From positions 1 through 64,000 of the forward strand of contig NZ_JAUFPS010000042.1 in the NCBI RefSeq assembly GCF_030409315.1: 64,000 nucleotides of DNA, read 5' to 3'. Every line of letters begins with the position of its first letter. Positions within the stretch are counted from its first letter, which is position 1. This DNA is from Mucilaginibacter flavus (GTDB lineage: Bacteria > Bacteroidota > Bacteroidia > Sphingobacteriales > Sphingobacteriaceae). Under the pieces are notes generated by a model. It was not told where the DNA came from, made no database searches, and saw only the letters and a program-made list of their open reading frames with translations. Positions 1-64,000 of this stretch are shown here, piece after piece. Position numbers and translations under genes: made by a program.

Positions 1-70
1 CCGGAATGCACTGGTCAGTTTCGCCCGGAATGGGTGGTCAGCTTGCGCCGGAATGTGGTGGTCAAGTTCA
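1..70. mobile_element. End of a probable IS21-family element (terminal repeats only)
   Basis: Three near-identical short repeats of the form CCGGAATG-n-TGGTCA begin at positions 1, 25 and 48, a spacing of 23-24 bp. Multiple short direct repeats at each end are typical of IS21-family (IstA/IstB) elements, and this motif resembles IS21-like ends I associate with Bacteroidota. The transposase genes would lie left of the window and are not seen. The repeats stop where the DUF3500 reading frame stops looking like its family, so the insertion point is near position 68-71. The family assignment is inference from repeat structure. Confidence 0.55.
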
Positions 71-807
71 ACAGAATCTCCAGCCAGTACCCGCACGGTC
101 TTCCCGTTGGACTGATAGACCGAGGGCTGCGCGCCGGTCAGCGCCGGTGTTAGTGCGCCCTGGGCACCTGCGATCACGATATGAAGCGCCAAATGGTGCC
201 CGCCGAATTCTACCATCCAGGGCGTCTTTTCGTTAGGTGTACCGAAAATACCCAGCGTGTAAACATCCTTGCCCGAATCGAAATTCGTGCCGCCGTCTTT
301 CAGAGCCTGGTCGGAGCCCATGATCTCCATGACCTTTTCATAACCATTAGCGCTTAACAAGGCTTGTAAAAGCTTCATTGCCGCTTCGCGCTGCGCAGCA
401 TTCAAGCTACCCAATCGCAAACCGGGACGCGGTACGTCGCTGACCGGATAGTTCGACCAGACCGCCTGCCCGTATTGCTCGCCAATAAAACCCGGAAACT
501 GACCGCCCCGGCCACCGCCACCACCTGGAGGGCCGCCCTGCGGGGGGCCTTGCCGGTTACCTCCACCCGGAGGAGGGCCGCCCTGGCCGCCGGCATTTCC
601 GTTCCGGGCAAATTTGGCCGAAACTGCCGCTTTCTGCGGCGTAAAGGGGAAGGATATTTTACTGCGCTGCTCCGCGCTTAATGAATTTAAAAAGGTATTA
701 GCCGTTTTTACAATGACCGCGGTTTGGTTAGCCGGTCTGCTTAAATTAAAAGCCAGACAGGCCGTGATCCCGCTCAGCAAAAGCGTGCCATAAGTCCATT
801 TCTTCAT
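71..807 (-). pseudogene. Secreted DUF3500-family protein, 3' part replaced by an IS end
   Basis: The ATG is at 807-805 on the minus strand. The product begins with a signal peptide (MKKWTYGTLLLSGITACLAF), then a glycine/proline/glutamine-rich linker at about residues 70-105, then a DUF3500-like domain containing the segments FDSGKDVYTLGIFG and PWMVEFGGHHLALH. Family members usually run another 80-130 residues. Here the frame passes straight into the terminal repeats at 1-70 and stays open to the window edge, so the C-terminus is lost or replaced. DUF3500 proteins are secreted and of unknown function. The family call rests on the GGHH and TP-E-TPW-like motifs seen in the translation. Confidence 0.7.
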
Positions 808-1005
808 GATAATTATTCTTATTTTATTCACAGGCCGTAACCCGAATTGTTTAAACCTAAGTAATCCGCAACAAATATCCGGGTTTAATAGCCAACGGTC
901 TGCAACATGTAGACCAATGCCCCCTTTCTATCGACGAATTGGTATTGCCTATCATGGCAGGATTGTTGATTGATTAAAAAGTGCGCTAACAAAACGTAAT
1001 TTTTA

Positions 1006-1713
1006 ATGGCAAAAGTATTTATCACCGGTTCGGCCGATGGCTTAGGGCTGCTGGCGGCAAAGGAATTGATTAAACAAGGACATAAAGTCGTACTTCACGC
1101 GCGTAATGAAAAGCGTGGACAGGAAGCTTTGAAACAAATACCCGGCGCCAAGCACGTGCTGATCGCGGACTTGGCTGATCTGGATGAAATTAAAGCGCTG
1201 GGTGAAAAGGCGAATGCATTCACTTTTGACGCGGTTATTCATAATGCCGGTGTGTATCAGACCAGCGCGCAGCAATTATTAGATGTCAATACCTTGGCTC
1301 CTTATCTACTGACGGCGCTGATGCACAAACCCGAACGCCTGATCTATTTAAGTTCGGGCATGCATTTATCCGGCAAGCCGGATTGGACGGAGCTGCCGTC
1401 TTATTCAGACACTAAGCTGCATGTACTGATGCTGGCTAAAGTGCTGGCGCGGAAATGGCCGGACGTTCATGCCAATGCGGTCGATCCGGGTTGGGTACCC
1501 ACCAAAATGGGCGGTGCTGGGGCGCCGGATGATCTGCAAAAGGGCTATGAAACACAGGTTTGGCTTGCCACCAGCGACGACCAGGCAACACGGGTAAGCG
1601 GTCAGTATTTTCACCATCAGCAGCAGGCACGGTACAATCGTGCGGCCGACGATGTTAAAGCGCAGGATCGCTTACTGGCCGAATGTGCGCGATTGACCGG
1701 CGTTGCACTTTAA
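1006..1713 (+). CDS. Short-chain dehydrogenase/reductase
   Basis: A 235-residue classical SDR. The cofactor glycine motif TGSADGLG is at residues 7-14, the structural NAG motif at 80-82, and the catalytic Ser/Tyr/Lys set is represented by YLSSG (about 114-118) and YSDTK (133-137). It is expected to be a cytoplasmic NAD(P)-dependent oxidoreductase; the substrate cannot be told from sequence. It overlaps the convergent hydrolase gene by 4 bp at its 3' end. The 198 bp upstream hold no gene, and I saw no clear promoter there. Confidence 0.93.
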   Translation: MAKVFITGSADGLGLLAAKELIKQGHKVVLHARNEKRGQEALKQIPGAKHVLIADLADLDEIKALGEKANAFTFDAVIHNAGVYQTSAQQLLDVNTLAPYLLTALMHKPERLIYLSSGMHLSGKPDWTELPSYSDTKLHVLMLAKVLARKWPDVHANAVDPGWVPTKMGGAGAPDDLQKGYETQVWLATSDDQATRVSGQYFHHQQQARYNRAADDVKAQDRLLAECARLTGVAL

Positions 1714-2687
1714 TTATTCAGGAAGGTTTCCAAGGGCCCGATGAAGCGGTCAAAGGCTTCGATGTGCGGCAGGTGTCCCACGCCGTCGATCAGGACAAGT
1801 TGCGAACCTGGTATCTGTTGTTGTGCTGCTTTAGCGATTTTGGGATAATTGCCCATCTGTGCTTTCACCGCCGGGTCTTTGACCAGGTCCTTATTGATCG
1901 CGGTTTTGTCCAGGCTGCCAATGATCAGCAGTGTCGGTACTGTGATCAGGTTCAGTTCATAAACGACCGGCTGGGTAAAGATCATGTCGGAAGTCAGCGC
2001 ATTGTTCATCGCCACTATGGGATATTGCGGGTCGCCTACAGCGGCAGTTTGCAGTTTGCCCCATTCATCATATTCGGGTTTCCAGGTGCCATGGTAATAG
2101 TTTTCCTGCTGATATTTCTTGGCCGACGCGAAATCGGTTCTCATTTCTTTTCGGTAATTGGAATCGATCGATGCGTAAGGTGCCATGCGTTTCCAATCTT
2201 CCAATCCGAGCGGATCTTCCAGAATGAGTTTAGCAACTGTTTCCGGATACATTAAGGTGAAACGCATAGAGAGCATGCCGCCCATGGAATGACCGAGTAA
2301 GAAGATTTTTTTGATACCCAATTGATCAAGCAGCGCCTTGGTGTTGATGGCGAGTTGCTGGAAGGTGAACTGGTAACCTACTGGCTTCGACGATTTACCG
2401 AAACCGATCTGGTCGGGTGCGATCACACGATAGCCTTCTTTGCTTAGCGCCGCTATCGTCGTTTTCCAGTAAGCACCACCAAAGTTTTTGCCGTGGAGAA
2501 GTACGACCACCTGACCATTCGGACTTTGCGGCTTCACATCCATGTAAGCCATCTTTAATTGCTGGTGCTGGCTGTTCAAGTCCAGGTAACTGACCGCATA
2601 AGGATACGGGTAAGTACTTAACATGATATCCTGCTGGGCCAGGGCCGTCGAGGAGATCAGGAGTAAAAGGCAAAGCAAACGTTTCAT
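1710..2687 (-). CDS. Secreted alpha/beta hydrolase
   Basis: A 325-residue protein with a cleavable signal peptide (MKRLLCLLLLISSTALAQQ), so probably periplasmic. The oxyanion-loop segment LLHGKNFGG is at about residues 63-71, the nucleophile elbow GHSMGG has Ser134, and the late histidine lies in GVGHLPH near residue 308. This is a complete alpha/beta hydrolase fold of the haloalkane dehalogenase/epoxide hydrolase/esterase type. The substrate is unknown. It is convergent with the SDR to its left and divergent from the SRAP gene. Confidence 0.93.
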   Translation of the reverse strand: MKRLLCLLLLISSTALAQQDIMLSTYPYPYAVSYLDLNSQHQQLKMAYMDVKPQSPNGQVVVLLHGKNFGGAYWKTTIAALSKEGYRVIAPDQIGFGKSSKPVGYQFTFQQLAINTKALLDQLGIKKIFLLGHSMGGMLSMRFTLMYPETVAKLILEDPLGLEDWKRMAPYASIDSNYRKEMRTDFASAKKYQQENYYHGTWKPEYDEWGKLQTAAVGDPQYPIVAMNNALTSDMIFTQPVVYELNLITVPTLLIIGSLDKTAINKDLVKDPAVKAQMGNYPKIAKAAQQQIPGSQLVLIDGVGHLPHIEAFDRFIGPLETFLNN

Positions 2688-2738
2688 AAAAGCAATAAGG
2701 AATGAACTCCAAAATCGTTTGAGTTAATAAATTCAATT

Positions 2739-2764
2739 AATTACTAAAATAATTAGTAATTTTG
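2739..2764 (+). promoter_or_regulatory. Promoter -7 box with overlapping inverted repeat before the SRAP gene
   Basis: TAATTTTG at 2757-2764 fits the Bacteroidota -7 consensus TAnnTTTG and lies 16 bp before the SRAP start. An inverted repeat AATTACTA (2739-2746) / TAGTAATT (2754-2761) overlaps it, which is where a repressor would bind. I saw no TTTG at the usual -33 distance. Confidence 0.4.
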
Positions 2765-2780
2765 TTCGTTAGGATTTATT

Positions 2781-3380
2781 ATGTGCGGAAGAGTTTTAGT
2801 AGGCGAACAAAAAGATATCATGATCACTGGCCGGGATGGCCGGCAATTCAAGCCCAAACCGAATAGCACCGGTAACCCGGGGAGTATGCTGACGGTGGTG
2901 ACCGATGCCTTGCCGGATAAGGTGCAGCAATACCGCTGGGGTTTATTGACAGCGGATGATGAGCAGATCCACGCCAGGCATAAGCATGCGAAGATCGATA
3001 ATTTGCATACGGTTTGGCGTCAGCAGTTGGGGAAGAAACATTGCGTGATCCGGATACAAGCCTTTTTTGAATACAATAAGGAGCAGAAGAAGTCTTATAA
3101 AGTCGAGCGGGCGGATGGCAAGCCTTTTTATATCGCGGGGTTATGGGATATCTGGATGGATATAGATACGAATGTATTGCTGCCGACTTGTCTGATGATC
3201 ACCATGCCGCCGAACCGGGCGATGGCCGAGATCCATGACCGGATGCCGGCGATCCTGGAGCGTGGCGATGTGAAGACCTGGCTGAATGGTAACCTGACCG
3301 GGCAGCAACGCACCGCCTATTTACAAAGCCATCCTTGCTTGCCGGAAACCCTCAAGATCACGGTAGAAAAGGAATATTAA
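2781..3380 (+). CDS. SOS response-associated peptidase (SRAP/YedK/HMCES family)
   Basis: A 199-residue protein starting MCGR. Once the initiator Met is removed, Cys2 becomes the N-terminal residue that forms a thiazolidine crosslink with abasic sites in single-stranded DNA in this family. The active-site Glu (Glu97, segment AFFEYN) and His (His152, segment IHDRMPAIL) are present. The usual Asn of the NAR motif appears as His in IHAR near residue 64, a deviation to note. The role inferred from the family is shielding abasic sites in ssDNA. A promoter and inverted repeat lie just upstream. Confidence 0.9.
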   Translation: MCGRVLVGEQKDIMITGRDGRQFKPKPNSTGNPGSMLTVVTDALPDKVQQYRWGLLTADDEQIHARHKHAKIDNLHTVWRQQLGKKHCVIRIQAFFEYNKEQKKSYKVERADGKPFYIAGLWDIWMDIDTNVLLPTCLMITMPPNRAMAEIHDRMPAILERGDVKTWLNGNLTGQQRTAYLQSHPCLPETLKITVEKEY

Positions 3381-3382
3381 GT

Positions 3383-3796
3383 TTACCGCACGAGTTGCAA
3401 CGTTGCCGGGTCTTTATGCCCGTCGAAGAATTTTTTGAGTACCTGATCGAAAACGGAATCATTACCCTCCACTAAGGCAAATAGGGTCATCGACGAGCGC
3501 AGCTTGAGGTCATCCGGACTGCCCATGACCTGGTTGGCATTGTTGCCGGGTAGTTGCAATAGCGCCGCAGTAATTTCCTTTAAACGGCTTCCAAGTACCG
3601 GGTGCGCCAAATAGTCAGTCGCTTCCGCCAGGTCTTTGATCGCGTAGCGCTTGGCCATATCGCTGTAACCCAGGCCATCGATCTGCGGAAAGATATACCA
3701 CATCCAGTGGCTGCGCTTGCGCCCGGTTTTGATCTCGCTCAAGGCTGTCGCATAGTCCCGCAGCTGGGCTTCTAAAAAACGTTTCAGGTCGCTCAT
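3383..3796 (-). CDS. DUF1810 family protein
   Basis: A 137-residue cytoplasmic protein with the family hallmarks: a GRKRSHWMWYIFPQ segment near residue 26, then LGYSDMAKRYAI, and LGSRLKEITAALL. Length is normal for DUF1810. The biochemical function is unknown. The ATG overlaps the TGA of the upstream small gene as ATGA at 3793-3796, so the two are probably translationally coupled. Confidence 0.92.
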   Translation of the reverse strand: MSDLKRFLEAQLRDYATALSEIKTGRKRSHWMWYIFPQIDGLGYSDMAKRYAIKDLAEATDYLAHPVLGSRLKEITAALLQLPGNNANQVMGSPDDLKLRSSMTLFALVEGNDSVFDQVLKKFFDGHKDPATLQLVR

Positions 3797-3996
3797 GCTT
3801 TTTTCTTTCGTCCGGCCGGCACTTCTTCCGGGTGGTGTTCAAAATGGATGCGGGCCTGCTTGAGGCCGGTGGCGATCGCTTCGCCTTCGTTGTGCGTGGT
3901 CTTTAATACCTCGTTGGCGATCTCGACCCCCTTGTCGCGCAGGTATTTGGGTTGGTTCTTATAAGATGGCGGGTATTCTCCTTTTGGCCAGGGCAT
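3793..3996 (-). CDS. Small conserved protein of the MPWPK-type family
   Basis: I placed the start at 3996 (MPWPKGEYPPSYKNQPKYL), giving 67 residues, because an AGGAGG sequence sits 4 nt upstream of this ATG. An upstream ATG at 4023 lacks such support. The pattern MPWxKxxYPxSxKN, then IANEVL, then EGxAIAxGxxxA matches small soluble proteins widespread in bacteria with no assigned function. A basic tail ends RKKKA. It overlaps the DUF1810 gene start by 4 bp. Confidence 0.75.
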   Translation of the reverse strand: MPWPKGEYPPSYKNQPKYLRDKGVEIANEVLKTTHNEGEAIATGLKQARIHFEHHPEEVPAGRKKKA

Positions 3997-4042
3997 GGTT
4001 CCTCCTTTTAAGGAAGAACGCATTGCCCCGGACTTTGTTTAG

Positions 4043-4786
4043 TTAAGCCAGCGACATCCCGCCATCCATGACCACTTCGGCTCCGGTAATGAAGCTGGCC
4101 CCATCGCCGCAAAAATAGGCCACCATCCTGGCGACGTCGTCCGCCGTACCGATCTTTTTCAGCGGGATCCTTTCGATCATCCAGTCATCCAGCCCTTTTC
4201 GCGCCGCTTCGTCCAGGCCCAGCTTGTTCAGGATCTCGGTTTTGGTAGGCCCCGGGCTGACCGCATTGACCCGGATACGGCGTGGCGCCAGTTCCAGCGC
4301 CGCGATCCTCATCACCGCGTTCAGCGCCGCTTTGCCGGAAGAGTACACCGAAGAATTGACCCCGTTCATACTGGCGGTGTTGGAGGATAGCAATACGACT
4401 GAAGCACCATCGTTGAGCAAAGGAATAAATTTGCTGAGGGTGAAATAGGCGCCCTTAAAATTAATATCAAAAACGCTGTCAAATAATTCTTCTGTAGTTT
4501 CCGCAATGGTGGCAGTACCGACGATGCCGGCGTTGATGAACAGGATATCGATCTTACCGAATTTCGCGCTGACTTGTTGCGCGAGTGCTGTTATTTGTGC
4601 GACGCTGGACTGGTCGGCAATCAGGCCGGTCACGCCTAATTCCGCAGCCGCCGTGTCTACCGCTTCCTGGCGACGGCCCGTGATGATGACGGTAGCACCC
4701 TGTGCTTTTAATTCCATGGCAGTCGCATAGCCGATGCCGCTGTTACCCCCGGTAACCAGGGCTATTTTGTTTTTTAGTGTTTCCAT
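4043..4786 (-). CDS. SDR family oxidoreductase under HxlR control
   Basis: A 247-residue classical SDR. The cofactor motif TGGNSGIG is at residues 12-19, the NAG motif follows the LFINAG strand, the active-site pair is YSSGK, and the C-terminus GAEVVMDGGMSLA is typical of the FabG-like/3-oxoacyl reductase group. It is divergent from the HxlR regulator at 4847. HxlR proteins commonly control a neighbouring oxidoreductase in response to quinones or aldehydes, so this is the likely target. A TAGATTTG -7 box at 4791-4798 on the minus strand would give a nearly leaderless message. Confidence 0.95.
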   Translation of the reverse strand: METLKNKIALVTGGNSGIGYATAMELKAQGATVIITGRRQEAVDTAAAELGVTGLIADQSSVAQITALAQQVSAKFGKIDILFINAGIVGTATIAETTEELFDSVFDINFKGAYFTLSKFIPLLNDGASVVLLSSNTASMNGVNSSVYSSGKAALNAVMRIAALELAPRRIRVNAVSPGPTKTEILNKLGLDEAARKGLDDWMIERIPLKKIGTADDVARMVAYFCGDGASFITGAEVVMDGGMSLA

Positions 4787-4790
4787 GCTG

Positions 4791-4846
4791 CAAATCTATC
4801 GTGGAATTGGTATAACTTTGTTACCAGTATCACCGAGTATACCAAT
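4791..4846. promoter_or_regulatory. Divergent SDR/HxlR promoters with a candidate HxlR operator
   Basis: TAGATTTG (minus strand, 4791-4798) points to the SDR gene. TAACTTTG (plus strand, 4813-4820) points to the HxlR gene. A perfect 9-bp inverted repeat, ATTGGTATA (4806-4814) and TATACCAAT (4838-4846), brackets the regulator promoter, with an extra TACC half-site at 4822-4825. Binding here would block RNA polymerase at the hxlR promoter and sit next to the SDR promoter. Confidence 0.55.
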
Positions 4847-5224
4847 ATGACGAAACAGGAAAAAGCGGCGGCTATCTTATCGGACCCGCGCAACCAACGG
4901 GAAGAGGTTCAGGCTCTGCAGGACACGATCTATGTCATTTGCGGTAAGTGGAAGCTGCCTATCATCAACTCCTTATGCAACGGGAATAAGCGGTTCCGCG
5001 ATATCGAACGGAGTATTCCCGGCATCACGACCCGCATGCTTTCACGCGAGCTCAAAGAAATGGAAGCAAATCAATTGCTCAAGCGCACCGTGACCGCAGA
5101 TACGCCGGTGCTGGTCGAATATACCGTGACCGATTATTGCCAGAGCTTCGGCGACATTATCCTGGAAATGATCAAATGGGGTAAGCAGCACCGGGAAAAG
5201 ATCCGGGGGGAACACTCCGCTTAA
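4847..5224 (+). CDS. HxlR-family winged-helix transcriptional regulator
   Basis: 125 residues. The family signature ICGKWKLPIINSL starts at about residue 31, followed by the helix-turn-helix region RFRDIERSIPGITTRML and wing residues around ELKEMEANQLLKR. An N-terminal QALQDTIYVICGKW segment is normal for HxlR. It is divergently transcribed from an SDR gene and separated from it by a perfect inverted repeat, which suggests autoregulation and control of the SDR. The 3' end overlaps the convergent hypothetical gene by 4 bp. Confidence 0.95.
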   Translation: MTKQEKAAAILSDPRNQREEVQALQDTIYVICGKWKLPIINSLCNGNKRFRDIERSIPGITTRMLSRELKEMEANQLLKRTVTADTPVLVEYTVTDYCQSFGDIILEMIKWGKQHREKIRGEHSA

Positions 5225-5457
5225 ACCGCGATCTTTAGATCTTCCAGGTAGGGCAGCACAAAAAGCGTATGCTCAAATGCGCGGAAATGGATGATCAACT
5301 GGCTGCGGCTGTCGAAGAATATCTCCAAGTAAAAATTCTCGACGTTATATAGTTTGATAAAATAATGTTCATCCGACCGGGCAGCCAGGTAAGTTCCCGT
5401 TAAAACAGCTTCTGTTTTGTCGGTGTAGCTAAGGGTTCTGAAATCATCCGAGGTCAT
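5221..5457 (-). CDS. Small conserved hypothetical protein
   Basis: 78 residues with no motif I recognise. The sequence alternates hydrophobic and charged residues (AVLTGTYLAARSDEHYFIKL, then FYLEIFFDSRSQLIIHF) in a pattern that suggests a small beta-rich fold. There is no signal peptide or membrane helix. It runs convergent to the HxlR gene with a 4-bp overlap. I accept it as coding because it fills the gap and its composition is protein-like, but no function can be given. Confidence 0.6.
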   Translation of the reverse strand: MTSDDFRTLSYTDKTEAVLTGTYLAARSDEHYFIKLYNVENFYLEIFFDSRSQLIIHFRAFEHTLFVLPYLEDLKIAV

Positions 5458-5512
5458 CGTGGTAGTGGTGTTTATAACCTGTTCATCAGAAAGTTACAAG
5501 CACCATGCCGTA

Positions 5513-5698
5513 TTATGGGCGGGATGCTTTTCCGCAAACAGCCACCGGCTTGGATTTGATCGTTTCGGCACGGGGATCGTTATTGCATTTGCCCAGCAGC
5601 ATATAAATGACCACAAAGATCACAATAGTGGACAGACAGCCGCCGCCCAGTTTTTTGGCGCCCCAGGCCGCAATGATACCACGGAAAAAATTATTCAT
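5513..5698 (-). CDS. Small single-helix membrane protein
   Basis: 61 residues with one clear transmembrane segment, LSTIVIFVVIYMLLG, at about residues 22-36, preceded by a glycine/lysine stretch (AKKLGGG) and followed by a basic tail. No family is recognised. It lies on the minus strand, 55 bp upstream of the oppositely oriented 78-residue gene's start side. Short membrane proteins like this are common next to stress genes in this group. Confidence 0.55.
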   Translation of the reverse strand: MNNFFRGIIAAWGAKKLGGGCLSTIVIFVVIYMLLGKCNNDPRAETIKSKPVAVCGKASRP

Positions 5699-5775
5699 AT
5701 GCGTTCAACAAACTCGCGGGTAAATAGTTCGCAGCAGCGCGTTAAACATACCGGCGTTTCAGGCGTTAATCCGGT

Positions 5776-6321
5776 ATGAAACTAAAAAACTGGGAGATCG
5801 GCCTCGTCGCCGGTATAGGTGCGGCGGCTGTGGCAGTATTCTTAAATTCTTGCGTAGCCATACCCAAAGGCGCTAAAGCCGTGCAACCTTTCGATCAGCA
5901 GCGGTACCTGGGTACCTGGTATGAGATCGCGCGTATGGACTTCAAGTTCGAAAAGAACCTGTCGGATGTCAGCGCGACCTACTCGCTGAACGCGGACGGC
6001 TCGATCCGGGTGGATAATAAAGGCTATAATTATGTCCAGCAAAAATGGAAAGAAAGCATCGGTAAAGCCAAACCGGTCAAAGATGCCAGCACAGGCCGCC
6101 TGAAGGTATCTTTCTTTGGACCGTTCTATGCCGGTTACAATGTGATCGCCGTGGACCCGGGATATCGTTACGCCCTGGTAGCCGGGAATAACCTGAACTA
6201 TTTATGGCTATTGTCGCGTGAAAAAAGTATCCCGCCGGCAATTCAGAGCGCTTACCTTAAGCAAGCCCAGGGCTTAGGCTACGATGTCTCCAAACTGGTT
6301 TGGACGAAGCATGAACATTAA
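5776..6321 (+). CDS. blc: Outer-membrane lipocalin (Blc-like)
   Basis: 181 residues. The N-terminus has a hydrophobic stretch ending in the lipobox LNSC with the lipidated Cys26, so this is a lipoprotein. The lipocalin first motif YLGTWYEIARMD has its GTW at residues 46-48, and later strands match bacterial Blc (SFFGPFYAGYNVIAVD, then YLWLLSREKSIP). Blc-type lipocalins bind lysophospholipids or fatty acids and are induced by envelope stress. A hairpin just downstream may end the transcript. Confidence 0.93.
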   Translation: MKLKNWEIGLVAGIGAAAVAVFLNSCVAIPKGAKAVQPFDQQRYLGTWYEIARMDFKFEKNLSDVSATYSLNADGSIRVDNKGYNYVQQKWKESIGKAKPVKDASTGRLKVSFFGPFYAGYNVIAVDPGYRYALVAGNNLNYLWLLSREKSIPPAIQSAYLKQAQGLGYDVSKLVWTKHEH

Positions 6322-6331
6322 AGGCTTTTAG

Positions 6332-6351
6332 CAAACCATCTTCGTGGTTTG
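6332..6351 (+). terminator. Hairpin after the lipocalin gene
   Basis: CAAACCA (6332-6338) pairs with TGGTTTG (6345-6351) around a TCTTCG loop, 11 bp after the stop codon. The following bases are TTGTTG, a weak U tract, so termination may be partial. Confidence 0.5.
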
Positions 6352-6364
6352 TTGTTGAAAGCAC

Positions 6365-6751
6365 ATGCAAAACGAATACAACAAGACCCGCTATAGCGAT
6401 AGCGAGCTACGGGAATTTCAGCAGCTGATAGAAAATAAGATCAAAATAGCCAGGGAAGAACTGGGTGAATTGACCGCCGTCTTGAGTTCATCGAACAGCA
6501 ATGGCGATGATGCGGCCATTGCCGGTAAAACGCTGGAGGACGGTTCGGCGACCTATAAAAAGGAACAGACCAACCAATTAGCGGCCCGGCAGAAAAAGTT
6601 CATCGAGCAGCTGGAAGCGGCGCTGGTCCGCATTCAAAACAAGACCTACGGTATTTGCAAGGTAACAGGAACCTTGATCCCGGCCGAGCGTTTACGCGCG
6701 GTGCCGCATACTACCATGAGCATGGCAGCCAAATTAAAACAGGCTTCCTGA
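6365..6751 (+). CDS. TraR/DksA-family protein with a degenerate zinc finger
   Basis: 128 residues. The N-terminal half is a long charged helical hairpin as in DksA. The C-terminal part YGICKVTGTLIPAERLRAVP has the DksA layout (YGxCxxxGxxIxxxRLxAxP), but only one of the four zinc-ligand cysteines is left. A DDAA-like acidic pair near the coiled-coil tip appears as GDDAAIAG. DksA proteins bind the RNA polymerase secondary channel. Loss of the cysteines suggests a zinc-independent DksA, as known for some paralogues. Confidence 0.9.
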   Translation: MQNEYNKTRYSDSELREFQQLIENKIKIAREELGELTAVLSSSNSNGDDAAIAGKTLEDGSATYKKEQTNQLAARQKKFIEQLEAALVRIQNKTYGICKVTGTLIPAERLRAVPHTTMSMAAKLKQAS

Positions 6752-7447
6752 TCAGTCGTCGTAGCGGTCGTTCCGCCAGGGATAAGCCGTGTTGGAATAG
6801 CCGCGCTCTTCCCAGAAGCCCAGTTTGTTCTCGGTCAGGAACTGGATACGCTTGATCCATTTGGCGCCTTTCCAGGCATATAGCTGCGGGGTGATCATGC
6901 GGCAAGGGCCGCCGTGTTCTTCGGGCAGCGGCTGACCCTCGAACGTGTGCACTAAAAGCACGTCCGGCTTCAGCGCTTCTTCGAGCGCGATATTGGTGGT
7001 GTAAGTATCATAACCATGGCAGAGCAAATGGGTGGCTTCGGCTTTGGGCTGTACGAGGGCGGCCAGGTCGAGCAGGCTGACACCTTTCCAGTGCATGTTC
7101 AACTTGGACCAGGTGGTCACGCAATGGAAATCAGAGGTGTCTTTGGTTTGCGGCAGGGCTAAAAAATCCTTCCAGGTCAATACCACGGGGTGTTCCACTG
7201 CACCGTCAATGCTCAGCCGCCAGCGTTCTTGCGAGATCTTGGGATGGTAACCCAGGTCCAGCACCGGCCATTTGACCGTGGCGGTCTGCCCGATGGGAAT
7301 GGCAGGCATGCCATGGCGGTTCGGTTTACCCGAGCCTTTCGGCAGGTCATCCGCCATCGAAGGCGTGGCCTGCATCTGCTGCTCGAAGCGCGCTTTGAGT
7401 TTCATCCACGCTTCCACAATGCGGTCCAATTTTTCCGGATCTTCCAT
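6752..7447 (-). CDS. Sulfite oxidase-like molybdopterin-dependent oxidoreductase
   Basis: 231 residues of the Oxidored_molyb (YedY/sulfite oxidase) domain. The molybdenum-ligand cysteine is Cys109 in FHCVTTWS. Other conserved pieces are LLCHGYDTYTTNI, the LPEEHGGPCRMITPQLY loop and the final GAKWIKRIQFL. No Tat or Sec signal is visible, so it is probably cytoplasmic, unlike YedY. It ends exactly where the DksA gene ends (tail to tail). It starts 8 bp after the luciferase-like gene, so the two may be co-transcribed. Confidence 0.92.
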   Translation of the reverse strand: MEDPEKLDRIVEAWMKLKARFEQQMQATPSMADDLPKGSGKPNRHGMPAIPIGQTATVKWPVLDLGYHPKISQERWRLSIDGAVEHPVVLTWKDFLALPQTKDTSDFHCVTTWSKLNMHWKGVSLLDLAALVQPKAEATHLLCHGYDTYTTNIALEEALKPDVLLVHTFEGQPLPEEHGGPCRMITPQLYAWKGAKWIKRIQFLTENKLGFWEERGYSNTAYPWRNDRYDD

Positions 7448-7455
7448 GCCCTAAT

Positions 7456-8445
7456 TTAAGCATTTAAAGCTTCTGCCAGCAAGCGGTAGGACTTTAGCCG
7501 AGCATCCTGGTCGTAGATATGCGAAGTGGCCATCAGTTCATTGATGCCGGTGCGGCTGATGAAGTCATTTAATTGCGTTTGAACCGTGTTCTTACTGCCA
7601 AAAAAGGAATAAGTCAGCATCTGCATAGCAGCTTCACGTTCGGCCGTGCTCCAGATACCATTCATGCTATCTACCGGCGGCGGTAATGGCTGCCTTCTGC
7701 CGGTAATGATCCCTTTAAATAATTGCTTTAAGGAAGTGGCCAGGTATTGCGCTTCGGTATCGGTATCGGCCGCGACTACGTTTACACAAGCCATGACGTA
7801 AGGCTCCGCTAAATACCGGGAAGGTTTGAATGTATTGCGGTATAGCTCGATAGCTTGTAAAAAATAGGCCGGCGCGAAGTGGCTGGCAAAAGCATAGGGC
7901 AGTCCCTTTGCGGCGGCGAGCTTGGCACTGTCTAAACTGGAACCCAATATCCAGATCGGGATGTCCAAGCCTTCGCCGGGAACGGCGCTGACGCCGTTCG
8001 GATGATCGCCGGCAAAATAATGCTGGAGGGATTCTACATCCTGTGGAAAGTGAAAGGCCGCATTCATGTTCTCGCCGCGTATGGCCAGCGCGGTCGCCTG
8101 GTCGCTGCCCGGCGCTCTACCAAGGCCGAGGTCGATCCGCCCGGGATAGAACGTTTCCAATGTACCGAACTGCTCGGCGATCACCAAGGGTGAATGGTTA
8201 GGCAGCATAATGCCGCCCGAGCCTACGCGTATGGTAGACGTATGCCCCGCAATATGCCCGATTACTAAACTGGTGGCCGAACTAGCTACACTCACCATGT
8301 TATGATGTTCCGCGAACCAATAGCGGGTGTAGCCCAAAGCTTCCGCCTGTTGCGCATTCGCGACGCTGTAATTGAAACTGTCCGCGATGGTATGTCCTTC
8401 GATAACGGTCGCCAGGTCAAGTACCGAATAGTTGATTGCTGCCAT
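7456..8445 (-). CDS. LLM-class flavin-dependent oxidoreductase (luciferase-like)
   Basis: 329 residues of a bacterial luciferase-like TIM barrel. Recognisable pieces are YWFAEHHNM near residue 42, GSGGIMLPNHSPLVIAEQFG, the PGRIDLGLGRAPGSD loop near residue 105 and IWILGSSLDSAKLAA. These fit the MsnO8-type group of LLM monooxygenases that use reduced FMN. The substrate is unknown. It is divergent from the ChrB/AraC fusion gene. A TACCTTTG -7 box on the minus strand ends 5 bp before the start, implying a leaderless transcript. Confidence 0.95.
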   Translation of the reverse strand: MAAINYSVLDLATVIEGHTIADSFNYSVANAQQAEALGYTRYWFAEHHNMVSVASSATSLVIGHIAGHTSTIRVGSGGIMLPNHSPLVIAEQFGTLETFYPGRIDLGLGRAPGSDQATALAIRGENMNAAFHFPQDVESLQHYFAGDHPNGVSAVPGEGLDIPIWILGSSLDSAKLAAAKGLPYAFASHFAPAYFLQAIELYRNTFKPSRYLAEPYVMACVNVVAADTDTEAQYLATSLKQLFKGIITGRRQPLPPPVDSMNGIWSTAEREAAMQMLTYSFFGSKNTVQTQLNDFISRTGINELMATSHIYDQDARLKSYRLLAEALNA

Positions 8446-8449
8446 AGGA

Positions 8450-8520
8450 CAAAGGTACGGGCTCCGCGATGGCCGACTGTCAGCCTTTTCCCATAATTTG
8501 GCGCTGAGTGCTTACATTTG
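8450..8520. promoter_or_regulatory. Divergent promoter pair, both predicted leaderless
   Basis: TACCTTTG on the minus strand (8450-8457) serves the luciferase-like gene, and TACATTTG on the plus strand (8513-8520) serves the ChrB-like/AraC gene. Both match TAnnTTTG and lie 4-7 bp from the start codons, so transcripts would begin at or near the AUG. Good -33 TTTG boxes at the usual spacing are not evident. Confidence 0.45.
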
Positions 8521-8527
8521 TGGGCAA

Positions 8528-9388
8528 ATGAAATGGATCACCCGTGAACGCCCGAAGATCGACCGAATCGCCTGCCCCTGGCTGATCAGGCGGTTCATTG
8601 ATGCTGAAGCGGAGATCATTTTTGTACCCTTTGAAGAGGTTTTAACCAAAGCCGATGAGTTAGGTGCCATACCTTTTGATCTGCCTCAGGTGGAGTACAC
8701 GCATTATAATGATCAATGTACCTTCGATTATTTTATTAAAAAGCACGGGCTTAAAGACGCGGCGCTCAACAGGATCGCGGCCATCGTTCGTGGCGCTGAT
8801 ACCGATCGTCCTGATTTTGCGCCGCAATCTGCCGGACTCGAAGCGCTCTTTTCAGGATTAGCTTATAACATTAAGGATGATCTGGAATTGCTGGAATTGG
8901 GCATGACCATTTATGATGGGCTATATAGCTGGGCTAAACACCTGCACCAATTGAAGCATACCCAGGCCGGCCCGGTTGAGCAAATGCTATTGGAAGTGTT
9001 CCATAAGTACATTAAGCAAAGCAATTCCAGGAAGGCCCCGGAATGGGCTACGGAACTCAAGGAGATGATCCAGGATCAACTCGATACCAATATGACCCTG
9101 AGCCTGCAGCAGGTATCCGAAGAGTTGGAGATCAATCCAACTTACTTATCCCGTGAGTTTTCCAAGTATTTTGACAACCTAACTTTTGGTGATTATATCC
9201 GAAAGCTAAGGATAGAAAAAGCGATCAGCTTAATGACTGATTCAGCTTACTCCTTAACCGAGATCGCTTACCTCACCGGTTTTTCCGACCAGAGCCATTT
9301 TAACAGGATCTTTAAAAAACAGACCGGTCAAAACCCCTCTGTTTATAAAAAAAGTATCCTGAAAAGTAAAGCCGGTACAAATAGATAA
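8528..9388 (+). CDS. ChrB-like domain fused to an AraC-type DNA-binding domain
   Basis: I chose the ATG at 8528 (MKWITRERPKIDRIACPWLI), giving 286 residues, because the family domain begins here and a TACATTTG box lies just upstream. An upstream in-frame ATG at 8432 would overlap the divergent gene. Residues 1 to about 145 match the chromate-resistance ChrB C-terminal domain (RIACPWLIRRFID, then FDLPQVEYTHYNDQCTFDYF and GADTDRPD). Residues about 187-286 are a two-HTH AraC module (SLQQVSEELEINPTYLSREF, then TEIAYLTGFSDQSHFNRIFK). The protein probably senses a small molecule or metal oxyanion. ChrB-like domains are more usually stand-alone. Confidence 0.85.
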   Translation: MKWITRERPKIDRIACPWLIRRFIDAEAEIIFVPFEEVLTKADELGAIPFDLPQVEYTHYNDQCTFDYFIKKHGLKDAALNRIAAIVRGADTDRPDFAPQSAGLEALFSGLAYNIKDDLELLELGMTIYDGLYSWAKHLHQLKHTQAGPVEQMLLEVFHKYIKQSNSRKAPEWATELKEMIQDQLDTNMTLSLQQVSEELEINPTYLSREFSKYFDNLTFGDYIRKLRIEKAISLMTDSAYSLTEIAYLTGFSDQSHFNRIFKKQTGQNPSVYKKSILKSKAGTNR

Positions 9389-9447
9389 TTCCGTACAAGT
9401 TTAGGGGCCGGGCATTCCCTAGTATTGCTGCCGTTAAAACTTTCAGT

Positions 9448-9951
9448 ATGGTTAAACATATTTACATTACCCTTTTATTGCTGGCCATTTTCGAGGCCAG
9501 TTTTGCCCAGCAACCCGCCACGTATCCCAAAGTCAGTGGTTATTTCAGTATCCTGCACCCATTGGCCACTTTATCCGGCGGCAACCTGAGCGGCAATTTT
9601 GGAAACGTCTATGTGGTCGGCTTTCCATTTGGGATGAACCTGTTGAAAAGCGATCACTTCGGGATAAGCTTTGAAGTGGCGCCCACTATCCGAACTGAAA
9701 AAAATAGTGCTAAAGTGAGTTCGGTACTTTTCCATCCCGGCGCGATGTTCCGCTTTAAGCATGGCTTTACTTTTATCGGCCGCCTGGCTTTCGAAACCAA
9801 TGGGCGCTTCGGCGTCACGCCGGTATTTAACCAAGTCATTAAAAAAGGCAAAGATGCCAGCCTTTTTGTTTCCGTGCCTTTCCCGGTAAGGCTCGGCAAT
9901 GATCAACCTGCTTCAGTAAGCACTGGTTTGCAATTGGGCGTGTCGTTTTGA
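9448..9951 (+). CDS. Secreted hypothetical protein, probably outer-membrane or periplasmic
   Basis: 167 residues with a signal peptide (MVKHIYITLLLLAIFEASFA). The mature part is beta-rich, with alternating strands such as FGISFEVAPTIRT, FTFIGRLAFETNG and the end STGLQLGVSF. The aromatic final residue after an amphipathic strand is what a small beta-barrel protein shows. No named family is recognised. It follows the ChrB/AraC gene by 59 bp in the same direction and could be its target or a separate unit. Confidence 0.75.
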   Translation: MVKHIYITLLLLAIFEASFAQQPATYPKVSGYFSILHPLATLSGGNLSGNFGNVYVVGFPFGMNLLKSDHFGISFEVAPTIRTEKNSAKVSSVLFHPGAMFRFKHGFTFIGRLAFETNGRFGVTPVFNQVIKKGKDASLFVSVPFPVRLGNDQPASVSTGLQLGVSF

Positions 9952-10200
9952 GGCCTTCTGCTCATCGTTCCTAAAATATTTCAGCGATCGGGTTTTCTTC
10001 AGAATTCGGCCAGAATTAAAGCCGATATTGGTACCTCCCAATATTTTTTTATTACGACTCGTAAAATATTTTCATTCCTTCCGGGAAAAATCAAAACAAA
10101 TCGGTCAGATCCGATATTATACCGGCCTAAGTAATTTAATACATTTTAGTTACGTTGTTTTAATACCGAGTGCAATGCCTACTATTTAAACAAGTTTACT

Positions 10201-12351
10201 ATGCGATTATTCACCAAAGGCCGGTCGATTGCCGGAACCATCCTGGGAAAGGCCGGCTACAACCGTAGCGGGTTCCGGGCCATGGACCGTTTCATGCTCC
10301 CGGCAACCTTTTTATGCCTGGGAACCGGTTATCTTCTTTACCACTATCATCCTGTCACTTACAGCGGAAGTGGTAACGAAGGCAGCCTTTTAGCCAGTCT
10401 GCTGACCATTGGTGTGCTGTTCTTTCTGCTGGTCCGAACTGCCCGACAGAAAAGCGCTGTTGAAAAAAAGCTCAAAACAAGCCAATCCCGGTTCGACAAA
10501 GTCTATAACGCCGGCATTGTCGGTTTGCTTTTTACCCGGCTGGACGGGGTGGTCACCCAAGCCAACGATTCTTTCCTTAACATGATCGGTTATACGGCCG
10601 ATGACTTGAAAAATGAATTGGTCAGTTGGAAAATCCTGACGCCCGAAACCTATCAGGCCGTCTCGGCCCGGGCTGTTGAGCAACTCCGGACACAGGGTTT
10701 CTGCGAACCATTTGAAAAGGAATATATCCGCAAAGATGGTTCGGCTGTCCACGTTGTCGTGGCCTCCGCCTTGCTGGACGGAGATGACCTGGCGGACGCG
10801 ATAACCTATATTATCGACATTTCACACAGGCACCAGGCACGCCTGCGCGAGGAAGAACTGAGTTTATACGTCCTGAAGCAAAAAGAAGAGCTGCAGCGCC
10901 TGCTGATGAACGCGCCGTCGATGATCTCTATACGCCGCGGGCCGGAACTCCGGCTGGAATTCAGTAATCAGACGGCTCAGGATTATGCGGGTACAAAAGC
11001 GCACCTGGGATTGACGCTGCGCGAGACAGCCGACAAATTTCAGGTTAACGCCGGGGCGGAGATCCTGGAAAATGTTTACCGGACCGGTGAAAGGTTTACC
11101 GCCAAAGCCTTCAAATTAAATTTTAACCGCCCGGAAAGCGACAAGCCGCAAGAAGCCTGGTTCGACCTGGTAGTGGAGCCTTTACTCAATGAACTCGGCG
11201 AGATCGACGGCGTAGCCACCTTTGGTTTCAATGTGACCGATATGGTTAAAACGAATGCTGATCTCCGGGAAAGTGAACGGCGCTTCCGTTTTCTGGCAGA
11301 TTCCCTTCCGCATAAGATCTGGACCTGTGGTCCTGACGGCAAAGCGAATTATTACAATAAAGGATGGTTCGATTACCTGGGCGCCGGCACCTTCGAAGAA
11401 GTGCAGGCATCGATATGGGCCGCGATACATCCCGATGATCTCCCCTTGGCCAAAAGCCTTTGGACAAAAGCGGTCGCCACCGGCGAAGATCTGGAACTGG
11501 AGCAACGGTTCAAAAATGCGCAGGGCAACTATGAATGGCACCTGACCCGGTCGTACGCGCATAAAAACGAGGCGGGAGAGGTCGTGCTCTGGATCGGGTC
11601 AAGCACCAATATCCAGGAACAAAAAGCGGTGCAGGAAACGGCTGATCTTCTGTCGCGAAAAAAAGATGAATTCTTAGGCATCGCCAGCCACGAGTTGAAA
11701 ACGCCGATCACCAGCATGAAGGCATCGCTGCAGGTGCTGAACAGCCTGCCTGACGATCAGTTCAAACCCGAAAAGGTGAAATCCTTTGTAGGCATGGCTA
11801 CCCGGCAGGTCAAAAAATTGAGTTTGATCGTGGAGGAACTGCTGGACGTAACCCGTCTTGAAGCCGGCATGATGTCCCTGAATTATTCCGTTTTTTCCTT
11901 GCGTCAAGCAGTCGAGGAATGCCTGGAGGAGATTAAACCTGCGGCCAAAGACAGGATATTCACGGTCCTATCATCCGGAGAATTAATGGTTAACGGTGAT
12001 AAGCTAAGGTTGGAGCAGGTGATCTTTAACTTATTGACGAATGCAGTGAAGTATTCACCGCAGGGGTCGAAGATCACTATCAGTTTGAGCCAGGACGAAA
12101 AGATCAGATGCAGCGTCAGTGATGAAGGGATCGGTTTGCCGGCGGCGCGCCAGCAACTGATCTTTGAAAAGTTTTCACGGGGGCATGACGCCTCGCAAAA
12201 ATATGCCGGACTGGGCCTCGGCCTTTTTATTTCCCGGCAGATCGTCCGGCGGCACGACGGTGAGATCGGTCTGACCAGTTCCCCCGGCCAGGGTACCACG
12301 GCCTGGTTCGAACTGCCGCTTATTCACTTTCGTCAGGCGCCGGGTATTTAG
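10201..12351 (+). CDS. Membrane PAS-domain sensor histidine kinase
   Basis: 716 residues. Two transmembrane helices at about 30-48 and 60-78 are followed by three PAS regions (about 90-205, 225-345 and 350-480). The third contains the PAC-like AYKHE-type end WIGSSTNIQEQKAVQE. The HisKA H-box has His497 in IASHELKTPIT. The HATPase domain (about 595-705) has the N box LLTNAVKYSP, G1 DEGIGLP and G2 GLGLGLFIS. No receiver gene is adjacent. It overlaps the convergent PAS protein by 32 bp. Signal and partner are unknown. Confidence 0.96.
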   Translation: MRLFTKGRSIAGTILGKAGYNRSGFRAMDRFMLPATFLCLGTGYLLYHYHPVTYSGSGNEGSLLASLLTIGVLFFLLVRTARQKSAVEKKLKTSQSRFDKVYNAGIVGLLFTRLDGVVTQANDSFLNMIGYTADDLKNELVSWKILTPETYQAVSARAVEQLRTQGFCEPFEKEYIRKDGSAVHVVVASALLDGDDLADAITYIIDISHRHQARLREEELSLYVLKQKEELQRLLMNAPSMISIRRGPELRLEFSNQTAQDYAGTKAHLGLTLRETADKFQVNAGAEILENVYRTGERFTAKAFKLNFNRPESDKPQEAWFDLVVEPLLNELGEIDGVATFGFNVTDMVKTNADLRESERRFRFLADSLPHKIWTCGPDGKANYYNKGWFDYLGAGTFEEVQASIWAAIHPDDLPLAKSLWTKAVATGEDLELEQRFKNAQGNYEWHLTRSYAHKNEAGEVVLWIGSSTNIQEQKAVQETADLLSRKKDEFLGIASHELKTPITSMKASLQVLNSLPDDQFKPEKVKSFVGMATRQVKKLSLIVEELLDVTRLEAGMMSLNYSVFSLRQAVEECLEEIKPAAKDRIFTVLSSGELMVNGDKLRLEQVIFNLLTNAVKYSPQGSKITISLSQDEKIRCSVSDEGIGLPAARQQLIFEKFSRGHDASQKYAGLGLGLFISRQIVRRHDGEIGLTSSPGQGTTAWFELPLIHFRQAPGI

Positions 12352-13945
12352 CGATGATCGCCGCGGATTTTTCGGTGATCTGGTGAATGACCGCGTCGAG
12401 TTCGCCTGCAGAGACCTTAAGATAATCGATGATCTCCGCTTTTTCCTTTTCCTGTACAGCTTCCGAAAGCATTGGCAGCAGTCCCATGATCCTTACCAGG
12501 GGGGCCCGTACCAGGTGCGACTGCATCCAGGAGATCTCTCTGAACGTTTTATTTTGTTCCTCCACCGACTGCAGGTACAATTTCCGCGCCGTTACATCCC
12601 GGCCCGTAATACAGGCACCGGAAACCCGCTGTTCGTCCAGAACCGGTGTGACCGTGTAGCGTATCCAACTTACGATACCCCGTGTCCGGAACATGCGGTC
12701 GTAGTCGATCGTCTCTCCCTGATAAACTCTGGCAATAATCTCCCTGAAATAGGCTATCCGTGAAGTTTCCACATAGTCAAAAATACTACACCCTACTTCA
12801 AAAGGACGCTGTCCCTTGTTGAAACGCATAGCATCAAGCGCCTTAGGGTTGAACAATTTGATCACCGCTTTTTCATCCAGCAATACGAAGCCGTCGATCG
12901 CACTGTCAAACAAAGCCCGTAAGTTAGACTCGGAATCCCTTACCTTCCGGTTAGCCTCGAACACTTCCAGTTGATGTTCCAGTTGGATGGTAATATCGGC
13001 CGCCTGCACCAGCCGCACCTGACGGCCGTCGACGTTCAACAGGTTACTTTCAATGTTCACGTAGATCATTTCACCGTTCTTTTTTAAATGCTGTGAAACG
13101 CCGCCGTAGTATTGCCCCGACAGTTTATTGGCACGCACCAGCTCCGCTGTTTGCCGGACGCTTTCGGCCGGCCGGATATCCATAATGGTCATTGCCAGGA
13201 ATTCCGGTTTGGAGTAGCCATAATGTTTAAGGGCCGCTTCGTTGACGTCCAGGAACTGAAAGGTATCCGTATCGAACAACCACATCGGCAGCGGGCTTTT
13301 GTAAAAAATCTGCTGGTAACGTTCCTGCAATTGAGTCTTATTAGTGATGGTGAGCTGAAGACCTTTAAAAATGCGGTCGATCAGTAAAATGGTCACCGCG
13401 CTGGCAAAAACCAGATTGGCGCTGAAAGCGATCCATTTGCCGGTGCTGTACTCCGATATCAGCGCAGAATCGAAGAGTTTGAATGCGATCACCGTGCTGA
13501 ATATAGCCAGCAAGACGGCGTTGCTGAGCACAGAAAATACCGCGTAGCGTACCGGAAAGAACAGGGCCGCCAGCACCGTGATGAAAAATAGATAGAACAC
13601 ACCCGGTCCGAGATAGCCCAGCGTGTTGATCAGAAATACAGCAAGCGTATAAAAGACCGTAATGACCGTTATTTTGCGCATACGCAGGGTCAGGCCGGGA
13701 ACGAATGTGACGAAAAAAATAAGGCTGAAACTAGTCAGGTCCACCGCGGCGATAACGGGCAGGCCGTCCCGCAGGGCCATATACACGCCGGGTATTAGCG
13801 CGATCAGACTGATCGGCCAGCAATAGGCCAGGAAATGACAAAATAATTGATCCTGCCAGTAACCAAGTTCCCGGTCATCTGCTTCAGCTGAGCCCAAAAT
13901 ATTGGCGCAGACCATGCCTTCGTACTTTTTTAAAAGTTTGTTCAT
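12320..13945 (-). CDS. Membrane PAS protein ending in a histidine-box domain without ATPase
   Basis: 541 residues. Six or so hydrophobic helices fill residues 35-195, two PAS domains follow (about 205-320 and 340-450), and the protein ends in a two-helix segment with H-box-like QSHLVRAPL (His477) and ELDAVIHQI. A HATPase domain would normally follow, but the chain ends 65 residues after the histidine. The same ending occurs in the genes at 14813 and 28742. It may be a dimerisation/phosphotransfer module served by a kinase in trans, or a non-phosphorylated sensor. A stop-truncation is unlikely because all three end alike. Confidence 0.93.
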   Translation of the reverse strand: MNKLLKKYEGMVCANILGSAEADDRELGYWQDQLFCHFLAYCWPISLIALIPGVYMALRDGLPVIAAVDLTSFSLIFFVTFVPGLTLRMRKITVITVFYTLAVFLINTLGYLGPGVFYLFFITVLAALFFPVRYAVFSVLSNAVLLAIFSTVIAFKLFDSALISEYSTGKWIAFSANLVFASAVTILLIDRIFKGLQLTITNKTQLQERYQQIFYKSPLPMWLFDTDTFQFLDVNEAALKHYGYSKPEFLAMTIMDIRPAESVRQTAELVRANKLSGQYYGGVSQHLKKNGEMIYVNIESNLLNVDGRQVRLVQAADITIQLEHQLEVFEANRKVRDSESNLRALFDSAIDGFVLLDEKAVIKLFNPKALDAMRFNKGQRPFEVGCSIFDYVETSRIAYFREIIARVYQGETIDYDRMFRTRGIVSWIRYTVTPVLDEQRVSGACITGRDVTARKLYLQSVEEQNKTFREISWMQSHLVRAPLVRIMGLLPMLSEAVQEKEKAEIIDYLKVSAGELDAVIHQITEKSAAIIAKYPAPDESE

Positions 13946-14118
13946 ATAAAGTATTTAAAGGATTGGCCGCGTTGCTGCGAGGTGTGGCTAAATAATCAAA
14001 ATAGCTTGTATACGTTGCTTTATTCGTTAAAGTTTTAAAAGCTATCAGAGGCCGGGATCAATAGACAGGCGCGCACTAAGCGGGCGATAAAGTCAATGGA
14101 TAGATCGTGGCACTATTA

Positions 14119-14148
14119 GTGTGGCATCAATAGCGGCGGTAGATTGCC
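14119..14148 (+). repeat. 30-bp dispersed repeat, copy 1
   Basis: This 30-bp sequence recurs at 19470-19499 with a single mismatch. Here it contains a small hairpin, CGGCGG / CCGCCG around TAGATTG (extending to 14151), 30 bp before the monooxygenase gene. The hairpin arm is not kept in copy 2. Confidence 0.7.
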
Positions 14149-14178
14149 GCCGATAACCTACTACTTAAAAATAATCAA

Positions 14179-14472
14179 ATGGAAAAATTAGCATTACTGG
14201 CCCGCCTGGAGGCCAAACCCGGTAAAGAGCAGCAAGTTGCTGACTTGCTTAAAAGCGCTTTGCCCCTGGCCGAAGCCGAACCAGGCACGATCCGCTGGTA
14301 CGCGCTGCAACTCGGTCCGTCCACTTTTGGCATATTTGATACCTTTGCTGATGAAGCCGGCCGCGAGGCACACTTGGGCGGCGAGATCCCCAAAGCCCTG
14401 GCAGCCCGGGCGGATGAATTACTGGCCGCGCCACCGGTGATCGAAAAAGTGGATCTGTTGGCTATTAAATAA
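14179..14472 (+). CDS. Antibiotic biosynthesis monooxygenase-type (ABM) small protein
   Basis: 97 residues of the dimeric ferredoxin-like ABM fold. Marks are the opening strand LALLARLEAKPGKEQQVADL, the central EPGTIRWYALQL and FGIFDTFADEAGREAHLGG. Such proteins act as small cofactor-independent monooxygenases or quinol oxygenases. The substrate is not predictable. It stands alone between two PAS-protein genes and is flanked by the 30-bp repeat upstream and a GTCCCC/GGGGAC hairpin downstream. Confidence 0.9.
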   Translation: MEKLALLARLEAKPGKEQQVADLLKSALPLAEAEPGTIRWYALQLGPSTFGIFDTFADEAGREAHLGGEIPKALAARADELLAAPPVIEKVDLLAIK

Positions 14473-14488
14473 GTCTACCAATAAAAAG

Positions 14489-14514
14489 GTCCCCGGCGGT
14501 AGTCCGGCGGGGAC
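14489..14514 (+). terminator. GC-rich hairpin after the ABM gene
   Basis: GTCCCCG and CGGGGAC-type arms pair (14490-14514) with partial pairing of the inner CGG/CCG. No strong U run follows, so termination strength is uncertain. The same GTCCCCG/CGGGGAC stem occurs in the hairpin at 19599-19630. Confidence 0.4.
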
Positions 14515-14812
14515 TTACTGTTAATACTTTATTTTATTGCTTTGGTTTCTATTGTCTTGCGTTCGAGGATTTTTCCGGGCAAATCCCGAAAACTGATCTT
14601 TTTCACTCATGTACAGGCAACAGGCTGTTAGGTAGCATTGTTTCAGCCGGGTGAAACTATCGATACGCAGATCTTTATAGCTCTTCGCATACAATGGTAA
14701 AGGGAATCAGCAATCTGCTGGCCCTGATCGATCAAGTTCGCTTTCTATCATGTATAAATTGGCCGGTTTACAACTTAAAGTTGTTAATTCGCGTAAAAGG
14801 AGGGTGAGGACC
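14515..14812. other. Intergenic region with two short inverted repeats
   Basis: No gene is supported here. GTTTCA (14640-14645) pairs with TGAAAC (14652-14657). ACAACTT/AAGTTGT forms a near-perfect palindrome at 14770-14784, about 30 bp before the next start codon, and could be an operator. An AGGAGG sequence at 14799-14804 is the ribosome site for the gene at 14813. Confidence 0.4.
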
Positions 14813-16345
14813 ATGGAACGTTTGTCGGCATTGAAGAACCAATTGATCATTATTGCTGCGGCGCTGGGCTGGGCTTTCATCGCCGATCCGCTGATCAGCC
14901 GGCTGGCATTGGCGTACGCGCCGGCGCACCGGGATTTGTTCCGGAGCCTGAACTATCTTATCGTCATCCTGCTGGTGAGCTTGATCCTGTACCGGCGCAT
15001 CAGCCGCCAGGCGACTGAGGTCCGCCAGACCCGGGATGATTACCGCCGCCTGTTCGACGAAGTACCGGTCCCCATGTTTATTTTCGACAGCCGGGATTTC
15101 CGTTTTTTGGCGGTCAATAGCGCGGCGACCGTACAGTACGGTTACAGCCAGGCCGAGTTCTTACAGTTGAAGATCACCGACATCCGACCGCCGGAAGAAG
15201 TGCCGGCTTTTTTAGCAGCTGTCGGCCAGGTGCCGGACCGCTATGCCGACGCGGGGCGCTGGCTGCACCGGAAAAAGAACGGGGAAACCTTTTTCGTGCG
15301 CATCTTTTCTCACCACACCGTCTTTGAAGGACTGCCGGCCAAACAGACCCTGGTGATCGATATTGACCAGAAGGTCCGCACTGAAACAGCGCTGGCCGAA
15401 AAGAGCGCCGAACTGGAAAATATGCTTGATAGTATAACGGATGGGTTTTACGCGCTGAACAGCCGCTGGGAGGTAACGTATATCAACAAAGCAGCCGAAA
15501 AAACCTTGTGCTGCACCAAGGGAGACATCCTGGGCAAAAACCTGTGGGACTTTTTCCCGAATTCCCGGGACGGAAGGTTCTATGCCGAATATGAACGGGC
15601 CATGAACGAGCGGATCAGCGTACAATTTGAGGGGTACTATGCACCGCTGGGGGTCTGGGGCTCGATGAGCGTTTATCCCACCAAAGAAGGCATCGCCGTT
15701 TATTTTGTAGATATTACCGAACAGAAAAAGATCCAGGAAAAGATCTATAATGACGGTCAGAACCTGCGCGCGATCATCAATAACACGCGCGACCTGATCT
15801 GGTCGGTCGACCTGCAGTCCCGGATCATCACCGGCAACCAGGCTTTTTGGACACGCGTCAAAGAACTCACCGGCAAAGGCGAGGAGGAGGTCAGCAACGC
15901 CGATTTTGTACAAGAGCGTGTAGCCGTTTTTTTCGAAAGCTATGAGCGTGCCTTTAAGGGCGAGGCCTTCAGCCTGGTCCGGCAACGTGAGCTGGATGGC
16001 CGGCAGGTTTTCGAAGAGCTCAGCTTTAACCCGATCCGGGACATCCATCAGTCGGTCATCGGCGTGAACTGTTTCCTGCGGGATATCACCGACGCACAAC
16101 AGTACCTGCACCAGATCGAAGAGCAAAACAAACGGCTGCGGGAGATCGCCTGGATACAGTCGCACCGCGTGCGCGCGCCGGTGGCCAGTATCCTCGGACT
16201 TGCGCAGCTTTGCGACCCTAATGATTCACCCAATGCCGAGATCATCCCGATGCTGAAAAAATCGGCTGAAGACCTTGACCGTGTGATCATGGAGATCACC
16301 GCGCTAACACAGGACCTGGATAAGCCGGGTTCAGTGTCACTTTGA
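14813..16345 (+). CDS. PAS protein ending in a histidine-box domain without ATPase
   Basis: I chose ATG 14813 (MERLSALKNQ), 510 residues, because AGGAGG lies 9 nt upstream. An in-frame ATG at 14750 would add 21 residues without a ribosome site. Two membrane helices lie at about 10-30 and 44-60, then three PAS regions (about 75-190, 200-310, 320-430). The C-terminus has IQSHRVRAPVASILGL (His451) and a second helix SAEDLDRVIMEIT, then stops. No HATPase domain is present. It is the second of three proteins in this window with this ending, and the closest relative of the gene at 12320. Confidence 0.92.
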   Translation: MERLSALKNQLIIIAAALGWAFIADPLISRLALAYAPAHRDLFRSLNYLIVILLVSLILYRRISRQATEVRQTRDDYRRLFDEVPVPMFIFDSRDFRFLAVNSAATVQYGYSQAEFLQLKITDIRPPEEVPAFLAAVGQVPDRYADAGRWLHRKKNGETFFVRIFSHHTVFEGLPAKQTLVIDIDQKVRTETALAEKSAELENMLDSITDGFYALNSRWEVTYINKAAEKTLCCTKGDILGKNLWDFFPNSRDGRFYAEYERAMNERISVQFEGYYAPLGVWGSMSVYPTKEGIAVYFVDITEQKKIQEKIYNDGQNLRAIINNTRDLIWSVDLQSRIITGNQAFWTRVKELTGKGEEEVSNADFVQERVAVFFESYERAFKGEAFSLVRQRELDGRQVFEELSFNPIRDIHQSVIGVNCFLRDITDAQQYLHQIEEQNKRLREIAWIQSHRVRAPVASILGLAQLCDPNDSPNAEIIPMLKKSAEDLDRVIMEITALTQDLDKPGSVSL

Positions 16346-16418
16346 GTAAAAAGCGCAGCGCCCGCTGAGGGTCCTCCGCTGGTCCCAAACTTTTGCAGGA
16401 ATTTGGCGTTATTGACCT

Positions 16419-19364
16419 ATGGCCTTCATGAACGCACGACCGGATACTGCCAATTTATTGTGGGCGCTTGCCCAGGAAACAGGGGAAGCCACCGCCATCT
16501 ACAGCGGTGAAGACATCCGGATCGAATTTGCCAATGCCGCGATGCTGGCTTTCTGGGGAAAAGATCCGGACATTATCGGCCTGGAACTGGAGGAAGCCGT
16601 GCCGGAACTGAAAGGGCAGCCCATCAAAGCCATGCTGCAGGAAGTATGGCGAACGGGGGTACCTAATGAAGGGACCATCCCGGCAGAAATCCTAACCGGC
16701 GGGCTTTTACACAAACGTTATTATCGTTACCATTACCGCCTGATCGCCGGACGGGACGGCGCTAACCCGCTTATCCTGCATACTGCCGCCGACGTGACCG
16801 AGCACCTGGCCGGGGAGGAAGCGATCACCAATATCAAGTTACAAAGCGATGCGCTGAGCCGCGAGCAAGCCCTGAACGAAGAATTGGCTTCGGTCAACGA
16901 AGAACTCTTTGCCAGTAATGAGCAGCTGAATCAAACCCAGGCGCAACTGGCCGGTTTTAATGCGGATCTCGAAAATAAGGTCAGGCGGCGTACGGATGAG
17001 CTGACCAAAAGTGAAACCGCCCTGCAGGCACTGAATGAGGAACTCTCCTCCATAAACGAAGAACTATCGGCGACCAACGAAGAGCTGCTGGAGAGCCAGA
17101 ACCGTTTGCAGGAGATCCTGAGCGATCTGGCTTACAGTGAACATAAAGTGCGCAGCATCGTGGAGAGTGCCCCTTTCCCGATCGGCGTCTATGAGGGCCG
17201 GGAAATGCGCATCGAACTGGCCAATCATTCCATTCTTGAAGTTTGGGGCAAGGGCCATGAGGTGATCGGACGCACCTATGCCGACGTCTTACCTGAGCTG
17301 GCCGGCACCGGTATATACGAACAACTGGACGAGGTATTTACCAGCGGGACCGCTTTTCATGCGCGCAACCAGCGGGTCGACCTGATGATCGACGGCCATT
17401 TAAAGATCTTTTATTTCAATTACAGTTTTACGCCGCTTTTTGCACAAGATGGCCAGGTTTACGGGGTGATGAATACGGCGGCCGACGTAACCGATGTGGT
17501 CACTGCCAAACAACAGGTCGAGCGGAGCGAACGCGATCTGCAGAATATGATCCTTCAGGCACCGGTCGCCATGTGCATCATGCTCGGCCCTAACCAGGTA
17601 ATCAGCGTCGCTAATGCCAGAATGATCGACCTTTGGGGGAAACCTGCCGCCTCAGTGCTCCACCGGCCGGTCTTCGAGGCTTTACCCGAGGTCCGCGGTC
17701 AGGGTTTGGAACAGATCCTGACCGATGTCTATGAGAAGGGCGAAGCCTACCATGCGAGTGAAATGCCGGTCACTTTGATCCGAAACGGCCGGGAAGACAT
17801 CGTTTACCAGAATTTTGTTTATGAACCTTACCGCCGGGCCGACGGCACAGTGCAGGGCGTGATCGCCATCACCATCGACGTAACAGCGCAGGTCATCGCC
17901 CGTCAGCATACGGAAGCCAGTGAAAAACGTTTCCGGTTTTTGCTCAACGCCATGCCACAGCAAGTGTGGACGGCGCAACCCAGCGGTGCGCTCGATTATG
18001 TTAATGCAGTAGTAGCCGCCGATTTCGGCATGGCGGCCGAACTCATCGTTGGCCAGGGCTGGCAGGCCTTTCTTCATCCGGATGACCTGGCCGGGGTTTT
18101 AGCCAAATGGGAACGTTCGCTGCGGACCAGGAAAGAGTACCTGACCGAGTTCCGCGTGAAATTTGCCGATGGCAACTATTATTGGCATTTAAGCCGGGCC
18201 CTGCCGCTGATCGAAGATGATGAGGTACAACTATGGGTGGGCACCAATACCAATATCCAGCAGCAAAAGACGAACGAAAATAAAAAAGATGAATTTATCA
18301 GTATCGCCAGCCATGAACTGAAAACCCCGCTGACCACGATCAAAGCTTTTTTCCAGCTCAGCAAACGAGAGGCCGGGGCCAAACCCAATCCTTTTGTAGG
18401 AAAAGCCGAACGGCAACTCGAGCGCCTCGGCCGTTTGATCGAAGACCTGCTGGATGTTTCCAAGATCAATGCCGGTAAAATGGTCTATAATAAAGAGGAC
18501 TTTGATTTCGGGCAATTGCTGACCGATACGGTCGAGAGCATACGTCAGACCACCAGCACCCATCGCCTGGAGATCAACACCCAATGCGAGATCCGTTACC
18601 GCGGCGACCAGCACCGGCTGGAACAGGTACTGGTCAACCTGCTGAATAATGCGATCAAATATTCACCGGGTGCCGACCGGGTCGTTTTAAGCTGCGCCCT
18701 GGAAAATCAGAACATCATCGTCTCTGTTCAGGATTTCGGGATCGGCATTCCGGAAGAACATCTCAAGGGATTGTTCGACCGTTTTTACCGCGTCGACAAT
18801 TCTTCGGCCCGCTTCCAGGGCCTGGGGCTGGGCCTCTTCATTTCAAACGAGATCGTGAAGCGCCACGGCGGCAGTTTCTGGATCGAAAGCCAGCCCGGGG
18901 AAGGTTCCACCTTTTACTTTCTGCTGCCCTTGAGCGGACAACAAGAGTTTCACGACCTGGCAGGCGACGGCCACAGCTTTTATGAAGGTGATTATATCCG
19001 TATCCGCCACCAGGCGCCTCAACATTATCTTGATGTCAGCTGGCTGGGTTACCAGAACTACGATTCGGTGGTCAAAGGCTGCGGTATCATGCTGGACCTG
19101 CTGCAAAAGAACGACTGTCATTGGGTACTGAATGACAATACTGAAGTCAAGGGCAACTGGTCCGAAGCTTCGGACTGGGGAGCTGAGATCTGGTTCCCGG
19201 CCATGGCTGAGGCCGGCCTTAAAAAGTTTGCCTGGATCTATTCGCCCAGCACTTTCAGCCGGATCGCCGCCAACAAAAGCCTGCCCTCGGCATATGACGC
19301 GGTGCAGGTCGCGTTCTTTGACGATAAGCAAACGGCACTGGACTGGCTGATCAGACCGGCCTGA
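16419..19364 (+). CDS. Multi-PAS histidine kinase with a C-terminal SpoIIAA/STAS-like domain
   Basis: 981 residues, no membrane helix. PAS regions lie at about 15-130, 245-365, 370-490 and 500-610. A long NEEL-repeat coiled coil (about 140-240, segments such as LNEELASVNEELFASNEQL) joins the first two. HisKA has His632 in IASHELKTPLTT. HATPase runs about 720-836 (LLNNAIKYSP, VQDFGIGIP, GLGLGLFIS). Residues about 845-981 form an extra domain (HQAPQHYLDVSWLGYQNY, then WVLNDNTEVKGNWSEAS and ALDWL) resembling the stand-alone SpoIIAA-like proteins of Bacteroidota. That fusion is unusual. It follows the kinase-less PAS gene by 73 bp in the same direction. Confidence 0.95.
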   Translation: MAFMNARPDTANLLWALAQETGEATAIYSGEDIRIEFANAAMLAFWGKDPDIIGLELEEAVPELKGQPIKAMLQEVWRTGVPNEGTIPAEILTGGLLHKRYYRYHYRLIAGRDGANPLILHTAADVTEHLAGEEAITNIKLQSDALSREQALNEELASVNEELFASNEQLNQTQAQLAGFNADLENKVRRRTDELTKSETALQALNEELSSINEELSATNEELLESQNRLQEILSDLAYSEHKVRSIVESAPFPIGVYEGREMRIELANHSILEVWGKGHEVIGRTYADVLPELAGTGIYEQLDEVFTSGTAFHARNQRVDLMIDGHLKIFYFNYSFTPLFAQDGQVYGVMNTAADVTDVVTAKQQVERSERDLQNMILQAPVAMCIMLGPNQVISVANARMIDLWGKPAASVLHRPVFEALPEVRGQGLEQILTDVYEKGEAYHASEMPVTLIRNGREDIVYQNFVYEPYRRADGTVQGVIAITIDVTAQVIARQHTEASEKRFRFLLNAMPQQVWTAQPSGALDYVNAVVAADFGMAAELIVGQGWQAFLHPDDLAGVLAKWERSLRTRKEYLTEFRVKFADGNYYWHLSRALPLIEDDEVQLWVGTNTNIQQQKTNENKKDEFISIASHELKTPLTTIKAFFQLSKREAGAKPNPFVGKAERQLERLGRLIEDLLDVSKINAGKMVYNKEDFDFGQLLTDTVESIRQTTSTHRLEINTQCEIRYRGDQHRLEQVLVNLLNNAIKYSPGADRVVLSCALENQNIIVSVQDFGIGIPEEHLKGLFDRFYRVDNSSARFQGLGLGLFISNEIVKRHGGSFWIESQPGEGSTFYFLLPLSGQQEFHDLAGDGHSFYEGDYIRIRHQAPQHYLDVSWLGYQNYDSVVKGCGIMLDLLQKNDCHWVLNDNTEVKGNWSEASDWGAEIWFPAMAEAGLKKFAWIYSPSTFSRIAANKSLPSAYDAVQVAFFDDKQTALDWLIRPA

Positions 19365-19469
19365 GCATGGCAGTTTGCCATAGGTTTCGTTAGTGATCCG
19401 CACTAAGGTTGCTGCTAAACCCCTCCCTCCCTCTGCATGTTCATGACATTAAATTTTGTAAGGGAGGCC

Positions 19470-19499
19470 GTGTGGCATGAATAGCGGCGGTAGATTGCC
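19470..19499 (+). repeat. 30-bp dispersed repeat, copy 2
   Basis: It matches 14119-14148 at 29 of 30 positions (one C/G difference). It lies between the ends of two convergent kinase genes, so it is not placed like a promoter. Like copy 1, it is followed downstream by a GTCCCCG/CGGGGAC hairpin. Confidence 0.7.
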
Positions 19500-19555
19500 C
19501 CATCTTGATAGCCCGGAAGCCGTCTTTTTACGGTACATTTGCAGCTATTATAACG

Positions 19556-19575
19556 GGCCGGTATCCTTACCGGCC
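19556..19575. other. Perfect 8-bp-stem hairpin
   Basis: GGCCGGTA (19556-19563) and TACCGGCC (19568-19575) pair perfectly around TCCT. It lies between two convergent kinase genes and could act as an accessory terminator or RNA-stabilising element. No U run follows. Confidence 0.45.
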
Positions 19576-19598
19576 TCATTGTGATAAGGTTTAGGTTG

Positions 19599-19636
19599 AA
19601 GTCCCCGGGCGGCGAGCGCATCGGGGACTTTATTTT
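19599..19636 (+). terminator. Intrinsic terminator of the multi-PAS kinase gene
   Basis: AAGTCCCCG (19599-19607) pairs with CGGGGACTT (19622-19630) around a 14-nt loop, followed by TATTTTT. This is a good plus-strand terminator 235 bp after the 16419-19364 gene. The rest of the gap (19365-19676) holds the repeat and hairpin listed separately and no gene. Confidence 0.6.
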
Positions 19637-19676
19637 TAGTTCGCCCCATACCTTAATAAGGGCCTTATATCGGGGC

Positions 19677-20993
19677 TTATCTTTTAGAGTACGGGGTTTC
19701 CGACTCGCGGCAGCAGGGCAGGCTGACGGAAAAAGTTGTCCCTTTGCCCGCTTCCGTAGTGAAAGCGATCGTGCCTTCCTGCCGCTCCATGAATTCACGG
19801 CAGAGATAGAGGCCGAGGCCGGCCCCCTTCTCCGCGTGGGTGCCCTGCGCCGAATGGGTGTCTAAGCTAAAGAGCCGGGCCTGCTGGGCGGGCGGTATCC
19901 CATCACCATTGTCCCTGACCATGATCACGCAGTAATACACAGAGGATTCAGCCGTGATACGGACGTCCCCGCCGGGATGGCTGTATTTGATCGCGTTGGT
20001 GAGCAGGTTGCGGAGTACCAGCTGCAGCATATCGGGATCACCCATGACGCAAGTCGCGGGGGATACGGCCGAGGTCAGGTTAATGGCCTTTTCTTCGGCC
20101 AGGGGTTCCAGCAGCCGGATGACTGGGAGCAGCAGGCCGGCTAAATTGACCGGCACCCGGCGGGCGCGCAGCCCGTCCATCTGGCCACGTGTCCAGTTCA
20201 GTACATTATTGAGTAATTCAGAGGCATTCCGTGTCCGGTGCATCAGTTCTGCCTCCAGCCGGCGGCGCTGTGCCGCATCCATATCCTTGTCCCCCAAGAG
20301 TTCGAGAAAGCCCTGGATGGAGGTCAGGGGTTCCTTGAGGTCATGGGCGATGATCGACAAGAGTTTATTTTTGACCTCATTGGCTTCAGCCAGTTCGGCC
20401 GCGCGCCCGCGGGCCAGGCCGCGTTCGGCATGATAGGCTTTCCGGATATAGGTCACGATAAAGATGATCAGGCTGCCGATGATGATATAGGTATAGAGAA
20501 AGTCCAGGTAACGGCTGCCCCGGCTTTCATAATTTTCTTTGAGCCAGTCCCGGTGAAAGTAATCCCAGCCGAAAACGGCGAGCATCGCGGCCAGGTTCAG
20601 CGGGAGCCAGACCGGATACTGGCGCCGCGGGGCCACGGAAATGGTCACCAGCAGGCATAGCAGGAATATCGCGTAGGTTGGACCGTTGATCCCGGAATTA
20701 TAGTAATAGTTGACCGGCAGTATGAGATCGCAGGCCAGAAGAAAAACAGCCATCGCCGCACTGACCCGGTTCAGGAAGCGGGAAGTATAATAAACGGTCG
20801 CGGCAGCCATCAATACCCCCAGCATCAGCCAGGCTACTTCCGGCAGCCCGATCAGGAAATTAAAGGCCACATTCAGCCCGATCCCGCACAGGACCATCAG
20901 GCAGACCGCGTGAAAGACCCGGGCTTCCAGGGGGACGTTCTCCGCCGTACCCACCAGGTACCCGGCTAAGGAACGTAGACGTTGAGGTAACAT
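19677..20993 (-). CDS. Multi-pass membrane histidine kinase
   Basis: I chose ATG 20993 (MLPQRLRSLAGYLVG), 438 residues. A longer frame would need a TTG start at 21071. About six hydrophobic helices cover residues 20-175 with no PAS domain. HisKA has His217 in IIAHDLKEPLTSIQGF. HATPase has LLTNAIKYSHPGG, RDNGDGIPP and GAGLGLYL. It is divergent from an ECF sigma factor gene 118 bp away. No receiver gene adjoins. The sensor region is of the unclassified multi-helix kind seen in Bacteroidota kinases. Confidence 0.93.
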   Translation of the reverse strand: MLPQRLRSLAGYLVGTAENVPLEARVFHAVCLMVLCGIGLNVAFNFLIGLPEVAWLMLGVLMAAATVYYTSRFLNRVSAAMAVFLLACDLILPVNYYYNSGINGPTYAIFLLCLLVTISVAPRRQYPVWLPLNLAAMLAVFGWDYFHRDWLKENYESRGSRYLDFLYTYIIIGSLIIFIVTYIRKAYHAERGLARGRAAELAEANEVKNKLLSIIAHDLKEPLTSIQGFLELLGDKDMDAAQRRRLEAELMHRTRNASELLNNVLNWTRGQMDGLRARRVPVNLAGLLLPVIRLLEPLAEEKAINLTSAVSPATCVMGDPDMLQLVLRNLLTNAIKYSHPGGDVRITAESSVYYCVIMVRDNGDGIPPAQQARLFSLDTHSAQGTHAEKGAGLGLYLCREFMERQEGTIAFTTEAGKGTTFSVSLPCCRESETPYSKR

Positions 20994-21111
20994 TTTTCTA
21001 AGATAGACAAATCCATTGTAGCGGCCGTAATTATCCGTCCGGTAATTAAAGGACTTCTTGTACTGATACAAATCCGGCAGCTAAAAAGTTTCGTAAATCC
21101 CATATCTGCCT

Positions 21112-21684
21112 ATGAAAACAAAAAAACTCAAACTATCTGAAGAAATGCTGATCCGCGCGCTGCGGGAAAGGCATCCGGCCGGGCCGAAAGCATTGTATGA
21201 TATGTACAGCGGCTCACTGTTCGGCGTGATCTGCCGTATCCTGAACGACCAGGCGCTCAGCGAAGATATCTTACAGGAAACGTTTTTAAAAATATGGCGA
21301 TCCATCGACCACTATGAGCCGGAAAAAGGGCGTCTGTTCACCTGGATGGTGAATATCGCCCGTCACCAGGCGATCGACCGCGTCCGCTCGAAAAACTACC
21401 GCAACGGCCAGCAGACCCAGGGCCTGGAGGGATGTGAAGACCTTGCCCTTCCGGCAGAAGGGATCTATGACCGGGCCGACCGGTATTTCATCCGGTTGGG
21501 TGTCGAAAAACTCCGGTCGCAAGAATCGGAAGTGATCAACCTCATCTATTACCAGGGGTATACACACGCCGAAGCTGCAGCAGCACTGGGCTTGCCCCTG
21601 GGAACCGTTAAAACCAGGTTGATGATGGGGCTTAAACGACTGCGCTCCTTTTACACGGCGGGGCTGTTAAATGTAGCATCGTAA
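21112..21684 (+). CDS. ECF-type RNA polymerase sigma factor
   Basis: 190 residues. Region 2 shows ALYDMYSGSLFGVICRIL and the core-binding helix SEDILQETFLKIW, followed by FTWMVNIARHQAIDRVRSK. Region 4 shows YYQGYTHAEAAAALGLPLGT and VKTRL. This resembles the SigK-type ECF group. ECF factors normally have an anti-sigma gene next door, but none follows here (the next gene is convergent AraC). Control may therefore act through transcription or another partner. It is divergent from a membrane histidine kinase. Confidence 0.95.
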   Translation: MKTKKLKLSEEMLIRALRERHPAGPKALYDMYSGSLFGVICRILNDQALSEDILQETFLKIWRSIDHYEPEKGRLFTWMVNIARHQAIDRVRSKNYRNGQQTQGLEGCEDLALPAEGIYDRADRYFIRLGVEKLRSQESEVINLIYYQGYTHAEAAAALGLPLGTVKTRLMMGLKRLRSFYTAGLLNVAS

Positions 21685-21743
21685 CCGCCGGCTATCATTG
21701 TCCCGCTCACATTCCGGCTGCAGCGCCGGGCGATCAGGTAAGC

Positions 21744-21757
21744 GGTAAGCGCTTACC
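21744..21757. promoter_or_regulatory. Perfect 14-bp palindrome between convergent genes
   Basis: GGTAAGC/GCTTACC is a perfect palindrome, and the GGTAAGC half occurs once more directly to its left (21737-21743). It lies 25 bp from the stop of the AraC gene. A protein-binding site or a short terminator stem are both possible. Confidence 0.35.
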
Positions 21758-21781
21758 AAATAGGCGAAGCTCGGATCGCCC

Positions 21782-22561
21782 TCAGACGTTCAATATCTCT
21801 GCCGGCGGGCAGCCGAACTTTTTTTTGAAAGCCACCGAAAAATGGGACAGGCTTTCAAAGCCCAGTTCCAGGTAAATTGCCGAGGGCTTGGCGCCTTCCT
21901 GAACCATCAGGCGGTACGCTTCCTCCAGCCGTTTACTGATCAGCCAGTGCCCGGGCGTCTCCGTGAATACCGACCGGAAGTCCCGCTTGAAAGCGGATAA
22001 GCTCCTGCCGGTGAGGAAGGCAAAGCGGCTGATACTGACGTTGAATCGGTAGTTCCGGTTCATGAACGCTTCGAGGCCGATCTTGCCGGGCAGGCCGAAA
22101 TCAAAGAACAGTCCAGCCAGTTCCGGCTGCTCTTTGAGCAGGATGATCAGCAACTCTTCGTATTTCAGGTCCTCGAAGGCTTCGTCCAGTTCCATGACGC
22201 CTTTGCGGTATGGTTCCAGGGAGCGGATAAAAGCTTCGAGCAGGACAGTTGGGCCAAGTTTGATCATTGCCGCTTTGGATGCAGGCTCGGGCACAGCTAC
22301 ACGATGCTTACTCTGGAACTGGCGCAAAAAAGGTTCATCGAAACAAAACAGCACCGGCTGAAAGCGCTCCCCGGTGTCGGTCACCATGAATCTGGCCAGG
22401 TGATTTTTCCGGGCGAGGCCGCATTCCCCCGCTTTCAGGGTGTGGCTCTGGCTGCCGTCAAAAAAACGGATCTCCCCGCTGATCACGTAGCAGAAAACGT
22501 GATCGGGGATGAACTGTTCTTTGAGCAGGCTGGTTGCTGTGTTTTCTGTGATCGCGCTCAT
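21782..22561 (-). CDS. AraC-family transcriptional regulator
   Basis: 259 residues. The N-terminal part is a cupin-like sensor domain (FCYVISGEIRFFDGS, then LKAGECGLARKNHLARF). The C-terminal 100 residues hold two HTH motifs (FAFLTGRSLSAFKRDFRSVF and AIYLELGFESLSHFSVAFKK, about residues 170-250). Its start codon overlaps the stop of the upstream reductase gene by 4 bp (ATGA, 22558-22561), so the two form an operon. The regulator probably responds to a metabolite linked to the reductase. Confidence 0.94.
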   Translation of the reverse strand: MSAITENTATSLLKEQFIPDHVFCYVISGEIRFFDGSQSHTLKAGECGLARKNHLARFMVTDTGERFQPVLFCFDEPFLRQFQSKHRVAVPEPASKAAMIKLGPTVLLEAFIRSLEPYRKGVMELDEAFEDLKYEELLIILLKEQPELAGLFFDFGLPGKIGLEAFMNRNYRFNVSISRFAFLTGRSLSAFKRDFRSVFTETPGHWLISKRLEEAYRLMVQEGAKPSAIYLELGFESLSHFSVAFKKKFGCPPAEILNV

Positions 22562-23595
22562 GAGATCATCCGGTACCTGGCCATACTTGCCACCCCTGTC
22601 AATATCGCCTCTTCCTGTGAGGCAATGGGCTTCCAGCCCAATGCCTGCCTGGCTTTCGCATTGCTGATGTTCCGGTTCATATTCAAAAATACAACACCTT
22701 CCCGGGCTTTCCTATTAAACAACGCGGCGAACCTGACCAGCAGGTCTGGTAGCCGGCGCATCGATACCTTGCCGGATACCTCAGGCAGGCGGGTTTTCAA
22801 CAAGGCGGCGATCCCGGGCAGGGTGATCTGCCCGTCAGCAGCGGCGATGAACCTTTGCCCATTCGCTTCCGGTGTAATCATAGCGCGGATATGCAATTCG
22901 GCCACATCCCGGATGTCGACCACATTCAGCGGAATATTGGGCACCAGTTTCATCGAACCATTCAACAAATTGGTGAGCAGGTGAAAACTGCCGGAAACGT
23001 GGGCGTCCAGTGCCGGCCCGTAAATAGCCACCGCATTAATAACGGCCAGCTCCAGGCTGTCGCCTTCCGTGCGGATAAAGTACCAGGCGGCTTTTTCTGC
23101 GAGGGTCTTTGACTTTTCATAAACCGACAGGCCTTTTAAGTGCACATCGGTCCAGTCCTCCTCCGTGGTCTGCCGGGTCTTATCCGTCTGGCTGAAACCG
23201 ACGGCGCCAAAGTTCGAGGTCATCACCACGCGTTTGACGCCGGCCTGCTGCGCAAATTTCAATACCCGGCGGATACCTTCGACTGCCGGGCGGATCGCTT
23301 CGTTTTCATCTTCCGGAATGTCAAAGAAGACCGGCGAAGCCACACTTAATACATAGGTGCTACCCTGCATGGCCGCATCCCAGTTCCGGTCATCGGTCAG
23401 TTCCGCTTCGATAAAGGACAATTGTTCCAGGTCAAGGATACCATGTTCGCTGAGTGCGGCTATGATCTTATCCTTGCTGCTCAACTGCCGGACGGTGGTG
23501 CGGACGGTATAACCCTGCTGCAATAAAGTGAAGATAAGGCGCAGGCCCACAAAACCTGTCCCGCCGGTAACCAATACGGTTGCTGATTTTTTCAT
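22558..23595 (-). CDS. Extended SDR (aldehyde/dihydroflavonol reductase type)
   Basis: 345 residues of the NAD(P)-dependent epimerase/dihydroflavonol-4-reductase-like group. The Rossmann motif TGGTGFVG is at about residues 10-17, and the active-site Tyr-Lys pair is in VYEKSKTLAEKAAW. VLSVASPVFFD is typical of bacterial aldehyde reductases of this clade. It is translationally coupled to the AraC gene downstream, which suggests that regulator controls this operon. Likely role: reduction of a small aldehyde or ketone. The substrate is unknown. Confidence 0.94.
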   Translation of the reverse strand: MKKSATVLVTGGTGFVGLRLIFTLLQQGYTVRTTVRQLSSKDKIIAALSEHGILDLEQLSFIEAELTDDRNWDAAMQGSTYVLSVASPVFFDIPEDENEAIRPAVEGIRRVLKFAQQAGVKRVVMTSNFGAVGFSQTDKTRQTTEEDWTDVHLKGLSVYEKSKTLAEKAAWYFIRTEGDSLELAVINAVAIYGPALDAHVSGSFHLLTNLLNGSMKLVPNIPLNVVDIRDVAELHIRAMITPEANGQRFIAAADGQITLPGIAALLKTRLPEVSGKVSMRRLPDLLVRFAALFNRKAREGVVFLNMNRNISNAKARQALGWKPIASQEEAILTGVASMARYRMIS

Positions 23596-23719
23596 GATCG
23601 TGTTAAATAATTACACAAAGTTCGGCAGGAATTCAATCCCGCAGGTTTATCAGGAGGTCCAGATTTACTTTAGTGAGCGGTCCGGCAGACCCGCCCAAGA
23701 TAACCATAAGATAGCGTTG

Positions 23720-24082
23720 TCAAGCCGGTTTTGGGATATGTGCACGCAGGATACGGTACAATTGGTCGAGGTCGAAGGGCTTTTCCACGTAGCCGTCAAA
23801 GCCATCCCGGTGGTAGCACTCATTAATGTTACTGTTACAGCTAAGGGCCAGTACGGGCAGGTGCGGATAGTGTTTTTTGATCGCCAGGCAAAATGCTTTA
23901 CAAACCTCGCCGCTGAGCCGGTAATCCAGCATGACCACATGTGGCCGGGCCTTGTCAATGATCTCGATAAAGTCCGGCTCGCAATCCTGCACCGCGTAGA
24001 CCTGGTAGCCTTCCAGTTCCAGTGCAGCATACAAGACCTCTAAAATATCCGGGTCGGTTTCCTGAAAAATGATCGTTTCCAT
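23720..24082 (-). CDS. Single-domain response regulator (receiver only)
   Basis: 120 residues, a receiver domain and nothing else. The phosphoacceptor is Asp53 in VVMLDYRLSG, the switch Ser/Thr lies in VLALSCN and the conserved Lys in VEKPFD near residue 101. The acidic pocket near the N-terminus reads QETDPDI rather than the usual DDD. With no output domain, it must act by protein contact or phosphate shuttling. It stands alone, with 124 bp to the reductase gene and a 190-bp gap upstream. Confidence 0.93.
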   Translation of the reverse strand: METIIFQETDPDILEVLYAALELEGYQVYAVQDCEPDFIEIIDKARPHVVMLDYRLSGEVCKAFCLAIKKHYPHLPVLALSCNSNINECYHRDGFDGYVEKPFDLDQLYRILRAHIPKPA

Positions 24083-24273
24083 CGCTTTTTGGTTGAATGA
24101 AATCCAAAAAGGGAAAGAAACTTTTACAGTTTATCGCGGTTCCCGGGTTCCAAGGTGAATGCAGGTTACGCATACAACCTGCGGGGGTAGACAATGTTTC
24201 ATTTAATTTTTTTTATCGGGAAAAGGACTAGGTCCGGCGGCAAACAAGCCGGGTCATTTGACGTTGCATCTGT

Positions 24274-24900
24274 ATGAAAACAGCGCCAGAACTATTGCCC
24301 GAACAACACACGGGGCGGCAAACCGATTTTACACACCAACAAAAATACGATACGCTGGCAACAGCGCATAAGACCTTCCAGGCAGCGGCCGGAAGGATGC
24401 TGTCGGTGAACAACTGGCACGTGTATGCCGGGGCAGGTTCGGCCAAATTTACGTTAAGCAATAACGCGGGCGAAGAACTGGACGTGATGGCCGAAGAAGG
24501 CTTCTTTATCAGTATCGACCTGCCGGGGCCAGGGCCGGATGCCGGCAGCGGCCTCGAATGGGTGCAGGTGGAAAAGCTGGCATCTGAAGGCGGCGCGCAT
24601 ACGGCTGCGGAATATGTGCTAATGACCGTCCGTCCTTCAGCGGACCCGCGTAGGGTAACTGCGGAAACCGCGCATTTTTATACCGACGTGTCGACCAGCA
24701 CCTTTATCGTGCGACGGGACGGCCTGGTGGTCAGCGCCGGTGCCCACGGGCGGAACGAAACACCTAATAACGAAAATGTCGATCTGCATGATCAGATACG
24801 CAATACCGCGATCGCCCTGATGGCCAGGGTCGGTCTGTCAGGCGGTCAATGGCAAAAACTGGTCAACGGTCTGCTTGAGTACCAGGAAGCCAAAACGTAA
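24274..24900 (+). CDS. Conserved hypothetical protein
   Basis: 208 residues with no motif I recognise. The middle is beta-rich (WHVYAGAGSAKFTLSNN, then FFISIDLPGPGP and EWVQVEKLAS), followed by a short aromatic segment AHFYTDVSTSTFIVRR and a helical end. There is no signal peptide or membrane segment. A 7-bp inverted repeat, GCAGGTT/AACCTGC, lies about 90-110 bp upstream (24161-24182). It is convergent with the uvrA-like gene, with 15 bp between. Coding is likely; the function is unknown. Confidence 0.75.
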   Translation: MKTAPELLPEQHTGRQTDFTHQQKYDTLATAHKTFQAAAGRMLSVNNWHVYAGAGSAKFTLSNNAGEELDVMAEEGFFISIDLPGPGPDAGSGLEWVQVEKLASEGGAHTAAEYVLMTVRPSADPRRVTAETAHFYTDVSTSTFIVRRDGLVVSAGAHGRNETPNNENVDLHDQIRNTAIALMARVGLSGGQWQKLVNGLLEYQEAKT

Positions 24901-24915
24901 AGCTAACCTAAGGAT

Positions 24916-27468
24916 CTACAGATAGGGCACTAAATAAGGTGCCGTCCGGCTGGCTGTAACTTTGGTTATTTCCTTAGGTGTCCCGGCGGCTACGATCCTA
25001 CCGCCATCCTCACCGGCACCGGGACCAATATCGATCACCCAATCGCTTGCTGCAATAACGTGCATATCGTGTTCCACCAGGATGACGGTGTTCCCGGCAT
25101 CTACCAAGCGGTTGAGTTGCAGCATCAGCCGCTCCACATCCGAGGGATGCAGGCCGGTGGTCGGTTCATCCAGCACATATAACGTTTGCCCGTGCTGTGC
25201 CCGCTGTAATTCCGTCGCCAGTTTGATGCGCTGGGCTTCCCCGCCCGAAAGCTCGGTGGCAGGCTGGCCTAAACGCAGGTAACCCAAACCCACTTCCCGT
25301 ACCACTTCCAATGCCCGGCTGATCGCCGGCTCCTCATCAAAAAAATTCGCTGCTTCATCCACCGTCAGTCCCAGTACTTCGGCAATGTTCTTGTTTTTAT
25401 AAGTTACTTCCAGGGTTTTGGGGTTATAGCGTGTGCCGCCGCAGGTCGGGCATGGTGTATATACGCTGGGCAGGAAAAGCAACTCCACCATCACCATCCC
25501 TTCACCCTCGCAATGCGGGCAGCGGCCTTTTGCTACGTTAAAGGAAAAACGTCCGGCATCATATTTTCGCGACCGGGCCATCGGCGTCGCGGCAAATAAT
25601 TTGCGCACATGATCAAATAGGCCAGTATAAGTGGCCAGGTTCGAGCGCGGTGTGCGGCCAATAGGTTTTTGATCGACCACCACCAGGCGTTTAATATCAG
25701 ACATGCCGGCGCTGATACGTCCCCCCAGGGTCTGCACTTCGGTTTGTTCCAGCGGGTCGGCTTCGGTATCGCCGGAAATATCCACCTGCAGGCCTAAATG
25801 TTCTGCTACCAGTTCGACTAACACCTGGCTGACCAAACTGCTTTTGCCCGAGCCGGAAACACCGGTCACGCTGGTCAGTACACCCAGTGGAAAAGCGGCG
25901 GCTAAGTTTACCAGATTGTTGCGGGTAACGCCTTCCAGCTTCAGCCAGGCTTTTGGCACCCGCGGATCGCTGATCGTTTTAGGTGCGTCCTCATAAATAT
26001 AATGCCGGGTAACCGAAGCTTTGACTTCACGTAGCCCTTCCGGTAAACCGCTGTATAGGATATACCCGCCGTTTTCGCCCGCTGCCGGCCCCACGTCGAC
26101 GATCCAGTCGGCATGGCGGATCACATCGATCTCATGCTCCACTACAAAGAGCGAATTGCCCGAAGCTTTCAGTTTGTCCAGCGCCCGTAGTAATGCTTCG
26201 GTGTCTGCGGGATGTAAACCCGCTGAGGGTTCATCCAGCACATAAACCACCCCAAATAAATTGGAACGGACCTGGGTAGCTAAGCGCAAGCGTTGCAGCT
26301 CACCCGGCGACAAAGTTGGCGTACTGCGCTCAATGGTCAGGTACCCCAACCCCAGGTCCAGCATCACTTGTAAGCGTGCTAAAAAATCTTCGGCTATTCG
26401 CTGCGCCACGACTACTTTTTCCGGGTGCGCCGTAGCTATTTTTTTTAACGCGGGGGCTTCACCAGTCGCATAAGGCGCGAAGATCAACGCCAGTTTATTT
26501 AGCGCCAGCCGCGAAAGTTCGGCAATATCATAGCCTGCGAATTTGATCGATAGTGATTCCTGTCTTAACCTTTTCCCATGGCATAACGGGCATTCACTGC
26601 TCAGCATATATTGCGAGACCCGCTTTTTCATCAGCGCGCTTTGCGTATGGGCAAAAGTATGGCGCACATAACGCCGGGCTCCCGTGAAAGTGCCCATATA
26701 ATCCGGCTGGCGCTTGTTTTGAATGAAGCGCTTGATCTCCGAATGACTGTAACCGGAGTAAACCGGTACCACTGGCTGCTCTTCGGTAAATAAGATCCAG
26801 TCTTTATCTTTCCGGGACATATCCTTCCAAGGCGTATCGATATCGATACCCAGGGTGGTCAGGATGTCCCGCTGGTTCTGTCCCTGCCAGGCGGAGGGCC
26901 AGGCAGCAATCGCTTTTTCCCTGATCGTGAGCGTATCATCCGGCACCATCGTTTTTTCGGTCACTTCATAAACCCGCCCTAAACCATGGCATTCCGTGCA
27001 GGCACCTTCGGGCGTATTGGGTGAAAATGACTCCGCGGATATGATCCCTTGTCCCGCCGGGTAATCTCCCGCGCGGGAATAAAGCATCCGCAAAAGGTTG
27101 GATAAGGTAGTTACGCTGCCAACTGACGAACGGGTGGACGAGCCGCCACGCTGCTGTTGTAAAGCCACAGCCGGCGGCAAGCCTTCGATCTCATCGACCT
27201 CGGGAATAGCCATTTGGTTGAACAGCCGGCGGGCATAAGGCGAAACCGATTCGAGGTAACGCCGTTGTGCCTCGGCATATAGCGTGCCAAAGGCCAAAGA
27301 AGATTTCCCCGAACCGGAGATCCCGGTGAAAACCACCAGGGCATCCCGCGGGATATCTAAACTCACATTTTTCAGGTTATGCTCGCGCGCGCCTTTCACT
27401 TTAACAAAACCACTGAAATCCATTGCTGGTGCTAACAGGTCGCCGGCCACATTGTTTGTGCGGGACAT
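24916..27468 (-). CDS. uvrA: UvrA-like excinuclease ABC ATPase (short form)
   Basis: 850 residues with two ABC modules. Walker A motifs are [12 protein letters not shown] (about residue 50) and [12 protein letters not shown] (about 535). Signature motifs are [12 protein letters not shown] and [12 protein letters not shown]. Zinc-finger cysteine pairs are [16 protein letters not shown] and [16 protein letters not shown]. Housekeeping UvrA is about 940 residues; this one is about 90 shorter, as in UvrA2-like paralogues, and no uvrB or uvrC is nearby. It is probably an accessory UvrA for damage or drug tolerance. It is divergent from hsp20 across a 233-bp region with palindromes. Confidence 0.93.
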
Positions 27469-27562
27469 GTTATCGTGAAGGGGCTGCTCCGTTTTTTTTT
27501 GCCGCCTTTTTGTCTACGCTGTCCACCAGATCAGGGCAAATACTTGAAAAACTGTCATTCAG

Positions 27563-27602
27563 CAACTGAAATTTTTTCATTCAAACTGAAAATTTTTCAG
27601 TT
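27563..27602. promoter_or_regulatory. Two tandem TGAAA palindromes between uvrA-like and hsp20
   Basis: A perfect palindrome, AACTGAAAA-T-TTTTCAGTT, lies at 27584-27602. A second, imperfect copy starts 20 bp earlier (AACTGAAA at 27564-27571, then TTTTTTCA). A further TGAAAAA lies at 27545. Spacing by two helical turns suggests cooperative binding of a regulator on one DNA face, about 100 bp before the hsp20 start. Confidence 0.5.
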
Positions 27603-27701
27603 GTTGTTCCTGTTTCCAGCCCTGGCACAGTAGTTGAAATACGATGTTCAGTTTAATTAATTATAAGTTTTAATCATTATTTATTTAAGGAGGACAGACC
27701 T

Positions 27702-28145
27702 ATGACACTGGTTAAATTCAATTCCGACAAACGTAACAACGGTTCATTAATGCCAGGCTTTAATGACGTATTCGATTCCATCTTCAACGACACTTTCTTC
27801 AATGACCGCCTGACCAGCCGGGTGCCTGCGGCCAACATCAGCGAAACTGAAGATCACTTCCATGTGGAACTGGCCGCGCCGGGCCTGAAAAAAGAGGATT
27901 TCAAGCTGAACCTGGACCGCAACGTGCTGAACATTTCGGTTGAGCAGCGTGCGGAAAACAGCGAGGAGCAAAAGAACTATAGTAAACGCGAGTACAGCTA
28001 TGCTTCCTGGGTGCGTTCTTTTACGCTGCCCGAAAGCGCCAATGCCGAAAATATTGAGGCGAGCTATACCGACGGCGTATTGAAGATCGATATCGCTAAA
28101 CGCGAGGAAGCTAAAATGGTACGCCGCCAGATCGAGATCAAGTAA
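27702..28145 (+). CDS. Small heat shock protein, Hsp20 family
   Basis: 147 residues. The alpha-crystallin domain spans about 40-147: opening PAANISETEDHFHVELAAPG, the LKKEDFKLNLDRNVLNISV strand pair and the C-terminal YTDGVLKIDIAK. The final RRQIEIK replaces the usual IXI tail motif with IEI. It is an ATP-independent holdase for unfolding proteins. A strong AGGAGG lies 8 nt before the start, a 12-bp terminator hairpin follows, and tandem palindromes upstream suggest stress control. Confidence 0.95.
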   Translation: MTLVKFNSDKRNNGSLMPGFNDVFDSIFNDTFFNDRLTSRVPAANISETEDHFHVELAAPGLKKEDFKLNLDRNVLNISVEQRAENSEEQKNYSKREYSYASWVRSFTLPESANAENIEASYTDGVLKIDIAKREEAKMVRRQIEIK

Positions 28146-28169
28146 TTTTTAAAGTGTTTTAGTTTGATT

Positions 28170-28201
28170 AAAAGGGTTCTGCTTGCAGAGCCCTTTTATT
28201 T
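28170..28201 (+). terminator. Strong intrinsic terminator of hsp20
   Basis: A 12-bp stem (28170-28181 with 28186-28197, one G-T wobble) closes a CTTG loop. The A-rich left arm and T-rich right arm make it potentially bidirectional. It ends about 20 bp before the next gene. Confidence 0.75.
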
Positions 28202-28220
28202 ACTACTTAAATTGGAAGTT

Positions 28221-28517
28221 ATGGAAGATCGCTTTGCTTTATTGCTCAGTTTGAAAACGCAGGCGGGTTTCGAGGTGTTCGGGGAATTCGGCATCGGCGA
28301 TGACCGGCTGGCAGCCAATACCCTGTTCGACAGTTTGCAGGGAAAGGAGCCATTAAATGACTTAGGCCTGTTGCACATCGATCTGATGGAAACGGACGGG
28401 GCGCTGCCGGCTAAAGTCAGGACGAAGTGCTGCCGCCTGGAGGAACTGGCCGCCAACTGTAAACTGGTCACCCGCGAAGTGTTCCGCCAAAAAAATCTGA
28501 AGATCTATGAAGAATAA
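28221..28517 (+). CDS. Small conserved hypothetical protein
   Basis: 98 residues from ATG 28221 (MEDRFALLLSLKTQAGFEVF). An earlier in-frame ATG at 28164 lies inside the hsp20 terminator and is rejected. Soluble, with no recognised domain. The segment LGLLHIDLMETDGALPAKV looks like a small alpha/beta fold. It overlaps the following membrane-protein gene by 11 bp, so the two are likely coupled. Confidence 0.65.
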   Translation: MEDRFALLLSLKTQAGFEVFGEFGIGDDRLAANTLFDSLQGKEPLNDLGLLHIDLMETDGALPAKVRTKCCRLEELAANCKLVTREVFRQKNLKIYEE

Positions 28518-28710
28518 AACACTCGTCAGGCAGGCGCTGATGATCGCCTTAGTCATGATCGCCATTATTTGGGAACTGACCGGCTATCTGACCGAACACC
28601 GGCTGGCAGCAATGCCCAAGCAAGTGCTAGGTGCGGCAGTGCTCTGCTGGCTGGTCTATACTTTGTTCCGCACACCGCAGGATGGTGACGACTGGGCGGG
28701 TCAGTATTAA
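28507..28710 (+). CDS. Small two-helix membrane protein
   Basis: 67 residues. Two hydrophobic segments, ALMIALVMIAIIWELTGYL (about 9-27) and LGAAVLCWLVYTLF (about 42-55), form a hairpin with a short basic loop. It ends with acidic GDDWAG. No family is recognised. Its start overlaps the preceding gene by 11 bp. Confidence 0.65.
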   Translation: MKNKTLVRQALMIALVMIAIIWELTGYLTEHRLAAMPKQVLGAAVLCWLVYTLFRTPQDGDDWAGQY

Positions 28711-28741
28711 ACGAACTTACACGAATTCATAGCGGCAGTTC

Positions 28742-29332
28742 CTATTCGTCGGTTTTATCCGAGATATCCCTGACCACCTGGTCCAACTCATCCGCGCTTT
28801 CGAGGAGCATCGCGCAAAGCTGGCCGGTCTTTTCGTCTTTCAGTTCTTCGCTGATGAGTTTGCTCAGGCCAATGATATTGGCCAGGGGTTTGCGCACGAG
28901 GTGCGATTGCATAAAGCCGATATCGCTAAGCTGGTTGTTCGCCGAGGCCAGACGGCTTTGGGTATCGACAAATTCGGTGATGTTATAGCCGATACAAAAG
29001 ATACCTTCGGGCTGCCCTTGCTGGTCGAACAGGGCCTGCATTTCCCATTGCGTGGTCACATATCCGCCGCTCCCGTCGTGCTTGCGCAGGGTTGCCGAAA
29101 ACAACTCGCCGGGTGCGCTGAAGCACTGGCCGCCGACCTGCGCGCAGATCGCGACATCCTCCGGGTGCAGGGTGACACTGAAATGCCGGCCCAGCAAGGT
29201 GCCGTTGGTAAATTCAAAATTACGGTCATAGTTCTTACTGACGTAAGTATAGGTGCTGTCCATGCCGATCGCAATGGTATAGAAAAAAGAAGAATCCTTC
29301 AGGAACTGGTTGACCTGGGCGAAATGGTTCAT
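28742..29332 (-). CDS. Small PAS protein ending in a histidine-box domain without ATPase
   Basis: 196 residues: one PAS domain (about 10-125, with FTNGTLLGRHF and the PAC-like GIFCIGYNITEFVD) and a C-terminal two-helix module, FMQSHLVRKPLANIIGL (His144) and ADELDQVVRDIS, ending 53 residues after the histidine. No catalytic domain. This is the minimal version of the architecture at 12320 and 14813. The protein appears complete because all three stop at the same point. It lies near a DUF892-like gene on the same strand. Confidence 0.9.
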   Translation of the reverse strand: MNHFAQVNQFLKDSSFFYTIAIGMDSTYTYVSKNYDRNFEFTNGTLLGRHFSVTLHPEDVAICAQVGGQCFSAPGELFSATLRKHDGSGGYVTTQWEMQALFDQQGQPEGIFCIGYNITEFVDTQSRLASANNQLSDIGFMQSHLVRKPLANIIGLSKLISEELKDEKTGQLCAMLLESADELDQVVRDISDKTDE

Positions 29333-29516
29333 ACGTGTTGTTATAGTGATTGAACAGGCATATGCCGGATAAGTTTTAGGTTGTCAAGCCCGGATCGAAT
29401 GGGTTGTGTTAGGCGAAAACAATATCATGCGATATCAAAGATGCGCCAAAGACCGCCGGTTCGCACTTTATTGATGACAACTGTTCGTAAAAAGTATAAC
29501 TTGCCGGCACCTTAAT

Positions 29517-29810
29517 ATGAGCCCTGAAAACGCAAAACAAGAATTGCTGCAGTATGCGCTGGCTGACCTGCAAGTATCGCTCCATTTAATGATCGAAGTA
29601 TGCCGAATCGTCAAAATCAGCGGATTCGCCGATCCCAATGACCTGGTTTGCCTGAGCGCACGCCAGGCTGAGCTGAAGCGGCTCGCCAGACAGCTGCTGA
29701 TGGATTATGTGGAAGGCGATGAGGTGTTGGGTTCCCAGGTCGAAATGAACTTTCTCAAGATCGAATTGGCGGAGATCTTGAGCAGCCGTAGCATTAGAAT
29801 GAGTTCATGA
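29517..29810 (+). CDS. Small conserved hypothetical protein
   Basis: 97 residues, almost entirely helical in appearance (ELLQYALADLQVSLHLMIEV, then ARQAELKRLARQLLMDYVEG). No domain recognised. It overlaps the convergent DUF892-like gene by 6 bp. The upstream gap (29333-29516) shows no clear promoter, although TATAACTTG near 29499 is close to a -7 box. Confidence 0.55.
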   Translation: MSPENAKQELLQYALADLQVSLHLMIEVCRIVKISGFADPNDLVCLSARQAELKRLARQLLMDYVEGDEVLGSQVEMNFLKIELAEILSSRSIRMSS

Positions 29811-30341
29811 TATAGGGCGGGAATCCGGTGTAAAATATTGCCGGGTGATCAGCTGCAGCATCGCCAGGTCTTCCCGGGCTTCATTAAAATTTTTGAGGAG
29901 CAATTGCTGAATTTTTTCTCTTGCCAGCAAGGGGGCTGCCAGGTTCAGCAATCTGAAGGAAGTACTTTCCAGGCTTTCAATGTTCTGCAGGTACAACAGG
30001 ATCGAAAGATCACGCATTTGCCTATCCTCATCTTCCAGGTAGATCGCGCTGAAGGCATCTTCGATCAATCCGATCATAGCCTGGCAATTGTCCAGCTGGG
30101 GTGTTAAGCCCAGCAGACCGTAGATCTCGTCCATTCGGACGACCTGCTTGTCGATAACGATTTGCGTTTCGCTGATCGCCTTAGTAAGGTCTATGAACCC
30201 GGAATAATTGCTGATCTCCGGTAGCCGTTCCTGCAAATGGGCTTTGACACAATAAACCCGATCGAGATGGAGGACAAAGAAATGCTGTATTTGTTGTGCG
30301 GTTAAAGAACCCTGGGGTCCGGATGCTGACGAATCTTCCAT
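29805..30341 (-). CDS. Divergent DUF892 (YciE-like) four-helix protein
   Basis: 178 residues with the DUF892 length and helix plan but altered metal sites. Canonical helix 1, DIYWAE, reads VYCVKA with a Lys in place of Glu. A histidine three residues before the VYC segment (FFVLHLDRVY) is shared with the paralogues at 45051 and 49263. Helix 2 loses its Glu (TQIVID). Helix 3 KVEHYE becomes NIESLES. A diiron site is unlikely. The position of the shared His on a four-helix bundle suggests a non-ferritin role; this is inference. Confidence 0.85.
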   Translation of the reverse strand: MEDSSASGPQGSLTAQQIQHFFVLHLDRVYCVKAHLQERLPEISNYSGFIDLTKAISETQIVIDKQVVRMDEIYGLLGLTPQLDNCQAMIGLIEDAFSAIYLEDEDRQMRDLSILLYLQNIESLESTSFRLLNLAAPLLAREKIQQLLLKNFNEAREDLAMLQLITRQYFTPDSRPIS

Positions 30342-30561
30342 GTTGTAGGGGTTTATAAGCAGGTGAGCGACGACGGGCCAAATACTTATCTTGATGATCC
30401 GGTGAACCTAGTTCGTTGGTAAAAATACGGTTTATTTAAACGCGCCGCGTAGAAATAGCTTTTTAAATCGGAACAATTACGGTTCCCGCGGGTTTATCTA
30501 CCTGAGCCCATACTTTCGTTACAGCCGATCCCACCCTACTATCAACATCCACAACTAGCTT

Positions 30562-31110
30562 ATGAAAAAAGAAACAGGGGAACCTCAATTCAGCACTAAA
30601 ACATCACCGAAGGCGGAGCCCGCCTTACTGGAATTATTTACCGATGGGATCAAGGATATTTACTGGGCGGAAAACCATTTGGTGAAGAGCCTGCCGAAAA
30701 TGCAAAAGGCCGCGACTTCCAAGACTTTGGTAGCTGCCATCGAAAGCCATTTGGAAGAAACTAAAACCCATGTAAGCCGGCTGGAGCAGGTATTCGGCCT
30801 ACTGGGCGAAAAAGTGCAGGCACAGAAATGCGACGCCATGGAAGGCCTGGCCAAAGAAGGTGAAGGCATCGTGGAAAGTACTGAACCCGGGACGGCAACC
30901 CGCGACGTGGGTATTATTCTCGCTTCGCAAAAAGTGGAGCATTACGAAATTGCCACTTATGGTGGTTTAACCCAGTTAGCCAAAACTTTAGGACTGGATG
31001 AAGTAGCTGAGCTGCTTTACCAAACCCTGACCGAAGAAAAAGCGGCCGATCAGCAACTGACCGAAGTGGCCGAAAGTGATATCAATTATAAAGCAGCAGA
31101 TGAGCAATAA
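30562..31110 (+). CDS. Ferritin-like DUF892 protein (YciE/YciF type), canonical
   Basis: 182 residues. The four-helix ferritin-like ligands are present: DIYWAE (helix 1), HLEETKTH (helix 2), KVEHYE (helix 3) and LTEEKAAD (helix 4). Family members are induced by osmotic and oxidative stress. The stop codon overlaps the start of the catalase gene by 11 bp, so the two are translationally coupled. A joint role in peroxide or iron handling is plausible. TACTTTCG upstream (near 30511) is one base off a -7 box. Confidence 0.94.
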   Translation: MKKETGEPQFSTKTSPKAEPALLELFTDGIKDIYWAENHLVKSLPKMQKAATSKTLVAAIESHLEETKTHVSRLEQVFGLLGEKVQAQKCDAMEGLAKEGEGIVESTEPGTATRDVGIILASQKVEHYEIATYGGLTQLAKTLGLDEVAELLYQTLTEEKAADQQLTEVAESDINYKAADEQ

Positions 31111-33313
31111 GAAACCATCACCCAAAATGGGTACGGAGGGCGCCATTGACAAACAACTGGCACCGCAACCCGAAAATGACAAGACCACGCAACTGGCAGC
31201 GCATACCGCTGACGGTGCAGGTGAGAACCTGAATACCAATACCGGCCTGCCGATCAATGATGACCAAAATTCATTAAAGGCGGGTGACCGCGGCCCTACT
31301 TTGCTGGAAGATTTTATCCTGCGCGAAAAGATCACGCATTTTGACCACGAGCGCATACCGGAACGGGTGGTGCATGCGCGCGGTTCAGGTGCGCATGGTG
31401 TATTCAAAGTTTACAAACCCCTGGCCGAATATACCAAAGCCGGTTTTCTGAATGATACGGAGGCTGAAACCCCTGTTTTTGTACGTTTCTCTACAGTGGC
31501 GGGCTCGCGGGGTTCTTCTGACCTGGCGCGCGACGTGCGCGGTTTTGCGGTGCGCTTTTATACCACCGAAGGTAATTTTGATTTGGTCGGCAATAATATG
31601 CCGGTATTTTTTATCCAGGACGCGATCAAGTTCCCCGACCTGATCCATGCGCTTAAGCCCGAGCCGGACAATGAGATCCCGCAGGCCGCTTCCGCACACG
31701 ATACCTTCTGGGATTTTATTTCCCTGATGCCGGAATCGGCACATATGGTGATGTGGGCGATGAGTGACCGCGCTTTGCCGCGCAGCTACCGCATGATGGA
31801 AGGTTTCGGCGTACATACTTTCCGTTTGATCAACGCCGAAGGCAAAGCCAGCTTTGTCAAATTTCACTGGAAGCCTTTGCTGGGCGTACATGCCGTCGCC
31901 TGGGACGAGGCGCAGAATATATCGGGTAAAGACCCGGATTTTCACCGCCGTGACCTTTGGGATGGCATTGAAAGCGGCGCTTTCCCGGAATGGGAACTGG
32001 GCTTGCAGATCATCCCCGAGGAAGACGAATTTAAATATGAGTTTGATCTGCTCGACCCGACGAAACTGGTACCGGAAGAACTGGTGCCGGTGCAGCGTGT
32101 CGGTAAATTGACCCTGAACCGTAACCCGGATAATTTCTTTGCGGAAACCGAACAGATCGCCTTCCACCTGGGCCATATCGTGCCCGGGATCGATTTCAGT
32201 AATGACCCGCTGTTACAAGGCAGGTTGTTCTCTTATACGGATACCCAGCTGACCCGTTTGGGCGGGCCGAACTTCCAGGAGATCCCGATCAACCGTCCGA
32301 TCGTGCCGGTATATAATAACCAGCGCGACGGCTTTATGCGCCAGACCATCAATAAGGGCAAAACCAGCTACAGTCCGAACTCGCTGGGTAATAATGACCC
32401 GCAGCAGGTTAAAGAAGCCGCCGGTGGTTTTGTCAGTTACCGCGAGCGTATCGAGGCCCGCAAGGAGCGCCTGCGTAACAAGAGCTTCTTTGATCACTTT
32501 AGCCAGGCACGCCTGTTCTTTAACAGCCAGTCCGAGCCGGAAAAGAACCATATCGTGGATGCTTTGACGTTTGAATTAGGCAAAGTAAAAACGGTGGCGA
32601 TCAGAGAACGTATGCTGGGCATTTTGGCGCAGATCGATAAAGGGCTGGCTACTCAGGTAGCTTATGGCTTAGGCTTACATCTGCCTACCGACCTGCCGAC
32701 CAATCAAAGTATTCCGGCCGACGGTAACCCGGCAGACTATCAATCGGTCCAGGTGGAAGGGTCTTTAGCCAGATCTGAAGCACTGAGCATGGCCGGTACG
32801 GTCAAAGACACCATCAAAAGCCGTAAAGTGGCGATACTGGCCGCCGATGGGGCGGATGCCGCGTCTATTACGACCGTTAAAGAGAAACTGACAGCTGAAG
32901 GCGCGGTGGTCGAGATCATTGCGCCGCGTGGAGGGTTCCTGACCGCGGCCAACGATGAGCAGATCGAGGTGGACCAGAGTTTTCTGACCGCTGCCTCGGT
33001 GCTGTTCGATGCGGTATATGTAGCTGGCGGCACTAATGCGGTCGCTACGCTGGAAGCCGAAGCCAATGCGATCCATTTCCTGAATGAGGCGTTCAAGCAC
33101 TGCAAACCGATCGCGGCGCAGGAGGATGCCCTGCAGGTCCTGGAAGCCACTTATTTCAGTAAAAAGCTGCCGCCTGATGATAAAGAAGACACCGTACTGG
33201 CCGAAGGCCTGCTGGTCGGCGACGGTGGCGCTAAGTTCGCGGGCTTGTTTGCGAAGATGATCGCGCAACACCGTTTCTGGGAGCGTGAAAAACCACGCCT
33301 GATCCCGGCTTAA
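31100..33313 (+). CDS. katE: Large-subunit (clade 2) catalase HPII-type
   Basis: 737 residues from ATG 31100 (MSNKKPSPKMG), an alternative start 24 nt upstream being less likely. The catalytic His92 lies in VVHARGSGAHG, the distal Asn in NFDLVGNNMP, and the haem-ligand Tyr in RLFSYTDTQLTRLGG. The last 150 residues (from about SRKVAILAADGADAAS) are the class I glutamine amidotransferase-like flavodoxin domain typical of clade 2 catalases. It degrades H2O2 in the cytoplasm. It is coupled to the DUF892 gene and followed by an ankyrin protein, an arrangement also known for KatA-AnkB. Confidence 0.97.
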   Translation: MSNKKPSPKMGTEGAIDKQLAPQPENDKTTQLAAHTADGAGENLNTNTGLPINDDQNSLKAGDRGPTLLEDFILREKITHFDHERIPERVVHARGSGAHGVFKVYKPLAEYTKAGFLNDTEAETPVFVRFSTVAGSRGSSDLARDVRGFAVRFYTTEGNFDLVGNNMPVFFIQDAIKFPDLIHALKPEPDNEIPQAASAHDTFWDFISLMPESAHMVMWAMSDRALPRSYRMMEGFGVHTFRLINAEGKASFVKFHWKPLLGVHAVAWDEAQNISGKDPDFHRRDLWDGIESGAFPEWELGLQIIPEEDEFKYEFDLLDPTKLVPEELVPVQRVGKLTLNRNPDNFFAETEQIAFHLGHIVPGIDFSNDPLLQGRLFSYTDTQLTRLGGPNFQEIPINRPIVPVYNNQRDGFMRQTINKGKTSYSPNSLGNNDPQQVKEAAGGFVSYRERIEARKERLRNKSFFDHFSQARLFFNSQSEPEKNHIVDALTFELGKVKTVAIRERMLGILAQIDKGLATQVAYGLGLHLPTDLPTNQSIPADGNPADYQSVQVEGSLARSEALSMAGTVKDTIKSRKVAILAADGADAASITTVKEKLTAEGAVVEIIAPRGGFLTAANDEQIEVDQSFLTAASVLFDAVYVAGGTNAVATLEAEANAIHFLNEAFKHCKPIAAQEDALQVLEATYFSKKLPPDDKEDTVLAEGLLVGDGGAKFAGLFAKMIAQHRFWEREKPRLIPA

Positions 33314-33322
33314 TCATTTACC

Positions 33323-33350
33323 GGAAGCCTGTGCCCAGGCACGGGCTTCC
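33323..33350 (+). terminator. Hairpin between katE and the ankyrin gene
   Basis: GGAAGCC-T-GTGCC pairs with GGCAC-G-GGCTTCC around CAG. No long U run follows and the ankyrin gene starts 13 bp later, so it may give partial termination and set the katE/ankyrin ratio. Confidence 0.5.
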
Positions 33351-33363
33351 TTAAATCAACGAT

Positions 33364-33837
33364 ATGGATACAACATTACAATTGATCAATGCGGCGCGTG
33401 CCGGAGACCTGGAGACCTTAAAGCGATTGCTCGCCGCCGGGGCCGACGTCAATGCCCGGGATGAAAAGGGCTATACCCCACTTATCATCGCCTGTTATAA
33501 CAACCATTTCGCTGCCGCTGAACTTTTGCTGAATTCGGGCGCCGATGTCGACGCAGCCGATCATGGCGGGAATACGGCACTCATGGGGGTTAGCTTTAAA
33601 GGCTACCCGGCCATCGCGGAACTCTTGCTGGACCATTGCGCCGATACCGATCTGCAGCATGGCAATGGCGGTACGGCACTGATGTTCGCGGCGATGTTCG
33701 GCCGGAACGAGCTGCTTAAAATCCTGTTAAAACATGGCGCGGACAAAACCCTGGTAGACAGCCGCGGCCTATCCGTTTTTGACCTGGCAGCGCAGCAGGG
33801 GAACGAGGCCGCCCTGGACCTTTTGGAAAGCACCTGA
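33364..33837 (+). CDS. Ankyrin-repeat protein
   Basis: 157 residues made of about four 33-residue ankyrin repeats: RAGDLETLKRLLAAGADVNA, then GYTPLIIACYNNHFAAAELL, GNTALMGVSFKGYPAIAELL and GGTALMFAAMFGRNELLKIL. It has no signal peptide, so it is cytoplasmic. Ankyrin proteins next to catalase are reported to support catalase activity, as with AnkB in Pseudomonas. The same role is inferred here from position only. Confidence 0.93.
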   Translation: MDTTLQLINAARAGDLETLKRLLAAGADVNARDEKGYTPLIIACYNNHFAAAELLLNSGADVDAADHGGNTALMGVSFKGYPAIAELLLDHCADTDLQHGNGGTALMFAAMFGRNELLKILLKHGADKTLVDSRGLSVFDLAAQQGNEAALDLLEST

Positions 33838-33915
33838 TTCAAAAAAAACGGTCGTTTCAGCATCTGAACTACCCATATCCTCGTAAATCCAAGGAAGACT
33901 TCGATTTCTACCGGA

Positions 33916-34215
33916 ATGAGCGCAATAACCTATACCGACCTGGACCTTGAAATTAAAGAAACGGTCAGCAAATTACTGGAGCAACCCGTAGACGGTGAAA
34001 AATTCATCGCGAGTTTTACCCTTAACGGTCCGACCTCGGGATCCGTTCATTTCCAGCACCGGACCAGTGCACGCCAGGCGCTGGCTTGCTGGGAGGCACA
34101 TTTGGAAGCAGGTGAACTTTACCTGTCCTTGAAATATAACGATCGGCTGGTCTTGTTTCGGTCGTCCGCAGCGGATTTCCGAAACCAGCTGGCGCAGCGC
34201 TATCCGATCTTCTGA
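33916..34215 (+). CDS. Small conserved hypothetical protein
   Basis: 99 residues, no recognised domain. It starts MSAITYTDLDLEIKETVSKL and has beta-like segments FIASFTLNGPTSGSVHF and GELYLSLKYNDRLVLFRSS. The composition is that of a real soluble protein. It lies 78 bp after the ankyrin gene and is convergent with the helicase gene. Confidence 0.6.
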   Translation: MSAITYTDLDLEIKETVSKLLEQPVDGEKFIASFTLNGPTSGSVHFQHRTSARQALACWEAHLEAGELYLSLKYNDRLVLFRSSAADFRNQLAQRYPIF

Positions 34216-34236
34216 ATTTGACAGCACTCACTAAGG

Positions 34237-35757
34237 TCAGGCCGACCGCAAGTGGAGCGCACGGCGGTTCATGATCTTGGTGATCAGCGTTCGTAACCGC
34301 GCTTTATAATCTTCTGTTAACCACTCGGTGTAGTTTTTGGTGACCCGTCCCAGGCACTTGGCATATTGTTTTACCCGCCAGGCGATCTCCTTTTCCAATA
34401 AACCGGTCAGCGCCAGGGCTTCGGTCAGGTGTTCGCTGTTGTCCGCACACATCAGCGCGTGTTGACGAATGGCATCCCTGATCACGATCTTGGATTTGAG
34501 CTGTTTTGCCACGGCTTCCTGGTGGGCCTGCTGAATATCGAAGGAGAGCTGCAGGGTGTTCGGGAATTTCGCCCTGAAGTCGGCCGGCAATTGATGCGCT
34601 TCATATTCGCTTTTATGATGCAGGGCCTCGTAGTAAGCTTCCGGCTGCTCGAAGACTTGCTGCCAGTCGATGGGGACGTGCCATTCCCCGAAACGGTCGG
34701 TATTATTGCCCAGGTCGATGATGGTAAAGGTCTTTTTCTGCGGCAGGCGCCGTGCGGCCCGGCCGATCATTTGGTGGTAAAGCGTCAGTGAGGTGGTGGC
34801 CCGGTTGAGGATCACGGCCTGGACCGTAGGTTCATCAAAACCGGTCGTTAAAATGGATACCGAGGTCAGGATGGCCGACCTGGTCTTTTTAAACCATTTC
34901 AGGATCGCTGCGCGTTCCGCCGGCGGCGTGTGGTTATCCAGGTGCCTGGCCGGGTAACCGGCACTGACGAGCATTTCCAGCACGGCTTTTGAAGTGAAGA
35001 TGCCGTTATTGAAGATCAGTGTTTTCTTGTTCTTGGCGTGAGCCTCGTAGGCGTGTAACAGCAATTCCAGCATGGCCGGCGAGGTATACAGCGCATCGGA
35101 GGTCGCTACCGTAAAATCACCGTTAATGCCGGTTTGCAGCGTGTTCAATTCCACGTCATACCGCCAGTTGGTGGGTTTGGCCAGGAAACCCTGCGCGATG
35201 AGGTTTTGGATGCTCTCGCCAACAATAAGTTCCTGGTAATGCTTGCGCATCGGCAGGTTAACATCAGAACTGAAGGGCGTTGCCGTGACACCGATCACGG
35301 TGGCCTGCTCAAATTTACCCAGCAGTTTCTGGAACGAATTGTGGTGGGCCTCGTCAATGATGACCAGCCCGATCGTACTCGTATCGATCAATCCTTCTTT
35401 GATGCGGTTCTTTAAAGTTTCCACCATGGCCACCAGGCAGCGGTAATTGTCCCGGCGACTGAGCTTTTTAACCTGGCTGTTGATCACTTTATTGCGTATG
35501 CCCAGCGATTTCAAGGCCGCTGAAGTTTGACTGCAGAGCTCCACGCGGTGCGTCAGTACGATAACATTTTTATCGTATTGACGGATATAACGCCCGGCGA
35601 TCTCGGAAAAGATACGGGTCTTGCCGCCACCGGTCGGCAATTGGTAAAGCAACCGCTGTTTGGCGTCAGCTGATGCCAGTTTGGTGAATAAAAGATTAAG
35701 GTCCCGCTCCTGGTAGGGGTAAAGTTCTGCCATTGTGCACTTGGTGTTTGGGTTCAT
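34237..35757 (-). CDS. DEAD/DEAH-box superfamily 2 helicase
   Basis: 506 residues from ATG 35757 (a start at 35733, MAELYPYQERD, is equally possible). Motif I is LPTGGGKTR, motif II IDEAHH, motif III GVTATPF and motif VI QMIGRAARR. This is a RecA-like two-domain SF2 core of the SSL2/ResIII type. The last 140 residues carry no recognised nuclease. There is no restriction methylase or other defence partner nearby, so it may serve DNA or RNA repair. The role is uncertain. Confidence 0.92.
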   Translation of the reverse strand: MNPNTKCTMAELYPYQERDLNLLFTKLASADAKQRLLYQLPTGGGKTRIFSEIAGRYIRQYDKNVIVLTHRVELCSQTSAALKSLGIRNKVINSQVKKLSRRDNYRCLVAMVETLKNRIKEGLIDTSTIGLVIIDEAHHNSFQKLLGKFEQATVIGVTATPFSSDVNLPMRKHYQELIVGESIQNLIAQGFLAKPTNWRYDVELNTLQTGINGDFTVATSDALYTSPAMLELLLHAYEAHAKNKKTLIFNNGIFTSKAVLEMLVSAGYPARHLDNHTPPAERAAILKWFKKTRSAILTSVSILTTGFDEPTVQAVILNRATTSLTLYHQMIGRAARRLPQKKTFTIIDLGNNTDRFGEWHVPIDWQQVFEQPEAYYEALHHKSEYEAHQLPADFRAKFPNTLQLSFDIQQAHQEAVAKQLKSKIVIRDAIRQHALMCADNSEHLTEALALTGLLEKEIAWRVKQYAKCLGRVTKNYTEWLTEDYKARLRTLITKIMNRRALHLRSA

Positions 35758-36068
35758 ATTTCTTTCAAAACAATTGCTGTGCCGCCCAAGCTTGGCTACT
35801 GCGTTTTTGCGATTAAATTCCGCCCGCGATCTAAGTATACATTAATAACTGAGGGTATATTCCTCATACAGAGTAAATTGACCCTAAGCTTGCGCTTGGT
35901 TACCTGAAGCACAAAAGTGTCTGCCTGTTTCAGCGACCTGGCCATAATAATATCCAGCGCTGTGCTATCGAAAGGAGGAATGGCGGATCAAACGCATTTT
36001 TATTCCAAACAATTCGGGAATATTTTCCTTTTTTAAAAATCCGCTTTCTTCCAATTTCCGGCTTTAAG
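35758..36068. other. Intergenic region without a supported gene
   Basis: AT-rich, with no ORF of convincing length. A GGAGGA lies almost directly against an ATG at 35980 that would encode only 18 residues. I see no clear -7 box, tRNA or repeat. It may contain the helicase promoter and decayed sequence related to the PAS pseudogene that follows. Confidence 0.4.
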
Positions 36069-36613
36069 ATGGATAAACCTCACCTCATGGAAGATGTCCC
36101 CACTTAAAACGCAGGATAGCAGCACTGACCGCAGAAAATCAAAGACTGAAATCTGACGAATACCGGGACGCCATTCTTTCGGCTGATCCGCGTTACCATG
36201 AAAGTGAGTCGCGTTTTAAGACCATCTTTGAGGCCTCCAGGCTTGATAACAAGATCATCACGCCCGACCTGAAGATCATCCAGGTCAACCCGGCGATGGT
36301 GGCCCTGCTGGGTTTTGGATCCAAAAAAGGGGTCATCGGTGCCACGATTTTAGACTTTGCACCGGAAGAATGCCATAAGGACTGGCGCTTCCTCAAGGAA
36401 AAGTTATGGCAAAAAGCCATGCCTTCCTTTAGCCTGAAGACCTGTCTCCGGTAGAAAAACGGCACGATCGTCTGGTGCCAGGTGATGTCGATCCTGTTCC
36501 AGGAGAACAGCAAGACATTGGGTTACACGATCATCGAGGAATTACTGAGAGCCAAATTTGACTATATTGGGACCTGCTGCGCCAGCGCCGCGCTTTCCGG
36601 GATGCGGTGGTGA
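36069..36613 (+). pseudogene. Broken PAS-domain sensor gene
   Basis: The original start appears to be ATG 36069 (MDKPHLMEDVP). That frame stops after 13 codons, but a one-base shift near 36102 restores LKRRIAALTAENQRL, then KTIFEASRLDNKI and a PAS core IIQVNPAMVALLGFG. An in-frame TAG at 36452-36454 then interrupts the domain, and PAS-like sequence continues after it (KNGTIVWCQV, then LGYTIIEEL). The frame closes at 36611-36613. At least two lesions make it a decaying remnant of a PAS signalling gene. Confidence 0.75.
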
Positions 36614-36684
36614 TCTGAACCGGGCGAAAATGCGTTCGAGCGAAACCATCGAAAACTACAAAGAATAAGCGGTGTTATCGTAGG

Positions 36685-37458
36685 GTGAAGATCGCCACCT
36701 ATAATATTAATGGCATCAATGCCCGTATTGAAAACCTGCTGCGCTGGCTGGCGGAAGCCAGGCCGGACGTGGTGTGTTTGCAGGAGCTGAAGTGCGAGGA
36801 TCACAAGTTTCCTGAACGTACTTTGCTGGACGCGGGTTATCATGCGATCTGGCAGGGTCAGAAAAGCTGGAACGGGGTGGCGATCCTGTCGCGTTACGGC
36901 GAGATCCAGGAAACCCGTCGCGGTTTGGAGGGCGAGGATGAAGATCTGCACAGTCGCTATATCGAAGCGTTTATCAATGGCGTGGTGATCAGCTGTTTGT
37001 ATCTGCCGAACGGCAATCCTTTTCCGGGGCCAAAATTTGAGTACAAGTTGCGCTGGATCAAACGGCTGCACGCCCATGCGGATAAGTTGTTAAGCTTTGG
37101 TTTGCCGGTGGCATTGATCGGTGATTATAATATTATGCCAACGGAACTGGACACTTATAAGCCGGAGAAATATGTGAACAATGCTTTATTCAGACCGGAG
37201 GCGCGCAAGCTGTGGCGGGCATTGATCAAGTCGGGCTGGACAGACGCGATCCGTCATTTGCATCCGGATGAACCCATCTATACATTCTGGGATTATTTGC
37301 GGAATGCTTATCGTAGGAACGCGGGGCTGCGGCTGGATCACTTTTTATTAAATGAGCCATTGATGAACCGGTTAGGCGGTGATGGTGTCGACAAAGAAGT
37401 TCGGGGCTGGGAACATTCCAGCGATCATGCGCCGGCCTGGATCAAACTGAAAGATTAA
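36685..37458 (+). CDS. xthA: Exodeoxyribonuclease III
   Basis: 257 residues from a GTG start at 36685 (no ATG fits the family N-terminus MKIATYNINGI). The endonuclease/exonuclease/phosphatase fold shows the metal-binding Glu in CLQELKC (about residue 34), the catalytic GDYNIMP (about 148) and the final SDHAP (about 249). It cleaves DNA 5' to abasic sites and removes 3' blocks in base excision repair. It ends against a strong hairpin shared with the convergent DUF4142 gene. Confidence 0.95.
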   Translation: MKIATYNINGINARIENLLRWLAEARPDVVCLQELKCEDHKFPERTLLDAGYHAIWQGQKSWNGVAILSRYGEIQETRRGLEGEDEDLHSRYIEAFINGVVISCLYLPNGNPFPGPKFEYKLRWIKRLHAHADKLLSFGLPVALIGDYNIMPTELDTYKPEKYVNNALFRPEARKLWRALIKSGWTDAIRHLHPDEPIYTFWDYLRNAYRRNAGLRLDHFLLNEPLMNRLGGDGVDKEVRGWEHSSDHAPAWIKLKD

Positions 37459-37462
37459 ATTT

Positions 37463-37484
37463 GCAGCCCGCCGAAACGGGCTGC
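37463..37484. terminator. Hairpin between xthA and the DUF4142 gene
   Basis: GCAGCCCG (37463-37470) pairs perfectly with CGGGCTGC (37477-37484) around CCGAAA, between two convergent stop codons. It can serve both strands; U runs on either side are weak. Confidence 0.6.
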
Positions 37485-37490
37485 TTGTGT

Positions 37491-37991
37491 TCATTTAAGT
37501 TTTTCGTCGATGGCTTCGATCTCCATCAAGTGGTGTTTCAGCGTAGGCAGCATCGCTTGGGCGAAAGCTTTCACGACCGGGTTTTTACCGGTAGTGGCGT
37601 AGTTTTCAAAGACTTCGACGGTGTTCCGGTGACCGCTGAGCACACCATGAACATATAATTTATCAAAATTACTGCCCGCGTTTTGCAGCATGAGGTCGGT
37701 TTGTATCCCACCGGTCGCCGCAGGCGGTAAATTCACATTTTGGCTTTTAGCCAAAGCCAGCAATTTGGCTTCCGCATCATTATGATCTTTGACCATCATC
37801 TGACCGAACATTTTTACGTCAGAACCCATGGCCTTTTGGGCTGCGAGTTGTCCGGCACTGACCTCCTGTAAATTTTTAATACTAGCGACGGTCAGGAAAT
37901 GTTTGGCAGTCGTATCGGGATCGGGCTGCGGGATCTGTGCCTGGGCAGCCAGGCCGCCGAGACACAGGATTGAGATGAATATTTTTTTCAT
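37491..37991 (-). CDS. Secreted DUF4142 protein
   Basis: 166 residues with a signal peptide (MKKIFISILCLGGLAAQA). DUF4142 marks are QLAAQKAMGSDVKMFGQMMV, then KDHNDAEAKLLALAKS and the final KHHLMEIEAID. The fold is a ferritin-like helix bundle in the periplasm or outer-membrane space; the function is unknown. It begins a run of eight co-directional stress-related genes (37491-42934), though its own position is last in transcription order. Confidence 0.92.
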   Translation of the reverse strand: MKKIFISILCLGGLAAQAQIPQPDPDTTAKHFLTVASIKNLQEVSAGQLAAQKAMGSDVKMFGQMMVKDHNDAEAKLLALAKSQNVNLPPAATGGIQTDLMLQNAGSNFDKLYVHGVLSGHRNTVEVFENYATTGKNPVVKAFAQAMLPTLKHHLMEIEAIDEKLK

Positions 37992-38000
37992 GATTTCATA

Positions 38001-39008
38001 TTATGGCATGCCCACTCCGCCTGATGAACCATAGATCTGCCCGGTGGCAAAGCTGGCATCAGCCGCTGCTAATTGTACATAAATAGAGGCCAACTCTGCG
38101 GGCTGGCCGGGCCTGCCCAGCATGGTCCAGCTGCCGAACATTTGCTGTTTCTCGGGCTGCGCGCCGCCGCTGATCTGCAGAGCGGTCCAGACCGGCCCGG
38201 GTGCGACGCCGTTGACGCGGATGCCTTTCGGGCCTAACTGTTTGGCCAGCGATTTAACATAGTTCATGGTCGCGGCCTTGGTCTGCGCATAGGCATACAA
38301 GTCGGGCGATGGGTCGTAAGCCTGTTCGGACGTCGTGCCGATGATGGCGGAACCGGCGGGTAGGTGCGGCAGGGCGGCTTTGATGATCCAGAAGGGCGCG
38401 TAAATATTGGTTTTCATGGTGGCATCGAATTCCTCGGTGGTAACGTCGGCAATGGAATTGATCGATTGCTGACGGCCGGCGTTATTGACAATGATGTCTA
38501 AACCACCCAAAGCCGTCACGGCTTTTTCCACTAATGACTTACAGAAATCCTCACTGCGCAGGTCACCGGGAATGGCTACGGCTTTTCTTCCGGCCTTTTG
38601 GATCAGGGCGACCACTTCCTGCGCGTCCTGTTCTTCGCTCGGGTAATAGTTAATGGCGACATCCGCGCCTTCGCGGGCGTAGGCAATGGCGGCTGCCCTG
38701 CCCATGCCGGAATCACCGCCGGTGATGAGGGCTTTACGGCCCATCAGCCTGCCGGAGCCTTTATAGCTGGTTTCTCCGCAATCCGGTACGGGGTCCATTT
38801 TGCTTTGCAAACCCGGCCAGGGTTGCGGCTGGCTTTTGTAAGGCGGTTTGGGATAGAGTTTGGTCGGGTCGCTGATCTTGGCAGGGCCGTCGGCATTTGT
38901 TGTTGGATTAGTAGTTGCACCGAAAGCTGGAGCAACAGCTGCTGCTGCCAGGGTGGCGCCTAAACCGGCGACAACCTGCCGCCGGGTAATTTTATGGTCT
39001 TCACTCAT
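38001..39008 (-). CDS. Tat-exported SDR (glucose dehydrogenase-like)
   Basis: 335 residues. The N-terminus KITRRQVVAGLGATLAAAAV is a twin-arginine signal (RRQVV), so a folded, cofactor-loaded enzyme is exported. The SDR core follows with GGDSGMGRAAA (about residue 97), NNAGRQQ and YAQTKAA. A proline-rich linker (KLYPKPPYKSQPQPWPG) precedes it. It resembles the YhdF/YghA-type general stress SDRs. The related SDR at 40082 lacks the Tat leader. Confidence 0.93.
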   Translation of the reverse strand: MSEDHKITRRQVVAGLGATLAAAAVAPAFGATTNPTTNADGPAKISDPTKLYPKPPYKSQPQPWPGLQSKMDPVPDCGETSYKGSGRLMGRKALITGGDSGMGRAAAIAYAREGADVAINYYPSEEQDAQEVVALIQKAGRKAVAIPGDLRSEDFCKSLVEKAVTALGGLDIIVNNAGRQQSINSIADVTTEEFDATMKTNIYAPFWIIKAALPHLPAGSAIIGTTSEQAYDPSPDLYAYAQTKAATMNYVKSLAKQLGPKGIRVNGVAPGPVWTALQISGGAQPEKQQMFGSWTMLGRPGQPAELASIYVQLAAADASFATGQIYGSSGGVGMP

Positions 39009-39041
39009 GGAGTCTGTATTAATGATTGCTGCTTATATTTT

Positions 39042-39218
39042 TTAATCTTTCTTTTTAGGGACTTTAGCGCCGTCTTTCCGGGCTTCGGATAAGCCGATAG
39101 CGATCGCCTGTTTCTTGCTGGTTACTTTCTTACCGCTGCCGCTTTTGAGCGTGCCTTCTTTTTCTTCGTGTAAAGCCTTGTGGACCTTGTCCTGGGCTTT
39201 TTCTGAATATTTAGCCAT
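39042..39218 (-). CDS. DUF6496 small basic protein
   Basis: 58 residues from ATG 39218 (MAKYSEKAQDKVHKALHEEK). A start further upstream would run into the hydrolase gene. The pattern KVxxxMHExKxGxLKSGSG, then KVTSKKQAIAIGLSEAR and a lysine-rich tail, is the DUF6496 family often found in stress gene clusters of this group and of proteobacteria. The function is unknown. It overlaps no neighbour and follows the hydrolase stop by 11 bp on the same strand. Confidence 0.85.
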   Translation of the reverse strand: MAKYSEKAQDKVHKALHEEKEGTLKSGSGKKVTSKKQAIAIGLSEARKDGAKVPKKKD

Positions 39219-39229
39219 GACTTTTTTGA

Positions 39230-40027
39230 TTAATTGTTTTCCTGTTCGGTATGATATAGCTGTTCTGCGTGGGCGGTCAGCCATTCGCTGATATAGTCAG
39301 CAACTTCCTGCCAGCCGTCCTGGCCGCAGATCCAGTGGGCGCGGTTGTCAAAGAATTTGAAGTCAACGATGCTGACCTCATCGGTATAAGCTTCGGCATT
39401 GCGCTCATTCAATTCGTAAGGGATGATCTGGTCCTCTACCCCGCCGATGAATAACAGCGGCGCGTGCGGCAGGTCAAGATCGATCTGACCAGCTTCGCCC
39501 ATGCAATCACGCAATACGTTGCGGCTGTCATGGGTAGCGGTTTCCTTATAGGCGGCTTCAGTTGCTGCCTCACTCATGGTATTGCAGAACGAGCCATGGA
39601 AACTTTCCAAGTCCATCATAAATGGCTCATTGCCTTTAAGTGGATTGGAGATCAGCGCGCTGTTCTTCATGAAGCCCCAGTCAAAAGCCAACATGGCATT
39701 GGGTGCCACGGAACTGATGGGCACGCCCATTTCGACCAAGCCTTTCGCGGTTAAGAGTTGCGTGATCAAACCGCCAACGGAATGACCGATGACGATTGGT
39801 TTTTCCGGCAACGCGGTGATGACGCGCTCCATGTGGTCGACAATGGTCTGCAGGTGTAGGTCACCCAAACCGGCCGGCGGGTTATTGCGCAGATCGGCGG
39901 GTTCGCCTTCATGCAGCGGCCAGGCCGGTGCGATACAATTGTAGCCTTTGGCTTCAAAATAAGCTATCCACTTTTCCCAGCTTTTGGGGTTTTGGAACAT
40001 GCCGTGGATAAATACGATGGTTTTCAT
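39230..40027 (-). CDS. Alpha/beta hydrolase
   Basis: 265 residues, no signal peptide. The oxyanion segment is FIHGMFQNPKSWEKWI (about residue 6), the nucleophile elbow GHSVGG (about residue 101) and the late His is in NRAHWICGQDGW near 235, with Asp in GGVEDQIIP. It probably acts on a small ester or lactone. It lies in the middle of the SDR cluster. Confidence 0.93.
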   Translation of the reverse strand: MKTIVFIHGMFQNPKSWEKWIAYFEAKGYNCIAPAWPLHEGEPADLRNNPPAGLGDLHLQTIVDHMERVITALPEKPIVIGHSVGGLITQLLTAKGLVEMGVPISSVAPNAMLAFDWGFMKNSALISNPLKGNEPFMMDLESFHGSFCNTMSEAATEAAYKETATHDSRNVLRDCMGEAGQIDLDLPHAPLLFIGGVEDQIIPYELNERNAEAYTDEVSIVDFKFFDNRAHWICGQDGWQEVADYISEWLTAHAEQLYHTEQENN

Positions 40028-40081
40028 ATTTGTTGATGATGTTATTGATTCTGTAAGATTAATTTTTTATCGGCGTATGCT

Positions 40082-40927
40082 TTAACCGTTGACGACCTCC
40101 CCGCCGTTGACATGGATGACCTGGCCGGTAATGAATGATGCGTCATCCGAAGCCAGGAAAACATAGGCCGGGCCGAGTTCCGAAGGCTGGCCGGCACGTT
40201 TCATAGCGGTTTCGCTGCCGAAAGATTTGATCTTTTCTTTATCAAAGGTCGAAACGATCAGCGGTGTCCAGACCGGGCCGGGCGCAACCGCGTTGACCCT
40301 TATTTTCTTTTCCGTCAGATTGGTCGCCAGCGAACGAGTAAAACTTGTGATTGCGCCCTTGGTCGAAGAATAATCGATCAGGTTGGGCGACGAGCGGTAA
40401 GCGGTAACCGAGGTCGTATTAATGATACTATCGCCTTCGTGCAAGTGTTCCAGCGCCTCGTTGGCAAAATGGAAATAAGCGAAGATATTCGTGCGGAATG
40501 TATCCTCCAGTTGCTTTTCATCGATCGACTTTGGGTCTTTCTGCGGTAGTTGCATCCCGGCATTATTCACCAGGATATTCAGTTTGCCCAGTTTATCTAC
40601 CGTTGCTGCTACTGCTTTTTTACAAAATGTCGCTTTTTTGACATCGCCTTTCAGCAACAAGCATTTCCGGCCTTCTGTTTCGATCAGGCGTTTGGTTTCT
40701 TTAGCATCGATATCTTCATTCAAATACACAATGGCTACATCCGCACCTTCACGGGCAAAGTGTACACTAACGGCGCGTCCGATACCGGAATCGCCCCCGG
40801 TAATAAGCGCCACTTTGTTGAGTAGCTTGCCGGAACCGGCATAGCTGCTTTTAATATATTCCGGAGCCGGGTCCATACTGGCCTCGATGCCGGGTTGTGT
40901 ATTTTGTTTTGCCGGGGTCTTTGCCAT
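40082..40927 (-). CDS. SDR family oxidoreductase (general stress type)
   Basis: 281 residues. A short proline-rich leader (PGIEASMDPAPEYIKSSYAG) precedes the SDR core TGGDSGIG (about residues 44-51), NNAGMQL, YSSTK and the family ending VIHVNGGEVVNG. It resembles YghA/YhdF-like proteins, which are stress-induced. It is a paralogue of the Tat-exported SDR at 38001. The next SDR start is only 4 bp upstream of this gene. Confidence 0.95.
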   Translation of the reverse strand: MAKTPAKQNTQPGIEASMDPAPEYIKSSYAGSGKLLNKVALITGGDSGIGRAVSVHFAREGADVAIVYLNEDIDAKETKRLIETEGRKCLLLKGDVKKATFCKKAVAATVDKLGKLNILVNNAGMQLPQKDPKSIDEKQLEDTFRTNIFAYFHFANEALEHLHEGDSIINTTSVTAYRSSPNLIDYSSTKGAITSFTRSLATNLTEKKIRVNAVAPGPVWTPLIVSTFDKEKIKSFGSETAMKRAGQPSELGPAYVFLASDDASFITGQVIHVNGGEVVNG

Positions 40928-40931
40928 AACG

Positions 40932-41723
40932 TTACGAGTTTTGTTCTACCGGTTTTTGCTGTTCATACATCGTATGAGCGACGTTGCTATCCGGCATTAA
41001 GTTGCTCATATTTACCTCTAATTTGTTTTTGAATCCCGATATCACGCGGCCGGTGCCGGCCATCAAAGCTTCATAACCGTCTTTCGCCACGTCAGCCGGA
41101 TCAGATAAGGCTTCCTTATTCTGCACGATCTTGCTGTCCAGCATACCGGCTTTGTTAAAGAAATCGGTATCGGTAGCACCGGGCATCAGCGCGGTCAGCG
41201 TTACGCCGCTGTCTTTGATCTCTTCGCGTATCGCAGTGGTAAAGGACAATACGAAAGCTTTGGTCGCATGGTAAACCGCCTGCCAGGGGCCGGGCAGTTT
41301 GCCGGCGACAGAACCAAGATTTAATACTTTACCATCGCCACGGGCGACCATTTCTTTTAAGAAGTATTTGGTGAGGATGACGGTTGCGCAGATATTCAGG
41401 TGAACAATGCCCAACTCACGTTCCAGTTCGTTTTCGGTGAATAATCCGTAAACCCCCTGGCCGGCATCGTTCACCAAAACGTCTATAGGTGTAGTGATCT
41501 CGCTACAAAGCGCTTTAGCCTGTTCCATATCCGACAGGTCTTTGGCAATGGTAGTTACGGTAACACCATAGTTCATCTTGAATTCCTGTGCCTTTATGTC
41601 CAGTTCTTCCTGATTCCTCGAAACGATGATCAGGTTATATTTATCGCCGGCAAATAGTTTTGCCAGTTCATAGCCGATGCCACTGGTGGCACCGGTGATC
41701 AAAGCGGTTTTTTGATTTTCCAT
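40932..41723 (-). CDS. SDR family oxidoreductase (YqjQ/DltE-like)
   Basis: 263 residues. The cofactor motif TGATSGIG is at about residues 10-17, NDAG replaces NAG (VLVNDAGQGVYG), and the active-site motif is YHATKAFV. The C-terminal region is that of YqjQ/DltE-like SDRs rather than FabG. Its start overlaps the stop of the alcohol dehydrogenase gene by 1 bp, so it is in the same operon. Confidence 0.94.
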   Translation of the reverse strand: MENQKTALITGATSGIGYELAKLFAGDKYNLIIVSRNQEELDIKAQEFKMNYGVTVTTIAKDLSDMEQAKALCSEITTPIDVLVNDAGQGVYGLFTENELERELGIVHLNICATVILTKYFLKEMVARGDGKVLNLGSVAGKLPGPWQAVYHATKAFVLSFTTAIREEIKDSGVTLTALMPGATDTDFFNKAGMLDSKIVQNKEALSDPADVAKDGYEALMAGTGRVISGFKNKLEVNMSNLMPDSNVAHTMYEQQKPVEQNS

Positions 41724-42934
41724 TAGTTTTCGATTTTGATCGGTTCGTCTTCGTTTTTGGTCGGTTTTTGTTGTTCCCAGGGTTTCAGTACTACTTTCAC
41801 GCAGTCCTCTTCTTTTTTGTCAAAGATCTCGTAACCGCGGGTCACTTCGCTCAGCGGTAAAGTGTGCGATATGATATCATCCAGCACCACTTTTTCGGTT
41901 TTCACCAGTTCGATGAGGTGGTCAATATAATTCAACACCGGTGCCTGGCCCATTTTCAGGGTAATACCTTTATCAAAAACGCGGTGCAGCGGGAAGTTGT
42001 CGTAAGGTGATCCATAAACGCCCATAATGGACACGGTACCCATGCGGCGGACGGCTTTAAAACACATATCGAGCACTTTCATGCTGCCAACCTCGAAATT
42101 GAACATGGCTTTGGCTTTGTCCAAAATATTACGCTCGGGTTCAAATCCGACAGCGTCCACGCAAACATCAGCGCCACGGCCGCCGGTCATTGCGCGGATG
42201 GCTTCTACCACGTCTACTTCATGGGGGTTAAGCGTTTCTACTTTGTTAACGGCTTTGGCCTTTTCCAGGCGGTAGTTCAGCGGGTCAATGGCGATCACCC
42301 GGCTGGCACCATTCAGCCAGGCGGCTTTCTGCGCCATCAGGCCGACAGGTCCGGAACCAAAAATGGCCACCACTTCACCACCCTTTAATTGTGCCCAATC
42401 AATAGCCGACCAGCCGGTAGGGAAAATATCGGTCAGGAACAAGACCTGTTCATCGGTCATGTTATCGGGCACGACACGAGGGCTGATATCCGCATACGGT
42501 ACGCGCACATATTCGGCCTGGCCGCCGGAATAGCCGCCATACAGGTCGGTATAGCCGAACAGGGCCGCGCCTTTCTGATCGGCCATATCGCCGTTCGGGC
42601 CATAATGTTTGTAGTTGGAATTTTCGCAGGCGGGCGAGGCATCGTGCTGGCAGAAGAAACAATGGCCGCAGGAGATGGGGAAGGGTACGACCACACGGTC
42701 CCCTTTCTTCAGGTTCTTGACGCCCTTGCCGACTTCTTCGACGATGCCCATGAATTCATGGCCCATCACCATGGGTTTCGGTTGTGGTACGCCGCCGCTG
42801 AGGATGTGCAGGTCAGATCCGCAGATCGCAGTAGAAGTGACCTTTAAAATAACGTCCGAGTCCTGTTCCAGGCGCGGGTCTTCGACGGTATCGTAACGGA
42901 TGTCGCCGGGTTTGTGAAATACTGCTGCTTTCAT
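41723..42934 (-). CDS. Zinc-dependent alcohol dehydrogenase
   Basis: 403 residues of the medium-chain dehydrogenase family, FDH-like group. Catalytic zinc ligands are Cys in AICGSDLH and His in MGHEFMG. The structural zinc cysteines are in CGHCFFCQHDASPACENS. The Rossmann motif is FGSGPVGLMA. It resembles glutathione-independent formaldehyde dehydrogenase-type proteins, so detoxification of small aldehydes is likely. It heads the minus-strand operon and is divergent from the FAD/Rieske gene. Confidence 0.95.
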   Translation of the reverse strand: MKAAVFHKPGDIRYDTVEDPRLEQDSDVILKVTSTAICGSDLHILSGGVPQPKPMVMGHEFMGIVEEVGKGVKNLKKGDRVVVPFPISCGHCFFCQHDASPACENSNYKHYGPNGDMADQKGAALFGYTDLYGGYSGGQAEYVRVPYADISPRVVPDNMTDEQVLFLTDIFPTGWSAIDWAQLKGGEVVAIFGSGPVGLMAQKAAWLNGASRVIAIDPLNYRLEKAKAVNKVETLNPHEVDVVEAIRAMTGGRGADVCVDAVGFEPERNILDKAKAMFNFEVGSMKVLDMCFKAVRRMGTVSIMGVYGSPYDNFPLHRVFDKGITLKMGQAPVLNYIDHLIELVKTEKVVLDDIISHTLPLSEVTRGYEIFDKKEEDCVKVVLKPWEQQKPTKNEDEPIKIEN

Positions 42935-43044
42935 AAGTAGTTTTTTAAGTTTTGATGTCTTTATTTAACTTGAAAGAAATTTTTTTGTTTATTAATATGA
43001 AAGATAGTTTCAAACATGACGGCCGTTGTCTTTGTATTTATAGT

Positions 43045-44574
43045 ATGGCAACACAATATGAACCAGGTATCGCCCGTGACGGCGCGCAACAGAGCCCCTG
43101 GCAAATCAATTTAAATAGTATCAGCACGCCGGCGACGGTGGCGGCAGGAACGGTTTATGACGCACTGGTCGTCGGCGGCGGGATGACCGGTTTTACGGCG
43201 GCGATCGGTTTGGCTAAAGCCGGTAAAAGGGTCGTCCTGGCGGAAGCGCATACGGTGGGTTTTGGTACGACGGGCGGCACGAGCGCGCATATCAATACTT
43301 TTGCAGATACGACTTATGCGGAAGTTGATCAGCCGGAATTGTTTGCCAATGCGGTAACGGAGGGTGCCGGGCTGATCAAGACATACATCGACGAATTTAA
43401 GATTGATTGTGATTACGAAACGAAGGCCGGTTATCTGTATGCCGAAACGGATAAAGAGGCCAAACAGTTGAATGATATTTACGAAGGGGCGATCAAAGCA
43501 GGTGTTGCGGTCGAATACGTAAGTGAGGTACCGACACCGGTGGACTATAAAAAAGCTTTGTTATGGCCGGGGCAAGCGCAGTTCCAGCCGCTGAAATATT
43601 TGCTGGGATTGGAAAAGGCTTTCTTGTCTTTGGGCGGCGTGGTCTTAGAAAACACCCTGGTGAGCGGGGTAAACACGGCTTCAGGCATCCATATTGCGGA
43701 CACCAATCACGGTCCGGTAAGCGCCAGAGCGGTGATCTATGCGACACATCTGCCGCCGAATATCAATGTGTTCAATTTTGAATGCGCACCCTACCGCAGC
43801 TATGTGATGGCGGTCAAAATCAAAAGCGGGAAATATCCCGAGGCCTTAATTTATGACAGCCAGGAACCCTATCACTATGTGCGCACGCATGTGATCGACG
43901 GTCAGGAACTGTTATTGGTAGGCGGGCTGGACCACAAAACGGGGCATGAAGATCCGGAAAAGGCTTTTGCCGATCTGGAAAAGTATGTCAGAAAGTACTA
44001 TAGCGTTTCGTCGGTAAAATACCGTTGGTCTTCGCAATACTATGTACCGGTTGACGGGCTGCCTTATATCGGGCAGATGCCGCTGGCGGCTAACGGCATT
44101 TATTGTGCGACGGGTTATAATGGTAACGGGATGATGCTGGGTAGTATCGCCGGTAAAATACTGAGCGATCTGGTGACGGGCAGGGAAAGTAAATATGAAC
44201 AACTGTTCAGCCCGGCCCGGGTCAAACCGGTAGACAGCTTTACGGAGTTTGTCAAAGAGAACGCGGATGTGGCCTATCATTTTGTGGCCGACAGGTTTGG
44301 GATCAAGGACAGCGATTCGTTGAAACGTTTGCAGCCGGGAACGGGCAAAGTGGTCGATGTGGACGGTGAAAAGATCGCCGCTTACCGCGATGAAGCCGGA
44401 AAGATCCATGCTTTGAGCCCGATCTGTACACATGCAGCTTGTATCGTCAACTGGAACGCTTCGGAGAAAAGCTGGGACTGCCCTTGTCACGGTGCGCGTT
44501 ATGATATTGCCGGTAAAGTGCTGACAGGTCCGGCTACAAAAGACTTATTAAAAATGGATGCCGATGAAAGCTAA
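43045..44574 (+). CDS. FAD-dependent oxidoreductase with C-terminal Rieske domain
   Basis: 509 residues from ATG 43045 (MATQYEPGIARDGAQQSPW). An earlier ATG at 42952 lies in the promoter region. The dinucleotide-binding motif GGGMTGFTAAIGL is near residue 45, followed by a DAO fold. Residues about 410-509 are a Rieske [2Fe-2S] domain with CTHAACIV and CPCHGARYD. The combination is the YgiK-like DAO-Rieske family. It probably passes electrons from a small amine or aldehyde. TGTCTTTG at 43027-43034 is one base off a -7 box. Confidence 0.94.
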   Translation: MATQYEPGIARDGAQQSPWQINLNSISTPATVAAGTVYDALVVGGGMTGFTAAIGLAKAGKRVVLAEAHTVGFGTTGGTSAHINTFADTTYAEVDQPELFANAVTEGAGLIKTYIDEFKIDCDYETKAGYLYAETDKEAKQLNDIYEGAIKAGVAVEYVSEVPTPVDYKKALLWPGQAQFQPLKYLLGLEKAFLSLGGVVLENTLVSGVNTASGIHIADTNHGPVSARAVIYATHLPPNINVFNFECAPYRSYVMAVKIKSGKYPEALIYDSQEPYHYVRTHVIDGQELLLVGGLDHKTGHEDPEKAFADLEKYVRKYYSVSSVKYRWSSQYYVPVDGLPYIGQMPLAANGIYCATGYNGNGMMLGSIAGKILSDLVTGRESKYEQLFSPARVKPVDSFTEFVKENADVAYHFVADRFGIKDSDSLKRLQPGTGKVVDVDGEKIAAYRDEAGKIHALSPICTHAACIVNWNASEKSWDCPCHGARYDIAGKVLTGPATKDLLKMDADES

Positions 44575-45028
44575 GGAAATATTGATCCCGGGTATTACCG
44601 GTACCACCTTTATGACGCTTTTCAGCTACCTGGTTTCGCTGGCGGACGGTGAAAACTTCAGTGAGCCGGAACGGCTGGGCCAGCTGGCGGGGCGGTTGCT
44701 GCCGAAACTCGATGAGGAACAAAGCCAGGCGCTGGGCTGGCTGGGGCATTATAGTGTGGGCCTGCTTTTTGCTGTAGTGTATGTGGAACTTTGGCGCAGC
44801 GGTAAATTAAGGCCTGACTGGAAAACCAATCTGTGGCTCGGTGGCATCAGCGGTCTCGTTGCCGTTGCCATCTGGAAATCGACCTTTAAAATGCACCCGC
44901 TGCCGCCTAAACTTAATTTCGACAAATATTATTTACAACTAGTTCCGGCGCATGTGGTGTTCGCCCTGTTTGCAGGAATTGGTTATCAGCTTCAACGAAA
45001 AAAAACGCCGGGCGGACACCCTAATTAA
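44558..45028 (+). CDS. Conserved membrane protein
   Basis: 156 residues. Four hydrophobic helices are visible, including ILIPGITGTTFMTLFSYLVS, YSVGLLFAVVYVELW, LWLGGISGLVAVAIW and PAHVVFALFAGIGYQ. No family is recognised. Its start overlaps the stop of the FAD/Rieske gene by 17 bp (ATG 44558 or 44564), so it is coupled to it. It may serve as a membrane partner. Confidence 0.75.
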   Translation: MPMKAKEILIPGITGTTFMTLFSYLVSLADGENFSEPERLGQLAGRLLPKLDEEQSQALGWLGHYSVGLLFAVVYVELWRSGKLRPDWKTNLWLGGISGLVAVAIWKSTFKMHPLPPKLNFDKYYLQLVPAHVVFALFAGIGYQLQRKKTPGGHPN

Positions 45029-45050
45029 GCCGGGCTATAATCATAACTAT

Positions 45051-45560
45051 ATGGAAAATCAAAGCCGCCAACCATCGCATTTACTAAGCACGGAGGAGCT
45101 CCGGGTCTTCTTTATCAGTCACCTGAACCGTATTTATTGCGCCAAAAACCAGCTGGTGGACAAATTGCCGCAGTTGGGCAAACGTTCGCATTACCTGGAC
45201 CTGCAGCAGGCCATCGGCGAAACCATCGATATAGTCAGGATGCAAATCAAAAGGATGCAGGAGATATATATCCGGCTGGACACTTTTTATCAGCCGGAGA
45301 GTTGCGTGGGGCTGGCGGGCATCCTGGATGAAGCCTTTCAGTCCATCGGTGCGCCGGGCGACAGCGCGGCCTTACGTGACCTTTCGATATTGTTCTACAT
45401 GTATAATATCGAGAGTATTGAAACATCCTCGTTTAAAACGCTGCTCCGCGTGGCTGATCATTTCCCGGATAAAGCGGTGGTCCAGTTGCTGGTCGAATGT
45501 TATGATGAAGCCAGGGAAGATAAGGTCTTGTTCCGTCAGATCACCGAAGCCTACGTATAA
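45051..45560 (+). CDS. Divergent DUF892 (YciE-like) four-helix protein
   Basis: 169 residues from ATG 45051 (MENQSRQPSHLLSTEEL). It follows the DUF892 helix plan, but helix 1 reads ISHLNRIYCAKNQL, with Lys instead of the ferritin-like Glu and the same shared His as its paralogues at 29805 and 49263. Helix 2 reads TIDIVRM and helix 3 NIESIETS, so His and some Glu ligands are lost. It is not expected to bind a canonical diiron centre. It ends at a strong terminator and is preceded by the membrane-protein gene. Confidence 0.85.
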   Translation: MENQSRQPSHLLSTEELRVFFISHLNRIYCAKNQLVDKLPQLGKRSHYLDLQQAIGETIDIVRMQIKRMQEIYIRLDTFYQPESCVGLAGILDEAFQSIGAPGDSAALRDLSILFYMYNIESIETSSFKTLLRVADHFPDKAVVQLLVECYDEAREDKVLFRQITEAYV

Positions 45561-45561
45561 G

Positions 45562-45595
45562 AAAAAGGCCGGCTTATAGGGCCGACCTTTTTTTA
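45562..45595 (+). terminator. Intrinsic terminator with U run
   Basis: AAAAAGG-C-CGGC pairs with GCCG-A-CCTTTTT around TTATAGG, followed by TTTTTT. It lies directly after the DUF892-like stop codon. The A/T-rich arms also let it act for the opposite strand, where the small membrane gene ends. Confidence 0.75.
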
Positions 45596-45610
45596 AAATG
45601 TCTGCACTGT

Positions 45611-45769
45611 TTACACGACAGTCGTGTCGCGGCGCAGGAAGCCTAATACCAGTGAAATAATGGCGATCACCAGTAAAACGTGGATCAGGCCGGTAGCTGA
45701 ATAAGCGAAGGTGCCGATAGCCCAACCTATGATCAGGATAACTGCGATGATATACAATAATGATCTCAT
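45611..45769 (-). CDS. Lmo0937-family small membrane protein
   Basis: 52 residues (MRSLLYIIAVILIIGWAIGT start). Two hydrophobic helices separated by the SATGLIH turn, ending in RRD. Such 50-residue proteins are common in Bacteroidota and Firmicutes and often lie in stress regions; the function is unknown. A longer frame upstream to 46183 would cover the DUF72 gene and is rejected. Confidence 0.8.
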   Translation of the reverse strand: MRSLLYIIAVILIIGWAIGTFAYSATGLIHVLLVIAIISLVLGFLRRDTTVV

Positions 45770-45850
45770 AACTGAATGTTTTAGTAAATGTTGGTTAAGG
45801 TTATGCAATAGTGATACCAAAGATTGACAAGTGATAAATTTATTTACGGA

Positions 45851-46576
45851 ATGATGGAATGGCATATCGGATGTTCGGGCTTTCACTATAAGCACTGGAA
45901 GGGCGCTTTCTACCCGGAGGGGCTGGCGCAAACGAAATGGTTCGGCTTCTACGCCAATCAGTTCGAAACGCTGGAACTGAATGTTACATTTTACCGGTTC
46001 CCGCGGATGCCGGTATTGCGTACCTGGTATGAGCAGGCGCCGGAAGGTTTCCGGTTTTCGGTCAAGGCCCCTAAGGCGATCACGCACTTCAAACAGTTTC
46101 ATGGCACCGCCGGGATGCTGGCCGACTTTTATGGCACGGTCCGTGAAGGCTTGGCGGACCGCCTGGGACCGGTGCTGTTCCAATTCTCACCACGTTTCCG
46201 TTATGATCCGGAGCGGCTGGCGAGAGTGCTCGATCAGTTGGATCCAGGCTTTACCAACGTACTGGAGTTCCGCCACCCGGGCTGGTGGCGCGAAGAGGTG
46301 TTTGCTGCCCTGCGCGAAAAGGAGGTGACTTTTTGCGGGATGAGCCACCCGGAACTGCCGGTGGAACCGGTGGTGACCGGGCCGGTGGTCTATTACCGTT
46401 TCCACGGGGTACCGGACCTATACCGTTCAGCCTATAGCCGGGCTGCACTTTCGGCTGTGGCTGACGCGATCAGTAGCGAACGAGGGGTGCGGGAGGTTTG
46501 GTGTTATTTTAATAACGACGCGGCAGTGGCGGCTATCCCTGACGCGCGCCTGCTGCGCTCACTGGTTGGAAAATAA
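45851..46576 (+). CDS. DUF72 family protein (YecE-like)
   Basis: 241 residues from ATG 45851 (MMEWHIGCSGFHYKHWKGAF). A TTG 27 nt upstream is a weaker start. The family marks are the N-terminal IGCSGFHYKHWKGAFYP, then QFETLELNVTFYRFP, FSVKAPKAITH and LFQFSPRFRYD. It is a TIM-barrel-like protein of unknown biochemical role. The neighbours give no further clue. Confidence 0.93.
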   Translation: MMEWHIGCSGFHYKHWKGAFYPEGLAQTKWFGFYANQFETLELNVTFYRFPRMPVLRTWYEQAPEGFRFSVKAPKAITHFKQFHGTAGMLADFYGTVREGLADRLGPVLFQFSPRFRYDPERLARVLDQLDPGFTNVLEFRHPGWWREEVFAALREKEVTFCGMSHPELPVEPVVTGPVVYYRFHGVPDLYRSAYSRAALSAVADAISSERGVREVWCYFNNDAAVAAIPDARLLRSLVGK

Positions 46577-46648
46577 TTTAATTTTTAAGAAACAAAGGTT
46601 TCGCGGCACCTGTTATCTCTATACCAAATAATTCTAAATTCTACAATT

Positions 46649-47170
46649 ATGGAAAACAACACAGGAGGATCGTTCAATCAAAACGATCAGAACCAAAGCA
46701 GTGGTTCAGCAGATCAAAACAATCAACAAAACCGCAGTGGCGATCAGGAGCAACAAAGCAATTCGGGCATAGGCGGCAGCCAGGGTTCCTCGAATCAGGA
46801 CTGGAACAGCAGCCAGGGCCAGCAGGATAATAACCGCAGTGGTGGTCAGGAGCAACAAAGCAATTCGGGCATGGGCGGCAGCCAGGGTTCCTCGAATCAG
46901 GACTGGAACAGCAGCCAGGGCCAGCAGGACAGTAACCGCAGTGCCGGTCAGGAACAACAAAGCAATTCGGGCATGGGCGGCAGCCAGGGTTCCTCAAATC
47001 AGGACTGGAACAGCAGCCAGGACCAGCAGGAGAATAACCGCGGCAGCCAGCAGGAACAACAGTCAACAGGCGACCAAAGTTACCGCGACCAGGAGTCGGA
47101 CCGCAGCGGCAACGACCTGCAGGATGATGAGCTGGACAACAGCGAGGGCGACCAGGATTCACAAATCTAA
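46649..47170 (+). CDS. Repeat-rich low-complexity Q/S/N protein
   Basis: 173 residues, dominated by Gln, Ser, Asn, Gly and Asp with almost no hydrophobic residues. Three tandem 34-residue units contain QEQQSNSG, MGGSQGSSNQDWNSS and DNNR, with a degenerate fourth. The end is acidic (DDELDNSEGDQDSQI). It is hydrophilic and probably disordered, reminiscent of hydrophilin-type stress proteins; that is inference. A 13-bp perfect hairpin follows 14 bp after the stop. Confidence 0.85.
   Translation: MENNTGGSFNQNDQNQSSGSADQNNQQNRSGDQEQQSNSGIGGSQGSSNQDWNSSQGQQDNNRSGGQEQQSNSGMGGSQGSSNQDWNSSQGQQDSNRSAGQEQQSNSGMGGSQGSSNQDWNSSQDQQENNRGSQQEQQSTGDQSYRDQESDRSGNDLQDDELDNSEGDQDSQI
46741..47065 (+). repeat. 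Tandem 102-bp coding repeats
   Basis: The 102-bp unit starts (by the TCAGG landmark) near 46744, 46846 and 46948, with a degenerate fourth copy near 47050. The copies are nearly identical at the nucleotide level, which suggests recent expansion. Repeat number may vary between strains. Confidence 0.85.
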
Positions 47171-47184
47171 AAAGGGTATTCCCG

Positions 47185-47219
47185 CAACAAAGCCACGACA
47201 GTCTGCCGTGGCTTTGTTG
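47185..47219. terminator. Perfect 13-bp-stem terminator
   Basis: A 13-bp arm starting CAACAAAGCC (47185-47197) pairs perfectly with its complement (47207-47219) around a 9-nt loop. It sits between the plus-strand Q/S/N gene and the minus-strand receiver gene, so it can serve both. Confidence 0.75.
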
Positions 47220-47243
47220 TTTAAGGGCTTTTGCTTAAATAAT

Positions 47244-47609
47244 TTATTGCTGGCTTAAATGTTGTCTGACCTTGCCGACCAGCTCATCCAGGTCAAATGG
47301 CTTGGCCATAAAATCGGTGGCACCGGCATTCATGGCAATGGCTTTGCCGTCGGTACTGGCCGATATGACGATGACCGGCAGGGCTTTGGTCGCGGGATTG
47401 TCCCGCAGGGATTTAAGCACCTGGTCACCTGAGAGTACCGGCATCCACAGATCAAGCAAGATCAAATCAGGGTGTTCGCGGTCAATGACCCCGGCTACAT
47501 TCAGGCTGTTCACTTCGGGTATGGTTTGGAAGCCTTCTTCGGCCAGCACAATGTCAACGAGATCCAGGATACCTTCGTCATCGTCGCAGATCAGGATTTT
47601 AGCGGACAT
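47244..47609 (-). CDS. Single-domain response regulator (receiver only)
   Basis: 121 residues from ATG 47609 (MSAKILICDDDEGILDL). The acidic triad DDD is at residues 9-11, phosphoacceptor Asp53 in LILLDLWMP, switch Ser in VIVISAS and Lys in FMAKPFDL near residue 104. Its start lies inside the 3' end of the upstream histidine kinase gene (11-bp overlap), so it is very likely its cognate receiver. No output domain is attached. Confidence 0.95.
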   Translation of the reverse strand: MSAKILICDDDEGILDLVDIVLAEEGFQTIPEVNSLNVAGVIDREHPDLILLDLWMPVLSGDQVLKSLRDNPATKALPVIVISASTDGKAIAMNAGATDFMAKPFDLDELVGKVRQHLSQQ

Positions 47610-49152
47610 CGGCTGCTCCTTCCGCTTGGTCGAGTGGCAGGGTGAAACTAAACGTGGCGCCCTTGCCCGGTTCACTTTCTACCCAAAGCGTACCGCCATG
47701 ATTTTTGATGATCTCTGCGCAGACGTAAAGCCCGATGCCCATGCCCGGGAAACGCTGCTGTATGTTCTTGACGCGGTAAAAGCGCTCAAATACTTTCTGG
47801 TGCTCATCGCGGGAAATTCCGACACCCTGGTCGGTAACAGCAACTTTAAGATAGTCGCCGACCGTTGATAAATGTAACTTCACCTGCTGCGCTTCCGGGG
47901 AATATTTAACGGCATTGCTCAGCAAATTAGTGATGACCTGCGAAATGTGCGATTCATCGCCGTTGAACTGGCTATCAGTTGCGCCGCTGATGGTAATTTC
48001 GTGCGAGTTTGTCGCCTGGCGGATGCTGTCCGCGGCTTCTTTGACCATCTGGTCAAAATCAAAGGGCTGCTTGTGCAGTTCGATGCTGCCGGACTGGATA
48101 CGGGAAACGTCCAGGAGTTCGCTGATCAGGTTATTGAGCCGTTCCACATACAAGGAAGTTTTACTGACCGCGTTCTTTAATTTCTCGTCCCCGCTTTGCG
48201 CGGTCAGGCGGTTGATGATCTGGACGTGCCCTTTGACGGTGGTCAACGGGGTCTTCAACTCGTGACTGGCGATGGACAGGAAGTCGTCCTTGCGCTGTTC
48301 TATCGCGCGACGCTCGGTGATGTCTTCAATTGCCAATAAAATCCGGTCCTTATACTGGCCTTCCAGTTCGATCCGGTGCGCATTGAGCAGCATGAGTTTT
48401 TTACCGATATGCGGGAAATCATGGCTGACCTCGAAATCGATAACCGGGTTATTGGTCGGCAGGATCTGTTCGAGCAAGCGGCGGAGTTCGGCAATATCCC
48501 ACTGGCCATTGCCCAGGTCGAATAAGCTGCGGCCCTCGGTTTCTTCGCGGGAAACTTTAAAGGTGCGCTTGAAATGATCATTGACAAATATGACCTTGTA
48601 ATCCGGCGAAAGCACGATCAGGCTTTCGCGCACGGTCTGAACGATACTGGCGAGGTATTCCTCGTTTTCCCGGAGGCTTTGGGTCCGCTCGGCTACCCGC
48701 TGCTCCAGTTTCGACTGGTTTGACTTGAGTTCCTCCTCCGCGTTTTTTCGGCGGGTTACATCATTCTGAACACCGATGAAATAATCGACCGCTCCGCTGC
48801 TGTTCTTGATCGGCGATACATTTAGTTCATTCCAGAACAGGGTACCGTCTTTTCGGTAATTCCTGATCTCGATCACGGAGTTATTGCCCGCGGCGATATC
48901 CTGGCGCAGTTGCGCGCGTGCTGGCTGGTTGCGGTCGTCTTTTTGCAGGAACCGGCAGTTGTGCCCGATGATCTCGGCGCGGCTGTAGCCGGTGATCTGC
49001 TCGAACGCAGCATTACAATATATGATAGGATTATCCGGCTGGTTGTTATCGGTAATGATAATACCTGAAATGGAAGCGTCCAGCGCTTTTTTGAGCAACT
49101 CGACATCCTTGCTCACGATGTGGTCAGCCGTGTTTTTTTTTTCATCCGACAT
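47599..49152 (-). CDS. Cytoplasmic PAS histidine kinase
   Basis: 517 residues from ATG 49152 (MSDEKKNTADHIV). A TTG start 15 nt earlier is less likely. Two PAS domains: the first (about 20-140) carries the LOV-like sequence GHNCRFLQKDDRNQPARAQL. GxNCRFLQ is the flavin-binding cysteine motif of LOV photoreceptors, so blue-light sensing is plausible. A coiled coil and a second PAS follow. HisKA has His297 in IASHELKTPLTT. HATPase has LLSNAVKYSP, TDQGVGIS and GMGIGLYV. It overlaps its downstream receiver gene. Confidence 0.95.
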   Translation of the reverse strand: MSDEKKNTADHIVSKDVELLKKALDASISGIIITDNNQPDNPIIYCNAAFEQITGYSRAEIIGHNCRFLQKDDRNQPARAQLRQDIAAGNNSVIEIRNYRKDGTLFWNELNVSPIKNSSGAVDYFIGVQNDVTRRKNAEEELKSNQSKLEQRVAERTQSLRENEEYLASIVQTVRESLIVLSPDYKVIFVNDHFKRTFKVSREETEGRSLFDLGNGQWDIAELRRLLEQILPTNNPVIDFEVSHDFPHIGKKLMLLNAHRIELEGQYKDRILLAIEDITERRAIEQRKDDFLSIASHELKTPLTTVKGHVQIINRLTAQSGDEKLKNAVSKTSLYVERLNNLISELLDVSRIQSGSIELHKQPFDFDQMVKEAADSIRQATNSHEITISGATDSQFNGDESHISQVITNLLSNAVKYSPEAQQVKLHLSTVGDYLKVAVTDQGVGISRDEHQKVFERFYRVKNIQQRFPGMGIGLYVCAEIIKNHGGTLWVESEPGKGATFSFTLPLDQAEGAADVR

Positions 49153-49262
49153 AGGTAGGTCACGCAATTATTGAAAAACTTATCAGATCTATTAAACCGC
49201 TTTGGCGTGATAATGTTTACAGGCAGTCGTCTAAAATTACGTTGTGCTGAAAAGCCGGGCGG

Positions 49263-49787
49263 TTATTTGGTGATGTATTTGGCGGCGATCAGCAACAATA
49301 AGGTGCGGTCAGCTTTAGCCTCATCGTAATTTTCCTGGAGCAGTTGTTTGACCTGTTTATTTTGCAACTTAACGGCGGCCATCTGCAAGATCTGGAAGGA
49401 GGCCATTTCCATACTCTCAATGTTTTGCAGATAAAATATGATCGACATATCGCGAAGTTCGGCTTCGTCTGCCTGTGCCGCTATGGCTTCAAACGCGTCG
49501 TCGACCAGGCCGGTGAGGCCCTTGATGTTGCCATCCGTATGGGTGGCATCCAGCAATTCATAAATGACGTCCATCCGGGCCATTTGCTTTTCCACGTCTT
49601 CAACGGTTTCGCGGATAGCCAGTTGCAGGTCCTTGAAGTAAGCTTCGTCGTTCAATTGCGGCAACCTGGTCACCAGATGGGCTTTAGCGCTGTAGATGCG
49701 GTTAAGATGATCAATGAAAAAAGTTTTTAATTTTTCTGACCCTAACTGTATTTGTCTAGGGGACGGTTTTCCTGGTTCATTTGTCAT
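49263..49787 (-). CDS. Divergent DUF892 (YciE-like) four-helix protein
   Basis: 174 residues from ATG 49787 (MTNEPGKPSPRQIQL; an ATG at 49796 is alternative). Helix 1 reads IDHLNRIYSAKAHL, with the shared His and Lys instead of the ferritin Glu. Helix 2 keeps one Glu (TVEDV). Helix 3 is NIESMEMA and helix 4 NYDEAKAD. The gene is 18 bp downstream of a receiver gene and 110 bp upstream of a kinase-receiver pair, all on the same strand, which links this family to phosphorelay genes by position. Confidence 0.87.
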   Translation of the reverse strand: MTNEPGKPSPRQIQLGSEKLKTFFIDHLNRIYSAKAHLVTRLPQLNDEAYFKDLQLAIRETVEDVEKQMARMDVIYELLDATHTDGNIKGLTGLVDDAFEAIAAQADEAELRDMSIIFYLQNIESMEMASFQILQMAAVKLQNKQVKQLLQENYDEAKADRTLLLLIAAKYITK

Positions 49788-49805
49788 AGGCCTCATGCAG
49801 ACAAG

Positions 49806-50171
49806 CTAGGCGAGGCATTCCTCCACCTTTGCCAGCAGATCAAAAATATCAAAAGGTTTTCTAATATAGGCATCTGCACCGCATTCTTTTGCGATAATGG
49901 ACAGATCTGATTCGGCAGATACGAGCATTACCGGAAGATGGCGCGTTTCCAGCTGCGATTTAATTTCTCTACATATCTCCGGGCCGTTTTTAGCCGAACC
50001 GACGATCCGTACATCCAGCAGGATGAGGTCCGGTTGAATAACGCGGATATGTTCAGCAGCTTCGCCGGTGTTGGACATTACAATATCGTACCCATTCTCC
50101 TGGAATATAATATTTAATATTTCCAGGATGTCCTCATCATCATCTATAACCAATATTCTTCTTGTCATCAT
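49806..50171 (-). CDS. Single-domain response regulator (receiver only)
   Basis: 121 residues from ATG 50171 (MMTRRILVIDDDEDILEIL), preferred to the longer frame at 50231. The acidic triad is at 10-12, Asp53 lies in LILLDVRIVG, the switch Ser in VMLVSAES, and Lys in YIRKPFDIFD. An inserted VGSAKNGPEI loop after the phosphosite resembles the other receivers here. It is the first gene of a minus-strand receiver, DUF892-like, kinase, receiver series. Confidence 0.94.
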   Translation of the reverse strand: MMTRRILVIDDDEDILEILNIIFQENGYDIVMSNTGEAAEHIRVIQPDLILLDVRIVGSAKNGPEICREIKSQLETRHLPVMLVSAESDLSIIAKECGADAYIRKPFDIFDLLAKVEECLA

Positions 50172-50399
50172 CAGGGATTTCAGCTGATAGTGCAAATAAC
50201 CGTCCAACTTCGTCATTTTTCGGTATTTCATGAATTAACTGCTATTCGGGCTTGGATAAATAAATATCAGAGAATGTGCATTTTAGGCATTGGATATAAA
50301 ACCCTACATTGATTGCATGCGAAACTGGTATCTGCGAGCTGTTTTTCAGTCCAGGATCAAATTGTACGGTGGACGGCAGGTGCACTCGCCGATTCGCTT

Positions 50400-50447
50400 T
50401 TCGATAAATACTCAGTTTTTATCGAATTCTTATTTGTCGTAAGTTTG
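50400..50447 (+). promoter_or_regulatory. XRE gene promoter with candidate operator
   Basis: A perfect 9-bp inverted repeat, TTCGATAAA (50400-50408) and TTTATCGAA (50418-50426), with a 9-bp spacer, lies just upstream of TAAGTTTG (50440-50447), a match to the -7 consensus. The repeat covers the -33 region of the XRE gene promoter, as expected for an autoregulated HTH gene. The rest of the gap 50172-50399 shows no gene. Confidence 0.5.
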
Positions 50448-50475
50448 CAAGCTCGTATGCTAATCCTGACTAGAG

Positions 50476-50854
50476 GTGGAAACATTGGGTAGAAAAATAA
50501 GGTTGCTTCCTCACCGGCAGGGCTGGAACCAGGAAGACGTGGCCCGTAAACTGGCTATTTCGGTTCCGGCTTATTCCAAGATTGAAAGCGGTGTCACCGA
50601 TATGAACCTTTCGCGCCTGGCGCAGCTTGCCGGCATTTGGCTTATCGGTCGTGGACTTGCTGTCGCTGGACGAACAGGCCGAAAGACCGGTGCAGGCGAA
50701 TGCCATCCAGGCCGTACGCGAACGTATCGCCGAGCGCGAGGCCGAAGTGATGCAGCTGCATAGAAAGGTAATCGATCTCTATCAGCAGCTGAGGATTGCG
50801 GGCCCCCGCGCTCATCAGGCGGTTGCAGCGGAAACCTTCGCGGGGTCGCGCTGA
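50476..50854 (+). pseudogene. XRE-family HTH regulator with a frameshift
   Basis: The GTG start at 50476 opens an HTH_3 domain (LGRKIRLLPHRQGWNQEDVA, then KLAISVPAYSKIESGVTD and LSRLAQLAGI). At about 50635-50640, in a TTT run, the frame must shift by one base. The downstream frame gives GLSVVDLLSLDEQAERPVQA, then a C-terminal coiled coil EREAEVMQLHRKVIDLYQQL. A single extra T explains the break. It may be a true mutation or a sequencing error, since everything else, including the operator-like repeat upstream, is intact. Confidence 0.7.
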
Positions 50855-51021
50855 TTAATAATAAGCACCCGTCTGCTGCCGCGCCGGTTTACGGTTAGCG
50901 CACTTAAGCGGAAACCCGGCTGGTTCAGCACTCTCCTGCACGGTAATTTGGGCAACGGGGATAAGCAGGAAGCTCCGTTTTGCAGTTCGATCACCACTTT
51001 ATCTCTGATCGTTCCGATCAC
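50815..51021 (-). CDS. Possible small hypothetical protein
   Basis: 68 residues from a GTG start (MIGTIRDKVVIELQNGASCL). A GGAGGG lies about 10 nt upstream. It overlaps the 3' end of the XRE gene by 40 bp. No domain is recognised. The frame is open, and the region 50855-51090 otherwise holds nothing, but coding is not well supported. Confidence 0.3.
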   Translation of the reverse strand: MIGTIRDKVVIELQNGASCLSPLPKLPCRRVLNQPGFRLSALTVNRRGSRRVLIINQRDPAKVSAATA

Positions 51022-51090
51022 ATCGCACGCTCCCTCCGGGCAGGTGACATGCTGGCCTTGAGCTGCATGATACCCTCCATCACTATTGAT

Positions 51091-51332
51091 TTAAATCCGC
51101 CCCGAGGGATCGGCATTGCCATTGGCGAGGTTATTTTTGCGGCCGGCACTGTCCCGGCGGTTGCGGGAAATGGCGGCAGTGTCGCTGATCGGCGGCCCGC
51201 CCGCTTTGTTAACGCTGGTCGTATCGCGGGTGCCCCCCAGCGTTGCTTTATTGCGGCTTTCGTCGCAGGAAACCAGCAAGAGTGCGGCCAGGGCAAAAGC
51301 GGCCAGCGTCCGGGGTGAACAGTTCTTTTCAT
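51091..51332 (-). pseudogene. Small lipoprotein with an early frameshift
   Basis: ATG 51332 begins MKRTVHP, and after a one-base shift in the CCCC run (about 51312-51316) the frame continues RTLAAFALAALLLVSCDESR, a clear lipoprotein signal with lipobox LVSC. The mature part (TLGGTRDTTSVNKAGGPPIS and on to NADPSGRI) is short and polar. The start is 1 bp after the stop of the DUF4142 gene (TGAGATG), so it is in the same operon. Without the shift, no start codon serves the lipoprotein frame. A missing base is the simplest explanation. Confidence 0.55.
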
Positions 51333-51333
51333 C

Positions 51334-51915
51334 TCATTTGAGTTTGGCTTTTATTTTTTCAGCGGCAGCGAGATGCATCTTTAATACGGGCAGTGTTTTT
51401 TTGGCGAATGCGGACATTTCGGGATATTTGACCACCTTAATTCCCCGCACAAACTCGCTCGTGTCCTGCGCATGGTCATCGATCATGGCGTCCGTATAGG
51501 CTTTATCAAATTCGCTGCCGTTCTTTTCGCCCAGCTCAGCTTTCAATTTAGTGGCCTCATCGGTCAGCTTTTCCGGCAACACGATATGTTTGCTTTTGGC
51601 CAGCGCTGTCAGCTCGGCATTGGCGGCGCTGTGGTCGCGGACCATCATGGCAGCGAAATCCCTGACCTCCGGGCTGGCGGCCTTCGCCTGAGCCAGTTTG
51701 CCCAATTCTACTTCAGCCAGGCCACCAGCCGCAGCTTTTACCGCGAAGGTCGCATCATCGCCGCTGATCTCCTGACCGAAAGATGCCGGGTGTTTCTTGT
51801 CGGCCGAATCTTTGGTCAGGTTAGTGCTGTCTGCTTTTTCGACGCTGTCCTTGGGCGCCTGGCTGCAGCCGCACCAGAGTGCAGCCAGCAGCGTTGTTGC
51901 TAAAATCCTTTTCAT
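51334..51915 (-). CDS. DUF4142 lipoprotein
   Basis: 193 residues. The signal MKRILATTLLAALWCGCSQA has a lipobox-like WCGC, so Cys17 is probably lipidated. A charged linker of 35 residues leads to the DUF4142 domain (FAVKAAAGGLAEVELGKLAQ, then VRDHSAANAELTALAK and the C-terminal LPVLKMHLAAAEKI). It is a paralogue of the protein at 37491. The frameshifted small lipoprotein gene follows on the same strand. Confidence 0.92.
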   Translation of the reverse strand: MKRILATTLLAALWCGCSQAPKDSVEKADSTNLTKDSADKKHPASFGQEISGDDATFAVKAAAGGLAEVELGKLAQAKAASPEVRDFAAMMVRDHSAANAELTALAKSKHIVLPEKLTDEATKLKAELGEKNGSEFDKAYTDAMIDDHAQDTSEFVRGIKVVKYPEMSAFAKKTLPVLKMHLAAAEKIKAKLK

Positions 51916-52207
51916 TTTTGATCGCTGTTAATTTCTTCCGTTTAGTGATCCATTTGGGCTCTGTCCTTTGGCTCAAATAACTTTACTCTCGCGCTTTTTT
52001 GTGCGCTCATCTCCTTACCCGTGCACTGTAAGTCTTTTAAATGGTGAACGTAGTTCAGGAACTGCTCGCTAATAAGGGATCTGTCTGTCCTTATACAACC
52101 AAAGGTGGTTAAGTATGGTTTTTAATTAATAAAATTTTTTAGAAAGAAAACCAACAAACATTTTTTAACCAATAGTAGTTATTGCAGAACACAACCTGAG
52201 TTCGATC
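51916..52207. other. Intergenic region between divergent genes
   Basis: No ORF is supported. AACCA-AAGG-TGGTT forms a short hairpin near 52099-52112, and AACCAATAGTAGTT nearer the gene is similar, so a repeated site is possible. The promoter of the five-gene run to the right must lie here. Confidence 0.35.
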
Positions 52208-54430
52208 ATGAAACCTGTATCTGCCTGGCTGCTCACAGCCAATTCAAAACTGAATGATTCTTCCCGGCCTGCAGTTTATGAACAACATGCCGGCGGCTAC
52301 TGGCTGCGGGTATACCTGACCGGCGACAGTTGCTGGCTGGTGGTTACCTGGCCGAACGGCAGCCGGATCGGCTTCCGGATGGCCTATGCTCCAAATGACG
52401 AGCTGGTTTTGGAACAGCCGGTAACAGCAGGAGACCGGGTGACCTTTCGGTGTTCTTCTCTGATCGGCAGATGTGAGACGGTGCTGGAACTGCCGGGTGA
52501 AGGCACACCGGTTATTCGCCTGACGACAGGGCTTGTTCCCTCAGCACCGCTGCTGTTTCCCTACTGGCCGCGGGATATCGTCGTGCTCGGCACCGCCGGC
52601 AGCGACGTTTTGGCGGAGGGTAATGTCAGGGTCAGCCAGGTGGGCACGCGTTCCGGGCAGTTGTATTTCAGTTTAACGCGGCCGGCTGCCGGTTCGGTTT
52701 TTTATCTTCAGAACCTGACCGCGCTGGCGGATTATAACCAGGCTACCGAAACCTCGGCCGGCGATACGGTAGGCGGCGAATGGCCGGAAATCGGTTTTGC
52801 GCTGCCGCCGACGCAGAAAAATAAACCGCTGGAAGCCGGTCAGCAGTATATCATGAGCGACGCTTTCATTGCCCTGAGCGACGATGTGCCGGCGGATGAA
52901 GCGGCGATGGTCAGGCAATACCTGGACCTGCTGGCCGCGATCTACCTTCGCCTGCCGCTGCCACTCACCAGCTATAAGGAATGGCCGGACGTTTTAAAGA
53001 GGGGCCTTGCCGATCTGCAGGACAGCCCGGGCTGCTGGTCACAGGTAGACGGATACCATTATTTCAATGCATATGTCTGTGACTACCTGACCCCGCCGGA
53101 GATCATGGTCCAATTGGCGATCCTGCTGCCCCTGCTGGACTATGTGGAATGGAACGGCGACCGCCTGGAGGTGATGAAAAAGATCAAAGCGGGTTTGCCG
53201 CCGTTCTATGATGAGGATTTGAAAACCATTATGCGCTGGCATCCTAAAGCGCTGGATAAGCTGAACGGCGAGGAAGAACATAAAAAGCCGCTGGTCATGG
53301 ATTCCTGGTACCTGCAGCACCCGATGCTTAATTTATCACGCTTAGCTTTGAAAGGTGATAAGGCGGCGGAGCAGTTGTTCCTGGGCTCACTGGAATTTGT
53401 GATCAAGGTGGCCCATCAATTTGACTACAACTGGCCGGTGTTTTATAAGATGGATACGCTGGAAGTGATCAAGGCCGAGACCCGCCCGGGCAAGGGCGGC
53501 GAAAAGGATGTGCCGGGTCTCTATGCGCATGTATTACTGCAGGCTTGGGAACTGACGGGTGAAAAACGCTATCTCGCGGAAGCCGAGAAGGCGGCCCTGA
53601 AACTGAAAGGGCTGGGCTTTGAGGTGTTTTACCAGGCGAACAATACTGCCTTTTCTGCCGGCGCGCTGCTGCGCTTATATAAGATCACCAAAAAAGAGGT
53701 CTACCGGGAGCTGAGCTATCTTTGCCTGGCTAGTGTTTTTAAAAATACCCGGCTGTGGGACTGCAATTATGGGTACGGTAAGAATTTCCCGTCCTTCTTT
53801 GCGCTTTTCCCACTGAACGACGCGCCTTATACGGCGGCTTATGAAGAGGAAGAGGTTTTTTGCGCTTTCCATGATTACTTGCGCCACGCGGAGGGCGTCG
53901 ATATCCTGCCCTCTCTGCGCCTGCTGATGGCCGAGTATATCCGGTACCTGATCGACCGGGCAGTTTTTTATTACCCGCCGATGCTGCCCAAAGAAATGCT
54001 GGCGGAAAAAGTGAAAACTGGCGAAGTGAACGCCGGTCTCTGGATTGCGCTCGAGGACCTGCATGACGGCTGGGAAAAATCCGGCGAGGTCGGTCAGGAG
54101 GTCTACGGTGCCGGGAACGCTTTCGGTATCCTGCCGCGGCATTACATCCGGATCGAGGGAGCGTCATTTATGATCTGCACTGACTATCCGACCTATGGCT
54201 TCTCCCCCGAAAAACACCGCCCGGCCAAATTTAAACTGGCGGGCGACGGACGGCTGCAAAGCAGGCTGGTGATCGTAAAGACTGATCAGGAAAAACTTCC
54301 CGCGTTCGAGGTCAGGGTTGATCATACATTGATAAATGGTAAGGAAATAAATCATGGTCACCTGGAATATTTTATTCCGGGGGATGGCCGGGTAACGGTA
54401 AACTGGAATGAATTTAACAAAGTTTTATGA
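52208..54430 (+). CDS. Large protein of unknown function, possible alpha/alpha-toroid enzyme
   Basis: 740 residues, no signal peptide. The first 200 residues look beta-rich (SCWLVVTWPNGSRIGF, then TRSGQLYFSLTRP). The next 400 are helical with repeated pairs (LYAHVLLQAWELTGEKRYL, then FSAGALLRLYKITKKEVYRE and LIDRAVFYYPPML), like the toroid of glycan lyases, epimerases or glycosidases. The last 80 turn beta again. I cannot name a family or catalytic residue. It overlaps the MscS gene by 23 bp and leads a five-gene run. Confidence 0.8.
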   Translation: MKPVSAWLLTANSKLNDSSRPAVYEQHAGGYWLRVYLTGDSCWLVVTWPNGSRIGFRMAYAPNDELVLEQPVTAGDRVTFRCSSLIGRCETVLELPGEGTPVIRLTTGLVPSAPLLFPYWPRDIVVLGTAGSDVLAEGNVRVSQVGTRSGQLYFSLTRPAAGSVFYLQNLTALADYNQATETSAGDTVGGEWPEIGFALPPTQKNKPLEAGQQYIMSDAFIALSDDVPADEAAMVRQYLDLLAAIYLRLPLPLTSYKEWPDVLKRGLADLQDSPGCWSQVDGYHYFNAYVCDYLTPPEIMVQLAILLPLLDYVEWNGDRLEVMKKIKAGLPPFYDEDLKTIMRWHPKALDKLNGEEEHKKPLVMDSWYLQHPMLNLSRLALKGDKAAEQLFLGSLEFVIKVAHQFDYNWPVFYKMDTLEVIKAETRPGKGGEKDVPGLYAHVLLQAWELTGEKRYLAEAEKAALKLKGLGFEVFYQANNTAFSAGALLRLYKITKKEVYRELSYLCLASVFKNTRLWDCNYGYGKNFPSFFALFPLNDAPYTAAYEEEEVFCAFHDYLRHAEGVDILPSLRLLMAEYIRYLIDRAVFYYPPMLPKEMLAEKVKTGEVNAGLWIALEDLHDGWEKSGEVGQEVYGAGNAFGILPRHYIRIEGASFMICTDYPTYGFSPEKHRPAKFKLAGDGRLQSRLVIVKTDQEKLPAFEVRVDHTLINGKEINHGHLEYFIPGDGRVTVNWNEFNKVL

Positions 54431-55193
54431 TAAGGCTTATGACTGGGTGATCCGGTTCGGGCCGCGTTTTCTCGTAGGAATGATCGTATTGTTTATCGGC
54501 CTCTGGCTGATCAAACTGCTGCTGAACCGCTCGCATAAAGGCATGCACCGCAAGGAAGTTGACCCTACCCTGAAGTCCTTTTTAGCAAGCCTGCTGGGCG
54601 TGGTGCTGCGGGTATTACTGGTACTGGGGGTCATGCAGATCATGGGGATCCAGATGACACTGTTTACGGCGCTGGTCTGCGCGTTCGGCGTGGCGATTGG
54701 GCTGGCGCTTTCGGGCACGCTGCAGAACTTCGCGAGCGGCATCCTGATCATGCTGCTCAAGCCCTTTGTGGTGGGCGACAATATCATCACCCAGGGCCTG
54801 GAAGGTACGGTAACTTCGATCCAGATCTTTTATACGCTGATGACCACTTACGATAACCGCTCGGTGATCCTGCCCAACAGCATGCTGTCGAACAATATGA
54901 TCATCAATATCAGCCGGGAAGGCAGCCGGCGGCTGGACATCGACTACAAATTTAAAAACGGCGTGGATATCGCACAGGTGCAACAAGTGATCGGCGGGAT
55001 CATCGATCAGGAAGAGGCCTGTCTCAAAACCCCCGAGCGACGGATCGGCATCTCGCAGCTGGAACAGGATAATTTTGTGATGGCCATCAATGTCTGGGTG
55101 GCGGCCCATGGTTTCTGGGATACGAAGATGCGCCTGCAACAGGCCTTGTTACAAGGGTTCAAAGATGCGGGTGTAAAAATTGGCGGATTATGA
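54408..55193 (+). CDS. mscS: Small-conductance mechanosensitive channel (MscS family)
   Basis: 261 residues. Helices TM1 and TM2 are followed by the pore helix TM3 with LVCAFGVAIGLALSGTLQNF and ASGILIMLLKPFVVGD. The beta domain then shows NRSVILPNSMLSNNMI. This is the short MscS core. It opens under membrane tension to release solutes on osmotic downshock. It overlaps both neighbours (23 bp and 4 bp) and is translationally coupled. Confidence 0.95.
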   Translation: MNLTKFYDKAYDWVIRFGPRFLVGMIVLFIGLWLIKLLLNRSHKGMHRKEVDPTLKSFLASLLGVVLRVLLVLGVMQIMGIQMTLFTALVCAFGVAIGLALSGTLQNFASGILIMLLKPFVVGDNIITQGLEGTVTSIQIFYTLMTTYDNRSVILPNSMLSNNMIINISREGSRRLDIDYKFKNGVDIAQVQQVIGGIIDQEEACLKTPERRIGISQLEQDNFVMAINVWVAAHGFWDTKMRLQQALLQGFKDAGVKIGGL

Positions 55194-55654
55194 AAAAGAA
55201 AAGCAATTTTTTTGAGCGGTTCTCCAATTGGGCGACGGCGGCTACCGGTAGTTCGGCGGCTTTTTTTATCGCTATCGGCACGATCGTGGTTTGGCTAATC
55301 ACGGGACCTGTCTTTCATTATTCGGATACCTGGCAGCTGATCATCAATACAGGGACGACCATTGTCACTTTTCTGATGGTCTTCCTCATTCAAAAATCGC
55401 AGAACAAGGATTCAAAGGCTATCCATTTGAAACTAAATGAACTGCTGGCCTCGCATGAAGGCACCAGCAACCGGATGGTGAACATTGAAGACCTGACCGA
55501 GGAGGAACTGGATCACCTGTATAAATTCTACCGGCAGCTATCAAACCTGGCAGAAAAGGAAAACGACCTGACCAAAACGCATTCCATTGATGCCGCGGAG
55601 GAGAACCAGAAACGAAAATCCGTTGCCCGTAAACCCAGACCCGCAGCCAAATGA
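55190..55654 (+). CDS. Low-affinity iron permease-like membrane protein
   Basis: 154 residues. Two helices (AAFFIAIGTIVVWLITGPVF and WQLIINTGTTIVTFLMVFLI) are followed by QKSQNKDSKAIHLKLNELLA, the signature of the bacterial Iron_permease family (PF04120-type). A lysine/arginine-rich tail ends RKPRPAAK. Iron transport is not proven for bacterial members. It overlaps MscS (ATGA) and the pyrophosphatase (ATGA). Confidence 0.92.
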   Translation: MKKKSNFFERFSNWATAATGSSAAFFIAIGTIVVWLITGPVFHYSDTWQLIINTGTTIVTFLMVFLIQKSQNKDSKAIHLKLNELLASHEGTSNRMVNIEDLTEEELDHLYKFYRQLSNLAEKENDLTKTHSIDAAEENQKRKSVARKPRPAAK

Positions 55655-56145
55655 AAAAGCCGATAACCGTAACGATAATGGTGGAAAGCCCTAAAGGCTC
55701 CAGCCAGAAATTTGATTATAATGAAAAAGAAAACCGCTTCCGGCTCAACAAAGTATTACCGGCCGGCCTGGCTTTTCCTTTTGATTTCGGCATGATCCCG
55801 GGGACCAAAGGTGAAGACGGCGATCCGCTGGATATCATTGTACTGGACGAATATGCGACCTTTCCGGGCTGTATGATCGATTGCCGCATCATCGGTGCGT
55901 TACAAGCGGAACAAACTGAGCGCGATGGCCGGACCCGGCGCAATGATCGTTTCATCGGCGTCCCCGAAGTTTCCCAGCTATTTTCAGAGGTCAAAACGCT
56001 GGAAGACCTGCCGGAAGCTATCTTAAATCAACTGGAACATTTTTTTATAAATTATAACGAACAAGCCGGTAAGCGGTTCAAAGTGACCGGCAGACTGGGT
56101 GAGCAACCGGCAATCAAACTGATCGGACATGGAACTATTAAATAA
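55651..56145 (+). CDS. ppa: Soluble inorganic pyrophosphatase
   Basis: 164 residues of family I PPase. Active-site pieces are LNKVLPAGLAFPFDFGMIPG (about residue 29), then GDPLDIIVL (about residue 52) with two of the metal-binding aspartates, and a RNDRFIGVP loop near 91. It hydrolyses PPi to phosphate with Mg2+. Length is close to other short family I enzymes. It overlaps the iron-permease gene by 4 bp and the DUF421 gene by 17 bp. Confidence 0.92.
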   Translation: MKKPITVTIMVESPKGSSQKFDYNEKENRFRLNKVLPAGLAFPFDFGMIPGTKGEDGDPLDIIVLDEYATFPGCMIDCRIIGALQAEQTERDGRTRRNDRFIGVPEVSQLFSEVKTLEDLPEAILNQLEHFFINYNEQAGKRFKVTGRLGEQPAIKLIGHGTIK

Positions 56146-56614
56146 ACTTTTCGGCGAAGGCAAAGACCTCAACGCACTGCAGATGAGTGATCGCGCCGCG
56201 GTCATATTCGTGATCGCGCTAATCCTCATCCGGATCTCCGGACGCCGCTCCTTTGGGGTACGGACGCCGCTGGATAATATTATTACGATTTCACTCGGTG
56301 CAGTGATGAGCCGGGCGATCGTCGGTGCGTCTGATTTCGTGCCCGTCGTGGTTTGCTGTTTCGTGATCGTGTTGCTGCACCGGCTGTTCGGCTGGCTGAT
56401 CGCGCACAGCAAGGCTTTCGGGCGGTTCATCGAAGGGGACAAAATGGTACTTTTCGAAAAAGGGCGATTTAACCAGGAGCACATGAAAGACGCGCTGGTT
56501 TGTGAAGAGGACATCATGCAGGGCGTCCGGAAATCAGCCATGACCGAGGATATGAACAAGATCGAAAAAGTTTATATGGAACGCAACGGCGAGATCAGTT
56601 CAATAAAAGAATAA
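56129..56614 (+). CDS. DUF421 (YetF-like) membrane protein
   Basis: 161 residues. An N-terminal helix (AAVIFVIALILIRISG) leads to GRRSFGVRTPLDNIITISLG and further helices around VPVVVCCFVIVLLHRLFG, then the cytoplasmic domain with FGRFIEGDKMVLFEKGRF. This matches the DUF421 layout without the longer C-terminal part. The role is unknown. It is the last gene of the overlapping five-gene run. Confidence 0.88.
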   Translation: MELLNKLFGEGKDLNALQMSDRAAVIFVIALILIRISGRRSFGVRTPLDNIITISLGAVMSRAIVGASDFVPVVVCCFVIVLLHRLFGWLIAHSKAFGRFIEGDKMVLFEKGRFNQEHMKDALVCEEDIMQGVRKSAMTEDMNKIEKVYMERNGEISSIKE

Positions 56615-56701
56615 GCACTTACTGGAATATTATTTGTACTGTTTATGTGCGATTGATTCCGCAGTCAAATATCAAATCAAAAACTATTAAAATCTAACAT
56701 T

Positions 56702-57259
56702 ATGCCTACAAAAACAAACAAAAAAGCGACTGCAGCAGCTGCAAGCCGCTCTGAAAAAGCCGAAAGCGCTTTAAAAGAATTATTCGTTGACGAATTGAAA
56801 GATATTTACTGGGCCGAAAAGCATTTAGCTACCGCCTTACCGAAACTGATCAAGGGCGCAACTTCGGAGGATCTGAAACAAACGATCACTACCCACCTGG
56901 AAGAAACCAAGAACCAGATCACCCGTCTGGAAAGCGTGTTTGCCTCAGTTGGTGAAAAAGCTGCCGCTAAAAAATGTCTGGCCATGGAAGGCTTGTTAGC
57001 AGAGGCCACTGAACTGTTATCAGATACGGATAAAGGAACTGAAGTACGCGATGTGGCCATTATTTCGGCAGCTCAAAAAGTAGAACATTACGAGATCGCC
57101 TCTTATGGCACCCTGCGCACTTTGGCAGGAACGTTAGGTTACAGCGAAGCGCAAAGCCTGCTAGATGAAACCCTGGCCGAAGAAAAAAATGCAGATTCCC
57201 TGCTGACCCAGGTAGCCGAGAATTATGTAAACGAAGCCGCTGCTGCGGAGGTTGAATAA
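56702..57259 (+). CDS. Ferritin-like DUF892 protein (YciE/YciF type), canonical
   Basis: 185 residues. A basic leader MPTKTNKKATAAAASRSEKA precedes the domain, with ligand segments DIYWAEKHL, HLEETKNQ, KVEHYE and LAEEKNADSLL all present. It is close to the protein at 30562 and likewise probably a stress-induced ferritin-like protein. It has its own terminator. TATTATTTG near 56625 is close to a -7 box but has one extra base. Confidence 0.94.
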   Translation: MPTKTNKKATAAAASRSEKAESALKELFVDELKDIYWAEKHLATALPKLIKGATSEDLKQTITTHLEETKNQITRLESVFASVGEKAAAKKCLAMEGLLAEATELLSDTDKGTEVRDVAIISAAQKVEHYEIASYGTLRTLAGTLGYSEAQSLLDETLAEEKNADSLLTQVAENYVNEAAAAEVE

Positions 57260-57281
57260 TTCATTTTTATCTGAATTGATT

Positions 57282-57310
57282 AGGGGATGCCGCAAGGTGT
57301 CCCCTTTTTT
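57282..57310 (+). terminator. Strong terminator with GNRA loop
   Basis: AGGGGATGCC pairs with GGTGTCCCCT (one G-T pair) around GCAA, followed by TTTTT. It ends 24 nt after the DUF892 stop region and before the convergent kinase gene. Confidence 0.85.
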
Positions 57311-57330
57311 ATCCGATGTCCTATGGGTCA

Positions 57331-60063
57331 TCAGAGCGGCAGTCTAAAATGAAAGATGCTGCCTTTGCCCGGTTCGCTTTCTGCCCATATTTTGCCGCCG
57401 TGACGTTCAATGATCTCCGAGCTCAGGTAGAGTCCGATGCCAAAGCCCGCAATATGTCGGGTGTGATCTGCTTCCACCCGGTAATAACGGTCAAATATCT
57501 TATCTAAGTCCTGGGCTCTGATCCCCAGGCCTTCATCTTTTACACTGACGGTCACTTGTCCATCGCCCGCAGCGCAGCTGATCTCGATCGGTGCTCCTTT
57601 AGGAGAGTATTTGATCGCATTGCTGAGCAGATTGGAGATCACAGAGCCGATCTTGTCCCGGTCCGCTGTCACGGTGATCGGTGGGCAGCGGTCAAACCGG
57701 ATCAGATCGGTATTTGCGGTCAGGCTGGCTTCGCTGATCATATCCGCGATCAGTTCCCCGATATCCAACGGTTGTTTATCGATATGGATCTTACCCGATT
57801 CCAGACGGGAGATATTCAAAAAGCCGTTGATCATGTTGGTCATCCGTTTGACCTGCTGTCCAGCTTTTTCTATAGCTCCGATCAGAAATTTGTCTTCACT
57901 GTTCTTTAGCTTGAGGTTAGCCACCTGGACGATCGCACTGAGTGAGGTCAGCGGTGTTTTGAGCTCATGGCTCACCATCCCGATAAAATCGCCTTTCCGG
58001 GTCTCATCGAGTTTTTTCTCCGTGATATCACGCGCGATCTTGGATATACCGATCATGTTACCCTGCCGGTCTCTGATCGGCGATATGGTCAGCGACACAT
58101 CTATCAGGCGGCCATCTTTGGTTTGCCGTTTGGTTTCGAAGTGCTGTACCCGTTGCCCGGATCTCAGACGCGAGATGATCTGCGGCTCTTCATGATGCAA
58201 CTCATCAGGTATGAGCTTATAGATGCTTTCGCCGATCATTTCCCCCGCGGTATAACCAAAGATCCGTTCAGCCGCATCGTTCCAGCTGGTGATCACACTG
58301 TCGAAGGTTTTACTGATGATGGCATCATCCGAGGACTGAATGATCGCAGCCAGTTTGGCGCTTTGCTCTTCGGCGGATTTGATATCGGTAATGTCCAGCA
58401 CGGTTCCGATGAACCGGGCCGCCTCACCCCGGTCAAAGAATGCGGTTCCCTGTACCTTGATCCAGCGGATCTCTTCATCTCCAAAACGAATGATCCGAAA
58501 AGTGATTTCATAATGCCCCCCTTTTTGGGGGTCTATGGCTCTTTGTATCTGTTGTTGTACCCAGTCGTGGTCTTCCGGATGGATGTGCTCAGAGAAAGTA
58601 GCAAAAGTCGGCTCCTGGTCAGGCGGTAGTCCATAGATCTCGCGGCATTCCTTTGACCAGTAGAGTGCGCCGCTGCGGGGATCATAATCCCAGGTGCCCA
58701 GGCGGGTGGATTCGATAGCCATCTTTAAACGTGAAGTGCTGGTCTCCAGTTCATGATTCGTGGCCTGCAGGCGCTGCTGCATCGAGATCAGTTCTTCATT
58801 GGTGGTGATCAATTCCTCATTGGAGGCAGCCTGTTCTTCATTTACGGCGATCATCTCCTCGTTCACAGCCTGTAATTCTTCCGAGGCCTGGGCCAGTTTC
58901 TCTTCCCAGACCTTACGTTCGGTAATATCCCTTGTCGTGCCCGCAACAGCTTCCACTTCCCCTTCAGCATTCAGTACCGGTATCAAAATATAATCGTAGA
59001 TCCGTTTGCCCAGGGTGGCATGGGGGAAAGCCACCTCGCCTCGCACGGATTTTTTGGTTGCCCTGACCTGGTCGATCTCCCGTTCATGCATTGCAGCATG
59101 CCATTCTTCATAACCATTCTCACGCAGACCTTTGCCGATGGCGTTGTCCCAGGTCTTGCCCCACATGGCCAGCAGTGCACTGTTGACATAGGTAAAATTA
59201 TAATCGAGGTCCCAGACATACATCAGGTCGGGCGTTCCGGAAGTGATCGTCTCATAGACCCTGCGTTGACGGTCTGCCTGTTCACGGGTTTCCCGCAAGG
59301 CCGCTTCGATCTGCTTATGTTGGGTAATATCGCTGGCGGTACCAAACCATTCCAGGATCTCGCCCCGGTCATCCAGAATGGGGACCGCGCGGGAAAAGGT
59401 CCAGCCCGTCGAACCGTTAGCGCGCAATACGCGGTGTTCCAATTCAAAGATCTTTTTATCCCGGATCGCTTCGCTGATCTTTATATTGACCATTTCCATA
59501 TCGTCCGGGTAGACGTTTTGATCACGCCAGCCCGTGATCGGTTCCAGGGTGTCGCGCAAAAAGCCGCGGCCATCCAGCGGTCGCATCACTTCCCAATCGG
59601 GACTGAGGCTGTAGATCACATCGGATGTTGCGGTAACAAGGGCGCGCAGCCTTTCTTCGTCGGCAGCAATGGCCCGCCGTTCTTTTACCTGCTTGGTATT
59701 TTCCAGTACCCAGACCGCGATCTTGCTGACCTTATTCGTGTTATCCAAAACCGGTGCATAAACGAAGGTTACGAAGATCAGTTCTTCACGGCCGTGACGG
59801 ATAAGCATCAATTCAACTTCGTTGGCATAAAATGCCTCACCCGATTCTGCCACTCTTTTCAGCGCACTTGCATAAAGTGATTCTGCTTCGGCAAAAGGTT
59901 CCCAATACCATTTGCCGAGGATTGCTGCCCTGGGCTTGCCTGCGATCTCCAGGAATTTATCGTTAACGATCTCAGCGACCAATGTGGCCGCATCCAGTAT
60001 GCAGATACCGATGGGTGCGGTCAGTACCGCTTTCTCTAAATTTTCTCCGTTGGTCAGTTGCAT
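57331..60063 (-). CDS. Multi-PAS cytoplasmic histidine kinase
   Basis: 910 residues from ATG 60063 (MQLTNGENLEKAVLTAPIGI); the longer frame to 60192 runs through the receiver remnant. Five or six PAS regions occupy about residues 10-680, with a NEEL-type coiled coil in the middle (EELQAVNEEMIAVNEEQAAS). HisKA has His699 in MVSHELKTPLTSL. HATPase has LLSNAIKYSP, KDEGLGIRA and GFGIGLYL. No membrane segment. A broken receiver gene adjoins upstream on the other strand. The PAS-rich layout resembles the kinase at 16419, without its C-terminal extra domain. Confidence 0.95.
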   Translation of the reverse strand: MQLTNGENLEKAVLTAPIGICILDAATLVAEIVNDKFLEIAGKPRAAILGKWYWEPFAEAESLYASALKRVAESGEAFYANEVELMLIRHGREELIFVTFVYAPVLDNTNKVSKIAVWVLENTKQVKERRAIAADEERLRALVTATSDVIYSLSPDWEVMRPLDGRGFLRDTLEPITGWRDQNVYPDDMEMVNIKISEAIRDKKIFELEHRVLRANGSTGWTFSRAVPILDDRGEILEWFGTASDITQHKQIEAALRETREQADRQRRVYETITSGTPDLMYVWDLDYNFTYVNSALLAMWGKTWDNAIGKGLRENGYEEWHAAMHEREIDQVRATKKSVRGEVAFPHATLGKRIYDYILIPVLNAEGEVEAVAGTTRDITERKVWEEKLAQASEELQAVNEEMIAVNEEQAASNEELITTNEELISMQQRLQATNHELETSTSRLKMAIESTRLGTWDYDPRSGALYWSKECREIYGLPPDQEPTFATFSEHIHPEDHDWVQQQIQRAIDPQKGGHYEITFRIIRFGDEEIRWIKVQGTAFFDRGEAARFIGTVLDITDIKSAEEQSAKLAAIIQSSDDAIISKTFDSVITSWNDAAERIFGYTAGEMIGESIYKLIPDELHHEEPQIISRLRSGQRVQHFETKRQTKDGRLIDVSLTISPIRDRQGNMIGISKIARDITEKKLDETRKGDFIGMVSHELKTPLTSLSAIVQVANLKLKNSEDKFLIGAIEKAGQQVKRMTNMINGFLNISRLESGKIHIDKQPLDIGELIADMISEASLTANTDLIRFDRCPPITVTADRDKIGSVISNLLSNAIKYSPKGAPIEISCAAGDGQVTVSVKDEGLGIRAQDLDKIFDRYYRVEADHTRHIAGFGIGLYLSSEIIERHGGKIWAESEPGKGSIFHFRLPL

Positions 60064-60135
60064 AATGGGACAGGTTTTCCGTGAATAGCAAATAAACCAA
60101 AAACAACGGGTTTTGTTTAGCAGTGGCTTAGGGAT

Positions 60136-60507
60136 GCGGACTCCTGCAAACATTTTATCACCAGGCCATCCTGGACGTCGTTGCCGAAGCACTGTTGTAT
60201 GAGCAGTTTGAGGTATTGGGATATCGCGTTGGGCAGTCAGCTGTTCGATGCCGTGCGGGAATTCTCGCCGGAATTGATCCTGCTGGACTACCGGCTCGCG
60301 GATACCAATGGCGGCGATCTTTGCCGGCAGTTAAAGGCTTCACCCGAATACCGCCATATTCCGGTGGTTATTTTCTCAGCTTGCTTTACGGCGGCGGACA
60401 CGGCGCTCCCAGAGGGCTGCGACGGGATCCTGTACAAGCCGTTTGATCTGGAATCCTTGTTGAACACGGTTTACGGTTTTCTGGACGGTACTACAGCCAA
60501 CCGGTAG
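60136..60507 (+). pseudogene. Decayed single-domain receiver
   Basis: The receiver sequence is split across frames. One frame gives ILDVVAEALLYEQFEVLGYR (60158-60222); another gives LGSQLFDAVREFSPELILLD, the phospho-Asp segment LLDYRLADTNGG and ILYKPFDLESLL to the stop at 60507. The join needs a frame change near 60222-60232. The start also seems shifted, since ATG 60136 (MRTPAN) leads out of frame. It resembles the receivers at 23720, 47244 and 49806. Two lesions suggest true decay. Confidence 0.65.
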
Positions 60508-60539
60508 ATCTACAGAAGCGGGCTCCACTTTTGTCCGGA

Positions 60540-61316
60540 TTATTGCCACCATGCTAAAGGAAATCTGATCTGCTCTACCGAGTCTACGATTAGGTGCGGC
60601 CGGTAGCCGTATTTCACCAACTCTTTTTCGTCAGCGATCCCGGATAACACCAGTATTGTTTTGAAGCCCATATAGATACCGCCAATAATGTCGGTTTCCA
60701 TCGTATCGCCGATGACCGTAACCTATTTCGGCTTCAACCCCATATAGGCCGCCGCCGAACGCATCATCAAGGGGTTAGGTTTGCCGATCACAAAAGGTTC
60801 ACGGCCGCTGGCTTCTTTGATCATGGCTGCGGTAGCCGCAATACCCAAATTATTCCAGCCCTCGCGCCGCGGTGAGGGATCGCGGTTGGTCGCGATGTAG
60901 CTTGCACCGGCAAGGATCATATCCACCGCCTGGTGTACCTTATCCAGACTGAATTCGTAACCTTCGCCGAGGAGCACCAGATCCGGTTTTGCTGTTACCA
61001 TACGGATATCGGCATTACTCAGACTTTTCAGCAAGCCGCCTTCACCCAAAACATGGACGCTGCAGCCGGGATAATGTTCCGTCAGGAAAGTAGCAGTTGT
61101 CATGGCGCTAGTGTAGATGTGTGCTTCGGTCACTTTGATACCCAGTTTGGACAGCTTCCCGACCGCATTCGCGCGGCTTTTGGAGCTGTTGTTGGCCAGG
61201 AAAGTGAAGGGTATCTTCTTATCGAGTAAGCGTTTGACGAAAACATCAGCGCCTTCGATCAGTTCGTCACCAGCGTAGATCACGCCGTCCATATCGATTA
61301 TTAATCCGTGTTTCAT
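60540..61316 (-). pseudogene. HAD-superfamily phosphatase (NagD-like) with an in-frame stop
   Basis: The gene opens MKHGLIIDMDGVIYAGDELI (DxDG motif I) and runs 197 residues with TFLANNSSKS (motif II) to MGLKPK, where a TAG at 60723-60725 ends it. The same frame continues past the stop with motif IV, VTVIGDTMETDIIGG, and ends VDSVEQIRFP...WWQ at TAA 60540. The intact protein would be about 258 residues, as in NagD-type HAD phosphatases. Only one base separates the two halves, so this is a nonsense mutation or an error. Confidence 0.8.
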
Positions 61317-61815
61317 ATGGGTTTAAGAGAATACGCTTTGTGCTTTTTTGAGTGTTTTCTCTAGGTCGATGCCGTCTATCCATGTCGGCGCGATCTATTT
61401 CCGTAACATCACGGCCATCTATCAGAACGGGACAAAACCCAAGCCGGCATCTTACGTGTTAAAGGAAATGAACTTGGCGGCGACCGACCTGTTGATCGAC
61501 TCGGCCAAGCAAACAGACCGGTCGCGGACCTTATTTTGCCGCGACATCGTCACCGATCTGCACCATTTCAGCTGGAAAATGGCAGACGGTTTATACCTAT
61601 CGAAAGTAGATAGTGATCGTATTGCCAGTTTAATACCTGTCCGGGGGATTGCGCCTGCGCTAATGTCGCTAAGAATAACTGCAACAAAATAAGTATTGAC
61701 TGGTTCCTTATGATCTTATGTCTACGAATTTAATAAAAGCAAGACAGTTCTTATATCAAGAAGGTTGCACAGCAGTACGTCATTATAATTGGAATTAAAA
61801 TGTGATTCTGAGAAG
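61317..61815. other. Gene-poor stretch before the AT-rich island
   Basis: A plus-strand open frame at 61348-61692 (TTG start, 114 residues) has no recognisable domain and is not supported as a gene. No tRNA is seen. From about 61.7 kb the composition turns AT-rich, which probably marks an element boundary or older horizontally acquired DNA. Confidence 0.4.
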
Positions 61816-63252
61816 TTATACCTCAAATAGTACATCCATGGTAATTTGCTGTTGTATTAATCCCGGATAGCTACGAATGTTTTTTATACCATACGTAGTT
61901 ACCAAAGTCATAAATAGCGACTTTTTACTTTTCGTTTGCTCTTGAAAAATTTTAAGCTTATTGTCAAGTTCCTTCGCGTATGCTTTGGTTATTTCAAAAG
62001 TATCTGAAGCAAATTTCATTTCACATATGTTAATACAGCGATCAGCCCTGTCGATTAACATATCAATTTGTGCACCTTGCTCGCCCTTCGATTTGGGTTG
62101 ATACCTCCAGACAGAAACTTCTGAATAAACGTTTTTGATTCCGATGGCATTCTTGATCTGATCAATATGCTTCATACATATACTTTCGAAGGCTATGCCG
62201 CTCCAGCTTTTCCATGATGCGCCTGCCGAGAACATTAACCAGGTACCGGGTCCTATTGCCCGGCTATTTTCAATAAATTTGATATAAAATAGGGAGTACT
62301 CGTCTGTTAACTTATAAACATTGTCTTTCGAAGTTTTGCCAAAGGGGATGTAAGGTGTAATAAACCCAGATTCTGTTAGCTCATTTAATAGCTGCGAGGT
62401 ATAGCCACCGGATGTCAGCTTGCAGGTTTCGATGATCTCAGTTCGTGTCAACCCCTTGCCTTTGCTCGCTAAAGCTCTTATAATATCAATGTGGTTTTCC
62501 GCACTGTCGAACAAGGAATAATAGAGATTTTTAAATTCATCGTGGAGCAACCCGTCTTTGGTAAAACATAATTTGTCAATCGCCTGAGCTGAGCTATCTC
62601 CCGATTCTATCTCTTTCAGGTATTGAGGTATCCCACCCATGGCCATATAGATCTGTAATATTTGATATTTATCCAGTTTGACTTTTCTGTGCTTTAAATA
62701 ATCTGCGGTTTCTGCCACCGTAAAAGGCAGTAAACGTATTCTGCGTGTTACTCTATTATGAAGGCCGCCACGGTTATTGATGACTTTTTTTATCATCCAG
62801 GATGCTGCAGAACCGCAGATCACCACTACAAGATTCTTTTCTTTGGAGGCCCAACTGTTCCAAAAATTTTCAAATGCAGGCAAAAAACCAGATCGGGGTG
62901 TATTTATCCAGGGAAACTCATCAAAAAAAACAATTTGTCTGCCCTTTTTAACTAAAGGCGTAAGGTATTGGATCAGCATTTGAAAAGCCTGTATCCAACT
63001 ATCTGGTTTAGCTAACTGAATTCCGCCGCTAACATTGGTTAAGGCCAGGCTGAAACTTTCCAGTTCCTGATGAAGTGTTGCATTATGCGTGCCTGAAAAC
63101 TCAAATGCTAAGCCATTAATAAATCCATTCCTGATCAAAAATGTTTTTCCAATCCTTCTACGGCCATATACAGCAAGCAACTCAGGTTCACCAGAATTTT
63201 CAATCCGTTTAATTATTGTTTTTTCTTCTGTTCTACCAATTACATTTTCCAT
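61816..63252 (-). CDS. ATP-binding AAA-type protein (archaeal-ATPase/DUF234 family)
   Basis: 478 residues. It opens MENVIGRTEEKTIIKRIENS, with Walker A YGRRRIGKTFLIR (about residues 29-41) and Walker B IVFFDEFPWI (about 107-116). A winged-helix-like region lies near 260-330. The C-terminal 100 residues (AQIDMLIDRADRCINICEMK) look like the PD-(D/E)XK-type DUF234 domain. The family is common and multicopy in Bacteroidota, of unknown role. Codon use and base composition are AT-rich compared with the left part of the window. Tandem 40-bp inverted repeats lie upstream. Confidence 0.92.
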   Translation of the reverse strand: MENVIGRTEEKTIIKRIENSGEPELLAVYGRRRIGKTFLIRNGFINGLAFEFSGTHNATLHQELESFSLALTNVSGGIQLAKPDSWIQAFQMLIQYLTPLVKKGRQIVFFDEFPWINTPRSGFLPAFENFWNSWASKEKNLVVVICGSAASWMIKKVINNRGGLHNRVTRRIRLLPFTVAETADYLKHRKVKLDKYQILQIYMAMGGIPQYLKEIESGDSSAQAIDKLCFTKDGLLHDEFKNLYYSLFDSAENHIDIIRALASKGKGLTRTEIIETCKLTSGGYTSQLLNELTESGFITPYIPFGKTSKDNVYKLTDEYSLFYIKFIENSRAIGPGTWLMFSAGASWKSWSGIAFESICMKHIDQIKNAIGIKNVYSEVSVWRYQPKSKGEQGAQIDMLIDRADRCINICEMKFASDTFEITKAYAKELDNKLKIFQEQTKSKKSLFMTLVTTYGIKNIRSYPGLIQQQITMDVLFEV

Positions 63253-63260
63253 AAATTATG

Positions 63261-63354
63261 AGTTTTGGCGTGATATAGATTTTTATATTGCGCCAAAACT
63301 ATATAAAAAAAAGCAGTTTTGGCGTGATATAGTATTTTATATTACGCCAAAACT
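63261..63354. repeat. Two tandem 40-bp inverted repeats
   Basis: Copy 1 (63261-63300) and copy 2 (63315-63354) each have outer arms AGTTTTGGCG and CGCCAAAACT and an AT-rich centre, and start 54 bp apart. In copy 2 the arms are 11 bp (AGTTTTGGCGT / ACGCCAAAACT). They lie between the divergently transcribed AAA and integrase genes. They could be operators, a MITE-like insertion or recombinase binding sites. Confidence 0.75.
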
Positions 63355-63463
63355 CTCTTTAAACAAAATACCTTTTGTATTCATGGGTAATCTGCGGGCT
63401 CCTCTGTAATTGAGCAGCCATAATTGTGCATCTTACCAGCTTTTTCATTTATAAAGATCAACT

Positions 63464-64000
63464 ATGCTAGAGAAAAGCTTTGGACTATTTTATTATCTCA
63501 AACAAACAAAAACACAAAAAAAACACAAAAAATATATTTATCTGCGAATTACCGTCGATGGTGAACGGAAGGATATTTCGCTCAAACGGCAATGGGATAC
63601 TTTGAATTGGAATACAGAGTTTGGCCGGGCTACAGGCAACAAAAAGGATGCTAGAGAATTAAATTCTTATCTCGATGTAATAACAAGTAAAGTCTATCAG
63701 ATCAAACGTCATTTAATGGAGATGAGCAAACCCATTACTGCACAAAATATAAAGGACCTGCTCACCGGGAAAGAAGATCAGGAGCATACCATCATTGCTG
63801 AAATAGAGAAGCACAATGAACGCATCGCCTCATTGATAGGAACAGATTTTGAGCGGTCTACCCTTACACGTTATAAAACAGTACAGGGGCATGCGCAAGC
63901 ATTTATCAACTGGAAATATCAACAACATGACCTAAACATCAAACAATTAAATTATGAGTTCATTTCCGATTTTGGTTTCTGGCTGAAGAGTGAACGCAAT
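63464..64000 (+). CDS. Tyrosine recombinase/integrase, N-terminal part (runs off the window)
   Basis: 179 codons from ATG 63464 to the edge. The start LEKSFGLFYYLKQTKTQKKH, then YIYLRITVDGERKDISLKRQ, is the Bacteroidota-type arm-binding domain (phage-integrase SAM-like region following, with RYKTVQGHAQAFINWKYQQH and the LNYEFISDFGFWLKSE segment). The catalytic Arg-His-Arg-Tyr residues lie beyond the window. It marks the edge of an integrative element or prophage-like island. Confidence 0.88.
   Translation, partial: MLEKSFGLFYYLKQTKTQKKHKKYIYLRITVDGERKDISLKRQWDTLNWNTEFGRATGNKKDARELNSYLDVITSKVYQIKRHLMEMSKPITAQNIKDLLTGKEDQEHTIIAEIEKHNERIASLIGTDFERSTLTRYKTVQGHAQAFINWKYQQHDLNIKQLNYEFISDFGFWLKSERN

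Follow-up and report, generated by a model that had tools for sequence, protein, structure and literature searches.

The four-gene array of Mucilaginibacter flavus described here almost certainly consists of two conserved two-gene modules, judging from its gene order in relatives: a sensor histidine kinase with a LOV domain followed by a stand-alone receiver (LOV-HK and RR2), and a second stand-alone receiver followed by a divergent DUF892/YciF ferritin-like protein (RR1 and DUFa). The array lies in a 64,000-nucleotide stretch of contig NZ_JAUFPS010000042.1 (the window), in a genome of 6.96 Mb. The four minus-strand open reading frames, in the order RR1, DUFa, LOV-HK and RR2, were confirmed at the positions given by a first-pass annotation, as were the gaps of 18 bp between RR1 and DUFa and 110 bp between DUFa and the kinase, and the 11-bp overlap of the kinase with RR2 (Table 1). 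The DUFa reading frame may open 9 nt earlier, at 49796; the Met at 49787 (M4) is the start kept in relatives.

Table 1. Features of the array, in window coordinates.
Feature	Position	Strand	Basis
RR1, stand-alone receiver, 121 aa	49806..50171	-	Pfam Response_reg 9.2e-19
DUFa, divergent DUF892/YciF ferritin-like protein, 174 aa	49263..49787	-	Pfam DUF892 1.8e-20
Intergenic gap between modules, 110 bp	49153..49262	-	gene coordinates
LOV-PAS-HisKA-HATPase sensor kinase, 517 aa	47599..49152	-	Pfam, NCBIfam, PDB matches
LOV domain of kinase, ~residues 18-135	48748..49101	-	motifs GHNCRFLQ, NYRKDGTLFWNEL, FIGVQ
RR2, stand-alone receiver, 121 aa	47244..47609	-	Pfam Response_reg 3.1e-21

Both receivers match Pfam Response_reg alone and possess no output domain, as had been read earlier. 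The active site of RR1 comprises the acidic cluster D10-D12, the phospho-acceptor D53 and the conserved S/T and K; these residues are kept in nearly all orthologues and have degenerated in two copies within a single genome. The phospho-acceptor of RR2 is also D53, and a comparison by eye of the residues for kinase-receiver specificity did not distinguish RR1 from RR2. No promoter site with a simple Bacteroidota pattern (TTG-N16-23-TAnnTTTG, one mismatch allowed) was found in the 110-bp gap or 5′ of RR1, a weak and uninformative test. A four-gene operon is without support, the 110-bp gap dividing modules that are rearranged in relatives.

The kinase contains two PAS domains, a HisKA domain (2.5e-13) and a HATPase_c domain (9.1e-33) according to Pfam, and its phospho-acceptor is H297 in the motif SHELKTPL. 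The first PAS domain is a LOV domain, a feature absent from the first-pass annotation. It carries GHNCRFLQ, with the adduct cysteine C66, together with NYRKDGTLFWNEL and FIGVQ, and residues 19-151 match the YtvA-family LOV model of NCBIfam (6e-51), a match that falls under the model's whole-protein cut-off, as expected because one domain alone matches. The best PDB sequence matches are LOV-kinase constructs derived from PpSB1 and YtvA. The protein is a predicted blue-light LOV histidine kinase, which would bind flavin and change its activity with light. An RR2 homologue lies directly downstream of LOV-HK in 30 of 30 loci (29 relatives and the window), and GxNCRFLQ, including the LOV cysteine, is retained in all 30 LOV-HK orthologues examined. 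This pairing holds with or without RR1-DUFa nearby, and most LOV-HK-RR2 loci are without RR1-DUFa.

The second pair is about as strict. Across 120 Mucilaginibacter genomes, RR1 is located just upstream of DUFa for 37 of the 38 DUFa genes (those scoring at least 255 bits), a count that includes two genes with degenerate receivers. Receivers were sought at the loci with a six-frame scan, so those lying under longer spurious open reading frames (L068, L074 and L080) were counted; the genome-wide tests are built on search matches. The gaps between RR1 and DUFa are mostly 0-110 bp, with one of about 300 bp, and the genome with the sole unpaired DUFa (G019) has an RR1 homologue on a different contig. 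In contrast, an upstream receiver is absent from all 32 canonical DUF892 genes of this data set. The pair is also found in Pedobacter and Daejeonella. Outside the family, 395 sampled Bacteroidota genomes yielded no close DUFa relative, the matches there not exceeding 89 bits, a score such as canonical DUF892 proteins reach. No receiver-DUF892 fusion was seen at the loci examined. Since each pair is conserved in relatives, chance adjacency is untenable for LOV-HK-RR2 and for RR1-DUFa alike. The RR1-DUFa pair seems to be undescribed, because no paper combining DUF892 with "response regulator" or "two-component" was found in the open literature searched. One genome (G010) has two near-identical DUFa copies (L071 and L072), each below a degenerate receiver in which the acidic cluster and other active-site residues are altered, suggesting that the receiver may decay while DUFa persists.

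DUFa scores 74 bits against Pfam DUF892, for which the cut-off is 23.7. Its AlphaFold model (pLDDT 87.9) best matches the YciF structures 4eru, 2gyq, 2gs4 and 7tmv, with Z of 23.8-24.2, an rmsd of 1.3-1.9 over 153-157 residues and 23-28% identity, and further ferritin-like proteins match at Z 18 or lower. DUFa thus shares the ferritin-like fold of YciF from E. coli and Salmonella and of canonical DUF892 proteins, but differs from the latter at positions that are probably metal ligands, as conservation and the ferritin-like fold suggest. In 32 canonical DUF892 proteins, E38, H64, H128, E160 and D164 (numbering of the window DUFa) are conserved at 87-93%, and E127 and E130 are invariant. The receiver-paired DUFa proteins (n=43) keep E127 and E130, and replace the other five, with E38K in 100%, H64T in 97%, H128S in 95%, E160A in 100% and D164R in 100%; five of the seven conserved likely di-metal ligands are therefore swapped. 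The metal site appears to have been dismantled, with the leftover carboxylates presumably neutralised by Lys and Arg. It is highly improbable that DUFa has kept a metal-dependent role like that of YciF, as a stress enzyme or an iron store, and that RR1 is an unlinked neighbour. The fold, the Pfam family and the retained E127 and E130 would fit such a protein, but the near-complete replacement of the five residues, with K or R in two cases, and the pairing of nearly every DUFa gene with RR1 argue against it. K38 is present in every unpaired divergent DUFa-like paralogue, which indicates that the metal site was lost before receiver pairing arose or without connection to it. Two such paralogues occur in the window, DUFb (45045-45560, +) and DUFc (29805-30341, -), both with the K38 swap and no adjacent receiver; the canonical YciF genes of the window occupy 30562-31110 and 56702-57259.

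The same model bears on the single phosphorelay put forward by the first-pass annotation, in which phosphate would pass through the DUF892-like protein. LOV-HK would pass phosphate to RR2 or RR1, and DUFa would act between the receivers in the manner of an HPt protein. DUFa is an all-helical bundle beside two receivers, and H40, its only invariant histidine, is invariant among the receiver-paired proteins. However, histidine also predominates at position 40 in unpaired divergent paralogues (67%) and occurs there in 34% of canonical DUF892 proteins, and H40 therefore is not tied to receiver pairing. Moreover, the best fold match of the model is YciF (Z 24, 153-157 residues), with other ferritin-like proteins scoring lower, and LOV-HK-RR2 mostly occurs without RR1-DUFa, and vice versa. 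Because of the YciF fold and the non-specific H40, a relay through DUFa was rejected as the main reading, and the relay is very unlikely overall; both are compatible with phosphorylation of DUFa, but nothing supports it.

Four residues, Q135, K143, R164 and K173, are near-invariant solely in receiver-paired DUFa and are candidate receiver-contact residues from this pattern of conservation. Some stand-alone receivers are known to have helical-bundle partners, for example CheZ. DUFa might be a phosphatase or regulator of RR1 of this kind, with RR1 itself as the effector or a phosphate sink. The strictness of the RR1-DUFa pairing and the conservation of the polar residues Q71, Q135, D116 and R164 in paired DUFa are in keeping with such a role. 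On the other hand, no resemblance to CheZ, CheX or Rap proteins in sequence or fold was noticed and no RR1 target besides DUFa is indicated, and we consider this role for DUFa unlikely. Close gene linkage need not mean that RR1 binds DUFa. That RR1 acts on DUFa, instead of the reverse or neither, is in our judgement a little short of an even chance.

The two modules are arranged differently among relatives. The window order, RR1-DUFa-LOV-HK-RR2, is shared with M. conchicola (L038), where 88% DNA identity begins upstream of RR1 and ends at window position 48393. The M. conchicola kinase has a frame break near residue 129 and ends after residue 253, and RR2 is lost; RR1 and DUFa are intact despite this truncation. 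Elsewhere the order is LOV-HK-RR2-RR1-DUFa on one strand (L046, L063, L065 and L066), or the two modules are convergent (L049/L091), so that at least three arrangements bring LOV-HK next to RR1-DUFa. Mapped onto the tree of DUFa, this adjacency requires 3 changes with the labelled rows and 5 with all rows, at least two of them forced by well-supported branches; LOV-HK has been recruited beside RR1-DUFa at least twice. By sequence, the LOV kinases adjoining RR1-DUFa divide into two groups, whose identity to the kinase of the window is about 65-100% in one and 51-56% in the other. Gene order in relatives is conserved within the modules and not between them. The strict pairings, the varied orders and the case of M. 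conchicola thus bear out the other possibility raised by the first-pass annotation, that of two separate modules. It holds for their separateness, and not in the sense that the modules are unrelated, since they co-occur and co-locate far above chance.

LOV-HK is found in 19 of 32 genomes with RR1 against 17 of 88 without it (Fisher p 4.6e-5, 120 genomes), a p value that ignores phylogeny and genome size, both of which are confounders. The shortest distances between LOV-HK and RR1-DUFa in the closed genomes holding both are 0.9, 3.8, 5.6 and 36 kb, giving a combined p of 1.8e-7 under random placement from only these four genomes. HisKA-type kinases lie within 5.5 kb of RR1-DUFa at 15 of 34 loci, compared with 2 of 40 control regions of the same genus and none of 16 unpaired DUFa-like loci. 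The share of LOV-HK in the latter contrast is not significant alone (6/34 vs 0/16, p 0.08). From these comparisons, the LOV-HK-RR2 and RR1-DUFa modules are probably linked functionally. An alternative interpretation might be that they are independent stress genes sharing a horizontally mixed stress-tolerance island. The window is indeed rich in such genes, with catalase, two canonical YciF, DUF4142 proteins, general-stress SDRs and many PAS kinases, the majority of LOV-HKs do not adjoin RR1-DUFa, and the simple pattern revealed no promoter shared by the two modules. But adjacency that arose at least twice, in differing orders, and the enrichment of kinases near receiver-paired DUFa and not near unpaired DUFa-like genes (with the above reservation for LOV-HK alone) speak against independence, and we hold this interpretation to be doubtful.

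LOV-HK cannot be the sole kinase of RR1, because it is frequently tens of kb from RR1-DUFa and is missing from 13 of the 32 genomes in which the pair occurs. Another kinase family, about 370 residues long and with a PAS-like N-terminus, HisKA and HATPase_c, adjoins RR1-DUFa at five loci (L044, L046, L058, L060 and L067), where its members are 62-80% identical. In a search of the genus, 6 of its 11 closest copies had an RR1 gene at a distance of about 4 kb or less; the family is absent from the window genome. As kinases recur near RR1-DUFa, LOV-HK among them, RR1-DUFa looks like a receiver-partner module with interchangeable kinases.

Other genes of the window may be relevant to signalling. A 953-aa multi-PAS HisKA kinase is encoded at 57331-60192 (-), about 7 kb upstream of RR1; its HisKA segment resembles, by eye, that of the ~370-aa kinase beside RR1-DUFa in relatives, and it is a possible alternative phosphate donor for RR1. 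Three PAS proteins, at 12320-13945 (-), 14750-16345 (+) and 28742-29332 (-), end in a HisKA/DHp-like segment (xxQSHLVRxPLxxIxGL), and no HATPase domain was detected in them; the first also bears MASE11. Possibly they are degenerate kinases, or act in phosphotransfer only, and serve the stand-alone receivers. At L065, a HATPase-less PAS protein of this sort directly precedes the RR1-DUFa pair. Next to the array, a Gln/Ser/Asn/Gly-rich protein with near-identical internal repeats and no Pfam match is encoded at 46649-47170 (+), its convergent end being 73 bp from the RR2 stop. The region 28000-57300 forms a stress-tolerance cluster, in which genes were named by sequence reading and partly by domain search: catalase with an ankyrin partner, YciF-type DUF892, DUF4142 secreted proteins, stress SDRs, a Rieske FAD oxidoreductase, MscS and DUF421 genes.

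Compared with known systems, the array resembles LovK-LovR of Caulobacter crescentus, in which LovR can serve as a phosphate sink, together with MrrA, a further stand-alone receiver that is a hub of the general stress response (PMC5964349). In both cases a LOV kinase is accompanied by a stand-alone receiver, and an additional stand-alone receiver is present. LovK is among the HWE/HisKA2-type kinases, as described for Alphaproteobacteria (PMC12148442), whereas the window kinase has a second PAS domain and matches HisKA and no HWE/HisKA2 model; LOV-HK-RR2 is for this reason likened to LovK-LovR and not classed as a member. The LovK-LovR type is further characterised by its action on the general stress response of PhyR, NepR and EcfG. 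The DUF892 partner also has no counterpart in Caulobacter. The LOV core with GxNCRFLQ and the best PDB matches are shared with the short LOV proteins YtvA and PpSB1 and with YF1-type LOV kinases. However, the YF1-type kinases are engineered chimeras, while the window protein is a natural LOV-PAS-HisKA-HATPase kinase.

The best explanation for the array, to which we give about an even chance of being correct, is a light module similar to LovK-LovR combined with a second receiver that has a metal-less pseudo-ferritin as its dedicated partner. Blue light would generate a Cys66-flavin adduct in LOV-HK, which would alter autophosphorylation or phosphatase activity at H297, and RR2 would take up or drain the phosphoryl group of LOV-HK. 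RR1 would receive its phosphate from HisKA kinases encoded nearby, from LOV-HK in the window and several relatives and from the ~370-aa PAS kinase elsewhere. With or without phosphate, RR1 may bind DUFa and alter its part in a stress response; most likely, RR1 would be a phosphorylation-controlled switch of DUFa. The setting rich in stress genes (catalase, canonical YciF, DUF4142, SDR and PAS kinases) points to stress tolerance.

We tentatively propose, as a broader and less probable generalisation, that RR1, phosphorylated by interchangeable kinases including the LOV kinase, switches DUFa as a repurposed ferritin-like scaffold. Single-domain response regulators of Sphingobacteriaceae would then have a class of output not described before. 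Few stand-alone receivers have a known target, and the function of DUF892/YciF proteins is not settled; the RR1-DUFa pair offers both of them one testable partner. If the LOV kinase feeds RR1-DUFa, Bacteroidota would have a light-to-stress circuit whose parts differ from those of LovK/PhyR in Alphaproteobacteria and of YtvA/sigma-B in Bacillus.
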